A DNA stretch of 64,000 nucleotides, taken from the NCBI GenBank assembly GCA_015231755.1, contig JADGAZ010000002.1, positions 1 to 64,000 of the forward strand, in the 5' to 3' direction. Positions within the stretch are counted from its first letter, which is position 1, and each line of letters opens with the position of its first letter. The notes below the pieces were generated by a model. The model worked only from the letters and a program-made list of their open reading frames with translations, made no database searches and was not told where the DNA came from. Shown piece after piece: positions 1-64,000 of this stretch. Both the position numbers and the translations under genes were made by a program. This DNA is from Magnetococcales bacterium. Lineage in GTDB: Bacteria; Pseudomonadota; Magnetococcia; Magnetococcales; Magnetaquicoccaceae.

Positions 1-113
1 CCCCGTCAGGTTCCGAAAGAGCTGGTCCGACCCGTCACCACATCATTTCACAGCATCTCCGCCAGGTTCAATAAGCCCACCTTGTTCTTGATAATCTTCT
101 CTTCGGCATTCAT
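1..113 (-). pseudogene. Remnant of the N-terminus of an IS481-type transposase
   Basis: Reading leftwards from the ATG at 113, a strong AAGGAGG ribosome site precedes a peptide beginning MNAEEKIIKNKVGLLNLAE, which I recognise as the usual N-terminus of IS481-family transposases (the start of their helix-turn-helix domain). The frame stops after 21 residues at 48-50. The bases beyond it no longer match the family in that frame, so the gene is broken by a small lesion or truncated. The window ends at base 1, so more of the element may lie outside. The remnant indicates past insertion-sequence activity beside the island at 2-9 kb. Family recognition is from memory of the conserved N-terminus. 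Confidence 0.6.
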
Positions 114-425
114 CGCTGACATCCTCCTTGGTTGGTTTATGTCCATCCTACCATAAATGTCAGATTAAGTCTTGCCTACTACAGAATATATGTCTGCATC
201 CGTTCCCTTGTTCACTCACGATTCACGGCATCTGGTCGAGACAAGCTGACACAAGCAATGGCAGGAGGCATAACGGAAGAATCGAGACAGAAAAAGACGG
301 CCAACAGAGGACAAAGGCACCAACCATTCTGGGGCGCAGAAATTTTCCTTGCGCTCCGGGAGGGGTCCATATATGTCCCCGGATTTACGACCGAGTATGG
401 TTTACCAGATTCCGGATTTCCGACT
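114..425. other. Gene-free stretch with a short RAYT-end-like motif
   Basis: I see no credible gene here. At 371-387 the sequence reads ATATGTCCCCGGATTTA. This resembles the ATATACTGTCCCCGGATTTCC stretch at about 5545-5565 that lies just upstream of the RAYT transposase gene. It may be a solo end of the same kind of element, but the match is short. Confidence 0.3.
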
Positions 426-1472
426 TCATATCCAGATAGAAAGATCTGCATCAAAGCCAATCTTCTTGCGAGAGTGAGCATGCGCAATTGCGATGCCTAC
501 GCTTGTCAATTCCATGCTATTGAATTGGGTACTCGCCGCATCGTCTAGGAACTTCGGAAACCTCGGACAAATTTTTTCGAGAAACTTGCGTGCCTCCTGC
601 TCGTTCATTACATATTGCGTATTTAGCTGGATAAGCTGATTGGCTAATTCTTCCGATATGCCTCTGTCCGAACACAGCGTCTTGGTTATGTCGTCGTTTA
701 ACCCTTTTGGTTGTAACAGAGCGGAATCGTGAAGGCATGAAATATGAACATCAATAATCTTCGGCTCTCTTTCTTCGATCGCCCTTATGGCGTCTCGTTG
801 ATATCCTTTCGAAAAAAAACCTTTATACGCGTCGGTTAATGATTTTACGATATCTCTCGAACCTGCCCTGACCGAAGCACAACCGACAAACTCTATATGT
901 TTGTAATTAGAAAGTTTTAGACTAATCGGATCAGCAAAAACCAATATCTCATTTTCTAGATAATCAGCGAGCATCTCAATACTATTCATGTTACCTCTGA
1001 ACACATTGGCAACATTGAAGCAACATGCGAGGATGTCCAATTGCTCGGAATTGAGCTTTGGAGCAACCGATAACGATTCATTTAGAACGATCTGTAGCAG
1101 ACTCCGTTCTTCTTGTTTTGTACGGTCCACAAGTAGACCAACTAGAAGGTCTCCTAATTCCTTATCACCGCACCGGGCGAACTCCTTTTGGACAGTGAAG
1201 AGAGAATACTGAAAGTCGGGATCTTCAGCGGCTTGCATTCCCGCCGGATTCTTTGCTTCCAGTTCCTGAATGAACTGATCTGTTATCTCTCGCGCCCGCT
1301 TGTCAGCCGTCTCTTTTGCTAAGCCTGCCAACTTAGCAAAATTACTTTCAAATACTTCATTGGCTATCTCTCTGACATGGGAAATTGTAAGCCCAGTGTT
1401 TACCGTAACCTGTTCGGCTTGGATGTTTAGCGAGTTGTCGCCACCCTGCTGACTTCTATTGCTAATATCCAT
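426..1472 (-). CDS. LPO_1073/Vpar_1526-like hypothetical protein
   Basis: This is a 348-residue soluble protein. The ATG at 1472 is chosen because GGAAGG lies just upstream; a longer frame to 1511 has no such signal. It opens with MDISNRSQQGGDNSLNIQ, a short Gly/Asp/Asn motif, followed by a mostly helical body with a probable coiled coil (EIANEVFESNFAKLAGLAKE, then TADKRAREIT). The overall look matches the NCBI-named LPO_1073/Vpar_1526 family of unknown function, which I recall but cannot check. It overlaps the upstream small membrane-protein gene by 11 bases, and both proteins carry the GGD(S/N)SxNIQ motif, so they probably act together. Base composition is more AT-rich than neighbouring core genes, consistent with horizontal transfer. 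No catalytic motif is visible. Confidence 0.7.
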   Translation of the reverse strand: MDISNRSQQGGDNSLNIQAEQVTVNTGLTISHVREIANEVFESNFAKLAGLAKETADKRAREITDQFIQELEAKNPAGMQAAEDPDFQYSLFTVQKEFARCGDKELGDLLVGLLVDRTKQEERSLLQIVLNESLSVAPKLNSEQLDILACCFNVANVFRGNMNSIEMLADYLENEILVFADPISLKLSNYKHIEFVGCASVRAGSRDIVKSLTDAYKGFFSKGYQRDAIRAIEEREPKIIDVHISCLHDSALLQPKGLNDDITKTLCSDRGISEELANQLIQLNTQYVMNEQEARKFLEKICPRFPKFLDDAASTQFNSMELTSVGIAIAHAHSRKKIGFDADLSIWI

Positions 1473-1653
1473 TACCGTCCTTCCGAAAAGAAGAAGTAAC
1501 GTTACCACCAACCTGGATATTTGTAGAGCTATCGCCTCCCTTCTGCGACATGCTACTTTTAATCCCAGAAGCCCTAAATAAGAGCCATGAAATCATAGTA
1601 ACGCCGATTCCGCTGAATATCCATTCCTTGTTGGCGATCAAGTAGTCAAGCAT
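1462..1653 (-). CDS. Small membrane protein with GGDSSTNIQ motif
   Basis: This is a 63-residue protein with a good AGGAG site six bases before the ATG at 1653. Residues 8-26 form a single hydrophobic, probably membrane-spanning segment (WIFSGIGVTMISWLLF). After it comes the motif QKGGDSSTNIQVGGNV, close to the QQGGDNSLNIQ motif at the start of the downstream protein. The two reading frames overlap by 11 bases, so translation is probably coupled. I infer a two-component unit in which this protein holds the larger partner at the membrane, perhaps through the shared motif. I do not recognise a named family, and the function is unknown. Confidence 0.65.
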   Translation of the reverse strand: MLDYLIANKEWIFSGIGVTMISWLLFRASGIKSSMSQKGGDSSTNIQVGGNVTSSFRKDGNGY

Positions 1654-1861
1654 ACGAGTACTCCTAGCTGATTGAATCTAATATTTGATCGAAAATTCGG
1701 GGACCATAACTTCTGGGACAGTATCTCCATTAAGCCGACAAATCCGAAGGTGTTATAGATCGGACCCACTTTCGAATCCCCCCATTCTCCGCAACCAACT
1801 TTCACATCGAAATGGTCCAGCATCAGGAGTCAATGATATTCTCCCAATATCATACCATTAA

Positions 1862-1886
1862 GTGGGTCCGTAATTTCCGGACCCAC
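1862..1886. repeat. Short palindrome inside a roughly 30-bp insertion
   Basis: GTGGGTCCG at 1862-1870 pairs with CGGACCCAC at 1878-1886 around a seven-base loop. Compared with the homologous stretch near 8600-8612, this copy has about 30 extra bases containing the palindrome, with GGGTCC repeated at its edges. It looks like a very small inserted hairpin. Confidence 0.5.
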
Positions 1887-2033
1887 CCAGGGCGGGTCCA
1901 CAGGTTTTGGAGAATGGGGCCGGAGAGAGAATGATATCCGCCCATTTCGACTCCCGCAAGTCCGAAATTCGACCAAATGCGTTTTCGAACTGTTCCGCGC
2001 AACCATTGGAAACATTGGACTTTTTTGCATATA

Positions 2034-2056
2034 CAAAAGCCGCCCGGTTGGGCGGC
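2034..2056 (-). terminator. Intrinsic terminator after the left tRNA gene
   Basis: On the minus strand GCCGCCC-AACC-GGGCGGC is followed by TTTTGTAT. A seven-pair GC stem with a four-base loop and a T-rich tail, about 33 bases past the tRNA 3' end, fits a rho-independent terminator. The right tRNA copy has its own terminator with a different loop sequence. Confidence 0.75.
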
Positions 2057-2088
2057 CTTGGTGACGAGAAAAAACTATTGAAAAAAAA

Positions 2089-2164
2089 TGGTGGGCCCAC
2101 CCGGATTCGAACCTGGGACCGACCGGTTATGAGCCGGCGGCTCTGACCGCTGAGCTATAGGCCC
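2089..2164 (-). tRNA. tRNA with CAT anticodon (Met or lysidine-modified Ile2), left copy
   Basis: The reverse complement folds as a 76-base cloverleaf. The acceptor strand GGGCCTA pairs with TGGGCCC, the D arm is GCTC-GAGC, the anticodon loop is CTCATAA with CAT (plus-strand bases 2129-2131), the T loop is GGTTCGAATCC, and CCA is encoded. A CAT anticodon means elongator Met or Ile2; the sequence alone does not let me choose, though the body resembles ileX-type Ile2. It is identical by eye to the copy at 8801-8876. Confidence 0.93.
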
Positions 2165-3999
2165 GCATGACATTTTACGTCGTTTCAAGACTCCAGAAAA
2201 CTTCTCAGCTTGCGCGAGCGGGTGGGGTGGCGGAGCTTGCGCAGGGCTTTGGCTTCGATTTGGCGGATGCGTTCGCGGGTGACGTGGAACTGCTTGCCCA
2301 CCTCTTCCAGCGTATGATCCGTATGCACGCCAATGCCGAAACGCATGCGCAAGACATTCTCCTCCCGATCGGTCAAGGTTTTCAATACCCGTCCGGTGGT
2401 GTCGCGCAGATTGGCCATGATGGCCAGTTCCGAAGGCGACAGCATGGACTTGTCTTCGATGAAATCCCCCAGATGGGAATCCTCTTCGTCCCCCACCGGG
2501 GTCTCCAGGGAGATGGGCTCCTTGGCGATTTTGAGTACCTTGCGCACCTTGTCCAAAGACATTTCCATGCGTTCGGCGATCTCTTCGGGGGTGGGTTCCC
2601 GGCCCATCTCCTGCACCATCTGACGGCTGGTACGCACCAGCTTGTTGATGGTCTCGATCATGTGTACCGGAATGCGAATGGTGCGGGCCTGATCGGCAAT
2701 GGAACGGGTGATGGCCTGCCGGATCCACCAGGTGGCATACGTCGAAAACTTGTAACCCCGACGCCACTCGAACTTGTCCACCGCCTTCATCAAACCGATG
2801 TTGCCCTCCTGGATCAGATCCAGGAATTGCAGTCCCCGGTTGGTGTATTTCTTGGCAATCGAGATCACCAAACGCAGGTTGGCCTCCACCATCTCCTTTT
2901 TGGCCCAACTGGCCTTGCGTTCCCCGGTCATGATCTTTTTGTTGGTGTTTTTCAGATCCGTGACCGTCTGACCGGCTTCGGCCTCGATTTCGGTGATCCG
3001 GTCCCGCAGGGCGTACAGATCCTCCCGATGTTCGTAAAATCGCTGCCACGCCGGAGAAGGATGATTGGAAAACTTGTCCACCCAGACCTTGCGACCGTCG
3101 CTGCCCTGGTACTCCTTGAGAAAAGTCTTCTTGGGCACACCGGCAATTTCGGAGACTTTCAGAATTTCCATCTCCACTTCACGCACCCGCTCGACGTATT
3201 TCTTTAAAATACGCACCATGCGGTCGATCTGCTTGAAGGAAAACTTGACCGATACCACCGCCTTGACGATGCGCTCGCGCCGATCCCGATAACGCCGACG
3301 CAACCGCTTGACCCCGACCCCATCTCCGGCCAGCCGACATTTCTCCTGTTCGGCGCGGATTTCGTTCAGCATCACGTTGTCGGCGGCAATGGAATCAAAT
3401 ACCGCCTGGGTCTGTTCCAGCAACTCCTGGATGCGCAGATTCTCTTCTTCGGTGGATTTTTTCATGGCGAGCAACCCTTCGCCGCCATCCAGATCATGGG
3501 ACTCGTCGTCCTCATCCATCAGGTCATCGGATTTGTCGTCCAGATCGTCGTCATCGTCGCTGTCCTCGTCGTCGGACTCTTCTCCGTCGCCATCCTCCCC
3601 CAGTTCGTGGGAGGGGGCGGGAATGTCGAGGATATCGCGCAGACTCACCTGACCATTGCGCAACTTTTCCGCCAGCAGAATGATCTCCTGGAACGTCACC
3701 GGGGAGTCGCAAATGGCGGAAATCACCTCGTTGCGCCCAGCCTCGATGCGCTGGGCGATCATGATCTCCCCTTCACGGGTCAACAGGTCCACAGACCCCA
3801 TTTCCCGCAGATACATGCGCACCGGGTCATCGGTCTTGCCCAGATCGATATCCTCGATGCCGCCATCCGACCCGCCCCGTTTGCCGAACAGATCATCCCC
3901 GTCGTCCGGATCGTCCACATCCACGTCGCCCAGGTCCACATCCAGTTCGACATCCACATCCACGTCACCGAGGGGAATGGACTTGATGGAAGAGACCAC
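2089..3999. repeat. 1.91-kb direct repeat, left copy (tRNA plus truncated rpoD)
   Basis: This copy matches 8801-10711 at a constant offset of 6712 bases with no indel. By eye I find a C/T difference at 3820/10532 and a cluster of six differences at 3958-3973, all synonymous in rpoD. Identity stops sharply at 3999, inside rpoD codon 65. The left copy therefore holds the tRNA and rpoD from codon 65 to the stop. Direct repeats with one truncated member fit integration of a circle by homologous recombination (inference). Confidence 0.95.
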
Positions 4000-4002
4000 C
4001 AT
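2185..4002 (-). pseudogene. rpoD: 5'-truncated second rpoD copy (sigma-70 lacking region 1.1)
   Basis: This is a 605-codon open frame encoding the vegetative sigma factor from residue 65 of the full copy onward. Regions 1.2, 2, 3 and 4, including the helix-turn-helix [18 protein letters not shown], are complete and essentially identical to the gene at 8897-10903. The first 64 residues (most of region 1.1) are absent. The repeat boundary happens to create an in-frame ATG at 4002. I see no clear ribosome site before that ATG, but hicBA lies 155 bases upstream on the same strand and could supply transcription. In known sigma-70 proteins region 1.1 blocks DNA binding by free sigma, so a translated product could behave abnormally. 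I call it a pseudogene by default; expression is open. Confidence 0.85.
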
Positions 4003-4156
4003 GGTTGCCGATGCGGCACCGCCGCCCGACCAACTCAGGATGACAGGCCGCCCGCCAATTCTCTGCTAATGATCACTCAAATAAGTTTATGCAATTCAAA
4101 GAGAAGATCAAGGAGGTGATGCCAAGGCGAACAAAAAATTCTGGCACTTGATACAA

Positions 4157-4369
4157 CTATAAATCATAGGGCTGCAAACCAGTATGGCGCGAGAGACGTG
4201 ACAACATACGGGGACCGATTTCCTCCTGATCATGGAAAGCGAACACCACATCAGCCCATCCATCCCTTTCCAGGGTGCGATGGGATCCACTTTGACGTTT
4301 GATCCGCCAACCGATACGAAGCAAGGCTGCCAACACGAGACGCGCCTTGCTGGCGGGCCACATGCTCAT
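4157..4369 (-). CDS. hicA: HicA-type toxin (mRNA interferase)
   Basis: This 70-residue protein matches the HicA fold. A short helix and the basic strand GWRIKRQSGSHRTLER carry the conserved Gly-Ser-His; the histidine is the expected catalytic residue for RNA cleavage. The C-terminus is RMLSRLSRHTGLQPYDL. Its ATG overlaps the hicB stop as ATGA, so the pair is translationally coupled. HicA toxins are ribosome-independent mRNases neutralised by HicB (family knowledge). The order hicB then hicA is the reverse of the classical operon but is known. The pair sits directly at the left end of the island, where toxin-antitoxin modules often stabilise acquired DNA (inference). Confidence 0.8.
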   Translation of the reverse strand: MSMWPASKARLVLAALLRIGWRIKRQSGSHRTLERDGWADVVFAFHDQEEIGPRMLSRLSRHTGLQPYDL

Positions 4370-4578
4370 GCCGCCGCAAACGAGACCGTGAATGCCCGCC
4401 CCTGGGTTTCCCCATTTTCAAGACGTTCCGCCAGAACCCGCAAGGCCAGGGCTTCGACCTGAGAGATGGCCTCCTCCTCGGTCCGACCATAAGCCATCAC
4501 TCCCGGCAGTTCCATCACCTCGGCCAGCCAGCGACCGTCCGTTTCCTGTTCGTATTCTATGGTGTAATTCATTTCCAT
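4366..4578 (-). CDS. hicB: HicB-type antitoxin
   Basis: This 70-residue protein starts at an ATG with AGGAG a few bases upstream; a second ATG two codons later is also possible. The sequence YTIEYEQETDGRWLAEVMEL, then PGVMAYGRTEEEAISQVEAL, is the partly degraded RNase-H-like HicB domain, including the typical 'PG...G.T.eEA' pattern. No C-terminal DNA-binding domain is present, so autoregulation may need a partner or be absent. The stop overlaps the hicA start (ATGA). It should bind and inactivate the HicA toxin. Confidence 0.85.
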   Translation of the reverse strand: MEMNYTIEYEQETDGRWLAEVMELPGVMAYGRTEEEAISQVEALALRVLAERLENGETQGRAFTVSFAAA

Positions 4579-4685
4579 GGACTCCTGATCGTGGAGTTTC
4601 TTACAACAAAAAAACTTGATGTCTCTTTATATTAAATCATGAACGCTGGATTTTAAAGCACCTTCGTCGATTTGGCGTCTTGCAC

Positions 4686-4844
4686 TTGATCGATGCGTTG
4701 ATGACCCTGCTCGCGCCTGACATCATCGTCGCGATCCTGGACGGGCGGCAGCCGGACGTGCTGACGTGGCAGGCGTTGAAGAACCCGTTCCCGATGGAAT
4801 GGGAGCAACAAAGGGAGAAGTGGGGGATGATTCATCCCGGTTGA
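4686..4844 (+). pseudogene. C-terminal remnant of a serine site-specific recombinase, copy A
   Basis: Read on the plus strand, the frame gives LIDALMTLLAPDIIVAILDG followed by a stretch ending in PFPMEWEQQREKWG and a stop at 4842-4844. This pattern (APDIv.aIldGrqP..L....l...fP.eWeeQR..wG) is the C-terminal tail of large serine recombinases (resolvase/invertase family), as I recall. The catalytic and zinc-ribbon parts are missing. Bases 4719-4827 are repeated with few changes at 5572-5680. The last codons run into the 3' end of the RAYT gene on the other strand. Confidence 0.6.
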
Positions 4845-5506
4845 TCGGGCTTGGTGGGCTTGCGTCCTGGCTTTTGGGGCTTGAGAATCCGTTTCAGTTG
4901 GGTCTCCAGTTTGTCCAAAAAGAGATCACTGCCCAAGGGTCTTCCGGTTTGTTCGTGTCTGCGCAGGGTTTCCATGGTTTCATCGGCCAACCGGCTTGCC
5001 AAAAAAAGAGACCAATCCGGAATCAACTCCAGCATGGGTTTGGTTTTGACCAGTCTGTCGTCTTGCCCGGATAAATGAGCGCGTGCGCTACTCCATGGGT
5101 ATTCTTCAGGCAAGACGGTCAAACGTGCCCGTACCGGATTGAGTTCGACGTACCGGGTAGCGGCCAGAAGATACTCTTCGTCCAAAGGGAACGAAGCAAA
5201 CCGACCTTGCCAAAGATGCCCGCGCCATTTTTGGCGAAAATTGACATGCCGGGTGTAACGCCGGTGCGCCTCGCCGATGGCCAACCGCATACTCTCCTCC
5301 GTCCGAGGAACAGCAATCAAGTGGACATGGTTGGGCATCAAACAGTAGGCCCAGATCTCCACCTCAAAACGCGCGCACCACTCTGCCATCAGATCGAGAT
5401 AGACCTGATAATCCTGTTCCACAAAAAATGTCTGCTGCCTCCGATTCCCGCGCTGGGTGATGTGATGCGGCAATCCAGGAGCAACAACACGAGCGATTCT
5501 GGCCAT
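4832..5506 (-). CDS. REP-associated tyrosine transposase (RAYT, Y1/HUH family)
   Basis: This 224-residue protein of the IS200-like Y1 superfamily has the N-terminal block HHITQRGNRRQQTFFVEQD, the HUH metal-binding motif in YCLMPNHVHLIAVP, and the catalytic-tyrosine region AATRYVELNPVRA followed by YPWSSARAHLSG, all hallmarks of RAYT proteins (transposase_17 domain). RAYTs mobilise or process short REP palindromes rather than moving as ordinary insertion sequences (family knowledge). An imperfect 13-base palindrome at 5530-5572 lies just upstream of its start. The gene lies between two copies of the same serine-recombinase tail (4719-4827 and 5572-5680), as if it had been inserted into or duplicated with that older element. 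The basic, proline-rich C-terminus is normal for the family. Confidence 0.88.
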   Translation of the reverse strand: MARIARVVAPGLPHHITQRGNRRQQTFFVEQDYQVYLDLMAEWCARFEVEIWAYCLMPNHVHLIAVPRTEESMRLAIGEAHRRYTRHVNFRQKWRGHLWQGRFASFPLDEEYLLAATRYVELNPVRARLTVLPEEYPWSSARAHLSGQDDRLVKTKPMLELIPDWSLFLASRLADETMETLRRHEQTGRPLGSDLFLDKLETQLKRILKPQKPGRKPTKPDQPG

Positions 5507-5529
5507 GAGATCATGGTAACTTTTTCAAG

Positions 5530-5572
5530 CCGGAAAGGAAATGAATATACTGTCCCCGGATTTCCGTTCCGG
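5530..5572. repeat. Imperfect palindrome upstream of the RAYT gene (candidate REP)
   Basis: CCGGAAAGGAAAT at 5530-5542 pairs with ATTTCCGTTCCGG at 5560-5572, with one mismatch and a 17-base loop containing ACTGTCCCC. The right arm ends exactly where recombinase remnant B begins. Position and form suit the REP-like end recognised by the neighbouring RAYT (inference). Confidence 0.55.
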
Positions 5573-5700
5573 ACATCATCGTCGCGATCCTGGACGGGCG
5601 GCAGCCGGATGTGCTGACGTGGCGGGAGTTGAAGAATCCGTTCCCGATGGAATGGGAGCAGCAGAGGGAGAAGTGGGGTTTCCCGAAATTGCCGATATAG
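5572..5700 (+). pseudogene. C-terminal remnant of a serine site-specific recombinase, copy B
   Basis: The plus-strand frame reads DIIVAILDGRQPDVLTW and then RELKNPFPMEWEQQREKWG, ending at the TAG at 5698-5700. It is the same recombinase tail as copy A, with a handful of mostly silent differences. Only about 40 codons survive. It marks the far side of the RAYT insertion and suggests that a serine-recombinase element once occupied this site. Confidence 0.6.
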
Positions 5701-5792
5701 CCAATTTATGGCCATCAGGGAAATCGGTAAGCTGCCCCCGATTTCTGGGATTTCCGGATTTCTTCGAATTTCGCGATTTCCCTATTTCGATT

Positions 5793-6221
5793 TCACCACC
5801 CAAGAAGCGCACCAAGATTTAATTTTCTTTTAATTGTATTTAAGCGTTCAAGATACCTAGCAGAGTTTTCATTATTAATATTATTTAGTTCAAACTGATA
5901 ATAAATCTTAATGTAATCAAAAATTTCATTACGGTACTTACTGTCAAGCATAAATTCCTGGTAATTCTTAAGTAGTTGTTCAAAAAAAATTTTATTGTAT
6001 GATTGGATCGATAAGATTTGTACATTGTTTATGCTAATATACGACACCTGCTCCACTAAAGTGTCAATATTAAACAATAACAAACAATAGCCCTCCGTTA
6101 ACTTCTTTCTTTTATCTAGTCTACTATTTAAATACCCACCCAGCATTCCGAACATAAAGCCAAGAAAAGAGCTGATAAGAGCGATAACCAATTTCTCTTC
6201 AACGCTGCTTAACATAATCAT
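5793..6221 (-). CDS. Small membrane-anchored hypothetical protein, partner of the NTPase
   Basis: This is a 142-residue protein. Residues 9-31 (LVIALISSFLGFMFGMLGGYL) form one hydrophobic segment near the N-terminus, followed by basic residues (SRLDKRKK) and a helical, Asn/Ile/Tyr-rich cytoplasmic tail. Its ATG overlaps the stop of the upstream 735-codon gene as ATGA, so the two are coupled. Both are strongly AT-rich against a GC-rich chromosome, which points to acquisition. I do not recognise a family. The layout (membrane protein following a P-loop NTPase) resembles sensor-effector pairs in defence islands, with this protein as the possible membrane effector. That is inference only. Confidence 0.6.
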   Translation of the reverse strand: MIMLSSVEEKLVIALISSFLGFMFGMLGGYLNSRLDKRKKLTEGYCLLLFNIDTLVEQVSYISINNVQILSIQSYNKIFFEQLLKNYQEFMLDSKYRNEIFDYIKIYYQFELNNINNENSARYLERLNTIKRKLNLGALLGW

Positions 6222-8425
6222 TTCTCAACCATAACAGGTTTGTGTTGATTCTTAATCGTAGAAAACGTGCGGGTAAGGCGTTTGATATCGTTGTCCCACC
6301 CGCTTAACAGGCTTTCTATATTGCTTTGTTCGAGATCAGTTAATCTTATCTTTGCCATCAGTCTGCGTATTGATCTGAACAGTTCATTTTTAATATCAGT
6401 AATGTTTGGCGTTATATTTTTAGCATCTAATACTGCGAACAAACCACTTCTTAATTTCTTTTCCTCGGTCAGATCAATGAAAAGAGCGCAATACAAATAA
6501 TACACTGCTTTAATTTTATCACCAATTAATTTTTTTGCCCTAAACCCAAACTCCTCACTGTCAATAATATGTTTATAATTATTAGCATAGAGCTCCTCTT
6601 TATAAGAATCTCTTGGGATTGCTAATTGATAATCGTCAGTAACTAATTCGAGATAGTTAAATGAAAAACAAAATTCTGACACGTTTGGAAAGACTTTAGT
6701 ATCTTTCCCAAGCAAATACATACCCCTCTCAGTTGGCAATAAAAAGAAATCGAGAGCAGATATATTCTTAGTATAGGTTGAGTAATCAATTTCAATGCAT
6801 TTGTATTCATTACTTGTACATAAACTTCCTAACGCAAGAAGGACAAATTCTCTCTGAAATCTCCCTAAATCACAAAACATTGAAACAACATCAGATGCGC
6901 GCACTTTGTCGTTGTTATTGTAAGATGTAACAACATATTTTAAAATTAGGTATTTTAACCAATAAGTGTGTTGATGCGGTTTATGCCATTCTGTGAAATT
7001 CATTTCAGGGGAAATTGTCGCATCAACCAAGAAAATATTTGGGAAATGTTCATTTGCTTGAGTATACCGCTTTTTAAAATTAAGCACATAAAGCATTACA
7101 AGAAGCGAAGGGTATTCGTTAAACAATCTTTTACAAATTATAAATGCCTCCTTATCAAAGGATAATTTTCCCAAAAACTCAATCAAAGAACGATACCTGT
7201 GATGACACATGTTATAGATGGCTTGCATAGAAGGTTCAGAAAAACCCTCTGCAGAAATCGTAAGAATAACTCCTATTTGCCCAAGCACATCTGAAAATAA
7301 TTCGCTTTTATTGTTATTCGCCTTCTGTATAGCCTTAATTGCTTCGCTTAATAGTTTTATCCTGGAATCTACAACATCTTTGAGTGGTGATTGCTTTAAT
7401 TTATAATACGTTCCATTTATACTCTTCTGACTGTCTGAAGATCTCTTCGTAAGAATAAAGTACAAATATGTTCTACAGAAGAAGAGCACACAAAGTCCTA
7501 GCTGACCAAAAGCACCATTTTGGTCAAAGATGTCAATTAAGTTTGAGATGTTATTCCCAAACCTTTCTGATTGGCAAATAAATTCTTTATCAAAGAATGA
7601 ATATTTTGAAAACCTGTAATGATAAATATCTAAATTATCAATTAAAATAATTAAACGGTATTTATCTTGCATCATTCTCGAAACAAGCGCTATAAAGTAC
7701 GGCTGTGGAGAGTTCTGTCTTGAAATATTTATATCATAATATATACCCAGGACACTAAATAAAGTTGATTCAATTTTTTTGATTAGCTCTACATAAAATT
7801 GATCATTAATATCTTTGTACACTTCTCTTCCAAGATATTCGTCTTTAACGTCAAATTTTACAGGAAACAATTTAAACCCATCATTTAAATCCATCCCAAA
7901 GACATCATTAACAACTCTTGTGGCAAATATGGATTTCCCTTCGCCTGGCTCACCAAGCAAATAACTAATACGATTTGTTCCGAAAATGTTTTTGAGATTA
8001 TTTGTTGTTATTGGATTTGCCGTTATAGATTTAAGAAATTCTTGATATGACAACTCTTCAGAAATTATTTGATCTTCTTTTGAAACGGTTCTGTAAACCC
8101 CAGGGGGGATATATGTTTCAGAAATAAAAAATTTTGCAAGATTGTCTTCTGCAATTATATTCTCGTCCTGATCATTTACTTGAAGGGTTTTGCTATAGCC
8201 AATCGTTGGTCTAACGTGATGCGAAAAACAATTTGTAAATAATTTGCTCCACTGCCTAGAATCAAGCTTTGCTGAAGATGAAGTTATTGTTTCTCGATAT
8301 TCTTGTAATGTTGGGCTATTTAATTTATCTAACAGCCTTAAAAACAAATCCTTGTAATTAACTGTTATTATTCCTGCATTATTCGTCTGAAGACTATCAG
8401 TACGTCTACTGGAATTTCTGTACAT
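6218..8425 (-). CDS. Large P-loop NTPase, candidate defence protein
   Basis: This 735-residue protein starts at the ATG at 8425 with AAGGGG upstream. The first 150 residues are uncharacterised. Residues 158-165 (GEPGEGKS) are a Walker A and residues 257-266 (YRLIILIDNLD) a Walker B with the IDNLD ending seen in STAND/KAP-like and AAA-type NTPases. The region after it contains LCVLFFCRTYLYF, a likely sensor strand, and the remaining 400 residues are helical with no repeat family I can name. Composition is very AT-rich. It forms a coupled pair with the 142-residue membrane protein downstream and sits inside the island framed by the tRNA-rpoD repeat. Known NTPases of this architecture include antiphage sensors, but I recognise no specific system. 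Confidence 0.7.
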   Translation of the reverse strand: MYRNSSRRTDSLQTNNAGIITVNYKDLFLRLLDKLNSPTLQEYRETITSSSAKLDSRQWSKLFTNCFSHHVRPTIGYSKTLQVNDQDENIIAEDNLAKFFISETYIPPGVYRTVSKEDQIISEELSYQEFLKSITANPITTNNLKNIFGTNRISYLLGEPGEGKSIFATRVVNDVFGMDLNDGFKLFPVKFDVKDEYLGREVYKDINDQFYVELIKKIESTLFSVLGIYYDINISRQNSPQPYFIALVSRMMQDKYRLIILIDNLDIYHYRFSKYSFFDKEFICQSERFGNNISNLIDIFDQNGAFGQLGLCVLFFCRTYLYFILTKRSSDSQKSINGTYYKLKQSPLKDVVDSRIKLLSEAIKAIQKANNNKSELFSDVLGQIGVILTISAEGFSEPSMQAIYNMCHHRYRSLIEFLGKLSFDKEAFIICKRLFNEYPSLLVMLYVLNFKKRYTQANEHFPNIFLVDATISPEMNFTEWHKPHQHTYWLKYLILKYVVTSYNNNDKVRASDVVSMFCDLGRFQREFVLLALGSLCTSNEYKCIEIDYSTYTKNISALDFFLLPTERGMYLLGKDTKVFPNVSEFCFSFNYLELVTDDYQLAIPRDSYKEELYANNYKHIIDSEEFGFRAKKLIGDKIKAVYYLYCALFIDLTEEKKLRSGLFAVLDAKNITPNITDIKNELFRSIRRLMAKIRLTDLEQSNIESLLSGWDNDIKRLTRTFSTIKNQHKPVMVEK

Positions 8426-8504
8426 CGCCCAACCCCTTTTTTCTTAATAAGAATAAGTATTCGTCAGCATCGTCCAGCAGTATCATAAGAACCACCCCGG
8501 ATCC

Positions 8505-8800
8505 AAGTTCGAATCCTCCCCCATTCTCCGCGACCAAGTTTCACTTCGAAACAGTCCAGTATCAGGAGTCAATAATATTCTCCCAGTATCAAATCGTTAA
8601 GTGGGTCCACAGGTTTTGGAGAATGTGGCCGGAGAGAGAATGATATCCGCCCATTTCGACGCCCGCAAGTCAAAAAAATCAAACCAAAAGCATTTTCGAA
8701 CCATCTCACGTAACCATTAAAAATATTGGAGTTATTTTATCACAAAAAAAACCGCCCCGAAGGGCGGCAACAGACGAAGAAAAACACTTCAAAATCAAAT
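8505..8800. repeat. Diverged copy of the region downstream of the tRNA (right copy)
   Basis: This matches 1738-2088 through CCCCATTCTCCGC, CAGGAGTCAAT and GGCCGGAGAGAGAATGATATC, with many substitutions and without the palindromic insertion seen at 1862-1886. I see no gene between the NTPase start at 8425 and the terminator at 8743. Confidence 0.75.
8743..8767 (-). terminator. Intrinsic terminator after the right tRNA gene
   Basis: On the minus strand CCGCCC-TTCG-GGGCGG is followed by eight T residues and GTG. It lies about 33 bases past the tRNA 3' end and is a textbook rho-independent terminator for the dnaG-rpoD-tRNA transcript or for the tRNA alone. Confidence 0.85.
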
Positions 8801-8876
8801 TGGTGGGCCCACCCGGATTCGAACCTGGGACCGACCGGTTATGAGCCGGCGGCTCTGACCGCTGAGCTATAGGCCC
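8801..8876 (-). tRNA. tRNA with CAT anticodon (Met or lysidine-modified Ile2), right copy
   Basis: By eye this is base-for-base identical to the copy at 2089-2164: a 76-base cloverleaf, anticodon loop CTCATAA, T loop GGTTCGAATCC, and an encoded CCA. It starts 20 bases downstream of the stop of the intact rpoD, so this is probably the ancestral locus. Confidence 0.93.
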
Positions 8877-10711
8877 GCATGACATTTTACGTCGTTTCAA
8901 GACTCCAGAAAACTTCTCAGCTTGCGCGAGCGGGTGGGGTGGCGGAGCTTGCGCAGGGCTTTGGCTTCGATTTGGCGGATGCGTTCGCGGGTGACGTGGA
9001 ACTGCTTGCCCACCTCTTCCAGCGTATGATCCGTATGCACGCCAATGCCGAAACGCATGCGCAAGACATTCTCCTCCCGATCGGTCAAGGTTTTCAATAC
9101 CCGTCCGGTGGTGTCGCGCAGATTGGCCATGATGGCCAGTTCCGAAGGCGACAGCATGGACTTGTCTTCGATGAAATCCCCCAGATGGGAATCCTCTTCG
9201 TCCCCCACCGGGGTCTCCAGGGAGATGGGCTCCTTGGCGATTTTGAGTACCTTGCGCACCTTGTCCAAAGACATTTCCATGCGTTCGGCGATCTCTTCGG
9301 GGGTGGGTTCCCGGCCCATCTCCTGCACCATCTGACGGCTGGTACGCACCAGCTTGTTGATGGTCTCGATCATGTGTACCGGAATGCGAATGGTGCGGGC
9401 CTGATCGGCAATGGAACGGGTGATGGCCTGCCGGATCCACCAGGTGGCATACGTCGAAAACTTGTAACCCCGACGCCACTCGAACTTGTCCACCGCCTTC
9501 ATCAAACCGATGTTGCCCTCCTGGATCAGATCCAGGAATTGCAGTCCCCGGTTGGTGTATTTCTTGGCAATCGAGATCACCAAACGCAGGTTGGCCTCCA
9601 CCATCTCCTTTTTGGCCCAACTGGCCTTGCGTTCCCCGGTCATGATCTTTTTGTTGGTGTTTTTCAGATCCGTGACCGTCTGACCGGCTTCGGCCTCGAT
9701 TTCGGTGATCCGGTCCCGCAGGGCGTACAGATCCTCCCGATGTTCGTAAAATCGCTGCCACGCCGGAGAAGGATGATTGGAAAACTTGTCCACCCAGACC
9801 TTGCGACCGTCGCTGCCCTGGTACTCCTTGAGAAAAGTCTTCTTGGGCACACCGGCAATTTCGGAGACTTTCAGAATTTCCATCTCCACTTCACGCACCC
9901 GCTCGACGTATTTCTTTAAAATACGCACCATGCGGTCGATCTGCTTGAAGGAAAACTTGACCGATACCACCGCCTTGACGATGCGCTCGCGCCGATCCCG
10001 ATAACGCCGACGCAACCGCTTGACCCCGACCCCATCTCCGGCCAGCCGACATTTCTCCTGTTCGGCGCGGATTTCGTTCAGCATCACGTTGTCGGCGGCA
10101 ATGGAATCAAATACCGCCTGGGTCTGTTCCAGCAACTCCTGGATGCGCAGATTCTCTTCTTCGGTGGATTTTTTCATGGCGAGCAACCCTTCGCCGCCAT
10201 CCAGATCATGGGACTCGTCGTCCTCATCCATCAGGTCATCGGATTTGTCGTCCAGATCGTCGTCATCGTCGCTGTCCTCGTCGTCGGACTCTTCTCCGTC
10301 GCCATCCTCCCCCAGTTCGTGGGAGGGGGCGGGAATGTCGAGGATATCGCGCAGACTCACCTGACCATTGCGCAACTTTTCCGCCAGCAGAATGATCTCC
10401 TGGAACGTCACCGGGGAGTCGCAAATGGCGGAAATCACCTCGTTGCGCCCAGCCTCGATGCGCTGGGCGATCATGATCTCCCCTTCACGGGTCAACAGGT
10501 CCACAGACCCCATTTCCCGCAGATACATGCGTACCGGGTCATCGGTCTTGCCCAGATCGATATCCTCGATGCCGCCATCCGACCCGCCCCGTTTGCCGAA
10601 CAGATCATCCCCGTCGTCCGGATCGTCCACATCCACGTCGCCCAGGTCCACATCCAGTTCGACATCCACGTCCACATCCCCCAAAGGAATGGACTTGATG
10701 GAAGAGACCAC
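8801..10711. repeat. 1.91-kb direct repeat, right copy (tRNA plus 3' part of intact rpoD)
   Basis: This is the counterpart of 2089-3999. Here the sequence continues past 10711 into the normal rpoD 5' end and on to dnaG, so this is the intact side of the duplication. Confidence 0.95.
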
Positions 10712-10903
10712 TTCCGGTTCTTCCACCAGATGAATGCCCAAATCATCCAGCACAGTCACCACGTCCTCGATCTGCTCCGCGACGTTGACATTATGGGGAA
10801 GGACATCGTTGACTTCGTCATAGGTCAGAAATCCACGCTCCTTGCCGCGCTCGATCAAGAGTTTCATCTGACCCAGTTTGGGATCTTCACCCATATTATT
10901 CAT
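8897..10903 (-). CDS. rpoD: RNA polymerase vegetative sigma factor RpoD (sigma-70)
   Basis: This is a 668-residue housekeeping sigma factor. I start it at the ATG at 10903 (GGGAG upstream) because a longer frame only runs back into dnaG. Residues 1-65 form region 1.1 ([20 protein letters not shown]). A strongly acidic stretch rich in Asp and Ser lies in the non-conserved region. Region 1.2 begins [12 protein letters not shown]. Region 2 has [18 protein letters not shown] and [15 protein letters not shown]. Region 4 has [20 protein letters not shown]. It directs transcription of essential genes. It lies 44 bases after dnaG in the classical macromolecular-synthesis order, though without rpsU. 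A second copy lacking the first 64 residues is at 2185-4002. Confidence 0.97.
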
Positions 10904-10947
10904 CCATCTCCCGATTGTTCCTGATTGTGATGCCAACCATGTCCCTT

Positions 10948-12750
10948 TTAGCGCGCCTCTTCCCGAACGGTTTTGCGTTCCAGCACCCTGCGTTCTTCCA
11001 GTTTCAGGGCGCGACACCGGGAGGTCAGAGTATTGTCGTGATCGCCTTCCAGATCGATCCGACGCATCAGATTCATCCGTTCCCGGCGCAAGGTCTTGAC
11101 ATGCACACTGATCAAACAGCCGTCGAACTCTTCATCGGCCAAATCCGGCGACAACTCCTCGGCGGCCAGAATCTCTTGCACCCGTCGGGCCATCTCCGGT
11201 GTGGAAAACCGTTCCGGCGGCCAGCGACCGGAGCTGTCAGCGCCTTGCTGGCCCCATTCGATCAATTCGGTCAACAAGGCGGCCAGTTGCGCGTTTTCCA
11301 GTTGCAGGCGGCTCAACTCCTCCTCCCGTTCTTTGGCGAGACGGGGGTGCCGCAGCAGCAAAGCCAGCAGGGCCTGTTCGTGATCCCGTTGGGAAGGCGT
11401 CTGACCCTGGCGGACAGGCCGAGGCGCAGGAGAAGCCCGTACCGGTCGCGGTTCCGGGGGTCTCACCCCCTGAGCGAATCGCAACGGGATATGCAAACGT
11501 TGACCCAACGTCTCGGCGTAAAGTTCCCGCAGCAAAGGATCCTTCACCTTGGCCAGCAACGGACGGGCACGATGCATCAGGGCTGCACGTCCTTCGGGGT
11601 CTGCGGCGTTCAGGCCGGCACCGAGCCTGCGGACCAGAAACTCGATGGGGGCGATGGCCCCTTCGATGCGTCGGGCGAATCCCGCCGCCCCTTCCCGCCG
11701 CACCACCTCATCCGGATCCTCTCCGGGAGGCAGAAACAAAAAGGCCGCGTGACGATCCGCCTCCAGACCATCGAAAAACAGTTCCAACGCCCGCCAGGCC
11801 GCTTTTTCCCCCGCCGCGTCGCCGTCGAAACAGAAATGAATCTTGCGCGTCTGTTGCCATAAAAGACGCAAATGATCCGGAGTCAAGGCGGTTCCCAGGG
11901 TGGCCACCACCGGCAGCACCCCCTTGTCCACCAGGGAGAGACGATCCATGTAGCCTTCCACCACGATGGCCGAACCACTCTTGCGGATCGACTCCCGGGC
12001 GGTTTCCAGGCCATACAGGAGTTTGCCCTTCTGAAAGACTTCGGTTTCCGGCGAATTGAGATATTTCGGTTCGCCCGGCCCCATCAATCGTCCGCCAAAT
12101 CCGACGCAACGCCCCTTGAGATCGTGAATGGGAAAGATGATCCGATCCCGGAAACGGTCATACAGTCGTTCACCGGGGGCCTTGCGGGTCACCAATCCGG
12201 CCTGCTCCAGGAGTTCCCCCGCCGCCTCGCCGCCGCCGAAACGGTCCAGCAGACGACTCCATCCTCCAGGGGCATACCCCAAGCCTTCGTTTTCCACGGT
12301 GGCGGGTTTCAGTCCCCGGTCCGCCAGATAGCGACGGGCCATGTTGCCGCCGGGAGCGGTCAACTCCTCCCGGTACCAGGCCCGCACCGCCGCGAGCATT
12401 TCCAGCACCCGACGCCGCGACTCCTCCCGGCGGGCGGTCTCCGGATCTTCCGGCCCATCCCGGGGCAAGGAGATGCCGGTCATGGCCGCCAACTCTTCCA
12501 CGGCTTCGTTGAAGCCGACACCTTTGGACTTCATCACGAAGTCGAAGGCGTCACCTCCTTCGCCGCAGCCGAAACATTTATACCCCTTGTCCGGCCTCAC
12601 CGAAAACGAAGGGGTTTTCTCATTATGAAACGGGCACAGCCCCTGCCAACCGGTTCCCTGTTTCTTCAGAGTGACCCGACGGCCCACCAGTTCCAGGAGA
12701 TCCACCCGCTCACGGATCAGGTCAATGAGTGTGTCGGGATACCGGGGCAT
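10948..12750 (-). CDS. dnaG: DNA primase DnaG
   Basis: This 600-residue primase makes RNA primers for lagging-strand synthesis with the DnaB helicase. The N-terminal zinc-binding domain shows [20 protein letters not shown] followed by CFGCG (residues about 38-62). The catalytic core has [20 protein letters not shown], the Toprim motif [11 protein letters not shown], and the metal-binding [14 protein letters not shown] proline-rich linker (near residue 430) leads to the C-terminal helicase-interacting domain. Length and layout are normal. rpoD follows after 44 bases, so the two are probably co-transcribed. The ATG at 12750 has only a modest upstream GGATGG. Confidence 0.97.
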
Positions 12751-12945
12751 GGGGCCATCCGTTGAAGCGCGTCATAAAGAAACCGTCACACCACACCTGC
12801 TGGCGTGACCGTGCATCGAAACAGGAGTGCCGGTCGTTCCATGTATGTTTCGGCATAACATTTTATTTGACTACGATAGGTTGCGCTTGTCAAGTCCAGA
12901 GAGAAAAATTTTCTCGACAATCGACATCATCCCCCCTCCCGGGCG

Positions 12946-13296
12946 CTATCGACACACCATGGGACCCACCCTGCGCCCTCCCAGAATATGCACATGGAGA
13001 TGCGCCACCTCCTGTCCGCCATGGTCGCGGGTATTGATCAAGGTGCGATACCCCGCTTCGGCCACCCCCAGTTCCCGGGCCACATGGGCCACGCGTTCCA
13101 GCAGATGTCCCGCCTCGGCGCGATCCGCCACGCCCAGATCATCCAGACAGGCCACGTGACGCTTGGGAATCACCAACGCATGCACCGGAGTCTGGGGATG
13201 AATGTCATGAAAAGCGAAAACCATCTCATCTTCGTAAATCTTTTTGGACGGAATGAGGCCTTGCACAATCTTGCAAAAAATACACTCCTGGGACAT
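12946..13296 (-). CDS. HIT family hydrolase (Hint/HinT-like)
   Basis: This 116-residue protein starts at the ATG at 13296, preceded by AAGGAG; the frame extends to 13344 but without a ribosome site. It begins MSQECIFCKIVQGLIPSKK, with the metal-binding Cys pair common in bacterial HIT proteins, has FAFHDIHPQTPVHALVIPK, and ends with the histidine triad HLHVHILGG. The family hydrolyses nucleoside phosphoramidates such as adenosine 5'-monophosphoramidates. It is divergently oriented from the sugar dehydrogenase gene at 13486 and stands alone as a housekeeping gene. Confidence 0.93.
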   Translation of the reverse strand: MSQECIFCKIVQGLIPSKKIYEDEMVFAFHDIHPQTPVHALVIPKRHVACLDDLGVADRAEAGHLLERVAHVARELGVAEAGYRTLINTRDHGGQEVAHLHVHILGGRRVGPMVCR

Positions 13297-13485
13297 GGGT
13301 CGATTCTCCTTGTGTGGGCGGTCAGATGAAATCCGGATCCCCAATCATACCCTCCTTTTTCCAGGCTTGACACCTCTCCACTCCAATAGGCATGATTTTG
13401 GCATAAATCCATCTTCGAACCACGTCATCGGCGCGCGGATGCCAAACGGATCCATTTTCCACCACCATCACGGGCTAAAGCTTGC

Positions 13486-14763
13486 ATGAAATCCTTGTCT
13501 GAGATCAAACTGGCCATCATCGGCTTGGGATATGTGGGTCTGCCACTGGCCGTGGAGTTCGGCAGCAAGCGTTCCGTACTCGGCTTCGACATCAATCAAC
13601 AGCGTATCGACGAACTGCGCGCCGGCAACGATCTGACCCTGGAAACCCATCGGGAAGAGCTCCTGGCCGCCACGCAATTGCGTTTCACCACCCGCCTGGA
13701 AGATCTGCGGGAGTGCAACTGCTTCATCGTCACCGTGCCCACCCCCATCGACACCCACAAACGCCCGGACCTGACCCCGTTGATCAAGGCCAGCGAAACC
13801 GTGGGCAAGGTACTCAAGCCCGACGATGTGGTCATTTACGAATCCACCGTCTATCCCGGCTGCACCGAAGAGGATTGTGTGCCCATTCTCGAACGTTTCT
13901 CGGGATTGACCTTCAATCGGGAGTTCTTCGTGGGCTACTCCCCGGAGCGGATCAATCCGGGCGACAAGGAACACCGGGTCACCACGATCCGCAAAGTCAC
14001 CTCCGGCTCCACCCCGGAAATCGCCGACCTGATCGACGCCCTCTACAACGAAATCATCACCGCCGGCACCCACAAGGCTCCCACCATCCAGGTGGCCGAA
14101 GCCGCCAAGGTGATCGAAAACACCCAGCGGGATCTCAACATTGCCCTCATCAACGAACTGGCGATCATTTTCAACAAAATGGGCATCGACACCGAAGCGG
14201 TGCTCCAGGCCGCGGGCAGCAAATGGAACTTTTTGCCCTTTCGTCCCGGTCTGGTGGGGGGGCATTGCATCGGCGTGGATCCGTATTACCTCACCCACAA
14301 GGCCCAGAGCATCGGTTATCACCCGGAGATCATCCTGGCGGGCCGACGCCTCAACGACTCCATGGGGGTGTACGTGGTGGCCCAACTGGTCAAGGCCATG
14401 ACCAAACGCCGTCTGCTGGTGGATGGCGCACGCATCCTGGTGATGGGTCTGACCTTCAAGGAGAACTGCCCGGACCTGCGCAACACCCGGGTGGTGGATA
14501 TCGTCAACGAACTGCACGACTACCATTGCAGCGTGGATGTGTTCGACCCCTGGGTTGCGCTTCACGAGGCCCACCACGAATACGGCATCACGCCGGTGAC
14601 CCACCCGGAAGAAAACGCCTACGACGCCATCATTCTCGCCGTGGCCCATCAGCAGTTCCGGGAGATGGGCGTGGAGCGGATCCGGCGGCTCGGCAAGCCG
14701 GGCCATGTGCTTTACGATCTGAAATACCTGTTTCCCGCGGAGGCCACCGACCTGCGGCTGTGA
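13486..14763 (+). CDS. tviB: UDP-N-acetylhexosamine 6-dehydrogenase (TviB/WbpO/WbpA-like)
   Basis: This 425-residue NAD-dependent nucleotide-sugar dehydrogenase oxidises C6 of a UDP-N-acetylhexosamine to the uronic acid, a precursor for surface polysaccharides. The N-terminal Rossmann motif is [19 protein letters not shown]. The middle contains [16 protein letters not shown] and [13 protein letters not shown], typical of the TviB/WbpO branch. The catalytic cysteine lies in [16 protein letters not shown], and the C-terminal domain has [17 protein letters not shown]. It stands alone on the plus strand between minus-strand genes, away from the large glycan cluster at 47.6-64 kb. The exact sugar substrate (GlcNAc or GalNAc) cannot be read from the sequence. 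Confidence 0.88.
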
Positions 14764-14806
14764 ACCGAGACACCAGGCGAACCCGGCTTGTCACGCTCCT
14801 CAAAGG

Positions 14807-15742
14807 TCACACGCCCCCCTGGGAGCGCCGACGCACGATCACCCGTCCATTCTGACGCACCAGCAGACTGGAAAGCCGGGTCCGACCCCGCCCCAGACGC
14901 ACCTCCTCTTCCACCAGAAAAAAACGGCTGGAGACCGTCAAACCGTCGGAAAGCACCTCCCGGCCCTTGAGGAGCGGCTCCGCCAGAAAGGTGGCCAGAT
15001 CCTTGAATCCCTCCCCCCGTTGCCGTTTGTCGTCCAGGGTCATGGCCTCGGAGCGGGTCATGTTTACGACCAGGGTCATCAGCAGTTCCACAGGGGCGGT
15101 GTTGATATTCAACTCGGTGCGCTCCGGCAAGGCAGTCACCAGAGGCAACAGTCGGCTCACAGCCTCTTCGTTGAACCCTTCCACCAGCCGCAACTCGGTT
15201 GGCGTAACAAACGGCTGATTGGCCGCCCGATAGGGGGGACGCCGGCCCAGATAGGTCTCATCCTCGGCCCCTCCCGGCTGGCTCACCTGACTGTCCGCAT
15301 CGATCCAGTCCACCACCGCCAGGGCCAGTCGGGCATCCAGCCCCATCACCCGCAACAACCGCTCGAAACGGGCACGATCCACCGGACTCTGCTTGCCATC
15401 CCGCACCAGGTTGTTCAGATTGAACCGGCCTTGCAGATCGGTGATCCGTCCCGTGGCCGTACCCCCGGTCACCGGAATCGGCGGCGGGGTGGCGGCCCAG
15501 AGTTCGTTTAAATGGTCATGATTGCTCTCTGCCGCGTCCCGACTCAAAATGCCCATGGCCCAGGCCTCTCCCCCCAGGGCCAGATGCAAACCCCGATCCC
15601 GCTCCATGATATTGCCGCTGGCACGTATATCCAGATGCTGGGCCGAAATCATGCCAATGGTCACCGTCACCGCCACCGAGACGATCAGCAAGGCGGTCAG
15701 CAACGCGGCTCCCCGTCGGGATTCTCTTCCCACCACGGCCAT
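14807..15742 (-). CDS. gspK: Type II secretion minor pseudopilin GspK
   Basis: This 311-residue protein starts at the ATG at 15742, which overlaps the gspJ stop (TGATG); a longer frame upstream is only read-through. After a short basic leader comes RRGAALLTALLIVSVAVTVT, the hydrophobic pseudopilin helix without the Glu at +5, as usual for GspK. The large globular domain has DLQGRFNLNNLV and VVDWIDADSQVSQPGG, then TELNINTAP, all GspK signatures. GspK caps the pseudopilus tip together with GspI and GspJ. It is the last gene of the gspFGHIJK run, all on the minus strand and mostly with four-base overlaps. Confidence 0.93.
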   Translation of the reverse strand: MAVVGRESRRGAALLTALLIVSVAVTVTIGMISAQHLDIRASGNIMERDRGLHLALGGEAWAMGILSRDAAESNHDHLNELWAATPPPIPVTGGTATGRITDLQGRFNLNNLVRDGKQSPVDRARFERLLRVMGLDARLALAVVDWIDADSQVSQPGGAEDETYLGRRPPYRAANQPFVTPTELRLVEGFNEEAVSRLLPLVTALPERTELNINTAPVELLMTLVVNMTRSEAMTLDDKRQRGEGFKDLATFLAEPLLKGREVLSDGLTVSSRFFLVEEEVRLGRGRTRLSSLLVRQNGRVIVRRRSQGGV

Positions 15743-16437
15743 CACCCGCCGCCTCCAATCTCGAACACGCGCCGCACCCGTCCCCAACCGCTCTTGAGCA
15801 CCACAATCTCCACCGCCCGTGGCAAGGAGACCTCCGCCCCTCCCGGAACGGTTCCCGGCGCGACACCCGGAATGGCTCCCCCGGCGGGAATCCCTCCGGA
15901 TCCCCCCGAACCCGGCGCCGCCGGCATGGGCCAGGTGCCCCGCCATTTGCCATCCACGGCCAGGAATCGGATCTCCACCTCCGTCACCGCTTCCAGCAGG
16001 ATCTCCCCCTTGGGAACCTCGTCTTGCACCCGGTCCAGCACAGGCCAGGAGCGACGCAACACCTGTCCCTCCTCCAGGGAGTAGGCCACCCGTTCCAACG
16101 CGCTGCGGGCCAGACCACGGGGATTGGGTCGGCCTCCCCGGGTCAATTCAAGAAACCGGGTCGAGCCATCGCTGCCCACCAACGCCGGAAAAACTTTTTG
16201 TTGACCATCCCGCATGCCTCTGGGCACCGCCTGTTCCACATCCCTGGATACGAACAGAAAAAAAGTCCGCAACGCATCCAACGCCTCCATGCGTTTCATC
16301 CCCTCCTGACGGGCCTGCAACAAGGCGTTCAACCCGCCATAGGCCATCGCCGACATCACCGCGAACACCGCCAACGCCGCCAGCAGCTCCAGCAGGGTGA
16401 AGCCGCGCCGATCCGCAAGAGTCATCGGGGATTTCAT
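15742..16437 (-). CDS. gspJ: Type II secretion minor pseudopilin GspJ
   Basis: This 231-residue protein starts at the ATG at 16437, overlapping the gspI stop by four bases. The prepilin motif RRGFTLLELLAALAVFAVMS places the cleavage site after the glycine at about residue 12. The following domain (ALRTFFLFVSRDVEQAVPRG, later RVAYSLEEGQVLRRSWPVLD) matches GspJ. A Gly/Pro/Ala-rich insert near residues 180-205 is an oddity. GspJ joins GspI and GspK in the pseudopilus tip complex. Confidence 0.92.
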   Translation of the reverse strand: MKSPMTLADRRGFTLLELLAALAVFAVMSAMAYGGLNALLQARQEGMKRMEALDALRTFFLFVSRDVEQAVPRGMRDGQQKVFPALVGSDGSTRFLELTRGGRPNPRGLARSALERVAYSLEEGQVLRRSWPVLDRVQDEVPKGEILLEAVTEVEIRFLAVDGKWRGTWPMPAAPGSGGSGGIPAGGAIPGVAPGTVPGGAEVSLPRAVEIVVLKSGWGRVRRVFEIGGGG

Positions 16438-16811
16438 GGCTTGACCAGATAGGATTCCAAACGGGCCAGGGGTTGGGAGCTGTCCGAGGCCTCGGCGCGC
16501 ACCTGAATCTCCAGGCGTCGCATCTGGGGTTCGGTGGTGTTGGAAACCGACACGCTCCAATGCCACTCCCGGTCCGCCATGGTCTCCGTGCCCCGGATGA
16601 TACCGGGTTCGGGCCACTCCAGACGGATCCGGCGTTCCGTGGCCTGATTCATCGCCACCCAGTGGGCCAGGGTGCGATCCCGCAGATAGGCGGCGTTGCG
16701 GGCATATTCGGAGACCGCCCGCAGCGACGCGGACAGCGCCAAGGCCAATACCGCCAAGGCCGCCACGGTCTCCAGCAGGGAAAATCCCCCTTCGGGCCGC
16801 CGTCGCCTCAT
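16434..16811 (-). CDS. gspI: Type II secretion minor pseudopilin GspI
   Basis: This is a 125-residue protein with the prepilin motif GGFSLLETVAALAVLALALS right after a short basic leader, a Glu at +5, and the GspI-typical NAAYLRDRTLAHWVAMNQA followed by TERRI. Its start overlaps the gspH stop and its stop overlaps the gspJ start, both as ATGA. GspI is the core of the tip heterotrimer that primes pseudopilus assembly in the inner membrane. Confidence 0.93.
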   Translation of the reverse strand: MRRRRPEGGFSLLETVAALAVLALALSASLRAVSEYARNAAYLRDRTLAHWVAMNQATERRIRLEWPEPGIIRGTETMADREWHWSVSVSNTTEPQMRRLEIQVRAEASDSSQPLARLESYLVKP

Positions 16812-17356
16812 GGGGTCACCGCCAGCCGTTCGATCTGCATGCGACCGGTGAGGCTGGCGCTCAGACGAAAGGCGATCTTCTCCCCGGTGCGTGTTGCACC
16901 GGGTACGGTCAATTCCAGCTCAAAGGGGGTCATCTCCCCATCCGACGATACCAGCACCTGGGGAGGATCGTCGGGTTTGACCTCCGGCTTGTCCACCGGC
17001 ACCCCTTCGACCCGCAAGACCATAGGCATGGTCTCGGGAAGGCGTCGGGGTTGCAGGGTGCGATCCCCGGCTGGAGGAGAACGCCATTGATTCTTGTCGT
17101 CCAGCACCAAAAAGAGATACCCGTGATCGGCAAAACGGATGCCCCACTCCCGGGCATCGAGTACCGCCTCACGGGATACCAGATCCAACACCCCTTTCAA
17201 TCGCGCCAATTCATCCCGTGTCCCCTTCTCCCGATCCCCCGGACCCACGGAAAGCACCGCCATGCCCATCATGATGCCAATGATCAGCAGCACCACTAGG
17301 ATTTCCAGCAAGGTGAATCCGCTCTGATCACCTTTTGTTCGCATCGTGTTGGCCAT
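16808..17356 (-). CDS. gspH: Type II secretion minor pseudopilin GspH
   Basis: This is about 182 residues long. Two in-frame ATGs, at 17356 and 17344, both lie inside the end of gspG and neither has a strong ribosome site. I list the outer one; the overlap with gspG is 29 or 17 bases. The prepilin motif is [20 protein letters not shown], followed by the GspH pattern [20 protein letters not shown], then AREWGIRF. GspH links the tip complex to the GspG fibre. Confidence 0.9.
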
Positions 17357-17825
17357 CCAGGTTCCAGTTGCCCAGATCCGCGTTGGCCTCCGTTCCCCCC
17401 TCGACCCCGTCCGCCCCCAGGGTGTACAGATCGAACTCCCCATGGGCGCCCGGTCGCAGATACAGATAGGAGCGGCTCCAGGGATCCTTGGGAGGACGGG
17501 CCAGATAGCCCCCCTCGCGCCAGTTCTGGGGAATCGGTTCCAGGGTAGGCTTTTTCACCAAGGCTTCCAGCCCCTGATCCGTGGTGGGATAGACAAAATT
17601 GTCCAGCTTGTAGAGATTCAAGGCGGACTCGATGGCCAGAATGTCCTGTTTGGCCTTGACCAGACGGGCCTCTCCGGGACGACTCATGATCTTCGGGGCC
17701 ACCAGAGTGGCCAATACCGCCAGAATCACCACCACCACCATGATTTCGATCAGGGTGAAACCCGCCTGTCGGGATCGGGAGGTGGCCGTGGTAAAACCGT
17801 CTGTGCTGTTCATAGCGACACTCAT
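17328..17825 (-). CDS. gspG: Type II secretion major pseudopilin GspG
   Basis: This 165-residue protein is the main subunit of the secretion pseudopilus. The motif [20 protein letters not shown] gives a clear prepilin-peptidase site. It is followed by [20 protein letters not shown], then [16 protein letters not shown] and the calcium-site-like C-terminus [20 protein letters not shown], all standard for GspG. The leader is slightly long (about 21 residues, with another ATG at codon 5). The start overlaps the gspF stop (ATGA), so the operon order is F-G-H-I-J-K. Confidence 0.95.
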
Positions 17826-19039
17826 TGGATCAATTGGTTCAGATTAAAGATCGGCAGCAAGATGGCCACCACGATCGTCAAGACCATACCCCCCATCAAA
17901 AAAATCAGCAAAGGTTCCAGCATGCCGGTCAACACGCTCACCAGGGTTTCCACCTCCTGTTCCTGGGCCTCGGCGGCCCGATCCAGCATGTTGGCCAGAT
18001 TGCCGCTCGCCTCGCCGCTGGCGATCAGGTGGACCACCATGGGAGAAAAAATCCGGCTTTCCGCCAACGCCTGATGGAGTCCTCCCCCTTCCCGGACCCG
18101 TTCGGCGGCTCTGGCCACGGCTTCCCGCATGGGCAGATTGGCCACCCCCCGCCCGGAGATGCGCAATCCTTCCAGAATCGGCACGCCACTGCCGGTGAGA
18201 ATCCCCAAAGTCCGGGCAAAACGGGCGGTATTGATCCCCCGCACCAAAGCCGATGAAAGCGGCAGGCGCAGCAACACCCGATGCCACACCCGTCGGGCCG
18301 ACTCCTTGCGCATCAGCAGGCGCACGCCGATCACCATTCCCACCACGCCGACCAGCAGCCATCCCCCCTGAAAGCGCAAAAAATCCGACAACGCAATCAG
18401 GCCACGGGTCAAAGGCGGCAACTCCTGACCAAAATCCTCGAACACCTTGGTGACTTCCGGAACCACGTAGGTGACCAGCGCCCCGGCCACCAGAATGGAA
18501 AAAAACACCACCACCGCCGGATAGATCAGGGCCAGTCCCACGCCGGCTTTGAGTTTGCGGCTTTTTTCCAGGTAGTCCGCCAGACGGTCCAACACCCGAT
18601 CGAGTTGACCGGAGCTTTCCCCGGCGGCCACGGTTTCCCGGTAAAGGTCGGAAAAGAGGGTGGGATAATCCGCCAGAGCCTGGGCCAGGGCGCGACCTTC
18701 CAGCACCCGGGCGCGGACCGAAAGCAGAATGACGCGCAATTTTTTGTGATCGGTTTGCTGGGAGACGGCGTTCAGGGCCTCTTCCACGGGAAGGGAGGCT
18801 TTGAGCAGGGTGGCCAGTTGGCGGGTGGCCAGGGTGAGATCCGCCCCGCCGACACCCCGGGTGGGGGAGAGAAAACCGGTTTGGGGGTGTGCCGCGCCTT
18901 GTTGGATTTCGAGCATGGTGAGGGGAGTCAGACCCGACTCCCGCAACCGATCGCGCACCTCCCGGGCCGATTCGCCTTCTTCGACCCCTTTGCGGGTGCG
19001 TCCCCGACCATCCAGGGCGGTATATTCAAAGGTACCCAA
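17822..19039 (-). CDS. gspF: Type II secretion inner-membrane platform protein GspF
   Basis: I start this at the TTG at 19039, giving 405 residues beginning [20 protein letters not shown]. GspF proteins normally begin with a 'FeYtALD..Gr..kG' segment and are about 400 residues long. The frame stays open to 19207, but those extra codons run through the inverted-repeat element at 19061-19200 and are not GspF-like. The two GspF domains are present (residues about 75-195 and 270-400), with membrane segments such as [20 protein letters not shown] and the C-terminal [20 protein letters not shown]. It is the inner-membrane platform that interacts with GspE and GspL. Confidence 0.92.
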
Positions 19040-19060
19040 ATCCCCACCCCCGACAAACCA

Positions 19061-19200
19061 TTGAAAAAAAAGAGGGGGTCTGGGGGATTCATCCCCCAGG
19101 GTTTTGATTGTAAAAAAACAATTTAAAAAATTCTCATTTTGTAAAAATAAAAAACAAAACCCTGGGGAATGAATTCCCCAGACCCCTTCTTCTTTTTCAA
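19061..19200. mobile_element. 140-bp MITE-like inverted-repeat element upstream of gspF
   Basis: The element begins TTGAAAAAAAAGAGGGGG and ends CCCCTTCTTCTTTTTCAA. The two halves form imperfect terminal inverted repeats of about 50 bases around an AT-rich centre. Each half holds its own short hairpin: CTGGGGGAT/ATCCCCCAG at 19080-19099 and CTGGGGAAT/ATTCCCCAG at 19162-19181, both next to an AGGGTTTTG motif. It carries no gene. It separates ppdK from gspF (both minus strand) and ends 21 bases before the gspF start, where its hairpins could act as terminators or alter the gspF promoter. No clear target-site duplication is visible. Confidence 0.72.
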
Positions 19201-19240
19201 TAGTCAAAAAAAAGGGGGGATCGCTCCCCCCTTTTCGACA

Positions 19241-21901
19241 TCAATCCGCGATCACCGCCTGGGCTGCGGCCAACCGGGCCACCGGCACCCGGAAGGGAGA
19301 ACAGGAGACATAATCCAATCCCGCCTTCTCGAAGAAAGCGATGGAAGCCGGATCTCCCCCATGTTCGCCGCACACCCCGATCTTGATGGACTTGCGGGTA
19401 TCCCGCCCCCGCTTGACCCCCATCTCCACCAACTGCCCCACACCGCTTTGATCCAACGACACAAAAGGATCCTTGGCCAGCAATCCCTTGGCCAGATAGG
19501 CGGTGATGAACGGGGTGGCATCGTCTCTGGAGATACCCAAGGTGGTCTGGGTCAGATCGTTGGTGCCGAAGGAGAAAAACTCCGCATCTTCGGCCAGCAC
19601 ATCCGCCACCAAGGCGGCTCTGGGCAGCTCGATCATGGTGCCGATCAACAGATCGATCTTGACCCCGAAGGCCTCCATCACCTGACGACACACCTCCAGA
19701 CAGCGGACCTTGAGGAATTTCAACTCCTGGGGCAGACCCACCAGGGGGATCATGATTTCGGGAATGATGGTGAATCCCTCATTCTTGACCAGTCCGCAGG
19801 CCGCTTCCATGATGGCCCGGACCTGCATTTCGTAGATCTCCGGGAAGGTGACCCCCAGACGACATCCCCGATGCCCCAGCATGGGATTGAACTCCTTGAG
19901 GGCGCTCACCCGACCCTGAATCTCCTTGAGTTCCACCCCCATGGATGCGGCCACATCGGTCTGTTCCTTGACTTCGTGGGGCAGGAATTCATGCAACGGC
20001 GGATCCAGCAGCCGAATGGTCACCGGACGCCCCTTCATGACCCGGAAGATCTCCTCGAAGTCGGAACGCTGCATGGGCATGATCTTGTCGAGAGCGGCGC
20101 GGCGACCGGCTTCGTCTTGCGCCAGGATCATCTCCCGCACCGCCAGGATGCGATTGTCCTTGAAGAACATATGCTCGGTGCGACACAGCCCGATCCCCTC
20201 GGCGCCGAACCGGACCGCGTTTTCCGCGTCGGTGGGGGTGTCGGCATTGGCGCGCACTTTCATGTGACGGACCACATCGGCCATCTTCATGAATTGATCG
20301 AAATCCCCGGTCAATTGGGGTTCGATCATGGGGATGCGCCCCTGAAGCACCTGACCGGCGTCGCCGTCGATGGTGATCCAGTCACCCTTGCGCAACACCG
20401 TGCCCTTGACGGTACAGGTTTCGGCCTTCATGTCGATGTCCAGGTCGTGACAACCGGAGACACAGGGACGTCCCATGCCACGGGCGACCACGGCGGCGTG
20501 GGAAGTGGCGCCGCCACGGGCGGTGACGATGCCCTGAGCCGCGTGCATGCCGTGGATATCCTCGGGGCTGGTCTCTTCGCGGACCAGGATGACCTTGTGA
20601 CCCTCGGAGACCCATTGCACCGCGTCTTCCGGGGTGAAGACCACCTCACCCACAGCGCCACCCGGGGAGGCGGGCACACCGGAAGCCAGCACGGTACGCT
20701 TGGCCTTGGGATCCAGGGTGGGATGGAGGAGTTGATTCAAATCTTCGGGCTTGACCCGCATGATGGCTTCCCGGGGGGTGATCAACCCTTCCTTGACCAT
20801 ATCCAGGGCGATGCGCAATGCGGCTTGGACCGTGCGCTTGCCGTTGCGGGTTTGCAGAAGCCACAATTTGCCCTTCTGGATGGTGAATTCCAGATCCTGC
20901 ATGTCGCGGAAATGGCTTTCGAGTCTTTTGTAGAGGGTCACCAGCTCCTGATACAGCTCGGGCATGACCTCTTCCATGGCCAGATGGGGAGAGCGGGCGC
21001 GATTTTTGCCATCCAGGGTGATTTCCTGGGGGGTGCGAATGCCGGCGACCACATCCTCGCCCTGGGCATTGATGAGAAATTCGCCGAAAAAGCGATTGTC
21101 GCCGGTGGCCGGGTCCCGGGTGAAGGCCACGCCGGTGGCGCTGTCGGTACCCATGTTGCCGAAGACCATGGCCTGCACATTGACCGCCGTGCCCCAGTCG
21201 TCCGGGATGTTGTTGAGACGACGATAGGTGTTGGCGCGGTCGCAATTCCAGGAGTGGAACACGGCCCCGATGGCACCCCAAAGCTGTTCCAGGGGATCTT
21301 CCGGAAAGGGTTTGCCGGTGGCTTCCAGAACAATGACCTTGTACAACTCGGACAGATGGCGCCAATCCTCGGCGGTCATCTCCACGTCCTGCTGTTTGCC
21401 CAGACGTTTTTTCTCGTGGGTCAGGGTCTCTTCAAAGCGCTCGTGGGGCAGGTTGAGCACCACGTTGGAGTACATATGGATGAAACGGCGGTAACAGTCG
21501 TAGACGAACCGGGGATCGCCGGACTGGTTGAGCAGTCCTTGCAGGGTTTCGGCGTTGAGTCCCAGGTTGAGCACGGTATCCATCATGCCGGGCATGGAGA
21601 CCCGGGAACCGGAACGGACCGACAGCAGCAAGGGATTCTTCGCATCGCCGAAGCGGTTGCCCATGGCCTTGCCGACCTTGCCCAAGGCCTTGTCCACCTG
21701 TTCCCGCAACTCTTCGGGATAGGCGCCATCGTGCTTGAAGAAATAGGTGCATATCTCGGTACTGATGGTGAACCCTGCCGGGACCGGAATGCCGATTCTG
21801 GACATTTCCGCCAGATTGGCTCCCTTGCCGCCCAGGATGGCCTTCATCGAGGCCTTGCCATCCGCGACTCCCTTTCCGAAGAAATAGATCCGTTTTTTCA
21901 C
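19241..21901 (-). CDS. ppdK: Pyruvate, phosphate dikinase
   Basis: This 886-residue enzyme interconverts pyruvate, ATP and phosphate with phosphoenolpyruvate, AMP and pyrophosphate. It starts at a GTG at 21901 with AAGGGAT upstream. The N-terminal nucleotide-binding domain has GGKGANLAEMSRIGIPVPAG and LLLSVRSGSRVSMPGMMDTV. The central swivelling domain carries the phosphorylated histidine in ARGGATSHAAVVARGMGRPC (near residue 455). The C-terminal barrel has LCRTEHMFF, PMLGHRGCRLGVTFPEIYEM and the Cys in IGVCGEHGGDP. Length is normal. It is flanked by the MITE-like element downstream and about 420 gene-free bases upstream. Confidence 0.97.
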   Translation of the reverse strand: MKKRIYFFGKGVADGKASMKAILGGKGANLAEMSRIGIPVPAGFTISTEICTYFFKHDGAYPEELREQVDKALGKVGKAMGNRFGDAKNPLLLSVRSGSRVSMPGMMDTVLNLGLNAETLQGLLNQSGDPRFVYDCYRRFIHMYSNVVLNLPHERFEETLTHEKKRLGKQQDVEMTAEDWRHLSELYKVIVLEATGKPFPEDPLEQLWGAIGAVFHSWNCDRANTYRRLNNIPDDWGTAVNVQAMVFGNMGTDSATGVAFTRDPATGDNRFFGEFLINAQGEDVVAGIRTPQEITLDGKNRARSPHLAMEEVMPELYQELVTLYKRLESHFRDMQDLEFTIQKGKLWLLQTRNGKRTVQAALRIALDMVKEGLITPREAIMRVKPEDLNQLLHPTLDPKAKRTVLASGVPASPGGAVGEVVFTPEDAVQWVSEGHKVILVREETSPEDIHGMHAAQGIVTARGGATSHAAVVARGMGRPCVSGCHDLDIDMKAETCTVKGTVLRKGDWITIDGDAGQVLQGRIPMIEPQLTGDFDQFMKMADVVRHMKVRANADTPTDAENAVRFGAEGIGLCRTEHMFFKDNRILAVREMILAQDEAGRRAALDKIMPMQRSDFEEIFRVMKGRPVTIRLLDPPLHEFLPHEVKEQTDVAASMGVELKEIQGRVSALKEFNPMLGHRGCRLGVTFPEIYEMQVRAIMEAACGLVKNEGFTIIPEIMIPLVGLPQELKFLKVRCLEVCRQVMEAFGVKIDLLIGTMIELPRAALVADVLAEDAEFFSFGTNDLTQTTLGISRDDATPFITAYLAKGLLAKDPFVSLDQSGVGQLVEMGVKRGRDTRKSIKIGVCGEHGGDPASIAFFEKAGLDYVSCSPFRVPVARLAAAQAVIAD

Positions 21902-22325
21902 TGTTGTAAGATCCCTTGCAGCTCGAATGGTCCCGTTTTATACCGAGGCGGCTACGCTCAAATACCGCAACGCAAAAAGTCTACTCTTCCACTCACAAAA
22001 AAGCAACCCATTTCCCGGACCGCCAACACACCGACAGCGGAGCGTGTCACAATACGGCACATTGACTGAAAATTAACGTATCGATGAAACCCCACCCGTT
22101 GATTTCATGCCCAAGGGCACCCACTGTTGGTCCACACCACGGCCATGAGACCTAAGATTTCCACAGACAAAGGATTCGATAATTTTCCAACATCCAAACC
22201 AAGAATCCATCCCGGAACAGCATTGGCCCGGCAATACAGACAATACCGGCAAGAATCGCACGCCCTTTATCAAACAATACCCGACCTGGATCCAAACCGA
22301 TTTCACACCTTGGACGACACCATCC
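21902..22325. other. Intergenic region upstream of ppdK, no gene seen
   Basis: These 424 bases between ppdK and the VOC gene contain only short frames without ribosome sites or recognisable products. The ppdK promoter and leader must lie here. I could not point to a convincing -35/-10 pair or a known RNA element. Confidence 0.6.
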
Positions 22326-22748
22326 TCACGGCAACACCAACTCCCCGTTCGCTCCCAATGGAAACATCGGCGCCCAGGTGATTTCCCAGGGATGTCCGTC
22401 GGGGTCGGCGAAATAGGCGACCCGTCCGCCCCAATGGGTATCGACGGCGGGCTTGAGTTCGATGGCGCCGCAGGCCACCACCCGCAGCAGTTCCCGGTCC
22501 ACGTCCTCTTTCAAGGCCACATTGATCCCCAACGTGATTCCCCCCGCCACCGGGGTGGTATGGCTCAAGCCGGCATCGGCCAGCAACGCTTCACGGGGAT
22601 AAAGCGCCACCGCCATGGATCCGGTCTGGAAAAAACAGACCCCCTCGCAACTGGCCGCCGAGGCGCGCCAGCCCAGACTTTCATAAAAAGCCCGCGCCCG
22701 GGCCAGATCCCCCACACCCAGGGTCACCAGTGACAAACGTTGTTCCAT
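22326..22748 (-). CDS. VOC (glyoxalase/bleomycin-resistance) family protein
   Basis: This 140-residue protein starts at the ATG at 22748 with GAGGAG upstream. It is a single VOC fold made of two beta-alpha-beta-beta-beta modules. The first module is RLSLVTLGVGDLARARAFYE with SLGW; the second ends in GGRVAYFADPDGHPWEITWA, the typical metal-binding segment with its Glu. Family members include glyoxalases, dioxygenases and resistance proteins, and nothing here fixes the substrate. It is followed after a short gap by the SUMF1-type gene on the same strand. Confidence 0.87.
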   Translation of the reverse strand: MEQRLSLVTLGVGDLARARAFYESLGWRASAASCEGVCFFQTGSMAVALYPREALLADAGLSHTTPVAGGITLGINVALKEDVDRELLRVVACGAIELKPAVDTHWGGRVAYFADPDGHPWEITWAPMFPLGANGELVLP

Positions 22749-22807
22749 GATCGATGGCTCCTCGTAATGAATGTGTCCGACACAACCCCCTGCAAGACCA
22801 CCCCCCG

Positions 22808-23593
22808 TCACGGCCCTTCCGAACGGGCCAGACGGAATCCGATGGTGGCATGACGGTTTTCGGGAGTGCTCCAGCCCCGGTCGGCGGAGCGCAAATAGAT
22901 GGCCTCGTCATACCAGGAACCGCCACGCAGCACACGCAGTCCGCTGGAGTCGTCCAGACACACAGGATTTTTCCGGCCCGGTTCCACCTCCCGGTAAACC
23001 GCCGGACAATACCAGTCCCGCACCCACTCCGAGACATTGCCATGCATGTCGAACAGCCCCCAGCCATTGGCGGGAAAGTGGCCCACCGGCGTGGTACTCT
23101 GCCGATACACCCCCTCCCCCTTGCGCAGGGCGTGACCCTTGAAATTGGCCTGTCTGGCAGGATCCAGCGTCGCCCCGAAGGCATAAAGAGTCTTGCTGCC
23201 GGCCCGGGCGGCGTACTCCCATTCCGCCTCGCTGGGCAGGCGGAAGGGTCCGTCTCCCAACCCGTCGAGCTTGCGGATGAAGGCCTGGGTCTCCTCCCAA
23301 CTGACCCGTTCCACCGGATGGTGTTCGCTCAAGGCGAAATGGGCGGGATTGTTCCCCATCACCCGCAACCACTGCCCCTGGGTCACCTCGTGACGACCGA
23401 GCCAGAAACCGTTCAGACACACCTCGTGCTGCGGTCCCTCGTCCCCATCCCGCCCGGCCTCTCCCGCCGGACTGCCCATGCCAAAACACCCGGCAGGAAT
23501 GTGGACAAAAGGAATCCCCGCGAACAGACGCTCTTCCACCGGATCCCCGGCCCACGCCAGGGAAACCAGACCCCATCCCAAAGCCACCAGCAT
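22808..23593 (-). CDS. Exported SUMF1/formylglycine-generating-enzyme-like protein, probably non-catalytic
   Basis: I start this at the ATG at 23593, giving 261 residues with a signal-peptide-like N-terminus MLVALGWGLVSLAWAG. The domain has the SUMF1 pattern: FVHIPAGCFGMGSPAGEAGR, QHEVCLNGFWLGRHEVTQGQ, RLPSEAEWEYAARAG, GLFDMHGNVSEWVRDWY and LRVLRGGSWYDEAIYLRSA. The cysteines that true formylglycine-generating enzymes place after the GGSW stretch are absent, so it probably binds a ligand or protein rather than oxidising cysteine. It lies 25 bases after a GGDEF-EAL regulator gene on the same strand and may be an extracytoplasmic sensor or a structural partner (inference). Confidence 0.85.
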   Translation of the reverse strand: MLVALGWGLVSLAWAGDPVEERLFAGIPFVHIPAGCFGMGSPAGEAGRDGDEGPQHEVCLNGFWLGRHEVTQGQWLRVMGNNPAHFALSEHHPVERVSWEETQAFIRKLDGLGDGPFRLPSEAEWEYAARAGSKTLYAFGATLDPARQANFKGHALRKGEGVYRQSTTPVGHFPANGWGLFDMHGNVSEWVRDWYCPAVYREVEPGRKNPVCLDDSSGLRVLRGGSWYDEAIYLRSADRGWSTPENRHATIGFRLARSEGP

Positions 23594-23618
23594 CGCGCCA
23601 ACCCGCCCCACGGCCTTG

Positions 23619-25676
23619 TCAACCGTGCTGTCGCAGATAATCCAGCAAGGCCCCCTCGGACATGGGCCGGGCGTAATAATAACCCTGCACCACATTGCAG
23701 CCGTGGACCTGCAAAAAATCGATCTGCTCGCGTTTTTCCACCCCTTCGGCGATCACGGTCAATCCCAGACTGTGGGCCAGACCGATCACGGCGCGGATGA
23801 TCACCGCATCCTCCAGATCCTCGGCGCAGTTGCGCACGAACGATTGATCGATCTTCAAGGTGTCGATGGGAAAACGCTTCAAATATTTCAGCGAGGAGAA
23901 ACCGGTGCCGAAGTCGTCGATGGAGAGCCGCACCCCTACCTCGGAGAAGGATTTGAGCTTGACCAGGGTTTCGACCGCATCCCCCATGGCGATGCTTTCG
24001 GTCAATTCCAGTTCCAGCCAGTGGGGTTCCAGACCGCTGGTGGCCAGGATTTCCGTAACCCGGGCGACAAAATCCGGCTGCTCGAACTGGATTCCGGAAA
24101 GATTGACCGCCACCCGAAACGGCTTGATCCCGGAAGCAAACCAGCCCATGGCCCGCTGACAGGCATCCGCCAGCGCCCAGTTGCCCATGGGAATGATCAA
24201 GCCGGTCTCTTCGGCCAACGGAATGAACTCCCCCGGAAAGACCATGCCGTAACCCGGTCGATTCCAGCGGATCAACGCCTCCACCCCGGCGAGTTTGCCG
24301 CTGGCCAGATGGATCTGAGGCTGAAAATACAACTCGAACTCCTGACGTTCCAGCGCCATGCGCAAACTGGTCTCCATGCGCATGCGGGACATGGCCCGGG
24401 TGTTCATCTCGTTGCGATAAAACTGAAAATTATTGCGTCCCCGCTCCTTGGCATGATACAGGGCGGCATCGACGTTTTTCATCAAGGTTTTGGCGTCCTC
24501 CCCGTCCAGAGGATGCACCCCGATGCCGATGCTCGCGCCGACGAAAAATTCCACATCATGGATCACGAAGGGGGTACGCATGGCCAGCAACATGGTTTCG
24601 GCCAACTGGGCCACGGATTGGGAATCTTCGGTCTTGGGCAGGATCACCGCGAACTCGTCTCCTCCCAGACGGCTCAGATTGCCCCGCCCCCCCAGATGCG
24701 TGGCCAGGCGACGGCTCACCTCCACGATCAGGGCATCCCCCACATCGTGGCCCATGGTCTCGTTGACCACCTTGAACCGATCCAGATCCAACAGCAGCAC
24801 CCACACCATGGTGCCCAGATCCCGGGCCTCGTCCAGCACAAACACCAACCGTTCGTGAAACAGATGACGGTTGGGCAGGTTGGTCAAGGCGTCGTGACCG
24901 GTGACATACAGCAGATTCTCTTCGGACTCCCGCAGCGCGGTCAGGTCGGAAAACACCGCGATGAAGTTTTCCACGGATCCGCCGGGGGCGAAGACCGCCG
25001 AAATGTTGGCCCACTGGGGATAGATGGTGCCATCCTTGCGCCGGTTGTAAAACTCCCCCTGCCATTGACCATTGGCCAGGAGTTCATTCCACATCTTCTC
25101 GTAGAAATCCTGGGGATGGCGGCCCGACTTGAGCAGGCTCATCCGGCGTCCCACGGCTTCGTGATCGGCATAACCGGTGATGTGGGTGAAGGCGGGATTG
25201 ACCGACTGGATCACCGCATGGGCATCGGTCACCACGATCCCCTCGCCGGTATTGTCGAACACCCGGGCCGCCAGGGAAAGTTTATGTCCGGCCTCGATGT
25301 TGGCCAGCAGATAGTGAACCCGGTTGCGCAAAATGGCCCAGTGGATCGGCTTGGTGATGAAGTCGGAGGCTCCGATTTCAAAGGCGCGATCCACGGATTC
25401 GTCGTCGTTGAGACCGGTGATCATCAGCACCGGCACATGACGGGCATCCGGTCGTTCCTTCAGACGCCGACAGGCCTCGAAGCCATCCATCACCGGCATC
25501 TTGGCGTCCATCAGCACCACGTCGGGCATTTCCCGGTCCAAGGCTTCAGTGACCTGGGCCCCATTGGCGAACGTGCGGGTCAAATAACCGTGACGCTCCA
25601 GAAACCGGCACAACATCAACCGGGTGACCGGATCGTCATCCACCACGAAAAAAAGCGCTTTTCTGACCAGATCCAT
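23619..25676 (-). CDS. Response regulator with PAS, GGDEF and EAL domains
   Basis: This 685-residue cyclic-di-GMP regulator has four parts. The receiver domain is at residues about 8-125, with DDD at the acidic pocket, phosphoacceptor Asp in VVLMDAKMPVMDG and Lys in FITKP. The PAS domain is at about 135-260 (NTGEGIVVTDAHAVIQSVNP). The GGDEF domain is at about 265-430 with an intact RLGGDEF. The EAL domain is at about 440-685 with GVEALIRW and DDFGTGFSSL intact. Both enzyme motifs look competent for synthesis and breakdown of c-di-GMP. It lies one base after the phosphoesterase gene upstream and shares the strand with the SUMF1-type gene downstream, so a three-gene operon is likely. No cognate kinase lies directly beside it. 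Confidence 0.95.
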   Translation of the reverse strand: MDLVRKALFFVVDDDPVTRLMLCRFLERHGYLTRTFANGAQVTEALDREMPDVVLMDAKMPVMDGFEACRRLKERPDARHVPVLMITGLNDDESVDRAFEIGASDFITKPIHWAILRNRVHYLLANIEAGHKLSLAARVFDNTGEGIVVTDAHAVIQSVNPAFTHITGYADHEAVGRRMSLLKSGRHPQDFYEKMWNELLANGQWQGEFYNRRKDGTIYPQWANISAVFAPGGSVENFIAVFSDLTALRESEENLLYVTGHDALTNLPNRHLFHERLVFVLDEARDLGTMVWVLLLDLDRFKVVNETMGHDVGDALIVEVSRRLATHLGGRGNLSRLGGDEFAVILPKTEDSQSVAQLAETMLLAMRTPFVIHDVEFFVGASIGIGVHPLDGEDAKTLMKNVDAALYHAKERGRNNFQFYRNEMNTRAMSRMRMETSLRMALERQEFELYFQPQIHLASGKLAGVEALIRWNRPGYGMVFPGEFIPLAEETGLIIPMGNWALADACQRAMGWFASGIKPFRVAVNLSGIQFEQPDFVARVTEILATSGLEPHWLELELTESIAMGDAVETLVKLKSFSEVGVRLSIDDFGTGFSSLKYLKRFPIDTLKIDQSFVRNCAEDLEDAVIIRAVIGLAHSLGLTVIAEGVEKREQIDFLQVHGCNVVQGYYYARPMSEGALLDYLRQHG

Positions 25677-25677
25677 C

Positions 25678-26208
25678 TCAACCCCCCAGGGGTTTGAACG
25701 GATCGGGCGGTACGGCTTGCAGTTCGATCAGCTCAGCGGAATGGGTGGCGTCGTCGTAGATCATCGCCGTAGCCCGTTGCCCGAAGCCATGCAGGGTTCC
25801 GGGATTGAGCACCAGGGTCTCTCCTTCCATCCGGTTCACCGGACGATGGGTGTGACCGGTGACCACCAACCGGTATCCCCCTCCCACAATCAGGGAATCC
25901 CGCAATCGGGCCACCGTGCCATGATACAAAGCGATGCGTCCCGCTCCCCCCGGAGCCCCCAATTCCAGAAACTCCCCTTCCAGGCGCCCACCGATGCGGG
26001 CAAACGCCCGGTGCAACCCGGCCCGTTCGCCATCGTTGTTGCCAAAAACCCCCCCCACCTCGAATCCGACCATGGTCAGAATCGTGGCCGGACAGACACA
26101 ATCTCCGGCGTGCAAAATCTGCGTCACTCCCCGCTCCCGGAAACACGCCAAGGCGCGGGACATGTGTTCCAGATGGTCGTGAGAGTCGGAAATCAAACCA
26201 ATTTTCAT
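25678..26208 (-). CDS. YfcE/MJ0936-type metallophosphoesterase
   Basis: This 176-residue protein starts at the ATG at 26208. It shows the calcineurin-like metal motifs in order: GLISDSHDHLEH (D-x-H), ILHAGDCVCPA (GD), VFGNNDGER (GNND), YHGT and VVTGHTHRPV (GHTH). This is the small bacterial YfcE group of phosphodiesterases. The natural substrate is not evident. Its stop is directly followed by the start of the GGDEF-EAL gene, suggesting co-transcription. Confidence 0.9.
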   Translation of the reverse strand: MKIGLISDSHDHLEHMSRALACFRERGVTQILHAGDCVCPATILTMVGFEVGGVFGNNDGERAGLHRAFARIGGRLEGEFLELGAPGGAGRIALYHGTVARLRDSLIVGGGYRLVVTGHTHRPVNRMEGETLVLNPGTLHGFGQRATAMIYDDATHSAELIELQAVPPDPFKPLGG

Positions 26209-26312
26209 AACAAAATCCACCATGTATCCCGTGTGCCCACGCCTGCCCCGGCGCATCCATCCCGTGTGCCCGGCATGTTACAAGATCGCGACGCGCCCTG
26301 GCAACCAACCGC

Positions 26313-27080
26313 CTAGAACCCAGGCCATCTGCCGGATTCATCCACGCCCACCCGTCCCTCTCCATCCACCGGTCCCAGCACCCGCAGCAGATTGACCAGG
26401 CGCGGATCGGATGGATCTTTCAAAACCACCGTGCCCCGGACCCGATAGCGGCCATCCGGCTTGACGCCCGCCGTCAGACGCACCCCCCAGGGACCCGCCA
26501 GATCCTGCACCCGCAACAACATTCCCCGGGCTTCGTCCCGGCCCGCCTCGCCCCGCAGATCCCCCAACTCCACCCCCAAAGGCGCACCGACGAACACCCC
26601 ACGGGCCTCCCCCCGACCCCGCAAGGCCACCACCCCCAGCCGGTCGGCCTGAAACGTCTCCAGCGTGGCGTTCACGGTACCCCGACTGCCGGGAGGAATC
26701 AGGGGCAGCACCCCTTTCAACGCCTCCACCGACAGGCTCACCCCCGCCTTTTCCACGAACACCGACGACATCCCATCCAGCCCGGCCCGTCCCCAGGCCC
26801 GCAGGCCGGAATCCTCCCGACCCACGACAAAATCGATCCCGCCCCGCCCCTGGACCAACAAACCCGGCAGGAAATGCCAGCTTCCCGGTCCAATGCGGGC
26901 CGATCCCCACTCCAGGGAGGCGAACTCCCCGGACCAGACCGTGCCGACAAGCCCGCTCAACCGCACCGGAGCCACCCAGGGGGCCACCCGCTCGAAGGCC
27001 CAACGGGCCGGCATCTGGATTGCCAAAAACAGCCCGTAACACACCACGCCGAACAGCGCCTGCCAACGCCAGAGGGTCAT
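26313..27080 (-). CDS. gspN: Type II secretion protein GspN
   Basis: This 255-residue protein starts at the ATG at 27080, overlapping the gspM stop by four bases. It has an N-terminal membrane anchor (LFGVVCYGLFLAIQMPARWA) and a GspN-like domain with RLSGLVGTVWSGEFASLEWG and later GRYRVRGTVVLKDPSDPRLV plus NLLRVLGP. GspN is an accessory inner-membrane component found in a subset of systems. It closes the gspLMN block. Confidence 0.85.
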   Translation of the reverse strand: MTLWRWQALFGVVCYGLFLAIQMPARWAFERVAPWVAPVRLSGLVGTVWSGEFASLEWGSARIGPGSWHFLPGLLVQGRGGIDFVVGREDSGLRAWGRAGLDGMSSVFVEKAGVSLSVEALKGVLPLIPPGSRGTVNATLETFQADRLGVVALRGRGEARGVFVGAPLGVELGDLRGEAGRDEARGMLLRVQDLAGPWGVRLTAGVKPDGRYRVRGTVVLKDPSDPRLVNLLRVLGPVDGEGRVGVDESGRWPGF

Positions 27081-27643
27081 CGCTCCGCGCCACGGGGCGG
27101 CCCCGGTCGCTCCGGCCACGCCAACACCACCCGGGAACTCACCTGACCCGGACTCTCCTCCCGATCCAGGGTGATGTTTTCCGCCCTGGCCCCGTGCCGG
27201 GACTCCAGTTCACTCAGCCACCCCATCAACCCCTCGAACGTCACCTTCTCGAACCACAAACGCACCCGGCCCGACCCTTCCGGCTCCACCCGCCGCAACG
27301 CGCCACCCAAGCCCCGCTCCCGGGCGGTACGGTCCGCCAAAGCCAGCAGGGATTCTCCGCCACCCGCACCGCTGCCACCAGCCGCCGACGGTTGGGCCGT
27401 GACTCCCGCCGCCTTGAGCCGGGTCACCTCCTGGGCGGCATTTTTCATCCAGGCCAAAGTCGCGCTTTTTTCCTCCACCACCCGACGGCGTCCCTCCAGC
27501 CACTCCAGCCCCGGCTCGATCACCCACATTTCCACCAGCAACGCCGCCAGCACCACGCCTCCCCCCACCACCACGCGCCGCTCCCGGGAGGCCAGAGAGG
27601 AGAGTCCACGGGCCGGCCAGGTCAACCATCCAGGCCACCTCAT
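27077..27643 (-). CDS. gspM: Type II secretion protein GspM
   Basis: This 188-residue bitopic protein has a short cytoplasmic N-terminus, one membrane helix (VVVGGGVVLAALLVEMWVIE), a coiled segment (GRRRVVEEKSATLAWMKNAA), a Gly/Ser/Ala linker and a periplasmic ferredoxin-like domain. The small size and the position between gspL and gspN, with four-base overlaps on both sides, identify it. GspM binds and stabilises GspL in the assembly platform. Confidence 0.87.
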   Translation of the reverse strand: MRWPGWLTWPARGLSSLASRERRVVVGGGVVLAALLVEMWVIEPGLEWLEGRRRVVEEKSATLAWMKNAAQEVTRLKAAGVTAQPSAAGGSGAGGGESLLALADRTARERGLGGALRRVEPEGSGRVRLWFEKVTFEGLMGWLSELESRHGARAENITLDREESPGQVSSRVVLAWPERPGPPRGAER

Positions 27644-28857
27644 GGGGATTCCACCTTGAGCCGGGCCGCGATCCCCTCGCCTTCACGACTGGCCGACTGG
27701 ATCCCCACCGCCAGACCACTCCCTTCCATGCGCTGCTTCAAGACATCCAACCGTTGCAGATCCGGCAAACGCACCATCAACTCCAACTTCCCCTCGCCAA
27801 AACGGACCCCGTTCAAGACACTCTCCGGAATCTCCCGCAACGCCTTGCCGGAACGTCCAAACACCGACAAAAACCCTTTGTTGCCTTCGGTTCCCCGCCC
27901 TCCCCCCTTGAGACTTTCCAACTGCTGGGTCATCTGCACCTTGGGATTGACGATACGCTTGACCTCCGGAAAGCTCTCCCGGAACACCCCCTGAATGGCC
28001 CGATCCAGCTCATCGGCCCGCTGTTCGAGTCGGAAGGCTTGCAGACCCGCCTCACCGCCCCGCATCAACAACCAGATCAACAGCAGCACCAGGGTGGGAC
28101 GCAATGCCCGCACCATCCCCCCCATCCGACCCGCACGGGCAAACCGCCCCTGGGCCAGATCGAGGCCACCGCCCGGTCGATCATGGGCGGCCAGCACGGT
28201 CAAAGGATCCCCGGCAAACCGATGCCACATCACCACGACTCCCAAGGCGGCCAATGACGCAGGGGGCTCTTGCCGCTCCGGATCCAACCACACCTCCAGC
28301 CGCTCCGGTGGCGGCACAACGCCATCCGACAACGCCAACCCCAAAGCCACCGCCAGATTGGCCGCATCCACCCCAAACCCGGCGCACGCCCCGGTGCGCA
28401 CCCAGGCGATCTCCGGGGTGAGCAGCACGCTCCAGGCTCCAGGCTCCAGGGGCAGCAGCAATGGGGCCGGCAACACGGCTTCGGGTTCCAGGCCCGCTCC
28501 ACGCACCGGTTCCAGCCACTCCTCCAGTTGCCGCAACGCCACCACGGCCACCGGCAAACCTCCGTCGGATTCCCGCTGGCCCAAGGCAAAATGTAACTGT
28601 TCCACCGGCGCGGACAGAGACTCTTCCAGCAGATAAGGCACCGCCTTGAGCAAATCCCGCTGCCCGGCCTTGGGAGGAACCACCCGGGTCAACAGCACCT
28701 CTTCTCCCGGCACCACCAGCACCACCCGCCGACCCGCCATGGTCGCCACCTGGGACAACGGATCCCGTCGCGCCACCCGCGCCCCGTCACCGGGAGCGGT
28801 CCAGATGACACGCCCCTCGCTGTCCGGCGGCAGACGCATGAGCCATCTTTCACCCAT
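27640..28857 (-). CDS. gspL: Type II secretion protein GspL
   Basis: This is a 405-residue protein. The cytoplasmic actin-like domain at residues 1-250 (RVVLVVPGEEVLLTRVVPPK, LLKAVPYLLEESLSAPVEQL) recruits the ATPase GspE in characterised systems. A membrane helix follows near residues 255-275 (RPTLVLLLIWLLMRG), then a periplasmic domain. It is first in the gspLMN block, which is separated by about 7 kb from gspFGHIJK. gspC, gspD and gspE are not in this window. Confidence 0.9.
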   Translation of the reverse strand: MGERWLMRLPPDSEGRVIWTAPGDGARVARRDPLSQVATMAGRRVVLVVPGEEVLLTRVVPPKAGQRDLLKAVPYLLEESLSAPVEQLHFALGQRESDGGLPVAVVALRQLEEWLEPVRGAGLEPEAVLPAPLLLPLEPGAWSVLLTPEIAWVRTGACAGFGVDAANLAVALGLALSDGVVPPPERLEVWLDPERQEPPASLAALGVVVMWHRFAGDPLTVLAAHDRPGGGLDLAQGRFARAGRMGGMVRALRPTLVLLLIWLLMRGGEAGLQAFRLEQRADELDRAIQGVFRESFPEVKRIVNPKVQMTQQLESLKGGGRGTEGNKGFLSVFGRSGKALREIPESVLNGVRFGEGKLELMVRLPDLQRLDVLKQRMEGSGLAVGIQSASREGEGIAARLKVESP

Positions 28858-29072
28858 GTCGTTTCAGAACCACCCGGCCCAATGGATGCATCGCTCCATG
28901 TCAGGTTCCTTGCAATAATAAAGGGTACCACCCGATTTCCGGGCCATTCCGGCCAATCCGCCGGAAAAGAAAACACATTATCCAGCCAGGGTCCATTTGT
29001 CGAGTCCGGGAGAATTTTTCTGCCTGCATGGTGTATCGTCTGGATCGGATCTGGTGCATAATAAAAAAAAGA

Positions 29073-29089
29073 GGCTGTCGCAAACAGCC
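29073..29089 (-). terminator. Hairpin with T tract on the minus strand
   Basis: Minus-strand GGCTGT-TTGCG-ACAGCC is followed by TCTTTTTTTT. It has the form of a rho-independent terminator but lies just ahead of the plus-strand isomerase gene. It would stop leftward transcripts before gspL, or act as a leader hairpin in the other direction. Confidence 0.5.
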
Positions 29090-29121
29090 CGTCAACCCTC
29101 ACGCACCCTAAGGAATTCTTG

Positions 29122-29850
29122 ATGAAGCATCTCTCCCTTCTTGCCGGCTCCGCCCTGGCGCTCGGCTGTCTGTCGATCCCGGCGGCCATGGCCGGAGACG
29201 CCGCCGCCCCCCTGAAAACCAACAAGGAACGCTACAGCTACGCCGTGGGCCAACAGATCGGCACCCAGGTGCAACCCCTCACCGACAATCTGGACTCCCA
29301 GACCTTCATACGCGGTCTCAAAGACGTGCTGGAGAAAAAGCCCCCGGTGATGACCCCGGAACAAATGACCCAGGCCAGAACCGAATTCCGCGACGTGCTG
29401 CAAAAGGACATGGAACAAAAGAACATGCAATCCGCCGAAAAGAATCAAAAGAAGGGAACGGCATTCCTGGCGGAAAACGGCAAGAAGCCCGGCGTCACCA
29501 CCACCGCCAGCGGTCTGCAATACGAAGTTCTGACCCCCGGTTCCGGCCCCAAACCCAAAGCCACGGATCAGGTCAAGGTCCACTACCACGGCACGCTTTT
29601 GGATGGCACGGTGTTCGACAGCTCGATTGTACGCAAAGAGCCGGTCACCTTCCCGCTGAACCGGGTGATCCCCGGCTGGACCGAAGGGGTACAGTTGATG
29701 CCCGTGGGCGGGAAATACCGTTTTGTCATTCCGTCCAAACTGGCCTATGGCCCCAAGGGCGCGCCCCCCAAGATCGAACCGGAATCCACCCTCATCTTTG
29801 AAGTGGAACTGCTGGAAATCGTAGGCGACAAGGCCCCGGAGAAAAAATAA
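29122..29850 (+). CDS. fkpA: Exported FKBP-type peptidyl-prolyl isomerase (FkpA/Mip-like)
   Basis: This is a 242-residue periplasmic or outer-membrane folding factor. The ATG at 29122 has AAGGA upstream. It has a signal peptide of about 24 residues ending AAMAGD, an N-terminal dimerisation domain (YSYAVGQQIGTQVQ, VLEKKPPVMTPEQM) with a long helix, and a C-terminal FKBP domain from about residue 130 with KVHYHGTLLDGTVFDSS, VIPGWTEGVQLMPVGGKYRF and IPSKLAYGP. It catalyses proline isomerisation. It is monocistronic, with hairpins on both sides. Confidence 0.95.
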   Translation: MKHLSLLAGSALALGCLSIPAAMAGDAAAPLKTNKERYSYAVGQQIGTQVQPLTDNLDSQTFIRGLKDVLEKKPPVMTPEQMTQARTEFRDVLQKDMEQKNMQSAEKNQKKGTAFLAENGKKPGVTTTASGLQYEVLTPGSGPKPKATDQVKVHYHGTLLDGTVFDSSIVRKEPVTFPLNRVIPGWTEGVQLMPVGGKYRFVIPSKLAYGPKGAPPKIEPESTLIFEVELLEIVGDKAPEKK

Positions 29851-29872
29851 CCGGACTCAAAAAAACAGCGCC

Positions 29873-29910
29873 ACGGGATCCGGTGACTTAAAAAAAGCAC
29901 CGGATCCCGT
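29873..29910. terminator. Long perfect hairpin between convergent genes
   Basis: ACGGGATCCGGTG at 29873-29885 pairs perfectly over 13 bases with CACCGGATCCCGT at 29898-29910. The loop is 12 bases and A-rich. It lies between the convergent fkpA and the minus-strand GGDEF-EAL gene and probably serves as a bidirectional terminator, though no long T tract follows. Confidence 0.65.
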
Positions 29911-29947
29911 CCGGATTGCGGTTTGGCGTGAAACGGTTTGCGTTTGC

Positions 29948-31744
29948 TCACCCCTTCGACATCACCGGCGTCCCCCCACCCCCCAAGGGCAGGCGACCAT
30001 GGAGCAGATCCAGGAAGGAGTTCTTGCCCAACGGCGGGCTGAAGAAAAAGCCCTGCACCTCGTCTCCCCCCTGTTCCTTGAGAATCTGGATCTGCTGATC
30101 GCTTTCCACCCCTTCCACCACCACATGCAGGCCCAACTGCCGGGCCATGGAGAGAATCGCGGAGGTGAAGGCGGAATTGCGACCATCCGGGGTGAGATCC
30201 CGCACAAAGGAGCGGTCAATCTTGATTACCTGAATCGGCAGGCGCTTCAGCAAGGCCAGGGATGAAAAGCCGGTGCCGAAGTCGTCCATGGCGATGGAAA
30301 TGCCCAGATCACGCAATTGATTCAAAGTGTTGGAGGCCTGTTCCGGATTGCCCACCATCATGCTTTCGGTGATTTCCAGTTCCAGATTGCCCGCCGGAAA
30401 GCCGGTTTCGTTCAAGGTTTCTTCGACCATCTGCACCAGCCTCTCCCCATCCCGGAACTGCAACGCCGACAGATTCACCGCCAATTTCAAATTGGGGAAT
30501 CCCTCCGCGATCCAGCAGACCGCATCGCTGCACGCGGTACGCAGCACCCAGGCTCCCACCCGGGTGATCAAACCGCTGCCTTCGGCCAGAGGAATGAACT
30601 GCTTGGGAAACAACACCCCCTCCCGGGGATGATCCCAACGCACCAAAGCCTCCATGCCGGTCAGACTGCCGGTGGTCAGACGGATCTTGGGTTGATAATC
30701 AACAAAGAATTCATCATTCTGAAAAGCCAGTCGCATCTCCCCTTCCAGGGTCATGCGGTGATGGGCCTGACGATCAATCTCCTCGGAAAAAAAACGGTAG
30801 GCATTGCGTCCCGACTTCTTGGCCAGATACATGGCGGAATCGGCGTTGCGGGACAGGTCATGGGGCGTGGCCCCGTCCGAAGGAAAGATGCCGATCCCCA
30901 CGCTGCCGGAAATGGCGACCTGCTGACCTTTGAGGGTGAAGGGGGTGGAGAGCTGTTCGAGAATTTTGCGGGCCACCAGTTCGGCCATGGATTCGTGCAG
31001 AATGTCGGACAGGATGATGGTGAACTCGTCCCCCCCCAACCGGGCCACGGTATCGGACTTGCGCACGACCCCTTTGAGACGTTTGGCCACTTCCACCAGC
31101 AAGGTATCCCCCGCGTCGTGACCCAGGGTGTCGTTGACCCACTTGAAACGGTCCAGATCCACAAAAAGCAACGCGAAATTCCGCTCCCGCCGCTCTCCCA
31201 TCAGCACCGCCTGTTGCAGACGATCCTGGAAAAGCTTACGGTTGGGCAGACCGGTCAGGGCGTCGAACTCCGCCTGTTCCCGCAGTTGGGTTTCCAGGCG
31301 TTTGCGTTGATGGATCTCTTCTTGAAGCTGTGCATTGGTCTTTTCCAAGGCGTCCCGCTGCCGCTTGAGGGACAAATGGGCCGCCACACGGGCGCGCACC
31401 GCGGCCGGGTTGACCGGCTTGGTGAGAAAATCCACGGCTCCAGCTTCAAATCCTTGGGTTTCGGCTTCGATGTCGTTCATCGCCGTGACTAAAATCACCG
31501 GAATGCCCCGGGTGGCATCCTGATCACGCAACCACGAACAGACGGCATAACCGTCGATTTCGGGCATCATTACATCCAGCAAAACCAGATCCGGCAAATT
31601 GACCAGGGCACTGTCCATGGCTTCACGACCACCGGTGGCAAACAACACCCGATAATCCCGTACCAATATATTGCCCAATAAACGAATATTATCCGGGGAA
31701 TCGTCCACAACCAGAACAGTAGGCATGGATCCGGTCATCTCCAT
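29948..31744 (-). CDS. Response regulator with GGDEF and EAL domains
   Basis: This is a 598-residue protein, with AAGGAG upstream of the ATG at 31744. The receiver domain at residues 8-125 has DDS, phosphoacceptor Asp in LVLLDVMMPEIDG and FLTKPVNP. A short coiled coil (about 125-160) joins it to a GGDEF domain (about 165-330) with intact RLGGDEF and an EAL domain (about 345-590) with MEALVRW and MDDFGTGFSSL. It lies 18 bases after the large hybrid kinase gene on the same strand, so the kinase very likely phosphorylates this regulator to control c-di-GMP (inference). Confidence 0.95.
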   Translation of the reverse strand: MEMTGSMPTVLVVDDSPDNIRLLGNILVRDYRVLFATGGREAMDSALVNLPDLVLLDVMMPEIDGYAVCSWLRDQDATRGIPVILVTAMNDIEAETQGFEAGAVDFLTKPVNPAAVRARVAAHLSLKRQRDALEKTNAQLQEEIHQRKRLETQLREQAEFDALTGLPNRKLFQDRLQQAVLMGERRERNFALLFVDLDRFKWVNDTLGHDAGDTLLVEVAKRLKGVVRKSDTVARLGGDEFTIILSDILHESMAELVARKILEQLSTPFTLKGQQVAISGSVGIGIFPSDGATPHDLSRNADSAMYLAKKSGRNAYRFFSEEIDRQAHHRMTLEGEMRLAFQNDEFFVDYQPKIRLTTGSLTGMEALVRWDHPREGVLFPKQFIPLAEGSGLITRVGAWVLRTACSDAVCWIAEGFPNLKLAVNLSALQFRDGERLVQMVEETLNETGFPAGNLELEITESMMVGNPEQASNTLNQLRDLGISIAMDDFGTGFSSLALLKRLPIQVIKIDRSFVRDLTPDGRNSAFTSAILSMARQLGLHVVVEGVESDQQIQILKEQGGDEVQGFFFSPPLGKNSFLDLLHGRLPLGGGGTPVMSKG

Positions 31745-31762
31745 GGCGAAACTCCTTTTCTT

Positions 31763-34700
31763 TCAGATATCCAACTGCTGAATCAACGCATCGAGCCTCT
31801 TGCGGGCCTCCTGAATCTCCAACCGGTCAAGATGGACCTGCAACTGAGCCAGACTCTCTGCGAATTCGGGAAATACAGCCAGTTCTTGCCGCATCAACTC
31901 AAATTGTACGTCACATCGTATATCCCGCTTTTCCAACAACATGCCCAATTCCCGCGCCAATTGCAACAAGTTTCTTTTATCAATCAATCGTACTGATTCT
32001 TCTTCACCGCAGGCATCATCCGGCTGCATGACGATCGCGGATCCGGCTTCCAACAAGACCCGCTCCAGGGCAACGCCCAAGGCCGGCATCAGGATGGCAA
32101 GCAGACCGGATTCACCGCCGGGTTTCAAGGCGAGCTCCAGGCTGCCCGCCAACCCCGCCAACTCCCCGGCATCGATGTTGGCCGCCGCCCCCTTGAGCTT
32201 GTGGGCATACTGCATGGCCTGCTCCGCATTCCCTGCGTCCAAAAATCCTTGCAGGGTCGCCATCCCGTGGGCGAACTCCCCCAGGAAATGGACCAGCAAA
32301 CGGCTATGCAACACCACATCCCCCTCGCACCGGGCCAGCCCGTTCTCCTGGTCGATGGCCGGCCTGGATGATCCGGACGCTTCGGTCCCGACCTCCACCA
32401 CCGATGCCACCGTTTCATCCGGAATGGCAGGGGAAACGGTACAGGCATCACTACCCCACTGAATCATCTTGGACAACAGCAGACCCACCTCGATGGGTTT
32501 GGCCAAATGATCCCGCATGCCGGCGGACAAACAGGCTTCCACATCCCGCACCATCACACTGGCGCTCATGGCCACGACGGGTGGGGAGCCGGGATGGGCG
32601 GAAAGCCGACGGGTGGCCTCCAGGCCATCCATGACCGGCATCTGCACATCCATCAACACCACCTGGAAATGGCCTGTCGGAGCCGCCAGCACCGCGTCCA
32701 GGGCCTGTTGGCCGTTGCAGGCCGCCACCACCACCATACCGCGTCTTTCCAGGATCTCTTGGACCAGCATCACATTGTCTTCCAGGTCGTCCACCACCAA
32801 GACCCGTTTGCCGCGCAACCCCTCCACCCCCGACGGATCAAGCAGACGAGAGCCGACCAAGGCCCGCACCACCGCCTTGCCGAACCGCTCCATGATGGCG
32901 TCGAACAGAGCGGAAGGGATCACCGGCTTGTGGACAAAACTGCGAATGCCCAATGCCCCCACCGCGCCCATGACCATCTCCCGCTCGAACGCCGACACCA
33001 TGATGATCGCCGGGGTTGCCGCGATGACCTCATCCGCGAGAATGCGCCGTGCGGTTTCGACCCCATCCATCCGGGGCATGGCCCAGTCCAGCAGAACCAG
33101 CTCCACCGGCCCCTCCTCTCGGGCCGCCTGACGCAACACCCGGATGGCCTCCTCTCCCGACTCCACCGCCTCGCTGACAAAATCCAGGGTGGTCAACAGA
33201 CCACACAGAATCTCCCGGGAGACCCGGTTGTCATCCACCACCAGCACCCGTCGTCCCCGCAGATCCCCGGGCAACACAAACCGCTTCGCCCCGACGTGGC
33301 CCAACGCGAAACGGGCGGTAAACGAGAAGCGACTCCCTTTGTTCGGGGTACTCTGAATGGAAAACACACCCCCCATCATCTCCACCAGATTGCGGCAGAT
33401 GGCCAAGCCCAGACCCGTGCCACCGTATCTGCGGGTGGTGGAAGTGTCGGCCTGCTGAAACGGTTGCAACAGTCGCTCCGTCTGGGTCGGGTCAAAACCG
33501 ATGCCGCTGTCTTGCACGGAGAATTCCAGATCCACCCATTGGGGGTCCGAGGCGAGCCGTTCCACCGCCAACACCACCTCCCCCTGCTGGGTGAACTTGA
33601 CGGCGTTGTCGCACAGATTGCCCAGCACCTGCCCCAGACGCACCGCATCTCCCTTGAGATTCCGGGGCACATCCACCGGCACCGAAACCAGCACCTCGAT
33701 GCCGGTTTTCAGGCGGGCCTTGGCGAGCATGCCATCCGTGACCCGTTCCAGCACCTGACACAGATCGAACGGATTGAGCTCCAACTCCAGCTTGCCCGCA
33801 TCGATCTTGGAAAAATCCAGAATGTCGTTGATGATGCGCAACAACGCATCCGAAGCCGAACGGATTTTCTCCAGATAACCCTGCTGCTTGGCGTTCAGTT
33901 CGGTCTGCAAGGCCAGATAGCTCATGCCGATGATGGCATTCATGGGGGTTCGAATTTCGTGGCTCATGTTGGCCAGAAACTCCCCCTTGGCCCGGTTGGC
34001 CAGACGGGCCTGCTCTTCGCTGCGTCGCAGTTCGTCTTCCATCAATTTCCGGTCGGTATTGTCCCGGGAGACCACCACGATCCCTTCCACCACCCCATCC
34101 CGCCGCAAATGGGGAAAATAGGAGACATCCATCCAGCGACGCCCCACCGCCGAAAATTCAAACCACGCCTGAAAATTGATGGATTCCCCTTTCAGACAGC
34201 GTTCCAGATTGCCGCGAATGCGCCCAAAGGTCTCATCCCCCAACAGTTCCCGCACCGAATGGCCCACAATGTCCTGGCGTCGCAATCCATGACTGGTCAA
34301 ATAGCTGTTGTTGACCGCGCGATACACATAATCCTGCCCCAAAAAGGCCATGTGATCCCGGGAAGCGGCCACAATGGCGGCAAACTGCCGCAAGGTCTCC
34401 TCCACATGACGGCGTTCGGTCTGATCCAGCAGGATCAACCGATGTTCCACGATCCGGCCCGACTCGTCGACCTTGGGGGAGACCGACAGACTGGCCCACA
34501 GAATGCCCCCGTCACAACGCTTCAGGCATACCTCCCGATCCCGCTCGCTGGGACCCGACAACAAAAACGCCACCGCAGGATCCGCCGCCAACTCCGCAAA
34601 ATTCACGCCTTCCGGCCCGGAAAAGTCATACCCGAACATCTCCGCAGCAGCCCGGTTGCCCCGCAGAATCCGTCCATTGCCCGCGTCCACGGACAAAAAG

Positions 34701-36790
34701 GCCACCGGCGCGTTTTCGTACAGATCCCGCATCAGCAGTTCCGACTCCCGCAGGGTCGCCTCGGCCCGCATCCGGTCGCCGATATCCCGCACGATGGCCA
34801 GATTGTACTCCCGCTCCTCGAACTCCATGTAGTTGGCGCTGATCTCCACCGGCAGCCCATCCCCGGATTTGCGTTTGATTTCGGTCTCAAACACCAGGGT
34901 GCGTCGTGCTTTCAGCTCGCGCCAATGCAGGGGCCACAGATGACTGGGATGCTCCGGATTCAGATCCGAGGCGGTCATGACCATCAATTCTTCCTGGGTA
35001 AAACCCAACCGGTCCAGCACCGATTGATTGACCCGCAGAAAATGACCATCGGGATGAATCCAGAACACCATGTCGCTGGTGTTTTCCAGGGAAGCCTGGG
35101 CCAGACGGGCCTGACCTTCGGCGCGTCTTTTTTCCGTCAGATCGTTGTAAACCGCCACCACCTCGCCGGAATCCAAACGATAGACGAAATTTTCCATCCA
35201 ACCCCGATGGTATTCATCCTGATAATAGCTCACCGGGTGGTAGACCGATTCCCCGCTCCGGTACACCCGTTGAAAGACCTCAAACAGTCCGAACTCCCGC
35301 ACCCCGGGAAAAACCTCGGTGGCCCGTCTGCCGATCACCCGCAAGGGGTCGGCGTTGCTGATGCGCACGCCGGCCTGATTCATCTCCTTGACGATGAAGT
35401 CCTCCCCGTCGTCGATCGCCTCGTAAACCGCCACCCCGCTGGTCATGGTGTTGAACAAGGCCCGATAGCGACGCTCGTTGATTTGCAGCGCCCGTTCCAG
35501 ATGACGCTGCTCCTCTTGTTCCCGAAGATGACGCATCCCCTCGGCCATCTGACCGGCCAGTTCGCTCAGGAGTTCGGTTTCGGTATCGTCGAAGGCATCG
35601 GGGTGGGCGGCGTAAAGATTGAGGGCGCCGATGGTCACCCCATGGATTTTCAAAGGCAAGGCGATGCTGGCATGAAATCCCTGCTGAATCGCCCGCTCAC
35701 GCCAGGGGGTACAGCACTTCTCCTGACAGAGGTCGCGGGTGACGCTGGGACGACCGGTACGGATGGCGGTTCCGGTGGGACCATCCCCCAACGGACACGG
35801 AGACCAGGAGAGGCCCGCCTCCCGGGGATAACCGGGGTCGCATCCATGGCTGGCCACGGGTCTGACCTGGTGTTGGGGATCGGTTTCCGCCAGTCCCACC
35901 CAGGCGAAACGATAACCGGTCTCTTCCACCAGCACCCGGCAAAGCTGTGCGAGGGCCGTGGCCTCTTCGGAGGCGACGGTGAGAATCTCGGAAAAACGCA
36001 AACGGCTTCTCAGGGCACGGTTGATCTGCGCCAGCCGTTTTTCGCTGGCGCGCCGACGGGTGATGTCTTCCTGCACACCGATATAGTGGAGGATGCCGCC
36101 CTTGGCATCAAACACCCGCCCCACCGCCACCGAAGACCAGTAAGGCTCCCCGGACTTCTTGCGGCTGACCAACTCCCCACGCCAGGGCAGATCCGGAAAC
36201 AACGTGCGGGCATTGGGTCCAGGCAGGATGGCGTCTTGCATGCCGAAGCGTGTCAGGCCGTCGGGTTGACCGATCAACTCCTCCCGGGCATAACCGGTCA
36301 GTTCGACAAAACGGGCATTGACATACTCGATGACGCCGCCCGCATCGGTGATGATCACCGCGGCCGGTCCTTGTTCCACGGCCACAAAAAGCTTCTGCAT
36401 CTCGATGGTCTGGCACTCCAGCGAGGCCATGGTGCGTTTGGCGATGATCAGGATCACCGCCACGCTCCAGATGGCAAACAAAGAGTAGAGCCGGTTGAGT
36501 ACCACCAGCCACACTGGCGCCACCCCCACTGGCGAAAGCAGATATCCCAATCCCACCAACACCGAGGTAAACAATGCCATGGTGATGATGGTCTCCCGTC
36601 CTCCCCGCATCCACCATCCCAGCAAAATCACCCCCAGATACAGCACCCCATCGGCGGAACCAACCGGCAGGATGTAATCCACCACGAAGATAATCCCGCT
36701 CAGCAACGCGGCCAGCCCAGGCAAAGCCAACCGTTGCCACCTGCTGGCGGAAAAAACCATATCCGGACTGTGCGTCGTCATCGTTCCCAT
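31763..36790 (-). CDS. Very large hybrid sensor histidine kinase (membrane, multi-PAS, GAF, two receivers, HPt)
   Basis: This is about 1675 residues from the ATG at 36790 (AGGGG upstream). In order: four or five N-terminal membrane helices ([20 protein letters not shown] onward), a PAS domain ([20 protein letters not shown]), a GAF domain ([20 protein letters not shown]), then four more PAS domains. The histidine kinase core has [17 protein letters not shown] with the phosphorylated His, and ATPase motifs LCDNAVKFT and [14 protein letters not shown]. Receiver 1 has [13 protein letters not shown] and receiver 2 has [13 protein letters not shown]. An HPt domain has [15 protein letters not shown]. 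All relay residues are present. Ligands are not evident. The response-regulator GGDEF-EAL gene follows after 18 bases. Confidence 0.93.
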
Positions 36791-36959
36791 CCCATACCCC
36801 TGAAGGAGCGAACCGCTGGAAAGCCGAACCCATACAATAGAAAAAATATTGCGAAACAAAATTATCTTTCTGACATTTTTTTGTTGATTTTGCACTGCGG
36901 CATGAATTAGGATAGATCCCAACGATAACGACCTGATATCAATCCAAGGAGATCACTCC

Positions 36960-37277
36960 ATGAGACTCGTACTCACCAACGGCAACATCATCGACCCGGA
37001 AAGCTGGTCCCTGCTCAAAAAAATCCGTTCCGCCACCCGGACCCCGGCGATCCCCTTCAAGGCCCGCCTCCTCGGTCTGCTCTCCGAACTGGTGACGGCT
37101 CCGACCGCTCCCCAAACCGAGGCCGCCCCGGTTTCCCTGCGCCTCGCTCCGCCGCCCGTCACCCTGACCACCCGGTTCATCTTCTGGATGGAAAAGGCTT
37201 TGATGGGTGCGTTGCTTGCCCTGTGGTCCCTGGCCATCTGGGTGATGTTCGACGGTTTGCGCCTGCTGTTCTTCTGA
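36960..37277 (+). CDS. Small hypothetical membrane protein
   Basis: This is a 105-residue protein whose ATG at 36960 has a clear AAGGAG site. The N-terminal 70 residues are basic and proline-rich. Residues about 78-100 (MGALLALWSLAIWVMFDGLR) form one membrane segment at the C-terminus. I recognise no family. It stands alone between the divergently transcribed hybrid kinase gene and the repeat-containing periplasmic protein gene; the good ribosome site and codon use support a real gene. Confidence 0.6.
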   Translation: MRLVLTNGNIIDPESWSLLKKIRSATRTPAIPFKARLLGLLSELVTAPTAPQTEAAPVSLRLAPPPVTLTTRFIFWMEKALMGALLALWSLAIWVMFDGLRLLFF

Positions 37278-37459
37278 TCGCCACGCCTCAAAAATCCCGC
37301 TTCACCCCTCCCCAGCCCCGCTGCCGATCCCGGCACGCGGGTGACCGCCAAAGGATTATCACAATTCACTGATATTGCCAATCCACGAAAATTCCGCCAC
37401 AATGACCGGATGCGTCTGTTCTCCTTACCACGTCCCGATCTGACACAAAGGAAAATTCA

Positions 37460-38473
37460 ATGGACAAAAAATATGTCGCGGCCGCCCTGGGGATGCTGCT
37501 CTTCACCATGACCGGTTCCATTCAGGCTGCCGAACCCCCGGAACAAAAACCCTTCTCCAAAACAGAGTTGGATCGTTTTCTGGCGGACTATCCCGGATTC
37601 ACCGAGTGGCTCAGCAAACAGCACGCGATGTCGCCCATGTCCCGGAACAATCCCTGGGTGATGTCCGGCCTGCGTTTCAATCCGGCGTTCAGCGCCCAAC
37701 TGACCGAAAAAGGATGGAATCCGGATCGTTTCTTTTATTTGCTCAATCATGTCAACACGGGTCTGATGTTGACTTCGGCGGAAAAAGATCAGGCGGAAGC
37801 CCAGGCGCGTATGGCCCGTGAACAAAAAGAGTTTGAAGAGCGTACCGCCCAGAATCAACAGAATTTACAGCAGGAGATGAACGCGGGCCAGGCACGCCTG
37901 GAGGCCCAAATGAACGCGCAGAAAGAACAAATCCGCACCAATCCCCACATTCCCCCCCACGAGAAACAACGCATCCTGGACCAGATGAGCCGCCACGCCA
38001 CCGGGGCCAATCCGCCCCTCCTGGATGCCAAGGCCCAGGCGGAAGCGGCCCAAAAGCAGCAGGCCAACTGGATCACCGCCCAGGAGCAGGCCATTCGCAC
38101 CAACCCCTACATGCCCCCCATGCAGCGTCAGCAGGCTCTGGCGCAACTGCAACAGACCCGCCAGTCCATGCAACAACAGCAACAACAACAGGCCGCCGCC
38201 ATCGCCAAACCCCTGAACCCCGCCGCCACCCAGGCCGAAATGATGGCGACGCACCAGAAATGGTTTGAAAATCAAAAACAGGCCCTGAACAACAATCCCG
38301 CCATTCCCGCAGACCAGAAAAAACGCCAACTGGAGCAGCTCCAGGAGTCGGAAAAGCACTTCAAGGCCTCCCTCCAACAGGCCAAAACCCCGACGCCCCT
38401 CCTGCCACCGGAAGAAAAAACGTTGATCGAAGCCAATCAGCAACGTCTGTCGGAACTGTTTTCCAGCAAATAG
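37460..38473 (+). CDS. Exported Gln-rich protein with a threefold NP-x-x-P repeat
   Basis: This 337-residue protein has a signal peptide (MDKKYVAAALGMLLF...IQA-AE). Residues 30-110 are a compact domain (TELDRFLADYPGFTEWLSKQ). The rest is helical, Gln/Ala-rich coiled coil. Within it a unit of about 24 residues recurs at 153-176, 207-230 and 271-294, with cores IRTNPHIPPHEKQRILDQM, IRTNPYMPPMQRQQALAQL and LNNNPAIPADQKKRQLEQL. A run of Gln occupies residues 238-244. I know no family. The repeat suggests a periplasmic spacer or a binding surface for a repetitive partner (inference). A strong hairpin follows the stop. Confidence 0.75.
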   Translation: MDKKYVAAALGMLLFTMTGSIQAAEPPEQKPFSKTELDRFLADYPGFTEWLSKQHAMSPMSRNNPWVMSGLRFNPAFSAQLTEKGWNPDRFFYLLNHVNTGLMLTSAEKDQAEAQARMAREQKEFEERTAQNQQNLQQEMNAGQARLEAQMNAQKEQIRTNPHIPPHEKQRILDQMSRHATGANPPLLDAKAQAEAAQKQQANWITAQEQAIRTNPYMPPMQRQQALAQLQQTRQSMQQQQQQQAAAIAKPLNPAATQAEMMATHQKWFENQKQALNNNPAIPADQKKRQLEQLQESEKHFKASLQQAKTPTPLLPPEEKTLIEANQQRLSELFSSK

Positions 38474-38489
38474 ATAAGCTAACCGGCAA

Positions 38490-38521
38490 GCGGTTCGCGT
38501 CACCAACGTGGCGCGAACCGC
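38490..38521. terminator. Strong hairpin between convergent genes
   Basis: GCGGTTCGCG at 38490-38499 pairs with CGCGAACCGC at 38512-38521. The inner TCAC/GTGG can extend the stem to 14 pairs around a CAAC loop. It lies between convergent genes and is probably a shared terminator, without a long T tract. Confidence 0.65.
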
Positions 38522-38539
38522 AGACTGTGCGGTCCGCGG

Positions 38540-40798
38540 TCACCCGTCGGTCTGCTGGTTCAAAAAGGCGTCGAGAGCCTTGCGTACCGGCGCGAAATTC
38601 AACCGTACCTGATTCAACGCCTGACCGGCCTCGTTCCAGTTCTGCGCCTTGATGAACTCGTGCAACTGCCGGGTATGGGGCTGCAACTGGGGGAAAATGG
38701 TATTGGCCATGCTGCCCTTGAGCACATGGGCCGTGGCCCGGGCAGTCTCGTACTCCCCGAGGCGCAGGTCCCGTTCCAGACTCTCCAGCAACTCCGGAAT
38801 CTGATTGACCAGCAATCCCGCCACATCGCGGAAATCCTCCTCCGGCAGACCAATGGAATCCATGGCGCCCAACAGGATCTCCAGATCGGTTTTTTCCGTC
38901 ACCACCACCGGACCCGCCGGCAGAGCGGTCGCCGACGCCACCACCGGGGTCACCACCACCGGCGTCAGATAACGTTCCAACACCCCCTTCAACTCTCCCA
39001 GGGTGACCGGCTTGGAAAGAAAATCGTTCATCCCCACCACCTCCCCCCGCAAACGACTGCCGGAGGTGACATTGGCGGTGAAGGCCACAATCGGTACCGG
39101 GTTCAACTCCCGTTCCCGTTCCCATTGTCGAATCAGACGGCTCGCCTCATAACCGTCCATGCCGGGCATCTGACAATCCATCAGCACCAGATCGAAATCC
39201 TGCTCGATGAACCGTTCCACCCCCTCCCGACCATCCCTGGCCCCCACCACCCGCGCCGCCTCGCACCCCAACCGCACCAGCATGCCACGGGCCACGGTCA
39301 GATTGGCGGGATGATCATCCACCACCAAGACCCGGGCATCGTAACGATCCGGATCCGGCTCCCGCCGCACCGGGAAGGGCACGCCACACACCTGACCCTC
39401 CTGGGTGCTGGACAGCCATTCGATGGCCGAACGCAACCGTTCGGCGTTCACCGGTTTTTTCAGACAGATGGCCACCCCCGGCAATTCGCTGGCGTGATCC
39501 CATCCCTGATCCAGCAGATCGGTCAACAGAATGAATTTCCAGGAGGATTCCACATCCCGCAAGGCGCGACAGGCGATCCGGCAATCCTGACCCGGCTTCT
39601 GGTTCAACAACACCAGATCATACGGATGCCCATCCCCCTTGGAACGACGCAACACCTCCAACGCGGTTTCGACCTCGGCCACGAAATCCAACCGGGAACC
39701 GAACAATGCAAACACATCCTCCAGAAACAGCCGCTGCAAACCGTCGATCTCCACGCCCAACACACGCAGATTCCGGAACACCCCCCGCCCCAGATCCTCC
39801 TCCACCGCCTCCGGCTGACGATTGAGACGAATGGTGAAATGAAACACACTCCCCGACGGGGCGTAGGGATTCTCATCCACCCCGATCTCCCCCCCCATCC
39901 GCTCCACCAACTGCCGACTGATGGCCAATCCCAATCCGGTGCCCGGAATCAGACTCTGATGCCCTTCGGCCCGGGCGAACAGATCGAAAATCCGTTCCCG
40001 CTCCTCCTCCGGCACTCCCGGTCCCGTATCCCGCACCTCGAACAGATACTCGGTCTGTCCGCCTTCCGCCGGACCGATCGGTCCCCCATGCAGTTCCACA
40101 CTGCCCCGCTCCGGGGTGAACTTGATGGCGTTGCCCAATAAATTGGTGAAAATCTGTCGCAATCGGTTCACATCCCCCCGCACCGCCGTATGCATGCCGT
40201 GGGGGAAAAAGGGCGTCAACTCGATCTCCTTGGTATGGGCCAGGGTGGCCAGGGTCAGGGCGGATTCGTCCACCAACGCCCGCAAGTCAAAATCCACCTC
40301 GTCCAAAACCAGCCGATCCGCCTCCATCTTGGAGTAGTCCAGCACATTGTCGATCAACGCCAGCAAGGTCTTGCCCGATCCGTAGGCCAGCCGGACCTGC
40401 TCCTTGCGGTCATGATCCAACGACGCCTCCCGCAACAGCTCCAACATGCCCAGCACCACATTCATGGGGGTACGGATCTCATGGCTCATGATCGCCAGAA
40501 ATTCACTCTTGGCATGGCTCTCCACCAAGGCCCGATCCCGCTCCGCCACCAGTTCCGCCGTGCGCTGCGCCACCTGTTCTTCCAGCAGGCCCGCCAACTC
40601 CTCCCGATCCTGACGCGCCCGATCCAGCCCGGCTGCCAGTTCCGCCACCGGTGCCGATCCCAAACGGTGTCCCATCCACCATCCCGCCCCCGCCGCCAGC
40701 AGGGCCAAACCCCATGGCCAACCGCCCGCCACTCCGGCGACGATCACCCCCACCCCGACTCCCGACCACCGCGCCATGCGCCCGAATGACCCTGTCAT
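38540..40798 (-). CDS. Hybrid sensor histidine kinase with receiver and HPt domains
   Basis: This is a 752-residue protein from the ATG at 40798; a GTG two codons earlier is also possible. Two close N-terminal membrane helices (VGVGVIVAGVAGGW, GLALLAAGAGWWMG) leave almost no periplasmic loop. A coiled coil follows, then the kinase core [16 protein letters not shown] with the phosphorylated His, LLGNAIKFT and [14 protein letters not shown] pseudo-receiver segment (about 365-475) has LNQKPG where an Asp is expected. A true receiver has LVLMDCQMPGMDG. The C-terminal HPt domain has ARATAHVLKGSMANT. With no sizable sensor domain, it probably senses through the membrane or a partner. Confidence 0.92.
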   Translation of the reverse strand: MTGSFGRMARWSGVGVGVIVAGVAGGWPWGLALLAAGAGWWMGHRLGSAPVAELAAGLDRARQDREELAGLLEEQVAQRTAELVAERDRALVESHAKSEFLAIMSHEIRTPMNVVLGMLELLREASLDHDRKEQVRLAYGSGKTLLALIDNVLDYSKMEADRLVLDEVDFDLRALVDESALTLATLAHTKEIELTPFFPHGMHTAVRGDVNRLRQIFTNLLGNAIKFTPERGSVELHGGPIGPAEGGQTEYLFEVRDTGPGVPEEERERIFDLFARAEGHQSLIPGTGLGLAISRQLVERMGGEIGVDENPYAPSGSVFHFTIRLNRQPEAVEEDLGRGVFRNLRVLGVEIDGLQRLFLEDVFALFGSRLDFVAEVETALEVLRRSKGDGHPYDLVLLNQKPGQDCRIACRALRDVESSWKFILLTDLLDQGWDHASELPGVAICLKKPVNAERLRSAIEWLSSTQEGQVCGVPFPVRREPDPDRYDARVLVVDDHPANLTVARGMLVRLGCEAARVVGARDGREGVERFIEQDFDLVLMDCQMPGMDGYEASRLIRQWERERELNPVPIVAFTANVTSGSRLRGEVVGMNDFLSKPVTLGELKGVLERYLTPVVVTPVVASATALPAGPVVVTEKTDLEILLGAMDSIGLPEEDFRDVAGLLVNQIPELLESLERDLRLGEYETARATAHVLKGSMANTIFPQLQPHTRQLHEFIKAQNWNEAGQALNQVRLNFAPVRKALDAFLNQQTDG

Positions 40799-40864
40799 GC
40801 CCACTTGCCAGCACTCCCAGACACACAGAACACGCCCTTCATGCCATGCATCGACATACCCGGG

Positions 40865-41482
40865 TCACATGAAATACCGCTCATCAAATTTCACCACCTC
40901 TTCCAGAATCTCCACGCTGGCAGTCGTCAGTTCCTCCGGCTCCCTGGCCCGTTCCAAAATCCGCAGCAACCGCAACATGGACATCCAGGACTCCAGATGG
41001 GCATGATCGATCTGCGCCGCCACCACCGACAACGATTGCATGGCCAACAGGGTATCCCGGGCAATCTGTTGCAACGCCGCCGCATGCTCCCGGGTCAGAC
41101 CTCGGGCGCGCAGGGTCTCGATTCCCATCCGCACCACATCCGGCGACGGCAACATCCCGCCCCTGTCCCGCGCAGACAACGGAGCCTCCGGCAAACAACC
41201 GTCCACAAAAGGAGCCAAAAAACTGCGCAAGGTGAACTTCCAGGCCCGTCGGGTATCCACCGTGGCACGCTTTTCATAAAAGGCGAACAGCACCACCAGA
41301 AAACCACCCTGCATGCAAAAACCGATCAACTGGGGCAACAAGGTCCGGGTGACACTGGTTTCGGAATAAAGCCACAAGGTCAAAAAGGGAGCCGCCGCGA
41401 AAAATACCACCAGAAAAAACAAATAAAACAGAAAAAACCCCTTCAACCAGGAAATTTTTTCTCCCACAATCGGAACGCGCAT
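40865..41482 (-). CDS. Hypothetical membrane protein
   Basis: This is a 205-residue protein from the ATG at 41482 (GAGGGC upstream). Two membrane segments lie near residues 15-40 (FFLFYLFFLVVFFAAAPFLT) and 50-70 (QLIGFCMQGGFLVVLFAFYE), followed by a 130-residue soluble helical domain. I do not recognise the family. It lies about 67 bases upstream of the hybrid kinase gene on the same strand and could be its sensory or regulatory partner (inference). Confidence 0.7.
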   Translation of the reverse strand: MRVPIVGEKISWLKGFFLFYLFFLVVFFAAAPFLTLWLYSETSVTRTLLPQLIGFCMQGGFLVVLFAFYEKRATVDTRRAWKFTLRSFLAPFVDGCLPEAPLSARDRGGMLPSPDVVRMGIETLRARGLTREHAAALQQIARDTLLAMQSLSVVAAQIDHAHLESWMSMLRLLRILERAREPEELTTASVEILEEVVKFDERYFM

Positions 41483-41576
41483 GTCTGCCCTCGTCACCCA
41501 GAGAAAGATTCGTTAAACCATTATCCCATAGTGCCAAACTTGCACCCGTTTGACCATCGAAATCCATCCGTCAGGA

Positions 41577-41885
41577 TCACGAATCCAGCCGGGAGGTGTC
41601 CAGCAACACCACCTGAACCCGATCTCCCAGGAGAATCACCACCCCCTCGCGAATCAGGTGTTCGGCCTCCAGATAACGAAATCCGTAGATGCGCCGCAGC
41701 CGCCAACGCCCCTGTTCATCCCGTTGCAGCCCCGTGGACTTGATCGACACGGTATCATCCAGCCACCGCACCTCATTGGCCACACAGGCGTACCGGGCCT
41801 CATCCAGCGCCAACTCCCTGGCCCGCATGGACGCATGCCACGCCCATGCCAACCCCGCCAGGATCCAAAAGGCCAAGGTTTCCAC
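41577..41885 (-). CDS. DUF3301 family protein
   Basis: This 102-residue protein starts at a GTG at 41885, immediately after the TAA of the HNH gene. An N-terminal membrane helix (LAFWILAGLAWAWH) precedes a domain with VRWLDDTVSIKSTGLQRDEQ and RLRRIYGFRYLEAE, which fits DUF3301 (small proteins with an 'lLDdtv' motif), as I recall. Function is unknown. Zero spacing to the Septu-like pair suggests co-transcription, but DUF3301 genes are usually chromosomal and not linked to defence, so the system may have inserted upstream of it. Confidence 0.72.
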   Translation of the reverse strand: METLAFWILAGLAWAWHASMRARELALDEARYACVANEVRWLDDTVSIKSTGLQRDEQGRWRLRRIYGFRYLEAEHLIREGVVILLGDRVQVVLLDTSRLDS

Positions 41886-42722
41886 TTAAAGAACCTGACG
41901 CCAACAGGCATTCCACACCACAAGACGCAGATTCTCAGGCAAGTTCACCAACAAAAACTGCCAGAACTCCTCGCCAAGGTGCCAGCCCAAACGAGAATAG
42001 GGTCGATGAGGTTCTCGGGCGTTCCGAACGCTTGTCAATACAGAGTCAAGCTCTTCACACAGAATTCGCTCACACTCTTCGTCGGATTGTTCCGGATGTT
42101 GCTCATTCCTCCTGAACCACCTGACCAAACTGTCCCGCAAACGTCTGCGGAACCGATCAACCACCTTTTTGCGTTCAATCGTCAATTCTTCCCGATCCAA
42201 TCCGCACACCCGAATGGTCTCTTCACCTCTCACGCTGCCGGCCCTGGCCCGGATGGTGCCATCCGGGTGAAAAGTCAAATGCTCTGCCGGCTCGTCCCAT
42301 TCCGGATGCAGCAGCAATGCCCGTTCCGCCAGAAAATCCACCGAACCGGCGCTCCACGCCTTGAAATCCGCCTGCGGTTGTACCACCCGCTCCCCTTGAA
42401 CAGGAAAGCGATCCGATTTCTTTCGATTGCATCGTTCGCAACTCAGCACCAGATTGCTCCATTCATAGGCCAACCAGTAATAAATCGCATGGGGACGATA
42501 GTGGTCCACCCGTGGCGAGGATCCAGGCTCGATCTTGGTTTCGCAATAGGCACACTTGCCGTAATAAAGCTCTCGAAGCGCCGTCAATACGCTATCATGG
42601 CGATAAAGATGATCGGAGACACGATGATTCTCACCCTCTCTCAACAAACGATCCCGTGTGGAACGAGCATTGGCGGAGGTCAGACCAGCCGGCACATCCG
42701 AATTCTTCTCAACCCGAATCAT
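41886..42722 (-). CDS. ptuB: HNH endonuclease of a Septu-like defence system (PtuB-like)
   Basis: This is a 278-residue protein. The ATG at 42722 overlaps the ATPase stop as ATGA; a TTG farther up is less likely. The HNH core contains GKCAYCETKI (first Cys pair), RVDHYRPH (metal His/Asp) and NLVLSCERCNRKKSDRFPV (second Cys pair). It resembles the TIGR02646-type HNH proteins that serve as PtuB. In Septu systems PtuA ATPases bind PtuB, and the nuclease degrades DNA during phage attack (family knowledge). The assignment rests on the tight pairing with an ATPase carrying the right motifs. Confidence 0.83.
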   Translation of the reverse strand: MIRVEKNSDVPAGLTSANARSTRDRLLREGENHRVSDHLYRHDSVLTALRELYYGKCAYCETKIEPGSSPRVDHYRPHAIYYWLAYEWSNLVLSCERCNRKKSDRFPVQGERVVQPQADFKAWSAGSVDFLAERALLLHPEWDEPAEHLTFHPDGTIRARAGSVRGEETIRVCGLDREELTIERKKVVDRFRRRLRDSLVRWFRRNEQHPEQSDEECERILCEELDSVLTSVRNAREPHRPYSRLGWHLGEEFWQFLLVNLPENLRLVVWNACWRQVL

Positions 42723-43924
42723 GGGGAATCCTGGGGGCAACCACTCAAACGGGCCAGGAGGGCCGCCTGCTCATGAGCGAAACGGTCCAGCAATCGCTTC
42801 TGCTCCCGCTGCCGTTCGATCTCGGCAAAAGAGTCCTCAGTCTCCAAAAGATCCATAGATTCCAAAGACGGATTCAGGATAACATCCAAATCAAACAAGG
42901 GTGAGGTCAACAAGGCATTGGGAAGGAGCCTGGTCACATCGATATCCAACCGCTCCACCCGCGTGCCATGTTCCGCGTCGCGGATGACCCGCAAAAAAAC
43001 CGATCCTGCCGGCGCGCCCATGAATGGCAAAACGCTATGAGTGGTAGCGATGAACTGTACGCCAGGAAACACCTCGGAAAGCTTGCGTGGAAACTGCCTC
43101 TGCCACTTGGGGTGGAGATGGGCCTCCAGTTCGTCGATCAACACAATACCAACATAGTCCTTTGGATCCTCCACCCCGGGCTGACCGTCCGCAAAACGAA
43201 TCAACAGATCCCCGATCATGGCCAGGATGCTCTTGTGACCCGCCGACAGGTGATGGGCTGGAACCGGCACTCCCTTTTCAAGATAAGACACCTTGCTGCC
43301 ATCCAGTTCAATTCTGTCCACGTTGGGCATCAACGCAGCAAGCAAATCCATACGCCGCCGATTGCGCGCCTGCAATACTGGATCACCCCTCGCATCCAAC
43401 TCCAAATCCTTGAGCCACCGCTCCACGTTGTAAAGTGGTCCACCCTGATTCAGAAGATTGTCAATCTGCATCGTCTTCTTACGTTCTGCCGACATCTCAC
43501 CTTGGATGCTGAGACGTGATGCACCGTAACCAAAAATCTGATCAGAGCAAGACACATCTCTATCATGAGACACAAGACAATCAAGATTATCATTGTCAAT
43601 ATCTAAAGACCTGCCACTATAATTATTTCTGTCCGCTCCGAATTGGCACGACAATATGCGCCCCAGGCTTGTTTGAATCTTTACATTTACCAAAAATTGA
43701 GAATTTGTTTTCTCATGCCAAGAAAAATTCCAATTCGTATTATACATGGCAATCGCCAACGCCTGCAACAATGATGTCTTGCCATCCCCATTCTCGCCAG
43801 TCATCATAATCCAGGGCGCATTCTGCGGAAGATCCCTGATTACAGTATGCTGCACGCACTGGAAATTGGTGATCTCAAACTCTTTGAGTGAAAGCGGCAG
43901 ATTGCGGTTTCCTTGATCATTCAC
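42719..43924 (-). CDS. ptuA: AAA/ABC-type ATPase of a Septu-like defence system (PtuA-like)
   Basis: I start this at the GTG at 43924, eight bases after AAGGAG (another GTG at 43933 is too close to it), giving 401 residues. Walker A is GENGDGKT at residues 43-50. The signature-like LSAGHKSILAMIGDLL and the Walker B VLIDELEAHLHPKWQ are the SMC/OLD/RecF-type arrangement, with ATTHSVLPF as the switch histidine region. Such ATPases are found as PtuA in Septu and in retron-linked modules. No reverse transcriptase or msr/msd-like locus is visible nearby, so a stand-alone Septu type is the best reading. It is coupled to the HNH gene by a four-base overlap. Confidence 0.83.
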   Translation of the reverse strand: MNDQGNRNLPLSLKEFEITNFQCVQHTVIRDLPQNAPWIMMTGENGDGKTSLLQALAIAMYNTNWNFSWHEKTNSQFLVNVKIQTSLGRILSCQFGADRNNYSGRSLDIDNDNLDCLVSHDRDVSCSDQIFGYGASRLSIQGEMSAERKKTMQIDNLLNQGGPLYNVERWLKDLELDARGDPVLQARNRRRMDLLAALMPNVDRIELDGSKVSYLEKGVPVPAHHLSAGHKSILAMIGDLLIRFADGQPGVEDPKDYVGIVLIDELEAHLHPKWQRQFPRKLSEVFPGVQFIATTHSVLPFMGAPAGSVFLRVIRDAEHGTRVERLDIDVTRLLPNALLTSPLFDLDVILNPSLESMDLLETEDSFAEIERQREQKRLLDRFAHEQAALLARLSGCPQDSP

Positions 43925-44058
43925 GCCACGCACTCCTTGACTATTGCCCCGGATCCGTCCATTGACGACCGGACATGCGAAAAAATTTCTCCAACCCTCA
44001 AACTTCGCGTATCATAGCCGATTCACGTCCCTTTCAGAAAAGGTTTCCAAAAAAGAAT

Positions 44059-45867
44059 ATGGCTTTGATCGGCACACACCATGTGAAGGTATCGTTCGGT
44101 GGTCCTCCGGTTCTGGAGGACGCGGCGTTCTTCATGGACAAAGGAGAGCGGGTCTGTCTGGTGGGTCGCAACGGGTCGGGGAAATCCACCCTGTTGCGTC
44201 TGCTGACCGGCACCGTGCAACCCGACGAAGGCGAGGTGGTGCGCTCCAAGGGGATCACCGTCGCCAGCCTGGATCAGGAGGTGCCGGGCCTGATCGCCGG
44301 AACCGTCCGGGAGGTGGCCACCCCGGATCCATCCCTGGTCCACGATGTCGACAGTCCCCGATTGGCCGCGAGCCTCGAAGAGATTCTGGCCCAGTTGGGC
44401 TTGCAGGCGGATCAGCCGTTCGCGGAGCTTTCCGGGGGACTCAAGCGTCGGGTGTTGCTGGCCCGCGCCCTCGCGGCCCAGGCGGACGTGCTGCTGCTGG
44501 ACGAACCCACCAACCATCTGGACATGGCCACCATCGAACAGTTGGAAGGAATCCTCAAAGCCTATCGGGGGGCACTGCTGTTCATCACCCATGACCGCAT
44601 GTTCGTGGATCGTCTGGCCACCCGCATCCTGGAACTGGACCGGGGCCGCCTCACCGACTGGCCGGGCAGCTATCAAATCTATCAACAACGCAAAGAGGCG
44701 GCCCTGGAGTCGGAAGCCACCAGCAACGCCCTGTTCGACAAACGGCTGGCCCAGGAGGAGGTGTGGATCCGTCAAGGAATCAAGGCGCGCCGCACCCGCA
44801 ACGAAGGCCGGGTACGCTCCCTGGAAAAGATGCGCGCCGAACGCCGTGCCCGACGGGAACTGGAAGGCCGGGTACGCATGCGCGCCGAATTGGCGGAGCG
44901 CTCCGGCAAACTGGTGGTCGTGGCCGAAGAGGTGAGCTACGCCTATGATGAAATCTTCTACATTCAGCGTCTGTCCACCGTGGTGCAGCGGGGAGACAAG
45001 ATCGGCATCATCGGCCCCAACGGCTGCGGCAAAACCACGCTGCTGAATCTGTTGTTGGGTCGGCTGACTCCCACTTCCGGCAACATTCACCTGGGTACCA
45101 ACCTGGAGGTGGCCTATTTCGACCAGTTGAGAGCCGGACTCGAAGAGGAGAAAACCGTGGCCGACAACGTGGCCAATGGGCGGGAGATGGTGAGCTTCGG
45201 GGGACAGAATCGCCACATCATCAGCTATCTGCAAGACTTTCTCTTTCCGCCGGCCCGGGCGCGTTCTCCGGTCAAGATCCTGTCGGGCGGGGAGCGCAAC
45301 CGGTTGCTGCTGGCCAAGCTTTTCCTGAATCCCGCCAACATCCTGGTCATGGACGAACCCACCAACGATCTGGACTCCGACACCCTGGATCTGCTGGAAG
45401 AGCTGCTGGCCCAATACACCGGCACGTTGCTTTTAGTGAGCCACGACCGGGCGTTTCTCAACAATGTGGTGACCAGTTGTCTGGTCTTCGAGGGAGAACG
45501 GGGAGAGATTCGCGAATACGCCGGCGGCTACGACGACTGGCTGTCCCAACGCCCGCCCCCACCCGCGCCGCTGGTGGAAGCCCGCACCGCCATCAAAAAA
45601 TCCACCCCCAAGCCACCCCCTCCACCCAAAAAACCGGCGGGACTCTCCTTCAAGGAGCGGCGGGAACTGGAACAACTCCCGGCCCGCATCGAATCCCTGG
45701 AGTCCGAACAACGCCAACTCCACGCAACCATGGCCGACCCCACCTACTACCGCCACCCCCCGGAACGCCTGACAGCCGATCAGGCGCGCCTGGGGGAGGT
45801 GGAAAAGGCGTTGGAGGAGGCGTACCGGAGGTGGGAGGTGTTGGAGGGGGGACAAGGAAAAGCCTGA
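44059..45867 (+). CDS. uup: ABC-F family ATPase Uup
   Basis: This 602-residue soluble protein has two ABC cassettes and no membrane domain. Cassette 1 has GRNGSGKSTLLRLL, LSGGLKRRVLLARAL and LLLDEPTNHLD; cassette 2 has GPNGCGKTTLLNLL, LSGGERNRLLLAKLF and LVMDEPTNDLDSDTL. The linker between them (about residues 230-305) is basic and helical. After a proline-rich spacer, the C-terminal coiled coil (FKERRELEQLPARIESLESE) is the DNA-binding domain typical of Uup. It probably acts on ribosomes or on branched DNA. I start at the ATG at 44059 where homology begins (MALIGTHHVKVSFGG). It is divergent from the Septu-like pair. Confidence 0.93.
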   Translation: MALIGTHHVKVSFGGPPVLEDAAFFMDKGERVCLVGRNGSGKSTLLRLLTGTVQPDEGEVVRSKGITVASLDQEVPGLIAGTVREVATPDPSLVHDVDSPRLAASLEEILAQLGLQADQPFAELSGGLKRRVLLARALAAQADVLLLDEPTNHLDMATIEQLEGILKAYRGALLFITHDRMFVDRLATRILELDRGRLTDWPGSYQIYQQRKEAALESEATSNALFDKRLAQEEVWIRQGIKARRTRNEGRVRSLEKMRAERRARRELEGRVRMRAELAERSGKLVVVAEEVSYAYDEIFYIQRLSTVVQRGDKIGIIGPNGCGKTTLLNLLLGRLTPTSGNIHLGTNLEVAYFDQLRAGLEEEKTVADNVANGREMVSFGGQNRHIISYLQDFLFPPARARSPVKILSGGERNRLLLAKLFLNPANILVMDEPTNDLDSDTLDLLEELLAQYTGTLLLVSHDRAFLNNVVTSCLVFEGERGEIREYAGGYDDWLSQRPPPPAPLVEARTAIKKSTPKPPPPPKKPAGLSFKERRELEQLPARIESLESEQRQLHATMADPTYYRHPPERLTADQARLGEVEKALEEAYRRWEVLEGGQGKA

Positions 45868-45916
45868 ATGGAATCACCTCCGAAGCCCAGACAACACCTC
45901 CAAGCCATGGCTTATT

Positions 45917-47119
45917 TCAATGCCCAGCAGTTTCAGACTTCTCAGACGCTGGAGACCCGAATTTGTCATTAAAGATTTTCCTTATTTTCTCTGTGCACTC
46001 TACATAGTTAGAAGCATTAACAGAGCTAAGATCCAAGTAATGGCCATTCCTGCTCTCAGAACCAAGATTTGCCGCAAGCTGATCATAAATTTCTTTAAAT
46101 TTCTCCACAATAATTCGTTCCCTAATATGCAGAGTCGAGGCAATCACATATTCTTTTCTATAAAAATGAATGAAAGCCTCACGATTATCTATAATAACCA
46201 ACTCAAAAGCATTCTCTTCTGGTGTCAAAAAAAGCTCAAAAGGACGCCCCATAAAATCAGCCATATGCGTCAGCACATCATGAATTTTATCCTTATTGTT
46301 TAGTGAAACAATTCTATAATACTTCTTCAACGGAGGTCTGCCATCTCGTCCCAGAACTCGATGTCGAATCGCTGTGACATATTCATTTTGCGACAAAACC
46401 GAGTCCGGGAAAAATCTACTTGACCTGACCTCCTCGTTTGCAAGCAAAGTTGCTTGCGTCAAAGCCTTGAAAGCATCTTCCTGCCCTTCAATATATCTCG
46501 CATCAATCGTTGATTGATCTTTCTTAAGAAGCATGGACTCAATATTATCCATCTTCTTGATTAGAGAAATCATATCATTTTTATAATTTGAGAAGAATGT
46601 CGCGGTATCTCCTGCCGATGGACTGGCACCTAAAGAAAAAATATTAGATAAAGGATTCTCTACGACAAAATCACCAGATATAATTCTATCAATTTTTTCA
46701 TCAATTCGTGACTTAAGCTGCAACATATTTTCAGATTGTGAAATATCATCATAAAATATCACATGATCATCAGCAATATCAAAAGGAATTTTACCCGCCC
46801 CTCCCTGATCCGATCTCTTTTCCATAATCAGGACGACTGGTTTTAGTATAGCATGACATATAGCCAATTCATAAAACACGTTAGGGTTATGATTCGTCAG
46901 ATCTGCAACCATAAAATCAGAATCTCTAATTGATCTAAGAATTGATGACGTAATTTTCGAAACAATAAGCTTGTCTGCTCGCATAAAATCAATCGCAGCT
47001 CCCGCCTTTCTCCTTTCACGTGAAATCACATCAAAGATATTCTTGAAAAGTGCATCACATTTCTTCCTAACGTTAGATCCTTCATCTCCAAGTTCACAAA
47101 TAACAAAACATTTTTTCAT
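45917..47119 (-). CDS. AT-rich protein with nucleoside-deoxyribosyltransferase/TIR-like N-terminal domain
   Basis: This 400-residue protein has AAGGAG eight bases before the ATG at 47119. Residues 1-130 look like the nucleoside 2-deoxyribosyltransferase/TIR-like fold: CFVICELGDEGSNVRKK, FMRADKLIVSKI and DFMVADLTNHNPNVFYELA, with Glu84 in the place of the catalytic acid of such glycosidases. Residues 180-215 are coiled coil, and the remaining 190 residues are unknown. The gene is AT-rich, unlike its neighbours, and lies beside the Septu-like pair and Uup. Proteins with this domain can cleave NAD or nucleosides in defence or signalling, but I recognise no specific system. Confidence 0.68.
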   Translation of the reverse strand: MKKCFVICELGDEGSNVRKKCDALFKNIFDVISRERRKAGAAIDFMRADKLIVSKITSSILRSIRDSDFMVADLTNHNPNVFYELAICHAILKPVVLIMEKRSDQGGAGKIPFDIADDHVIFYDDISQSENMLQLKSRIDEKIDRIISGDFVVENPLSNIFSLGASPSAGDTATFFSNYKNDMISLIKKMDNIESMLLKKDQSTIDARYIEGQEDAFKALTQATLLANEEVRSSRFFPDSVLSQNEYVTAIRHRVLGRDGRPPLKKYYRIVSLNNKDKIHDVLTHMADFMGRPFELFLTPEENAFELVIIDNREAFIHFYRKEYVIASTLHIRERIIVEKFKEIYDQLAANLGSESRNGHYLDLSSVNASNYVECTEKIRKIFNDKFGSPASEKSETAGH

Positions 47120-47585
47120 CTTAAATCTCCTTAGCCTTTATTAGGACAATGATTACACAAAAACGCATCAAGCTCAACATCAACCGAAAACATTATTCTT
47201 GATAAAGATTAGCACGCATTCCAAAATAATGCAAAATCAATTTTCAATTTTTCAATAACTTTTGTGAAATTAATTACAAAGATTTATGATTCATAAACAT
47301 TCCATGCTGCACATATCATCATAAAATCTCACACCTTATCACACCGTTGTCGCATCAACTCGGAAACCGACATCATCATATTGATTTGTTATTTCTAAAG
47401 AACTCTGAAACAAAACACGATGGGAAAGCAACACAACAAACAAATCTCCCAAAAATAATCAAAAAAATCACCCATATGTCGCAATATGAATCATTTTTAC
47501 CCCTCCTCACCACCCCCATTCACACATTAACGGCACAAAATATGCATACAACCCCAAACACCGCCTTGGTAAAGGAGCCTCCCCC
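47120..47585. other. AT-rich intergenic region, no convincing gene
   Basis: These 466 bases are very AT-rich and separate the deoxyribosyltransferase-like gene (leftward) from the glycan cluster (rightward). The longest frame has no ribosome site. It probably holds promoters for both directions and the left end of the acquired segment. Confidence 0.6.
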
Positions 47586-48770
47586 TTGCACATCACCCTC
47601 GTCACCACGGGCCGGGCCGATTATGGTCTGCTCGAACCTTTGATCCGGGAACTCACGCGCCGCAGGAGATGCGCCGTGCAGCTCGTGGCCACGGGCGGCC
47701 ATCTTTCTGTGGCGCAAGGGGAGACCATCCGTTTGATCCAGGCCGATGGCCACGCCGTCACCCCCATGGCCATGAATCCGGAAAACGACTCCGAACACGG
47801 CGTCTGTCAGGCCGTGGCCACGGGATTGGCGGGATTTTCGGACCATTTCCGCCAACACAGGCCGGATCTGGTGGTGGTGCTCGGCGACCGGTATGAACTC
47901 TGGGCGGTGTGCATGGCGGCGGTATTGCACAAGATTCCCATCGCCCATCTGCATGGTGGAGAGACCACCCTCGGCGCCCTCGATGATGTCATCCGCCACA
48001 CCATCACCAAGATGGCGACCTTCCATTTTCCCGCCCTGCCCGAGTATGCCCGCGTGATCCTGTCCATGGGGGAGCATCCGGACCGGGTGCATGTGGTGGG
48101 CGCCTTGGGCATCGATGCGATCCTCCAGACTCCGCCGATGGATCTCCAGGCCCTGTCGGCCCATGTGGGGGTGGATTTCGCCCGTCGCCCGGTGGCGTTG
48201 ATGACCTATCACCCGGTGACCCTCGACGATCACACCGCCGCAAGCCAACAAGTCACAACGATCCTGGCCGCCCTGGCCGCCACGGATCTGACCACCCTGA
48301 TCACCATGCCCAACGCCGACGCCGGAGGCGAAGCGATCTTTCAGGCCATCGAGCATCACTGTCGCGCCCATCCCGAACGCTTTCATCTGGTCAAAAGCCT
48401 GGGGCAGCGGGGCTATTTAAGCGCCATGCGTCACGCCCGGGTGATGATCGGCAACTCGTCGAGCGGCATTCTGGAGGCCGCCTCGTTTCGGCTGCCAGTG
48501 GTCAACATCGGCGACCGGCAGGGTGGACGGATCAAACCCGCCAACGTCATCGACTGTCCCTGCGAACCCGCCGCGATCCGCGCCGCCCTGGAACAGGCCC
48601 GGTCGGAAGCGTTTCGGGAATCCATGGCCGATCTGGTCAACCCCTACGGCGACGGTCACACCGCGACCCGCGTGGCCGACATTCTGGAAAGCCTGGATCT
48701 GTCGCATCCGGGGGAGCTGTTGAAGAAAGGATTTTTTCACCCACCATGCGGACACGTCACCACACCATGA
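47586..48770 (+). CDS. neuC: UDP-N-acetylglucosamine 2-epimerase, hydrolysing (NeuC-like)
   Basis: This 394-residue protein starts at a TTG at 47586 with GGAG upstream, beginning HITLVTTGRADYGLLEPLIR. It belongs to the hydrolysing NeuC/LegG branch: VLGDRYELWAVCMAA, IPIAHLHGGETTLGALDDVI, MGEHPDRVHVVGALGID, and C-terminal NSSSGILEAASFRLPVVNIG followed by DRQGGR. It releases an N-acetylated hexosamine from its UDP form as the first step of nonulosonic-acid synthesis. The stop overlaps the neuB start (ATGA). Whether it acts toward sialic or legionaminic acid is not decided by the sequence. Confidence 0.9.
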   Translation: MHITLVTTGRADYGLLEPLIRELTRRRRCAVQLVATGGHLSVAQGETIRLIQADGHAVTPMAMNPENDSEHGVCQAVATGLAGFSDHFRQHRPDLVVVLGDRYELWAVCMAAVLHKIPIAHLHGGETTLGALDDVIRHTITKMATFHFPALPEYARVILSMGEHPDRVHVVGALGIDAILQTPPMDLQALSAHVGVDFARRPVALMTYHPVTLDDHTAASQQVTTILAALAATDLTTLITMPNADAGGEAIFQAIEHHCRAHPERFHLVKSLGQRGYLSAMRHARVMIGNSSSGILEAASFRLPVVNIGDRQGGRIKPANVIDCPCEPAAIRAALEQARSEAFRESMADLVNPYGDGHTATRVADILESLDLSHPGELLKKGFFHPPCGHVTTP

Positions 48771-49873
48771 CCACCCCACCCTCCCCCATCACCGTCATCG
48801 CCGAAGCCGGAGTCAATCACAACGGCCAACTGGATCTGGCCTTGCGACTGGTGGATGCCGCCGCCGACGCGGGAGCGGACGCGGTCAAGTTTCAGACCTT
48901 TCGCGCCGAGGAACTGGTGAGCCGTCACGCGCCAAAGGCGGAGTATCAACGGCAAAGAACCGATCCCGACGCCTCCCAACTGGCCATGATCCGACAACTG
49001 GAACTGGATCACCACAGCCATATCCGCTTGCAGGCCCACTGTCTGAAAAGAGGGATCGGATTTCTCTCCACCCCGTTCGACGCCACCAGCCTGGATTTTC
49101 TGGTGGGACCGATGAAACTCGACACCCTGAAAATCTCTTCCGGGGAGGTGACCAACGGACCGTTTTTGCTTCAGGTGGGGGCGAGCGGCTGTCGGGTGCT
49201 GCTTTCCACCGGCATGTCCACCCTGGGGGAGATCGAAACGGCCCTCGGGGTCTTAGCCTTCGGCATGCTGCATCCTGCCGAGGCTCCGTCCATGGCCGCA
49301 TTCGCCCACGTTTTCGCCTCTTCAGCCGGTCAGCAGGTGTTGAGCGAACGGGTCACCCTGCTCCACTGCACCACCGAATATCCGGCCCCCTTTGCCGAAG
49401 TCAACCTGCGAGCCATGGACACCCTGCGCCACGCTTTTGGGCTGCCGGTGGGCTATTCCGACCATACGCCGGGCATGACCATTCCCATTGCCGCCGCGGC
49501 GCGGGGCGCGCAAGTGATCGAAAAACATTTCACCCTGGACCGCTCCTTGCCGGGTCCGGACCATCAAGCCTCTTTGGAACCCGAAGAACTGACCCGCATG
49601 ATTGAAGCCATCCGGATAGTAGAGTCGGCCCTGGGTCATGGCCGCAAGATTCCGGTGGCTGCGGAGCTGAAAAACCGTCCGGTGGCCCGCAAAAGTCTGG
49701 TGGCCCTGGTTCCGATCCGCCGGGGAGAACGATTCACTGCCACCAATCTGGGGGTCAAGCGCCCTGGCACGGGACTGTCTCCCATGGTCTACTGGCAATG
49801 GCTGGGACGAATCGCCACACGGGATTATCACGTGGATGAAGGGATCGACCGGGAGGAGGAGGAAACACCATGA
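48767..49873 (+). CDS. neuB: Nonulosonic acid synthase (NeuB-like)
   Basis: This 368-residue enzyme condenses phosphoenolpyruvate with an N-acetylated sugar to make sialic or legionaminic acid. The TIM barrel shows TVIAEAGVNHNGQLDLALRL, DAVKFQTFRAEELVS, LDTLKISSGEVTNGPFLLQV and LPVGYSDHTPGMTIPIAAAA, then VIEKHFTLD. The C-terminal antifreeze-like (SAF) domain is present (NRPVARKSLVALVPIRRGER). I chose the ATG at 48767 because it overlaps the neuC stop; an ATG at 48746 is also possible. The stop overlaps the neuA start (ATGA). Confidence 0.93.
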   Translation: MTTPPSPITVIAEAGVNHNGQLDLALRLVDAAADAGADAVKFQTFRAEELVSRHAPKAEYQRQRTDPDASQLAMIRQLELDHHSHIRLQAHCLKRGIGFLSTPFDATSLDFLVGPMKLDTLKISSGEVTNGPFLLQVGASGCRVLLSTGMSTLGEIETALGVLAFGMLHPAEAPSMAAFAHVFASSAGQQVLSERVTLLHCTTEYPAPFAEVNLRAMDTLRHAFGLPVGYSDHTPGMTIPIAAAARGAQVIEKHFTLDRSLPGPDHQASLEPEELTRMIEAIRIVESALGHGRKIPVAAELKNRPVARKSLVALVPIRRGERFTATNLGVKRPGTGLSPMVYWQWLGRIATRDYHVDEGIDREEEETP

Positions 49874-50565
49874 TTCAAGAAGCGACGGTACTGGCGGTCA
49901 TTCCGGCCAGAGGAGGCTCCAAGGGGGTCATCCGCAAAAATATCCGACCGTTGGGAGGCAAACCCCTGTTGGCCTGGACCATCGAAGCCGCCCTGGCCTG
50001 TCCTCAGCTCGACCGTGTGATCCTCTCTTCCGAAGACGAAGAGATCATGGCCACCGCCCGCCAGTGGGGATGCGAGGTGCCCTTTCCCCGTCCCATGGCC
50101 CTGGCCGGAGACGAGACCCGGGCCATCGACGTGGCCTTGCATCTGCTCGCCACGTTACCGGAGCGGTATGATTTCCTGGTCTGGCTACAACCCACCTCGC
50201 CGTTGCGCACCCCGCAAGACATCACCGACTGTCTGCGGCTGTGCGTGGAACACAACGCCCAAAGCGCCGTCACCGTCACCCAGGCGGACAAAAGCCCCCA
50301 CTGGATGTTTCACGTCGCCCCGTCCGGAACCATGCGACCGGTGCTGCCCGGCAACGCCACCCTCTCGAACCGTCAGGCCCTGCCGCCAGTCTATCTGCTC
50401 AACGGGGCGGTCTACGTGGCCAATACCACCTGGTTGCGCCACTCCGGACGCTTTGTGGACGCCCAAACCCTGGCATGCATCATGCCCCCGGAACGCTCCC
50501 TGGATATCGATTCGGAAGCGGACCTCCACATGGCGGCATGGTGGTTGTCCCGGCAGACCAGGTGA
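49870..50565 (+). CDS. neuA: CMP-nonulosonate cytidylyltransferase (NeuA-like)
   Basis: This 231-residue protein activates the nine-carbon acid with CTP before transfer onto a glycan. It has the N-terminal nucleotide loop LAVIPARGGSKGVIRKNIRP, the DRVILSSEDEEI segment, LVWLQPTSPLRTPQDI, LNGAVYVA and the metal site LDIDSEADL. It forms the third gene of the coupled neuC-neuB-neuA set, all with four-base overlaps. No glycosyltransferase or transporter for the product is seen directly next to it. Confidence 0.92.
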   Translation: MIQEATVLAVIPARGGSKGVIRKNIRPLGGKPLLAWTIEAALACPQLDRVILSSEDEEIMATARQWGCEVPFPRPMALAGDETRAIDVALHLLATLPERYDFLVWLQPTSPLRTPQDITDCLRLCVEHNAQSAVTVTQADKSPHWMFHVAPSGTMRPVLPGNATLSNRQALPPVYLLNGAVYVANTTWLRHSGRFVDAQTLACIMPPERSLDIDSEADLHMAAWWLSRQTR

Positions 50566-50690
50566 GGAGTCATCCAATACCACGACGCACGCAAGAAAAA
50601 TAATACGGCTCGGAAATTGCATCATTTTTACCAAGTCCACCTCGCACGTGGCGCCCATCGACCCCCCATGCATCCAAGAGACCCCAAACC

Positions 50691-51743
50691 ATGGCGGAAC
50701 TGCAACTGGATGGCACCAAGCTCACCTTTCACGTCAAGGAGTTGCTGGCGTGGAAACAGGGCGGGTTCGTGCCGCCGATTCTGGTGGAAGTGAGTCCCAC
50801 CAATCTGTGCAACCACCGGTGCGACTTCTGCGCCTATGAATATCTGGACCGCAACGGCACCTATCTGGACATGGACCGCTTCCGGGTCATTCTCGACGAG
50901 TTGGCGGCCATGGGGACCAAGTCCCTGTTTTATTCCGGCGAGGGGGAACCGCTGATTCACAAGGGCTTGCCCGACATCATCGTGCATGCCGGGGGCATGG
51001 GGTTCGAGCAGGCGCTGAACACCAACGGGGCGCGACTGCTGCCCGCCGTGGCGGATCGAATTCTGCCCTGGCTCTCCTGGGTGCGCTGGAGCATCAACGG
51101 GGTCTCCCGGGAGGATTACGCCCTCCATCACCGGGTATCGCCACGACAGTTCGATCTGGTGATGAACAACCTGACCCATGCGGCCCAGGTCAAGCGCGAT
51201 CTGGGACTGCCGGTGACCATCGGGGTACAGTTTGTCTATCTGGGACAAAGCGCCGCTACGGTGATCGCCCTGGCCGAACGCATGAAGGCCATCGGGGTGA
51301 GCTATTTCGCCGTCAAGCAGTTCAACCGTCATCCCAACAACCCCTTCGCGCTGGAAACCCCGCCGCCCATCGAAGAACTGCTCACCATTTTGCAACTCAA
51401 CGACGCGAACTTTCACGCCACGGTCCGTCTGGGGGCGTTGGAATGGCAAGCCCCCCGGGAGTACCAACGCTGTCAGGCCCTGCCCTTTTTTGCCGAGATC
51501 GTGGCCAATGGGGATGTTTATGCCTGTGGTCCCCATCTGGGCAATCCGGCTTTTTGTTACGGCAACATCCACGACACCTCTTTCGCCAGCTTGTGGAGCG
51601 GGGCCGGTCGGCGCCAAGTGGAGGCACACGTCTGCTCCATCCCGGATCTGGACGCGGTGTGCATGCCCAATTGCCGCCTGCACGAGATCAACCGCTTCTT
51701 GTGGAAGCTTTCCCATCCGCCGGAACATCCGGATCTGGTCTGA
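50691..51743 (+). CDS. Radical SAM enzyme with C-terminal SPASM/Twitch-like cysteines
   Basis: This is a 350-residue protein. The radical SAM triad CNHRCDFC (CxxxCxxC, near residue 43) lies in VEVSPTNLCNHRCDFCAYEY. FYSGEGEPLIHKG is the SAM-binding GGE-type motif. The C-terminal part has five further cysteines: one in YQRCQALPFF, one in GDVYACG, one in AFCYGNIH and a pair in CMPNCRLHEIN. This suits a SPASM/Twitch auxiliary iron-sulfur cluster. It lies between neuCBA and a shortened paralogue, so it probably modifies a surface sugar or lipid precursor. The substrate is unknown. Confidence 0.87.
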   Translation: MAELQLDGTKLTFHVKELLAWKQGGFVPPILVEVSPTNLCNHRCDFCAYEYLDRNGTYLDMDRFRVILDELAAMGTKSLFYSGEGEPLIHKGLPDIIVHAGGMGFEQALNTNGARLLPAVADRILPWLSWVRWSINGVSREDYALHHRVSPRQFDLVMNNLTHAAQVKRDLGLPVTIGVQFVYLGQSAATVIALAERMKAIGVSYFAVKQFNRHPNNPFALETPPPIEELLTILQLNDANFHATVRLGALEWQAPREYQRCQALPFFAEIVANGDVYACGPHLGNPAFCYGNIHDTSFASLWSGAGRRQVEAHVCSIPDLDAVCMPNCRLHEINRFLWKLSHPPEHPDLV

Positions 51744-51764
51744 CACAATCGGAAATCACACACC

Positions 51765-52439
51765 ATGGACGCTTTGACTCTGGACGGCTTCACCCTGTTT
51801 CACCATTTGGACGCCCTGCGCCAGTGGGAACTGGATCAACCCTTTGCGCCACTCCTGGTGGAGATCCACCCGATTGCGCCCAACCCGAAGGATCCACTCC
51901 TGCCCGGAGAGCGCTTCTTGAATCTGGTCCGGGAATTGGGAGCGATGGGGATCGGCAGTGTGCTGATCGCCGGACCCGGAGAGCCGTTGCACCATCCCGA
52001 CACCCTGGAGGCGTTGCGCCTGGGGAGGGAACTCGGCCTGCGCATGACTCTGCTCACCGCCTCGGACCCCTGGCGTCGGGTGGAGGAGTCACAACGTCCC
52101 ACCGGCATCCGGGTGCTGTTCCGGGAGAGAATTCCCGCTCCGACGACTGCCGAACCTCGGGAGTATGCCCGTTGCCTGGGTCTGCCGTTCATCGCCTTGG
52201 TGACCGCCGACGCCAAGGTGCGGAGCTGCTCGGATCCCGGCGCCGGACCGGAATCGATCTGCGGCGACTTGAATCACGAGGCGTTCTCCACCCTGTGGCC
52301 CGCGGCCCAGCCCCTGCGTACCCGTCTGAGCTGGGAACTGGATCCCCGGATGGTCTGCCCCGTCACCTGTCGTCATCACGGCATCAACCGGGTGTTGTGG
52401 CGTCATCTGCACCCGCCGGAACATGTGGCTTTTATTTGA
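51765..52439 (+). CDS. Shortened radical-SAM paralogue lacking the CxxxCxxC cluster motif
   Basis: This 224-residue protein is clearly homologous to its upstream neighbour. FAPLLVEIHPIAP aligns with VPPILVEVSPTNL, MGIGSVLIAGPGEPLHHPDT with MGTKSLFYSGEGEPLIHKGL, and NRVLWRHLHPPEHVAFI with NRFLWKLSHPPEHPDLV. Where the neighbour has CNHRCDFC this protein has PNPKDPLL, so it cannot hold the radical SAM cluster. About 120 residues of the barrel are missing. Yet all five C-terminal cysteines are kept (YARCLGLPF, VRSCSD, ESICGDLN, CPVTC). The frame is intact and codon use is normal, so it is probably a functional partner or scaffold rather than debris. Confidence 0.82.
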   Translation: MDALTLDGFTLFHHLDALRQWELDQPFAPLLVEIHPIAPNPKDPLLPGERFLNLVRELGAMGIGSVLIAGPGEPLHHPDTLEALRLGRELGLRMTLLTASDPWRRVEESQRPTGIRVLFRERIPAPTTAEPREYARCLGLPFIALVTADAKVRSCSDPGAGPESICGDLNHEAFSTLWPAAQPLRTRLSWELDPRMVCPVTCRHHGINRVLWRHLHPPEHVAFI

Positions 52440-52442
52440 ATA

Positions 52443-52520
52443 TTATCGTGATTTTTTATAATCAAAACCTTGGGGACTTCGTCCCAAAACCCCTACCGGG
52501 GACCGTACCGGTCCCCGGAC
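52443..52520. repeat. Hairpin cluster related to half of the 19.1-kb MITE-like element
   Basis: The strand reads AATCAAAACCTTGGGGACTT followed by CGTCCCAAAACCCC, then CCGGGGACC/GGTCCCCGG, a nine-base perfect stem at 52496-52504 and 52510-52518. The reverse complement CCAAGGTTTTGATTATAAAAAA closely matches CCCAGGGTTTTGATTGTAAAAA in the element at 19061-19200. It looks like a solitary half of the same family. It may also act as a terminator for the upstream radical SAM pair. Confidence 0.55.
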
Positions 52521-52563
52521 CCCTGCAATATTAAAGAATAATCCGGGTGGAAAGAGGGTCCAC

Positions 52564-53193
52564 GTGCGCATCGGGATTGATTTCGACAACACCCTGACCG
52601 ATATGGATACCCTGCTGACCCGGCTGGTGCGGGAACAGGGATGGTTCGACGCCGACGCGCCGCTGCCCACCGACAAAACCACCATCCGCCAGCGCATACG
52701 CGCTCTGGACCACGGCGAAAGCAAATGGCAGCATCTTCAAGCCGCCCTGTATGGTCCCCGGTTGCACACCGCACCCTTGCGGGCCGGGGCCGGATCGTTT
52801 CTGCTACGGGCCAAAGAGCGCCACGTGACCATCTTCATCGTCAGCCACAAAACCCGTTTCGCCCGCCGCGACGAAGCCCAATGCCACGATCTGCGCATCC
52901 TGGCCACGGCGTGGATGACCCGTCAGGGACTCTTCGACCCCCACCGCTTCGCCGTGGACCCGGAGCATCTGCATTTCGCCGACACCCGCGCCGAAAAAGC
53001 CCAACGGATCGCCCAGTTGCGCTGTGATCACTTCATCGACGATCTGCCGGAACTGTTCGCCGAGCCGGGATTTCCCGCCGCGACCAACCGACTGCTCCTG
53101 GATCCGACCGGCGCCCATGGTCACGGCTTCGACTATCCGGTCTTCGCCTCCTGGAGCGCCCTCGAAGCCACGCTGCTGGGATCCCCCCCATGA
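52564..53193 (+). CDS. HAD-superfamily phosphatase-like protein
   Basis: This 209-residue protein starts at a GTG at 52564. The HAD motif I is IGIDFDNTLTDMD with the Asp-x-Asp nucleophile pair, motif II is FIVSHKT, and the late acidic motif is DHFIDDLPELF. A helical cap of about 90 residues follows motif I. Such proteins remove phosphates from small molecules or sugars. The stop overlaps the start of the APH-like gene (ATGA), so a linked phosphatase/kinase step in sugar activation is likely (inference). Confidence 0.8.
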   Translation: MRIGIDFDNTLTDMDTLLTRLVREQGWFDADAPLPTDKTTIRQRIRALDHGESKWQHLQAALYGPRLHTAPLRAGAGSFLLRAKERHVTIFIVSHKTRFARRDEAQCHDLRILATAWMTRQGLFDPHRFAVDPEHLHFADTRAEKAQRIAQLRCDHFIDDLPELFAEPGFPAATNRLLLDPTGAHGHGFDYPVFASWSALEATLLGSPP

Positions 53194-54212
53194 CCCCCGA
53201 ACTGCCCCGCGTCGCGGTGGAAAAACTGCTCGAAGAGCCGCTGTTGACCTGGGAGCCGATCCGACGGGGGGGCAACAACCGGCTGTATCGCATCACCACC
53301 CCGACCCGCACCCTGGCGCTCAAACACCACACCCGCCAGTCGGAAGACCCGAGGGACCGCCAGAAGACCGAACGCATCGCCCTCACCTTTTTCACCGCTC
53401 ATCCCCATCTGCCCACCCCCCGTCTGGTGGCCTGGGAGGAGGCATCCGGACTCACGGTGCTGGAGTGGATCGACGGCGAGCGGATCCAGACCCCCTCCAC
53501 CGACGACCTGGATCAGGCATTGGCGTTCATCGCCGCTCTGGCAGCTCTGGGGAAAGCACCGGGAAGCGAGGCCATTCCTCCGGCCTCCGGGGCATGTCTG
53601 TCTCCGGGGATGCTGCTGCGCCAGGTGCAAGAACGGACCACACGCCTGCAAGCCGCCGCCAACACCCATCCCGAACTGGCAGCCTGGACACGCCAGCGGT
53701 TTCTGCCCGCCAGGACCCGCATTCTCGACCGCTCGGTCACGGCCTTTAAGCGCCACGGCCTGAAGACCGAAGCGGAGATAGCCCGCTCCTGTCGGCTGTT
53801 GAGTCCGTCGGATTTCGGGTTTCACAACGCCCTGCGGCAGCCGGATGGACGCCTTGTCTTTCTGGACTTTGAATATTTCGGCTGGGACGATCCGGTCAAG
53901 CTGAGCTGGGATTTTCAGATGCATCCGGGAATGAATCTTGCTACGCATTGTGCCCGGTCGGATGCCAACCTGGGCACACGTTTTGCCGAGGGCATGCAAC
54001 GGCTGTACGGCGCGGATGACACCTTTGCCCGGCGCCACACCCTTTACCGCCCCCTGATCGGGCTGTGCTGGTGCATGATCGTGTTGAACGAATTCGCCCG
54101 GGACGGCTGGGAACGACGGGCACTGGCCACGGGCGAAACCGACCCGGATCAGGTCTGCGCCCGTCAACTGGCCAAGGCCACGGCCCTGCTGGACACTTTG
54201 GAGCCTCTTTAG
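53190..54212 (+). CDS. APH-type (aminoglycoside phosphotransferase-fold) kinase
   Basis: This is a 340-residue protein with an eukaryote-like kinase fold: the nucleotide loop IRRGGNNRLYRITTP, the ATP-binding Lys in TLALKHH, LTVLEWIDGE as hinge, the catalytic loop LLSPSDFGFHNAL (Asp within SDFGFHN) and the metal site FLDFEYFGWDDP. The family phosphorylates antibiotics, choline, homoserine or sugars; in this glycan cluster a sugar or amino-alcohol substrate is more likely than resistance. It overlaps the HAD gene upstream by four bases and precedes the transketolase pair. Confidence 0.82.
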   Translation: MTPELPRVAVEKLLEEPLLTWEPIRRGGNNRLYRITTPTRTLALKHHTRQSEDPRDRQKTERIALTFFTAHPHLPTPRLVAWEEASGLTVLEWIDGERIQTPSTDDLDQALAFIAALAALGKAPGSEAIPPASGACLSPGMLLRQVQERTTRLQAAANTHPELAAWTRQRFLPARTRILDRSVTAFKRHGLKTEAEIARSCRLLSPSDFGFHNALRQPDGRLVFLDFEYFGWDDPVKLSWDFQMHPGMNLATHCARSDANLGTRFAEGMQRLYGADDTFARRHTLYRPLIGLCWCMIVLNEFARDGWERRALATGETDPDQVCARQLAKATALLDTLEPL

Positions 54213-54216
54213 AAAA

Positions 54217-55059
54217 ATGCGTGATTCCACCCCCCCCCTTTCCAATCCTCCCATTCTCCTGGACGAACGCTCCCGCCGGTTGCGCCTGCTGGTGTTGCGG
54301 GCCATGGAACAAGGCGGTCGGGGCCATCCCGGCCCGGCCCTCTCCCTGATCGAAATCCTGCGGGTGCTCTACGACGACATTCTGCGTTACCGTCCCGATC
54401 AGCCGCAGTGGCCGGAGCGGGACCGCTGCATTTTAAGCAAGGGTCACGGCTGTCTGGCCCTTTACGCCCTGCTGGCCGACAAGGGATTCTTTCCCGTGGA
54501 AGCCCTGGACACCTTCTGCCGTTTCGACTCCTTTTTGGGGGGACATCCGGAACGGGGCAAAATTCCGGGGGTGGAGGCCTCCACCGGTTCTTTGGGACAT
54601 GGTCTGTCCATCGGCGTGGGTCAGGCGCTGGCGGCCCGGTTGCAGGGACGCTCCCACCGGGTGGTGGTGGTCATGGGGGATGGGGAGATCAACGAAGGCT
54701 CGGTGTGGGAGGCGGCCATGACCGCGGCCAAACACCGGCTCGACGCCCTGACCGCCGTGGTGGATTACAACAAGATGCAATCCTACGGCCCGACGCGCGA
54801 GGTGCTGGATCTGGAACCCCTGACCGACAAATGGCGCGCCTTTGGTTTCACCACCCGGGAGGTGGATGGACACGATGTCGCCGCCTTGCGCACCACCTTG
54901 TCCACGCCCCCCGAACCCGGACGGCCCACGGCCATCATTGCCCACACGGTCAAGGGCAAAGGCATTCCGGAAGCCGAACACAATCCGGAATGGCATCATA
55001 AATCCCGCATTCCCGCGGCGCTGTTTTCCGCCATGCGGCAGGCACTGGAGACCCCCTAA
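54217..55059 (+). CDS. Transketolase-like N-terminal subunit
   Basis: This 280-residue thiamine-diphosphate-binding half has GGRGHPGPALSLIEILRVLY, RDRCILSKGHGCLALYALLA, GGHPERGKIPGVEASTGSLG followed by HGLSIGVGQA, and the cofactor motif VVMGDGEINEGSVWEAAMTA with VVDYNKMQ. Its partner subunit starts two bases after the stop. Split transketolases in polysaccharide clusters transfer two-carbon units onto unusual sugars, distinct from the central-metabolism enzyme (family knowledge, applied by inference). No full-length transketolase is in the window. Confidence 0.9.
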   Translation: MRDSTPPLSNPPILLDERSRRLRLLVLRAMEQGGRGHPGPALSLIEILRVLYDDILRYRPDQPQWPERDRCILSKGHGCLALYALLADKGFFPVEALDTFCRFDSFLGGHPERGKIPGVEASTGSLGHGLSIGVGQALAARLQGRSHRVVVVMGDGEINEGSVWEAAMTAAKHRLDALTAVVDYNKMQSYGPTREVLDLEPLTDKWRAFGFTTREVDGHDVAALRTTLSTPPEPGRPTAIIAHTVKGKGIPEAEHNPEWHHKSRIPAALFSAMRQALETP

Positions 55060-55060
55060 G

Positions 55061-56005
55061 ATGCGCAAAAGCTCTCTCGACGCGGTGTTCCGGCTCGCGC
55101 AGCAAGACGAACGGGTGATCTTTCTGGGGTCCGACCTGGGGGTCGGCACGCTGCAAGCCTTTCGGGACGCCTTCCCGGAACGGTTTTTCATGGAGGGAAT
55201 CGCCGAACAAAACCTGATCGGCATGGCGGCGGGACTGGCCATGGAGGGGTTCATTCCCTATGTCAACACCATTGCCAGTTTCCTCACCCGGCGCTGTCTG
55301 GAGCAGATCACCATCGATTTATGCCTGCACCATCTGCCGGTGCGGCTGATCGGCAATGGTGGTGGTCTGGTCTACGCCCCTTTGGGGCCGACCCATCTGG
55401 CCACAGACGATCTGGCCTTGATGCGCGCCCAGCCCCACATGACCGTACTCGCCCCCTGCGACGCCATCCAGATGCGCGCCTGCATGGCCCAGACCCTGCA
55501 CCATCCCGGCCCGATCTACATCCGTCTGGCCAAGGGGGGGGACCGGGTGGTCTTTCCGGAAGAGATGCCGGTGACCCTGGGCCAGGGGATCACCTTGCGC
55601 CCGGGAGACCAGGCGCTCCTGATCACCACCGGGGTGATGGCGCAACGGGCTTTGGAGGCCGCCTTGATCCTGGAACACCACCACATCTCCTGCGGCGTGG
55701 TGCATCTGCACACGGTCAAGCCCCTGGACGACACCCTGATCTTCAACGCGGCCCGGACCTTTCCCCTGCTGGTCACCCTGGAAGAACACTCCTTAGTGGG
55801 CGGTCTGGGGTCGGCGGTGGCGGAACGGCTGGCGGATCAGGGACCCTATCCCGGTCCGCGCCTGTTGCGGCTGGGACTGCCGGACTCTTTCCCCCACCAC
55901 TACGGCTCGCAAGAGGCCCATCTGGCGGCGTTGGGCCTGGATCCGGAAGCCATCGCCCGACGGGTCGCCCTGACCCTGGACACCCTGACCAGGAGTCAAC
56001 CATGA
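55061..56005 (+). CDS. Transketolase-like C-terminal subunit
   Basis: This is a 314-residue protein from the ATG at 55061, one base after the preceding stop codon ends; a longer frame from 54842 is only read-through of another frame. It has the pyrimidine-binding domain with FMEGIAEQNLIGMAAGLAME (catalytic Glu in GIAEQN), LIGNGGGLVYAPLGPTHLAT and the C-terminal domain VTLEEHSLVGGLGSAVAERL. It joins the N-terminal subunit to make the active site. The stop overlaps the start of the second radical SAM gene. Confidence 0.9.
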   Translation: MRKSSLDAVFRLAQQDERVIFLGSDLGVGTLQAFRDAFPERFFMEGIAEQNLIGMAAGLAMEGFIPYVNTIASFLTRRCLEQITIDLCLHHLPVRLIGNGGGLVYAPLGPTHLATDDLALMRAQPHMTVLAPCDAIQMRACMAQTLHHPGPIYIRLAKGGDRVVFPEEMPVTLGQGITLRPGDQALLITTGVMAQRALEAALILEHHHISCGVVHLHTVKPLDDTLIFNAARTFPLLVTLEEHSLVGGLGSAVAERLADQGPYPGPRLLRLGLPDSFPHHYGSQEAHLAALGLDPEAIARRVALTLDTLTRSQP

Positions 56006-57066
56006 GCATCTTGTACAGCAGTTTGAAATTCTTGCGTTTCCAGGAACATCTGGCCGCCGTGAAGGAACGGCGTGTGGTGGCTCCGGTCCATCTGCGCATC
56101 AAGCCCACCAACCGCTGCAACCACAACTGCTGGTACTGCGCCTACAAGGTGGACAACCTCGCCTTAGGCGAGGAGATGGTGGAATCCGACACCATTCCAC
56201 CGGAGAAAATGTTCGCGCTGGTGGAAGAGTTCATCACCCTGGGGGTCAAGGCGATCACCTTTTCCGGCGGGGGGGAACCTCTGCTTTACAAGCCACTGCC
56301 CGAAGTGGTGGAACGGCTGGCCGCCGGGGGCATCCGGGTGGCCACCCTCACCAACGGCGCCAATCTCAAGGGGCGCATGGCCGATGCCCTGGCCCGGCAC
56401 GCCACCTGGGTGCGCATCTCCATGGACGGCTGGGACGACGCCAGTTACGCCAAGGCCCGGGGACTCAAAGGGGATCCCTTCACCCAACTGCTGAACAACA
56501 TCGCCGCCTTCACGGCCCAAGACACCCGCTGTGTGCTGGGGGTGAGTTTCATCGTCACGGAAGAAAACCATATCCATCTGCCCCAGGTGTGCGCCCTGCT
56601 CAAGGAGGCCGGAGCCAATCATGTCAAGCTGTCCGGCGTGGTGGTGGCCAACGACGGCGCTGGCAACAACCGCTATCACGCCGATTTCTCCCATCAGGTC
56701 AAAGAGCGGATCCGTGCGGCCCAGACCCTGAACGACCACCGTTTCACCATCATCAACCACTACCATGAACTGGAAGAGCGGTTCGACAAGGACTATACTT
56801 TCTGTCCATTCTTGTCGTTTCTCACGGTGATCGGCGCGGATTGTCAGGTCTACACCTGTCAGGACAAGGCCTACCGCGCCAGCGGACGCCTCGGCTCCAT
56901 CCGGGAACGCACCTTTACCGACTTCTGGTTTTCCGAGGAGAACCGCCAGCGGCTGTTCGGCCTGAATCCCGCGCAAGAGTGCGGCCACCATTGCGTGGCC
57001 CATGGCAAGAATCTGGCGATTCTGGATTATCTGTCCATCGACCCGGAGCACGGGTTGTTCGTCTAA
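56002..57066 (+). CDS. Second radical SAM enzyme with C-terminal auxiliary cysteines
   Basis: This 354-residue protein starts at the ATG at 56002 (ATGA overlap with the transketolase gene). The triad CNHNCWYC near residue 38 is in IKPTNRCNHNCWYCAYK, and TFSGGGEPLLYKPLPEVV is the SAM-binding segment. Further cysteines occur at YTFCPFLSF, GADCQVYTCQDK and ECGHHCVAH, typical of an auxiliary cluster domain. It resembles the radical SAM protein at 50691 along its length, so the two are probably paralogues acting on related intermediates. The substrate is unknown. Confidence 0.87.
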   Translation: MSILYSSLKFLRFQEHLAAVKERRVVAPVHLRIKPTNRCNHNCWYCAYKVDNLALGEEMVESDTIPPEKMFALVEEFITLGVKAITFSGGGEPLLYKPLPEVVERLAAGGIRVATLTNGANLKGRMADALARHATWVRISMDGWDDASYAKARGLKGDPFTQLLNNIAAFTAQDTRCVLGVSFIVTEENHIHLPQVCALLKEAGANHVKLSGVVVANDGAGNNRYHADFSHQVKERIRAAQTLNDHRFTIINHYHELEERFDKDYTFCPFLSFLTVIGADCQVYTCQDKAYRASGRLGSIRERTFTDFWFSEENRQRLFGLNPAQECGHHCVAHGKNLAILDYLSIDPEHGLFV

Positions 57067-57115
57067 CAAAAAACGGGTCATCAACCCCAAAGCTTGTGGA
57101 GCGTCAACGTCAACC

Positions 57116-57778
57116 GTGGCCATTCAAAATTTCATCACCCCGCTGCACACCCGCGCCCAAAGGGATTATGTGGCGCGGGTGGTGGAACACGACAAGGCCG
57201 CATGCGCCACCATCGCCAAACAGTGGGGCGCGGAGTACTGGGACGGTCCCCGCCAATATGGCTATGGGGGCTACCGCTACGATGGCCGCTGGCTGCCGGT
57301 GGCCCAACGCATGGCCGCCCACTACGGCCTCACCCCGGAAAGCCGGGTGCTGGATGTGGGATGCGGCAAGGGTTATCTGTTGTATGAATTCACCCGCGCC
57401 GTGCCCGGCATCACCGTGGCCGGGCTGGATCTCTCGTCCTACGCCCTCACACACGCCAAGCCGGAACTCAAACCCCATCTGACCCTGGGCAACGCCACGG
57501 CCCTGCCCTATGCGGATCACAGCTTCGATCTGGTCTACTCCATCACCACCTTGCACAATCTCTACGCCCCCCAGCTCGATCAATCCCTGCGGGAGATGCA
57601 GCGGGTGGGCAAGGGACACAAGCTGATCGTGGTGGAGTCCTACCGCAACGAACGGGAAAAGGCCAATCTGCTCTACTGGCAATTGACCTGCGAAAGCTTC
57701 TTCACCCCGGAAGAGTGGCAATGGTGGTTCGACCGGTGCGGTTATGACGGCGACGCCGAATTCATCTATTTCGAGTAG
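57116..57778 (+). CDS. Class I SAM-dependent methyltransferase
   Basis: This 220-residue protein starts at a GTG at 57116; the frame is open farther upstream inside the preceding gene, but the sequence there is not protein-like. Motif I is RVLDVGCGKGYLLYEFTRA, motif II is VAGLDLSSYAL, and later motifs are GNATALPYADHSFDLVYSIT and LREMQRVGKGHKLIVVESYR. The N-terminal YWDGPRQYGYGGYRYDGRW is reminiscent of methyltransferases found in LPS and sugar clusters. It follows the second radical SAM gene and precedes an RmlD-like gene by three bases, so it likely methylates the same glycan intermediate (inference). Confidence 0.85.
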   Translation: MAIQNFITPLHTRAQRDYVARVVEHDKAACATIAKQWGAEYWDGPRQYGYGGYRYDGRWLPVAQRMAAHYGLTPESRVLDVGCGKGYLLYEFTRAVPGITVAGLDLSSYALTHAKPELKPHLTLGNATALPYADHSFDLVYSITTLHNLYAPQLDQSLREMQRVGKGHKLIVVESYRNEREKANLLYWQLTCESFFTPEEWQWWFDRCGYDGDAEFIYFE

Positions 57779-57781
57779 ATC

Positions 57782-58699
57782 ATGTCCAAAAAGATTCTGA
57801 TTGTCGGCGGTTCGGGTTACATCGGACGCCAACTGTTCGCCCGGCTGGGCAGAGACCGGGCCGTGGCCACCCATCACACCCACCCGTTTCCCGGCAGCGT
57901 GGCCTTCGATCCGCTCACCACCCAGCCCGAAAGCTGGCTGACCGCCCATGGTCCTTTTTCCACCGCCATTCTCCTGATGGGGGCCACCCGGGTGGATGCC
58001 TGCTCGAAAGACCCCGCCGGCACGGACCCCATCAACCGCGACGCGGTGCAATCCGTGATCCGGGCCTGTCTGAAGCTGGGCATTCATCCCCTGTTCACCT
58101 CCTCGGACGTGGTGTTCGACGGTCACAAAGGCCATTACGCCGAATCCGACCCGCCGGCTCCCCTGCTCCAGTATGGCCGCCAGAAACACCACATCGAACA
58201 ATTCCTGCACGCCACCAACGCGCCCCACACCCTGATCCGCCTGCCCAAGGTCTACGACAGCGATCCGCAAGGATCCTCCCTGCTGGCCAACTGGTGGCAG
58301 GCCATCCAACGCCGCGAACCCATCCGCAGCGCCGCGGACCGGATTTTCTCCCCGGTGCATGTGGCAGATGTGGTCGAAGGCCTGATCACCCTCACACAAT
58401 CCGGCCAAAGCGGCACCTGGCATCTGGGGGGACCGGTGGCGGTGTCGATGGCCGGGCTGTTCGGGCTGTTCGCCGCGGGGCTGCGAAAGGCCGACGCTTC
58501 CATTCCGGCTCCGGACCACACGGTGTGCGGCATCAACGATCTGGGATTCCGGGAGCGCTGGCCCTTGGACATCTCCTTGAATTCCACCCGCTGGATCCAG
58601 ACCACCGGCATCGCCCCCCAGACACCGGACGCGGTGGTGGATGCGTTTATCGCACGCTTGAGATTGCCTTTTGAGAGCCAATGCGGTAAATCTGCCTGA
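57782..58699 (+). CDS. RmlD-like NAD(P)-dependent sugar reductase/epimerase
   Basis: This is a 305-residue extended SDR with the Rossmann motif KKILIVGGSGYIGRQLFARL, FTSSDVVFDGHKGHYAESDP, the catalytic Tyr-x3-Lys in QYGRQKHHIEQFL, and the RmlD-type ending TWHLGGPVAVSMAGL with GFRERWPLDISLNSTRW. RmlD proteins reduce dTDP-4-keto sugars. No rmlA, rmlB or rmlC lies near, so the substrate may be another keto sugar made by this cluster. It ends the run of modification genes before the chain-length protein. Confidence 0.82.
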   Translation: MSKKILIVGGSGYIGRQLFARLGRDRAVATHHTHPFPGSVAFDPLTTQPESWLTAHGPFSTAILLMGATRVDACSKDPAGTDPINRDAVQSVIRACLKLGIHPLFTSSDVVFDGHKGHYAESDPPAPLLQYGRQKHHIEQFLHATNAPHTLIRLPKVYDSDPQGSSLLANWWQAIQRREPIRSAADRIFSPVHVADVVEGLITLTQSGQSGTWHLGGPVAVSMAGLFGLFAAGLRKADASIPAPDHTVCGINDLGFRERWPLDISLNSTRWIQTTGIAPQTPDAVVDAFIARLRLPFESQCGKSA

Positions 58700-58752
58700 T
58701 CGAAAATCCACGGATCCACATTCATCCTCGATTCACGCGGCGGCCCAACACC

Positions 58753-59670
58753 ATGACACCCATCCGACCATCCGCACCCCCTCTTCCCGCCGTGACCGCG
58801 CCCGCACAGCCCGAAGAGGTGAAACAGTTGACCCTGGATGACCTGTTCGGCAGACTCATGGAACAAAAATGGGTGGTGCTGGCGGTGACACTGATCTCCC
58901 TCACCTGCGCCGTGACCTACGCCATGATTACCCCCCGGCTCTACCAGTCCGACATCCTGCTGGAACCCTCCAGTGACGATGGAAGAAGAGGCGGAGGCGC
59001 CCTGGCGCAACTGGGTGGCTTGGCCGCCATGGCCGGGGTAAGCCTGGGATCCGGAGGCACCTCCAAGGATGCGGCCCTGGCCAAACTCAAATCCCGGATC
59101 TTCATCGGCGAATTCATCCAGGACGAAAATCTGCTGCCCGTGCTGTTCAACGAGCAGTGGGATGCGGCCAAAAAGGATTGGATGCCCTCAACCCCGCCCC
59201 CGAGCGTGTTCAAGGGGATCGTGCTGTTCAAGAAACAGGTACTCAAGATCACCGAGGAGAAACGCTCCGGACTGATCACCCTGTCCATCGAATGGACCGA
59301 TCGGGAACTGACCTCCAAATGGGCCAATCTGCTGGTGGAGCGGATCAACCGCCACCTGCGCCTGCTGGCCATCGAAGACGCCAAACGCAACATGGATTAT
59401 CTCAACAAGGAACTGGCCAAAACCACCATCGTGGAACTCAAGCAGGTGATCGCCTCCCTGCTGGAAGACCAGATCAAAAAAGTCATGATGGCCAATGGCC
59501 GTCCCGAATACGCCTTCAAGGTGCTGGATCCGGCGGTGGTGCCGGAACGGCCCGTCTGGCCCAAACGGACCCAGATCGCGCTGATCGGTGTCATTGGAGG
59601 TGGACTCCTGGGCATTCTGGTCGGGTTCATTCGCATCACCTTGCAACACCGCAAACGCATCGTCCTGTAA
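58753..59670 (+). CDS. wzz: Wzz/chain-length determinant family protein
   Basis: This 305-residue inner-membrane protein has two membrane helices, near residues 40-60 (VVLAVTLISLTCAVTYAMIT) and at the C-terminus (IALIGVIGGGLLGILVGFI). Between them lies a periplasmic coiled-coil region (AKRNMDYLNKELAKTTIVEL). The proline-rich PERPVWPKRT before the second helix is the Wzz signature. It sets the length of the surface polysaccharide made by the Wzy pathway. The Gly/Ala-rich loop near residues 75-100 is typical of the LPS-type subgroup. It marks the cluster as acting on an exported glycan. Confidence 0.87.
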   Translation: MTPIRPSAPPLPAVTAPAQPEEVKQLTLDDLFGRLMEQKWVVLAVTLISLTCAVTYAMITPRLYQSDILLEPSSDDGRRGGGALAQLGGLAAMAGVSLGSGGTSKDAALAKLKSRIFIGEFIQDENLLPVLFNEQWDAAKKDWMPSTPPPSVFKGIVLFKKQVLKITEEKRSGLITLSIEWTDRELTSKWANLLVERINRHLRLLAIEDAKRNMDYLNKELAKTTIVELKQVIASLLEDQIKKVMMANGRPEYAFKVLDPAVVPERPVWPKRTQIALIGVIGGGLLGILVGFIRITLQHRKRIVL

Positions 59671-59721
59671 TTCCCCATGCCACCCCGTTCCCATCCACCC
59701 GACCAACAAGGCCCACAGGTC

Positions 59722-61215
59722 ATGTTTCAAGATCGCGCCACCGTACAACAGACCCTGAATGCCGGTTTTCATGGCCAATCCGTGCTGGTGGCCGGTGATC
59801 TGATTCTGGACCGCTACATCTGGGGGGAGGTCTCCCGCATCTCCCCCGAAGCGCCAGTGCCGGTGGTCAAGATTCTCCGGGAGACCTCCCGGTGCGGAGG
59901 CGCGGCCCATGTGGCGGTCAATCTGGCCAATCTCGGGCTCACCCCCCGCATCTGCGGCTGGGTGGGAGAGGACGCGGACGGCGCCCTGCTGAAAAATCTG
60001 CTCCATCAGGCCGGAGTCACCACCGAAGCGATCCACGCCCTGCCCAACCGTCCCACCATCGCCAAGACCCGCATCATCGGCGGACGGCAACAGATGCTGC
60101 GTCTGGATCTGGAACAGACCGATCCGGTGGCCGAAGAGGTCTGGACCACTTTCGTCTCCCACGTCATGGAACAACTCCTCAAAGAACCCCGTCCCAAGGC
60201 GGTGATTCTATCGGACTACGGCAAGGGCACCCTGGCCGAACCGGTCTGTCAGGCGATCATCCAGGCGGCCCGCTCCATCGAGGTACCGGTGCTGGTGGAT
60301 CCCAAAGGGATGAATTACGACAAATACCGGGGCGCCACCACCCTCACCCCCAACCGCCGGGAACTGGCGGAAGCCATTCCCATGGGAATCGGCGACCTGG
60401 AACCCCTGCTGATCGCCGGAGAAACGTTGCGTCAACGCATCGAAGCCGATTTTCTGGCGGTCACCTTGAGCGAACTGGGCATCGCCTTGCTGGAAGGCCA
60501 TGGACCTCCGGTACGGATTCCCGCCACGGCCCGGGAGGTGTTCGATGTCTCCGGCGCCGGAGACGCGGTGATCGCCGTTCTGGCGGCGGGCATGACCGCC
60601 GGTTTTTCCCGGCTGGACGCCTTGCATCTGGCCAATCTGGCCGCCGGGGTGGTGGTGGGCAAGGTGGGCACCTCTCCCATCCATCGGGATGAACTGCTGG
60701 CGGCCCTCTCCTCCCACGAAGCCCTGGCCCAGGCCGACAAGATCTGTCTGCCGGAAATCGCCCTGTCGCGGGTCGAGGCGTGGCGGCAGAAAGGAGAACG
60801 GATCATCTTCACCAACGGCTGTTTCGATCTGCTGCACGCCGGACACGTCACCTATCTGGAAAAGGCCCGCAACCTGGGCAACCGCCTGATCGTGGGGTTG
60901 AACACCGACCGTTCGGTCCAGGCCATCAAAGGCCCGAGCCGTCCGGTGATCTATCAGGAGGATCGGGCCCGGGTGCTGGCGGCTTTGGCCTCGGTGGACA
61001 TGATCTTGCTGTTCGACGAACCCACCCCATTGGAACTGATCCATCTGCTGCGTCCGGACGTGATCGCCAAGGGAGCGGACTACACCGAAGAACAGGTGGT
61101 GGGAGGGGACGCGGTCAAATCCTGGGGAGGACGGGTGGCCTTGATTCCTCTGGAGCCGGGACGCAGCAGCAGCACCATTTTGCATCACATTCAATCCAGC
61201 AGGGGAGCGACCTGA
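59722..61215 (+). CDS. hldE: Bifunctional heptose-7-phosphate kinase/heptose-1-phosphate adenylyltransferase HldE
   Basis: This is a 497-residue protein from the ATG at 59722; an ATG at 59677 is possible. The N-terminal ribokinase-like domain has VLVAGDLILDRYIWGEVSRI, ETSRCGGAAHVAVNLANLG, VLVDPKGMNYDKYRGATTLT and VFDVSGAGDAVIAVLAAGMT. The C-terminal nucleotidyltransferase domain begins FTNGCFDLLHAGHVTYLEKA (HxGH) and includes ENGE-like EEQVVGGDAVKSWGG. It makes ADP-D,D-heptose for the LPS inner core. hldD follows three bases later. Confidence 0.95.
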   Translation: MFQDRATVQQTLNAGFHGQSVLVAGDLILDRYIWGEVSRISPEAPVPVVKILRETSRCGGAAHVAVNLANLGLTPRICGWVGEDADGALLKNLLHQAGVTTEAIHALPNRPTIAKTRIIGGRQQMLRLDLEQTDPVAEEVWTTFVSHVMEQLLKEPRPKAVILSDYGKGTLAEPVCQAIIQAARSIEVPVLVDPKGMNYDKYRGATTLTPNRRELAEAIPMGIGDLEPLLIAGETLRQRIEADFLAVTLSELGIALLEGHGPPVRIPATAREVFDVSGAGDAVIAVLAAGMTAGFSRLDALHLANLAAGVVVGKVGTSPIHRDELLAALSSHEALAQADKICLPEIALSRVEAWRQKGERIIFTNGCFDLLHAGHVTYLEKARNLGNRLIVGLNTDRSVQAIKGPSRPVIYQEDRARVLAALASVDMILLFDEPTPLELIHLLRPDVIAKGADYTEEQVVGGDAVKSWGGRVALIPLEPGRSSSTILHHIQSSRGAT

Positions 61216-61218
61216 AAG

Positions 61219-62172
61219 ATGTATATCGTGACCGGAGGCGCGGGATTCATCGGCGCCAATATCGTGGCCACCCTCAACCGCAGGGGCGACAGCAACATCT
61301 TGGTGGTCGATGACCTGAAACAGGGAGACAAATTCCTGAATCTGCGGGATCTGGAGATCGCCGACTACCTGGATCTGACCGAATTCCGCGAGCATCTGCG
61401 GGCCGGACGGTTCCGCAACGCCCGGGTGCGGGCCATTTTCCATCAGGGGGCCTGCTCCGACACCATGGAGTACGACGGTCGCTACATGATGGACAACAAT
61501 TTCACCTATTCCAAAGAGCTGTTCCATTTCGCCCTGGAACAGAACACCCCCTTCATCTACGCCTCCAGCGCCGCCACCTACGGAGCCTCCGTCACCTTCG
61601 CCGAACACCCGGACAACGAAAAACCCCTCAATGTCTACGGCTACTCCAAACTGCTGTTCGACCGCTATGTGCAACGGCTGATCCCCCGGACCACCACGGC
61701 CGTGGCCGGATTGCGTTATTTCAACGTCTACGGCCCCCGGGAAGACCACAAGGGACGCATGGCCTCCATGATCCACCAGATGCACCATCAACTCCTGACC
61801 CACGGCGTGGTCAAGCTGTTCACCGGCAGCGGCGGCTATGGGGACGGGGAACAACGACGGGACTTCGTGCATGTGGCCGACGCGGTCAAGGTGAATCTGT
61901 TTCTGGCGGACAGCGGCAACATCCAGGGAATCTTCAATGTGGGCACGGGCAAAAGCCGCAGCTTCAACGACGTGGCCCGGAGTCTGATCGACACCCTGGG
62001 ACAAGGCCGCATCGAATACGTGCCGATGCCCGACGTGCTGAAAACCAAATATCAAAACTTTACCGAAGCCGACATCACCCACCTGCGGGCCGTGGGTTAC
62101 GACGCCCCCTTCGACTCTTTGGAAGAAGGCATCCAGACCTTCGTGCGCGCCAAGGCGAGCGCCACCCCATGA
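61219..62172 (+). CDS. hldD: ADP-L-glycero-D-manno-heptose 6-epimerase
   Basis: This 317-residue extended SDR converts ADP-D,D-heptose to the L,D-epimer used by heptosyltransferases. It has MYIVTGGAGFIGANIVATLN, DDLKQGDKFLNLRDLEIADY, IFHQGACSDTMEYDGRYMMD, IYASSAATYG, the YGYSKLLFD catalytic pair and LRYFNVYGPREDHKGRMASM, all HldD signatures. It follows hldE and its stop overlaps the waaF start by four bases. Confidence 0.95.
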   Translation: MYIVTGGAGFIGANIVATLNRRGDSNILVVDDLKQGDKFLNLRDLEIADYLDLTEFREHLRAGRFRNARVRAIFHQGACSDTMEYDGRYMMDNNFTYSKELFHFALEQNTPFIYASSAATYGASVTFAEHPDNEKPLNVYGYSKLLFDRYVQRLIPRTTTAVAGLRYFNVYGPREDHKGRMASMIHQMHHQLLTHGVVKLFTGSGGYGDGEQRRDFVHVADAVKVNLFLADSGNIQGIFNVGTGKSRSFNDVARSLIDTLGQGRIEYVPMPDVLKTKYQNFTEADITHLRAVGYDAPFDSLEEGIQTFVRAKASATP

Positions 62173-63173
62173 ATTCCGACGGGGCGATCCTGGTGATCGG
62201 TCCCTCCTGGGTGGGGGACATGGTGATGGCGCAGGCGCTGTTCAAAACCCTGCAACAACATCACCCCCAAACCCCCATCGATCTGCTGGCCCCGGCCTGG
62301 ACCCTGCCCCTGGTCAGCCGCATGCCGGAAATCCGCCAGGGCATTCCCCTGCCCGCCGGACACGGGGAGTTGGCCCTGGGCACCCGCTTCCGACTGGGCA
62401 AAAGCCTGCGGGGACGCTACCGGCAGGCCATTTTGCTGCCCAACTCCCTCAAGTCCGCGCTGCTGCCCTGGTTTGCCGCCATTCCGGTGCGCACCGGTTT
62501 TTTGGGGGAGTGGCGCTGGGGGCTGCTCAACGACATCCGCCCGTTGGACAAAACCAAACTGAAACGCACCGTGGACCGCTTCGTGGCCCTGGGACTGCCG
62601 TCGGGCACCCCCTTTCCCGACTCCATCCCCCTGCCCGCCCTGGTGGCGACACCGCAAGCCGGAGCCGCCCTCCTTCAACAATACGACCCCTCGGGCCAGG
62701 GACCGCTGCTGGCTTTGTGCCCCGGCGCCGAATACGGTCCGGCCAAACGCTGGCCTGCGGGCCACTTCGCCGCCCTGGCCCAGACCCGCATCCGGGAAGG
62801 ATGGCGGGTGGTGGTGCTGGGCTCGGGCAAGGAACAAACCCTGGGGGATGAAATCCTCGCCGGACTCGGCCCCCACGCCCTCAATCTGGCGGGGAAAATC
62901 CCCCTGGAGCAGGCCGTGGATCTGCTGGCCCTGGCAGAGGCGGTGGTGACCAACGACTCCGGACTCATGCATGTGGCCGCCGCTCTGGATCGTCCCGGCG
63001 TGGCCATTTTCGGCTCTTCGGATCCGGGCCATACCCCGCCTCTGGGGGGACGGTTGCGGGTGGTCTCCCTGGGTCTGCCCTGCGCCCCCTGCTTCAAACG
63101 CCACTGCCCCGACGGCCCCAAGGCCCGCTGCCTGGAAGAGATCACGCCCCGGATGATCCTGGAGGCCTTGTAA
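62169..63173 (+). CDS. waaF: LPS heptosyltransferase II (WaaF-like)
   Basis: This 334-residue GT9-family glycosyltransferase starts at an ATG overlapping the hldD stop. It has LVIGPSWVGDMVMAQALFKT, AILLPNSLKSALLPWFAAIP, RTGFLGEWRWGLLNDIR, LALCPGAEYGPAKRWPAGHF, VTNDSGLMHVAAALDRPGVA and PCAPCFKRHCPDGPKA, which match WaaF (heptosyltransferase II) including the late cysteine cluster. It adds the second heptose to the Kdo-lipid A core at the inner membrane. Confidence 0.93.
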   Translation: MNSDGAILVIGPSWVGDMVMAQALFKTLQQHHPQTPIDLLAPAWTLPLVSRMPEIRQGIPLPAGHGELALGTRFRLGKSLRGRYRQAILLPNSLKSALLPWFAAIPVRTGFLGEWRWGLLNDIRPLDKTKLKRTVDRFVALGLPSGTPFPDSIPLPALVATPQAGAALLQQYDPSGQGPLLALCPGAEYGPAKRWPAGHFAALAQTRIREGWRVVVLGSGKEQTLGDEILAGLGPHALNLAGKIPLEQAVDLLALAEAVVTNDSGLMHVAAALDRPGVAIFGSSDPGHTPPLGGRLRVVSLGLPCAPCFKRHCPDGPKARCLEEITPRMILEAL

Positions 63174-63175
63174 CC

Positions 63176-64000
63176 ATGTCCCGTCCCCGCTTCCGTCACC
63201 GCGTCGAATGGCTGCTGCTCGAAGGTCTGCTGGCCCTGATCCGCCAGGGAGACTTAAGCGCCGCCTACCGCAAGGCCAGGGGACTTTCCCGGCTGGCCCG
63301 ACGCCTGCTGCATTCGGAATGGGCCTGGACCAACGCCAATCTGGCCATGGTCTACGGGAACGCCCTCACCCCGGAGCAGCGGGAACGACTGGCCATGCTC
63401 GCCTTTGAAAACATCTTCTACAGCCATATGGAGGCGATCCGGGTACACGAAATCTCCTTCCGAGACGAAGGGGTGGAACGGCTGCACGCGGCCCGCGAGC
63501 AAGGCCGCGGGGTGATCGTGGTGGGGGTGCATGTGGGCTGCTGGGAACCGGGTCTGAAACGGCTGGGAGGACATGCGGCACCAGCGGCCATTCTCTACCG
63601 GCACGCCAACAACCCCTTGAGCGAACAAAGCTTCATGAAGATGCGCGCCAGCTACGGCGTGGAGTGGATCTCCCGGCAAAACACCCGGGAGATCGTCCGG
63701 GCCTGCCAGGAACGCAAGGTATTGGGGTTCATGACCGACATCAACACCCGGGATGGCGGCGTCACCGCGCCGTTTCTGGGGGTCGAGGCCCAGTGTCCGC
63801 CGGGACCGGCCCGGCTCGCCTTAAAATTCAACATGCCTTTGGTGCCCATCATCGCCACCCGCCATGGGATGGGTCAGGCCATCTTCCGGGTGGGTCAAGC
63901 CATCGATCCCCACAGCGCCGGCTCCGGAGAGGCCCAAATCCAGACCCTCACCACCCGGATCAACACCGCCTTCACCGCCTGGGTCCACGAATACGCCGAA
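63176..64000 (+). CDS. LpxL/HtrB-family lipid A acyltransferase (cut by window end)
   Basis: The frame from the ATG at 63176 is open to base 64000 (275 codons, no stop reached), so the gene continues outside. It begins MSRPRFRHRVEWLLLEGLLA. VIVVGVHVGCWEPGLKRLG holds the HX4E catalytic motif of the family (His-Val-Gly-Cys-Trp-Glu, with Cys where Asn is common). VLGFMTDINTRDGGVTAPFL and MPLVPIIATRHG follow as expected. It adds a secondary acyl chain to lipid A or a related glycolipid. It starts three bases after waaF, completing an LPS core/lipid A group. Confidence 0.88.
   Translation, partial: MSRPRFRHRVEWLLLEGLLALIRQGDLSAAYRKARGLSRLARRLLHSEWAWTNANLAMVYGNALTPEQRERLAMLAFENIFYSHMEAIRVHEISFRDEGVERLHAAREQGRGVIVVGVHVGCWEPGLKRLGGHAAPAAILYRHANNPLSEQSFMKMRASYGVEWISRQNTREIVRACQERKVLGFMTDINTRDGGVTAPFLGVEAQCPPGPARLALKFNMPLVPIIATRHGMGQAIFRVGQAIDPHSAGSGEAQIQTLTTRINTAFTAWVHEYAE

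Follow-up and report, generated by a model that had tools for sequence, protein, structure and literature searches.

The eukaryotic diphthamide enzyme Dph1-Dph2 is an asymmetric heterodimer of two Fe-S subunits, in which SAM is probably bound and cleaved at the Dph1 cluster, and for whose Dph2 cluster a role in activation by the electron carrier Dph3 has been suggested (PMC11048331). It is a non-canonical radical SAM enzyme, with CX3CX2C absent from both subunits. The lipoyl synthase LipS1/LipS2 consists of two radical SAM proteins that are usually encoded together and work together (PMC10332631); each is described as a radical SAM protein inserting one sulfur, and neither as a degenerate subunit. 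The SPASM enzyme PapB is reported to depend on electron transfer between molecules, probably by way of its second auxiliary cluster (PMC10470005), with the cluster lying within the same enzyme and the transfer made by redox proteins or small molecules. NCBIfam also holds a pseudo-SAM/SPASM family, TIGR04347, which, judged by its name, comprises radical SAM/SPASM homologues without a working SAM site; its model is untruncated, at about 390 positions.

The locus reported here, from a draft Magnetococcales genome (G000), holds an intact 350-residue radical SAM/SPASM(twitch) enzyme (LRG) followed by a 224-residue homologue (SML) that has no catalytic triad. LRG has the CX3CX2C motif that both Dph subunits lack, and the likeness of the pair to Dph1-Dph2 implies no sequence relation; SML is degenerate, unlike either LipS protein, and is shortened where TIGR04347, a protein of the same kind, is not; and where PapB is served by redox proteins or small molecules, the partner proposed here would be a dedicated homologue. 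The sequence-only reading of this DNA knew of no described system of this form, which is too strong a statement, as pseudo-SAM/SPASM proteins and asymmetric radical SAM heterodimers are already known. What the searches made did not find is a truncated homologue retained beside an intact classical radical SAM enzyme as a cassette, and a literature search for radical SAM proteins turned pseudoenzymes, or for degenerate paralogues acting as partners, with most subscription papers outside its coverage, found no matching system. The features are as follows, in coordinates of the window, that is, the whole 64,000-nucleotide stretch that was analysed.

50566..50690, + strand: 125-bp spacer from NeuA to LRG, the 5' bound of the two-gene cassette (from the sequence; missing in G001 and G002)
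50691..51743, + strand: LRG, radical SAM/SPASM(twitch) enzyme, 350 aa (Pfam, cysteine invariance, dN/dS)
Codons at 50808, 50820 and 50829, + strand: intact CX3CX2C triad of LRG, C40/C44/C47
Within 50691..51743, + strand: GEGEPL of LRG, a SAM-binding-type motif
Codons at 51471, 51525, 51660 and 51672, + strand: auxiliary cysteines of LRG, C261/C279/C324/C328
51765..52439, + strand: SML, 224-aa homologue without catalytic triad, a half barrel plus SPASM/twitch-type end (hhalign, three intact copies, dN/dS)
51879..51902, + strand: PNPKDPLL of SML, standing where the CX3CX2C loop would be (alignments)
52059..52103, + strand: SML junction, an unconserved linker where part of the barrel is gone (dN/dS of about 1 in the G010 comparison; profile alignment)
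52173..52370, + strand: presumed auxiliary [4Fe-4S] ligands of SML, C137 (52173), C155 (52227), C198 (52356) and C202 (52368), in family-invariant columns
52260..52262, + strand: C166 of SML, conserved among the three SML copies only
52440..52563, + strand: 124-bp spacer 3' of SML with a GC-rich inverted-repeat element, the other cassette bound (from the sequence)
56002..57066, + strand: rSAM2, the operon's second radical SAM/SPASM enzyme, found also in genomes without LRG and SML

The pair stands in a run of + strand genes for a NeuC-type UDP-GlcNAc 2-epimerase, NeuB, a NeuA/PseF-type cytidylyltransferase, LRG, SML, a HAD-like protein, an APH-type kinase, a transketolase split into N and C halves, rSAM2, a methyltransferase, an RmlD-like reductase, a Wzz-like protein and HldE. 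NeuC and NeuB pass NCBIfam cut-offs, and the other operon genes were named from domains or by eye; we infer that the operon makes a nonulosonate-type surface sugar. The set from the HAD-like protein to the reductase (window 52564-58699) is found again, complete or partial, in several Magnetococcales families (loci L073, L076, L077, L090, L093, L094 and L098), in one case in a genome that is a single contig, and it looks like an undescribed sugar pathway in which a two-part transketolase would be used along with a radical SAM enzyme. The interval between an ABC-F gene and NeuC varies among close relatives, holding a 400-aa protein in G000 (window 45917-47119, - strand; no match in Pfam or PADLOC), a NACHT-domain protein in G006 (L021 2806-5151, - strand) and nothing in G010, and this slot is possibly a hot spot for defence genes. 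In G010 a type II restriction-modification pair, an XamI-like nuclease and an Eco57I-type methylase, lies between NeuC and NeuB (L023 3200-6390) with a short broken repeat of the start of NeuB on its upstream side, as if it had inserted there.

LRG itself matches Pfam Radical_SAM at E 4e-13 and SPASM at E 4e-5 (24.2 bits against a cut-off of 21.5). By sequence its nearest solved relatives are DesII (E 2.5e-10), BlsE (cytosylglucuronate decarboxylase) and PqqE, radical SAM/SPASM-twitch enzymes on sugars, nucleotides or peptides that have the same CX3CX2C motif and from which SML differs in having no catalytic features at all. An identity with DesII was ruled out by the NCBIfam model, which scores LRG at 46 bits against a cut-off of 450.

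That the small protein matches the large one at both ends, as had been noticed from the letters alone, holds in two comparisons. BLASTP aligns LRG with SML in two blocks, residues 1-111 (29% identity, E 4e-9) and 246-346 (37%, E 2e-18), and hhalign aligns a three-sequence SML profile with a profile of the enzyme family over the full length, 1-224 against 1-350 in 224 columns, at 99.96% probability and E 4.3e-38. Judged from these alignments, SML shares descent with radical SAM enzymes from end to end. The missing part of the barrel, also claimed in the earlier reading, comes to about 127 residues (LRG ~113-239), and the region of the CX3CX2C loop is 13 residues shorter in SML. Standard models no longer recognise the protein: PF04055 Radical_SAM scores 14.2 bits, under the gathering score of 29.5, neither PF13186 SPASM nor TIGR04347 matches at E<=0.1, and a search of solved structures by sequence gave nothing significant. 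SML thus has the common descent of a radical SAM protein but neither CX3CX2C, nor a sufficient PF04055 score, nor a partial TIM barrel with SAM-binding motifs; of the marks of a SPASM/twitch domain it has four auxiliary cysteines in family register but no PF13186 match. Elsewhere in the same genome (contig C14, 106481-107545), as well as in several related genomes, there is a full-length relative of TIGR04347, scoring 315 bits against a cut-off of 525.

The pattern of cysteine loss and retention is selective. When 56 related enzymes are aligned, the triad cysteines and C261, C279, C324 and C328 of LRG are each invariant (56/56); the triad is absent from all three known SML copies, while all three have the four auxiliary cysteines, with the spacing Cx17C ... 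Cx3C that is found in LRG. The replacement of CxxxCxxC by PNPKDPLL is confirmed, with C40, C44 and C47 of LRG falling on these eight residues, and the stretch is itself not conserved, reading PNPKDPPL and PAPEKTPL in the orthologues. The statement that all five C-terminal cysteines were kept stands for the four family-invariant ones but not for the fifth: LRG has six cysteines in this region (261, 279, 289, 315, 324 and 328), C289 aligns with I165 of SML and C166 of SML with Y290 of LRG, one column apart beside an invariant glycine, and at neither position is a cysteine conserved across the family. Where LRG has GEGEPL, two SML copies have GPGEPL and the third GPDDPL, and therefore SML is unlikely to bind SAM. 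The four-ligand arrangement, for its part, would be compatible with one fully ligated cluster.

A protein without catalytic parts that is confined to one genus and evolves faster than the enzyme beside it could be a decaying copy heading for loss, and its occurrence in draft genomes could raise the suspicion of an assembly or base-calling artefact. The latter is hardly conceivable and was refuted by the presence of SML in three separate genomes, intact in each, with the copies in G006 and G010 at 91% and 57% identity to that in G000. In G000 both reading frames are free of frameshifts and 21 bp apart. Pairwise dN/dS for SML is 0.30 (G000-G006), 0.31 (G000-G010) and 0.25 (G006-G010), with purifying selection significant by Fisher's test in the comparisons with G006 (p 8e-5) and G010 (p 5e-12), and the constraint is even over the N-terminal and SPASM-like parts, with the linker alone unconstrained in the G010 comparison. 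The dN/dS of SML stays well below 1 across a divergence of about 1.2 in dS, with only in-frame indels and no stops; in a neutral simulation with 246 random substitutions, 0.2% of frames stayed open. Amino-acid evolution is indeed 5-6 times faster in SML than in LRG (dN/dS 0.06-0.10), but in dN/dS SML equals the neighbouring HAD gene (0.28-0.37). Decay is rejected on these values, on the open frame and on the retention of the four ligands in all three copies, and we regard it as very improbable. SML is therefore a working gene under purifying selection, as the sequence-only reading had argued from the intact frame.

The distribution of SML follows that of LRG. Among 48 Magnetococcales genomes, full-length matches to the SML profile occur only in G000, G006 and G010, three species of one genus, and LRG orthologues (87-98% identity) occur in the same three genomes only, the next match being at 38%. 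Extending the profile search to 399 genomes of the phylum gave, beyond these three, only partial matches inside longer reading frames, the pattern that full-length radical SAM proteins would give, and a scan of GTDB species genomes gave the G006 orthologue only. The small gene is thus present and intact in all three genomes that have the large one, and is found only there; the frameshift or absence named in the sequence-only reading as refuting it did not turn up. The intergenic gap of 21 bp in G000 keeps the reading frame, and readthrough of the LRG stop codon was considered; it was rejected on the gap of 23 bp in G006, where the frame is not conserved. In G010 the two genes are on different contigs, LRG ending 43 bp short of the end of C180 and SML starting about 85 bp from the end of C311, and each contig end has one half of a repeat, of which there are 116 and 80 copies genome-wide (counted as two related 25-base parts with up to 2 mismatches; a reversed control gave none). 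At several other places in that genome one half follows the other, ordered and oriented alike, the two starts lying about 55-70 bp from each other. Because the contig ends hold halves of one repeat, adjacency of LRG and SML in G010 is a strong inference, with a repeat element lying between the genes. GC-rich inverted-repeat elements of this sort are found between genes in the window (52470-52535) as well as on both G010 contigs, and they seem to break assemblies.

Two congeners, G001 and G002, have the same operon (NeuC-NeuB-NeuA-HAD-APH-TK-rSAM2-MT-SDR) with neither LRG nor SML, and in them NeuA and HAD overlap; LRG and SML, with the spacers that flank them, therefore behave as a single cassette whose two genes come and go together. 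Three carriers within one genus amount to about one gain, so the co-occurrence may be a single event. The same comparison bears on the idea that SML serves the sugar operon as an Fe-S protein in its own right, for instance as a redox sensor or as a helper for rSAM2 or the methyltransferase, and does not belong to LRG. The larger operon does hold such candidate partners, but G001 and G002 keep the rest of it, including rSAM2, without SML, which tracks LRG only, and we consider this explanation quite improbable.

The origin of SML is less clear than its retention. Its best-scoring match is LRG (57-59 bits, the next enzyme scoring 45), and constraining the two to group costs 0.4 log-likelihood units (AU p 0.33; 0.325), an equally small cost being incurred by grouping SML with another Magnetococcales group (AU p 0.492). 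An apparent joining of SML with rSAM2 (87/87) was taken to be a possible case of long-branch attraction, and a new tree was built with rSAM2 left out. The description of SML as a paralogue of this enzyme is thus right in the broad sense of homology, while the trees speak neither for nor against its descent from the LRG gene itself by tandem duplication and fit an origin from another radical SAM protein of the Magnetococcales as well. In either case the ancestor of SML would be a radical SAM/SPASM protein of LRG's family that lost internal parts. Distant LRG homologues (31-38%) occur in other genera, often upstream of the HAD-APH-TK set, and no SML was found with them among the 48 Magnetococcales genomes.

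Taken together, full-length homology, loss of the triad with retention of the auxiliary ligands in all three copies, purifying selection, co-occurrence with LRG and joint absence from G001 and G002 suggest that SML is probably a non-catalytic helper subunit of LRG; counted against this are the restriction to one genus, the fast evolution of SML, the lack of a Pfam SPASM match, weakly scored models and the repeat between the genes in G010. SML would have a half barrel, built from the first three beta-alpha units plus a single late strand, and after it a twitch-type fold with one [4Fe-4S] cluster on C137, C155, C198 and C202. An AlphaFold model of SML (pLDDT 56.5, pTM 0.59) has the expected beta-alpha order in its better-scored residues 30-121 (10-residue pLDDT means mostly 67-83) and forms a beta hairpin among the cysteines, in a region that is weakly scored in parts. 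Foldseek found nothing in the PDB for it at E<=0.001, and the fold proposed here is therefore not founded on this model; a fused LRG-SML model is of low confidence (pLDDT 37.9).

Our tentative preference, held short of conviction, is that SML is a catalytically dead accessory subunit with a single auxiliary-type cluster whose likeliest job is keeping LRG active. It may dock on LRG through the regions that are conserved best, namely the N-terminal helix (residues 1-36) and the final 27 residues, and would either pass electrons to or from the LRG clusters through its own fully ligated cluster or stabilise the enzyme. An electron relay is plausible by analogy, and attractive because auxiliary clusters are implicated in intermolecular transfer in PapB and the Dph2 cluster has been suggested to serve activation. 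On the main rival view, which we think rather unlikely, SML would support LRG structurally or position its substrate, and any cluster in SML would hold the fold together and carry no electrons. Clusters of SPASM/twitch enzymes can be structural or contact substrate, the conserved helix and C-terminal tail resemble interfaces, and the lost half barrel could expose an open surface; a purely structural role would, however, leave unexplained why four ligands were retained amid divergence to 57% identity. Returning to the accessory subunit, a stronger version would have a canonical radical SAM/SPASM enzyme work only as a heterodimer, its partner being a hollowed-out homologue that has an auxiliary cluster as its only cofactor and acts as a dedicated electron relay. 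This would be a bacterial parallel to the Dph1-Dph2 asymmetry, evolved separately in the classical radical SAM fold; we consider it unlikely.

For SPASM/twitch radical SAM enzymes, the role of the auxiliary clusters is in large part an open question. A protein such as SML, which has kept the auxiliary-cluster end and lost the SAM cluster beside an intact enzyme, would allow an auxiliary cluster to be studied alone and added back in trans, and would be a rare pseudoenzyme subunit within the classical radical SAM superfamily.
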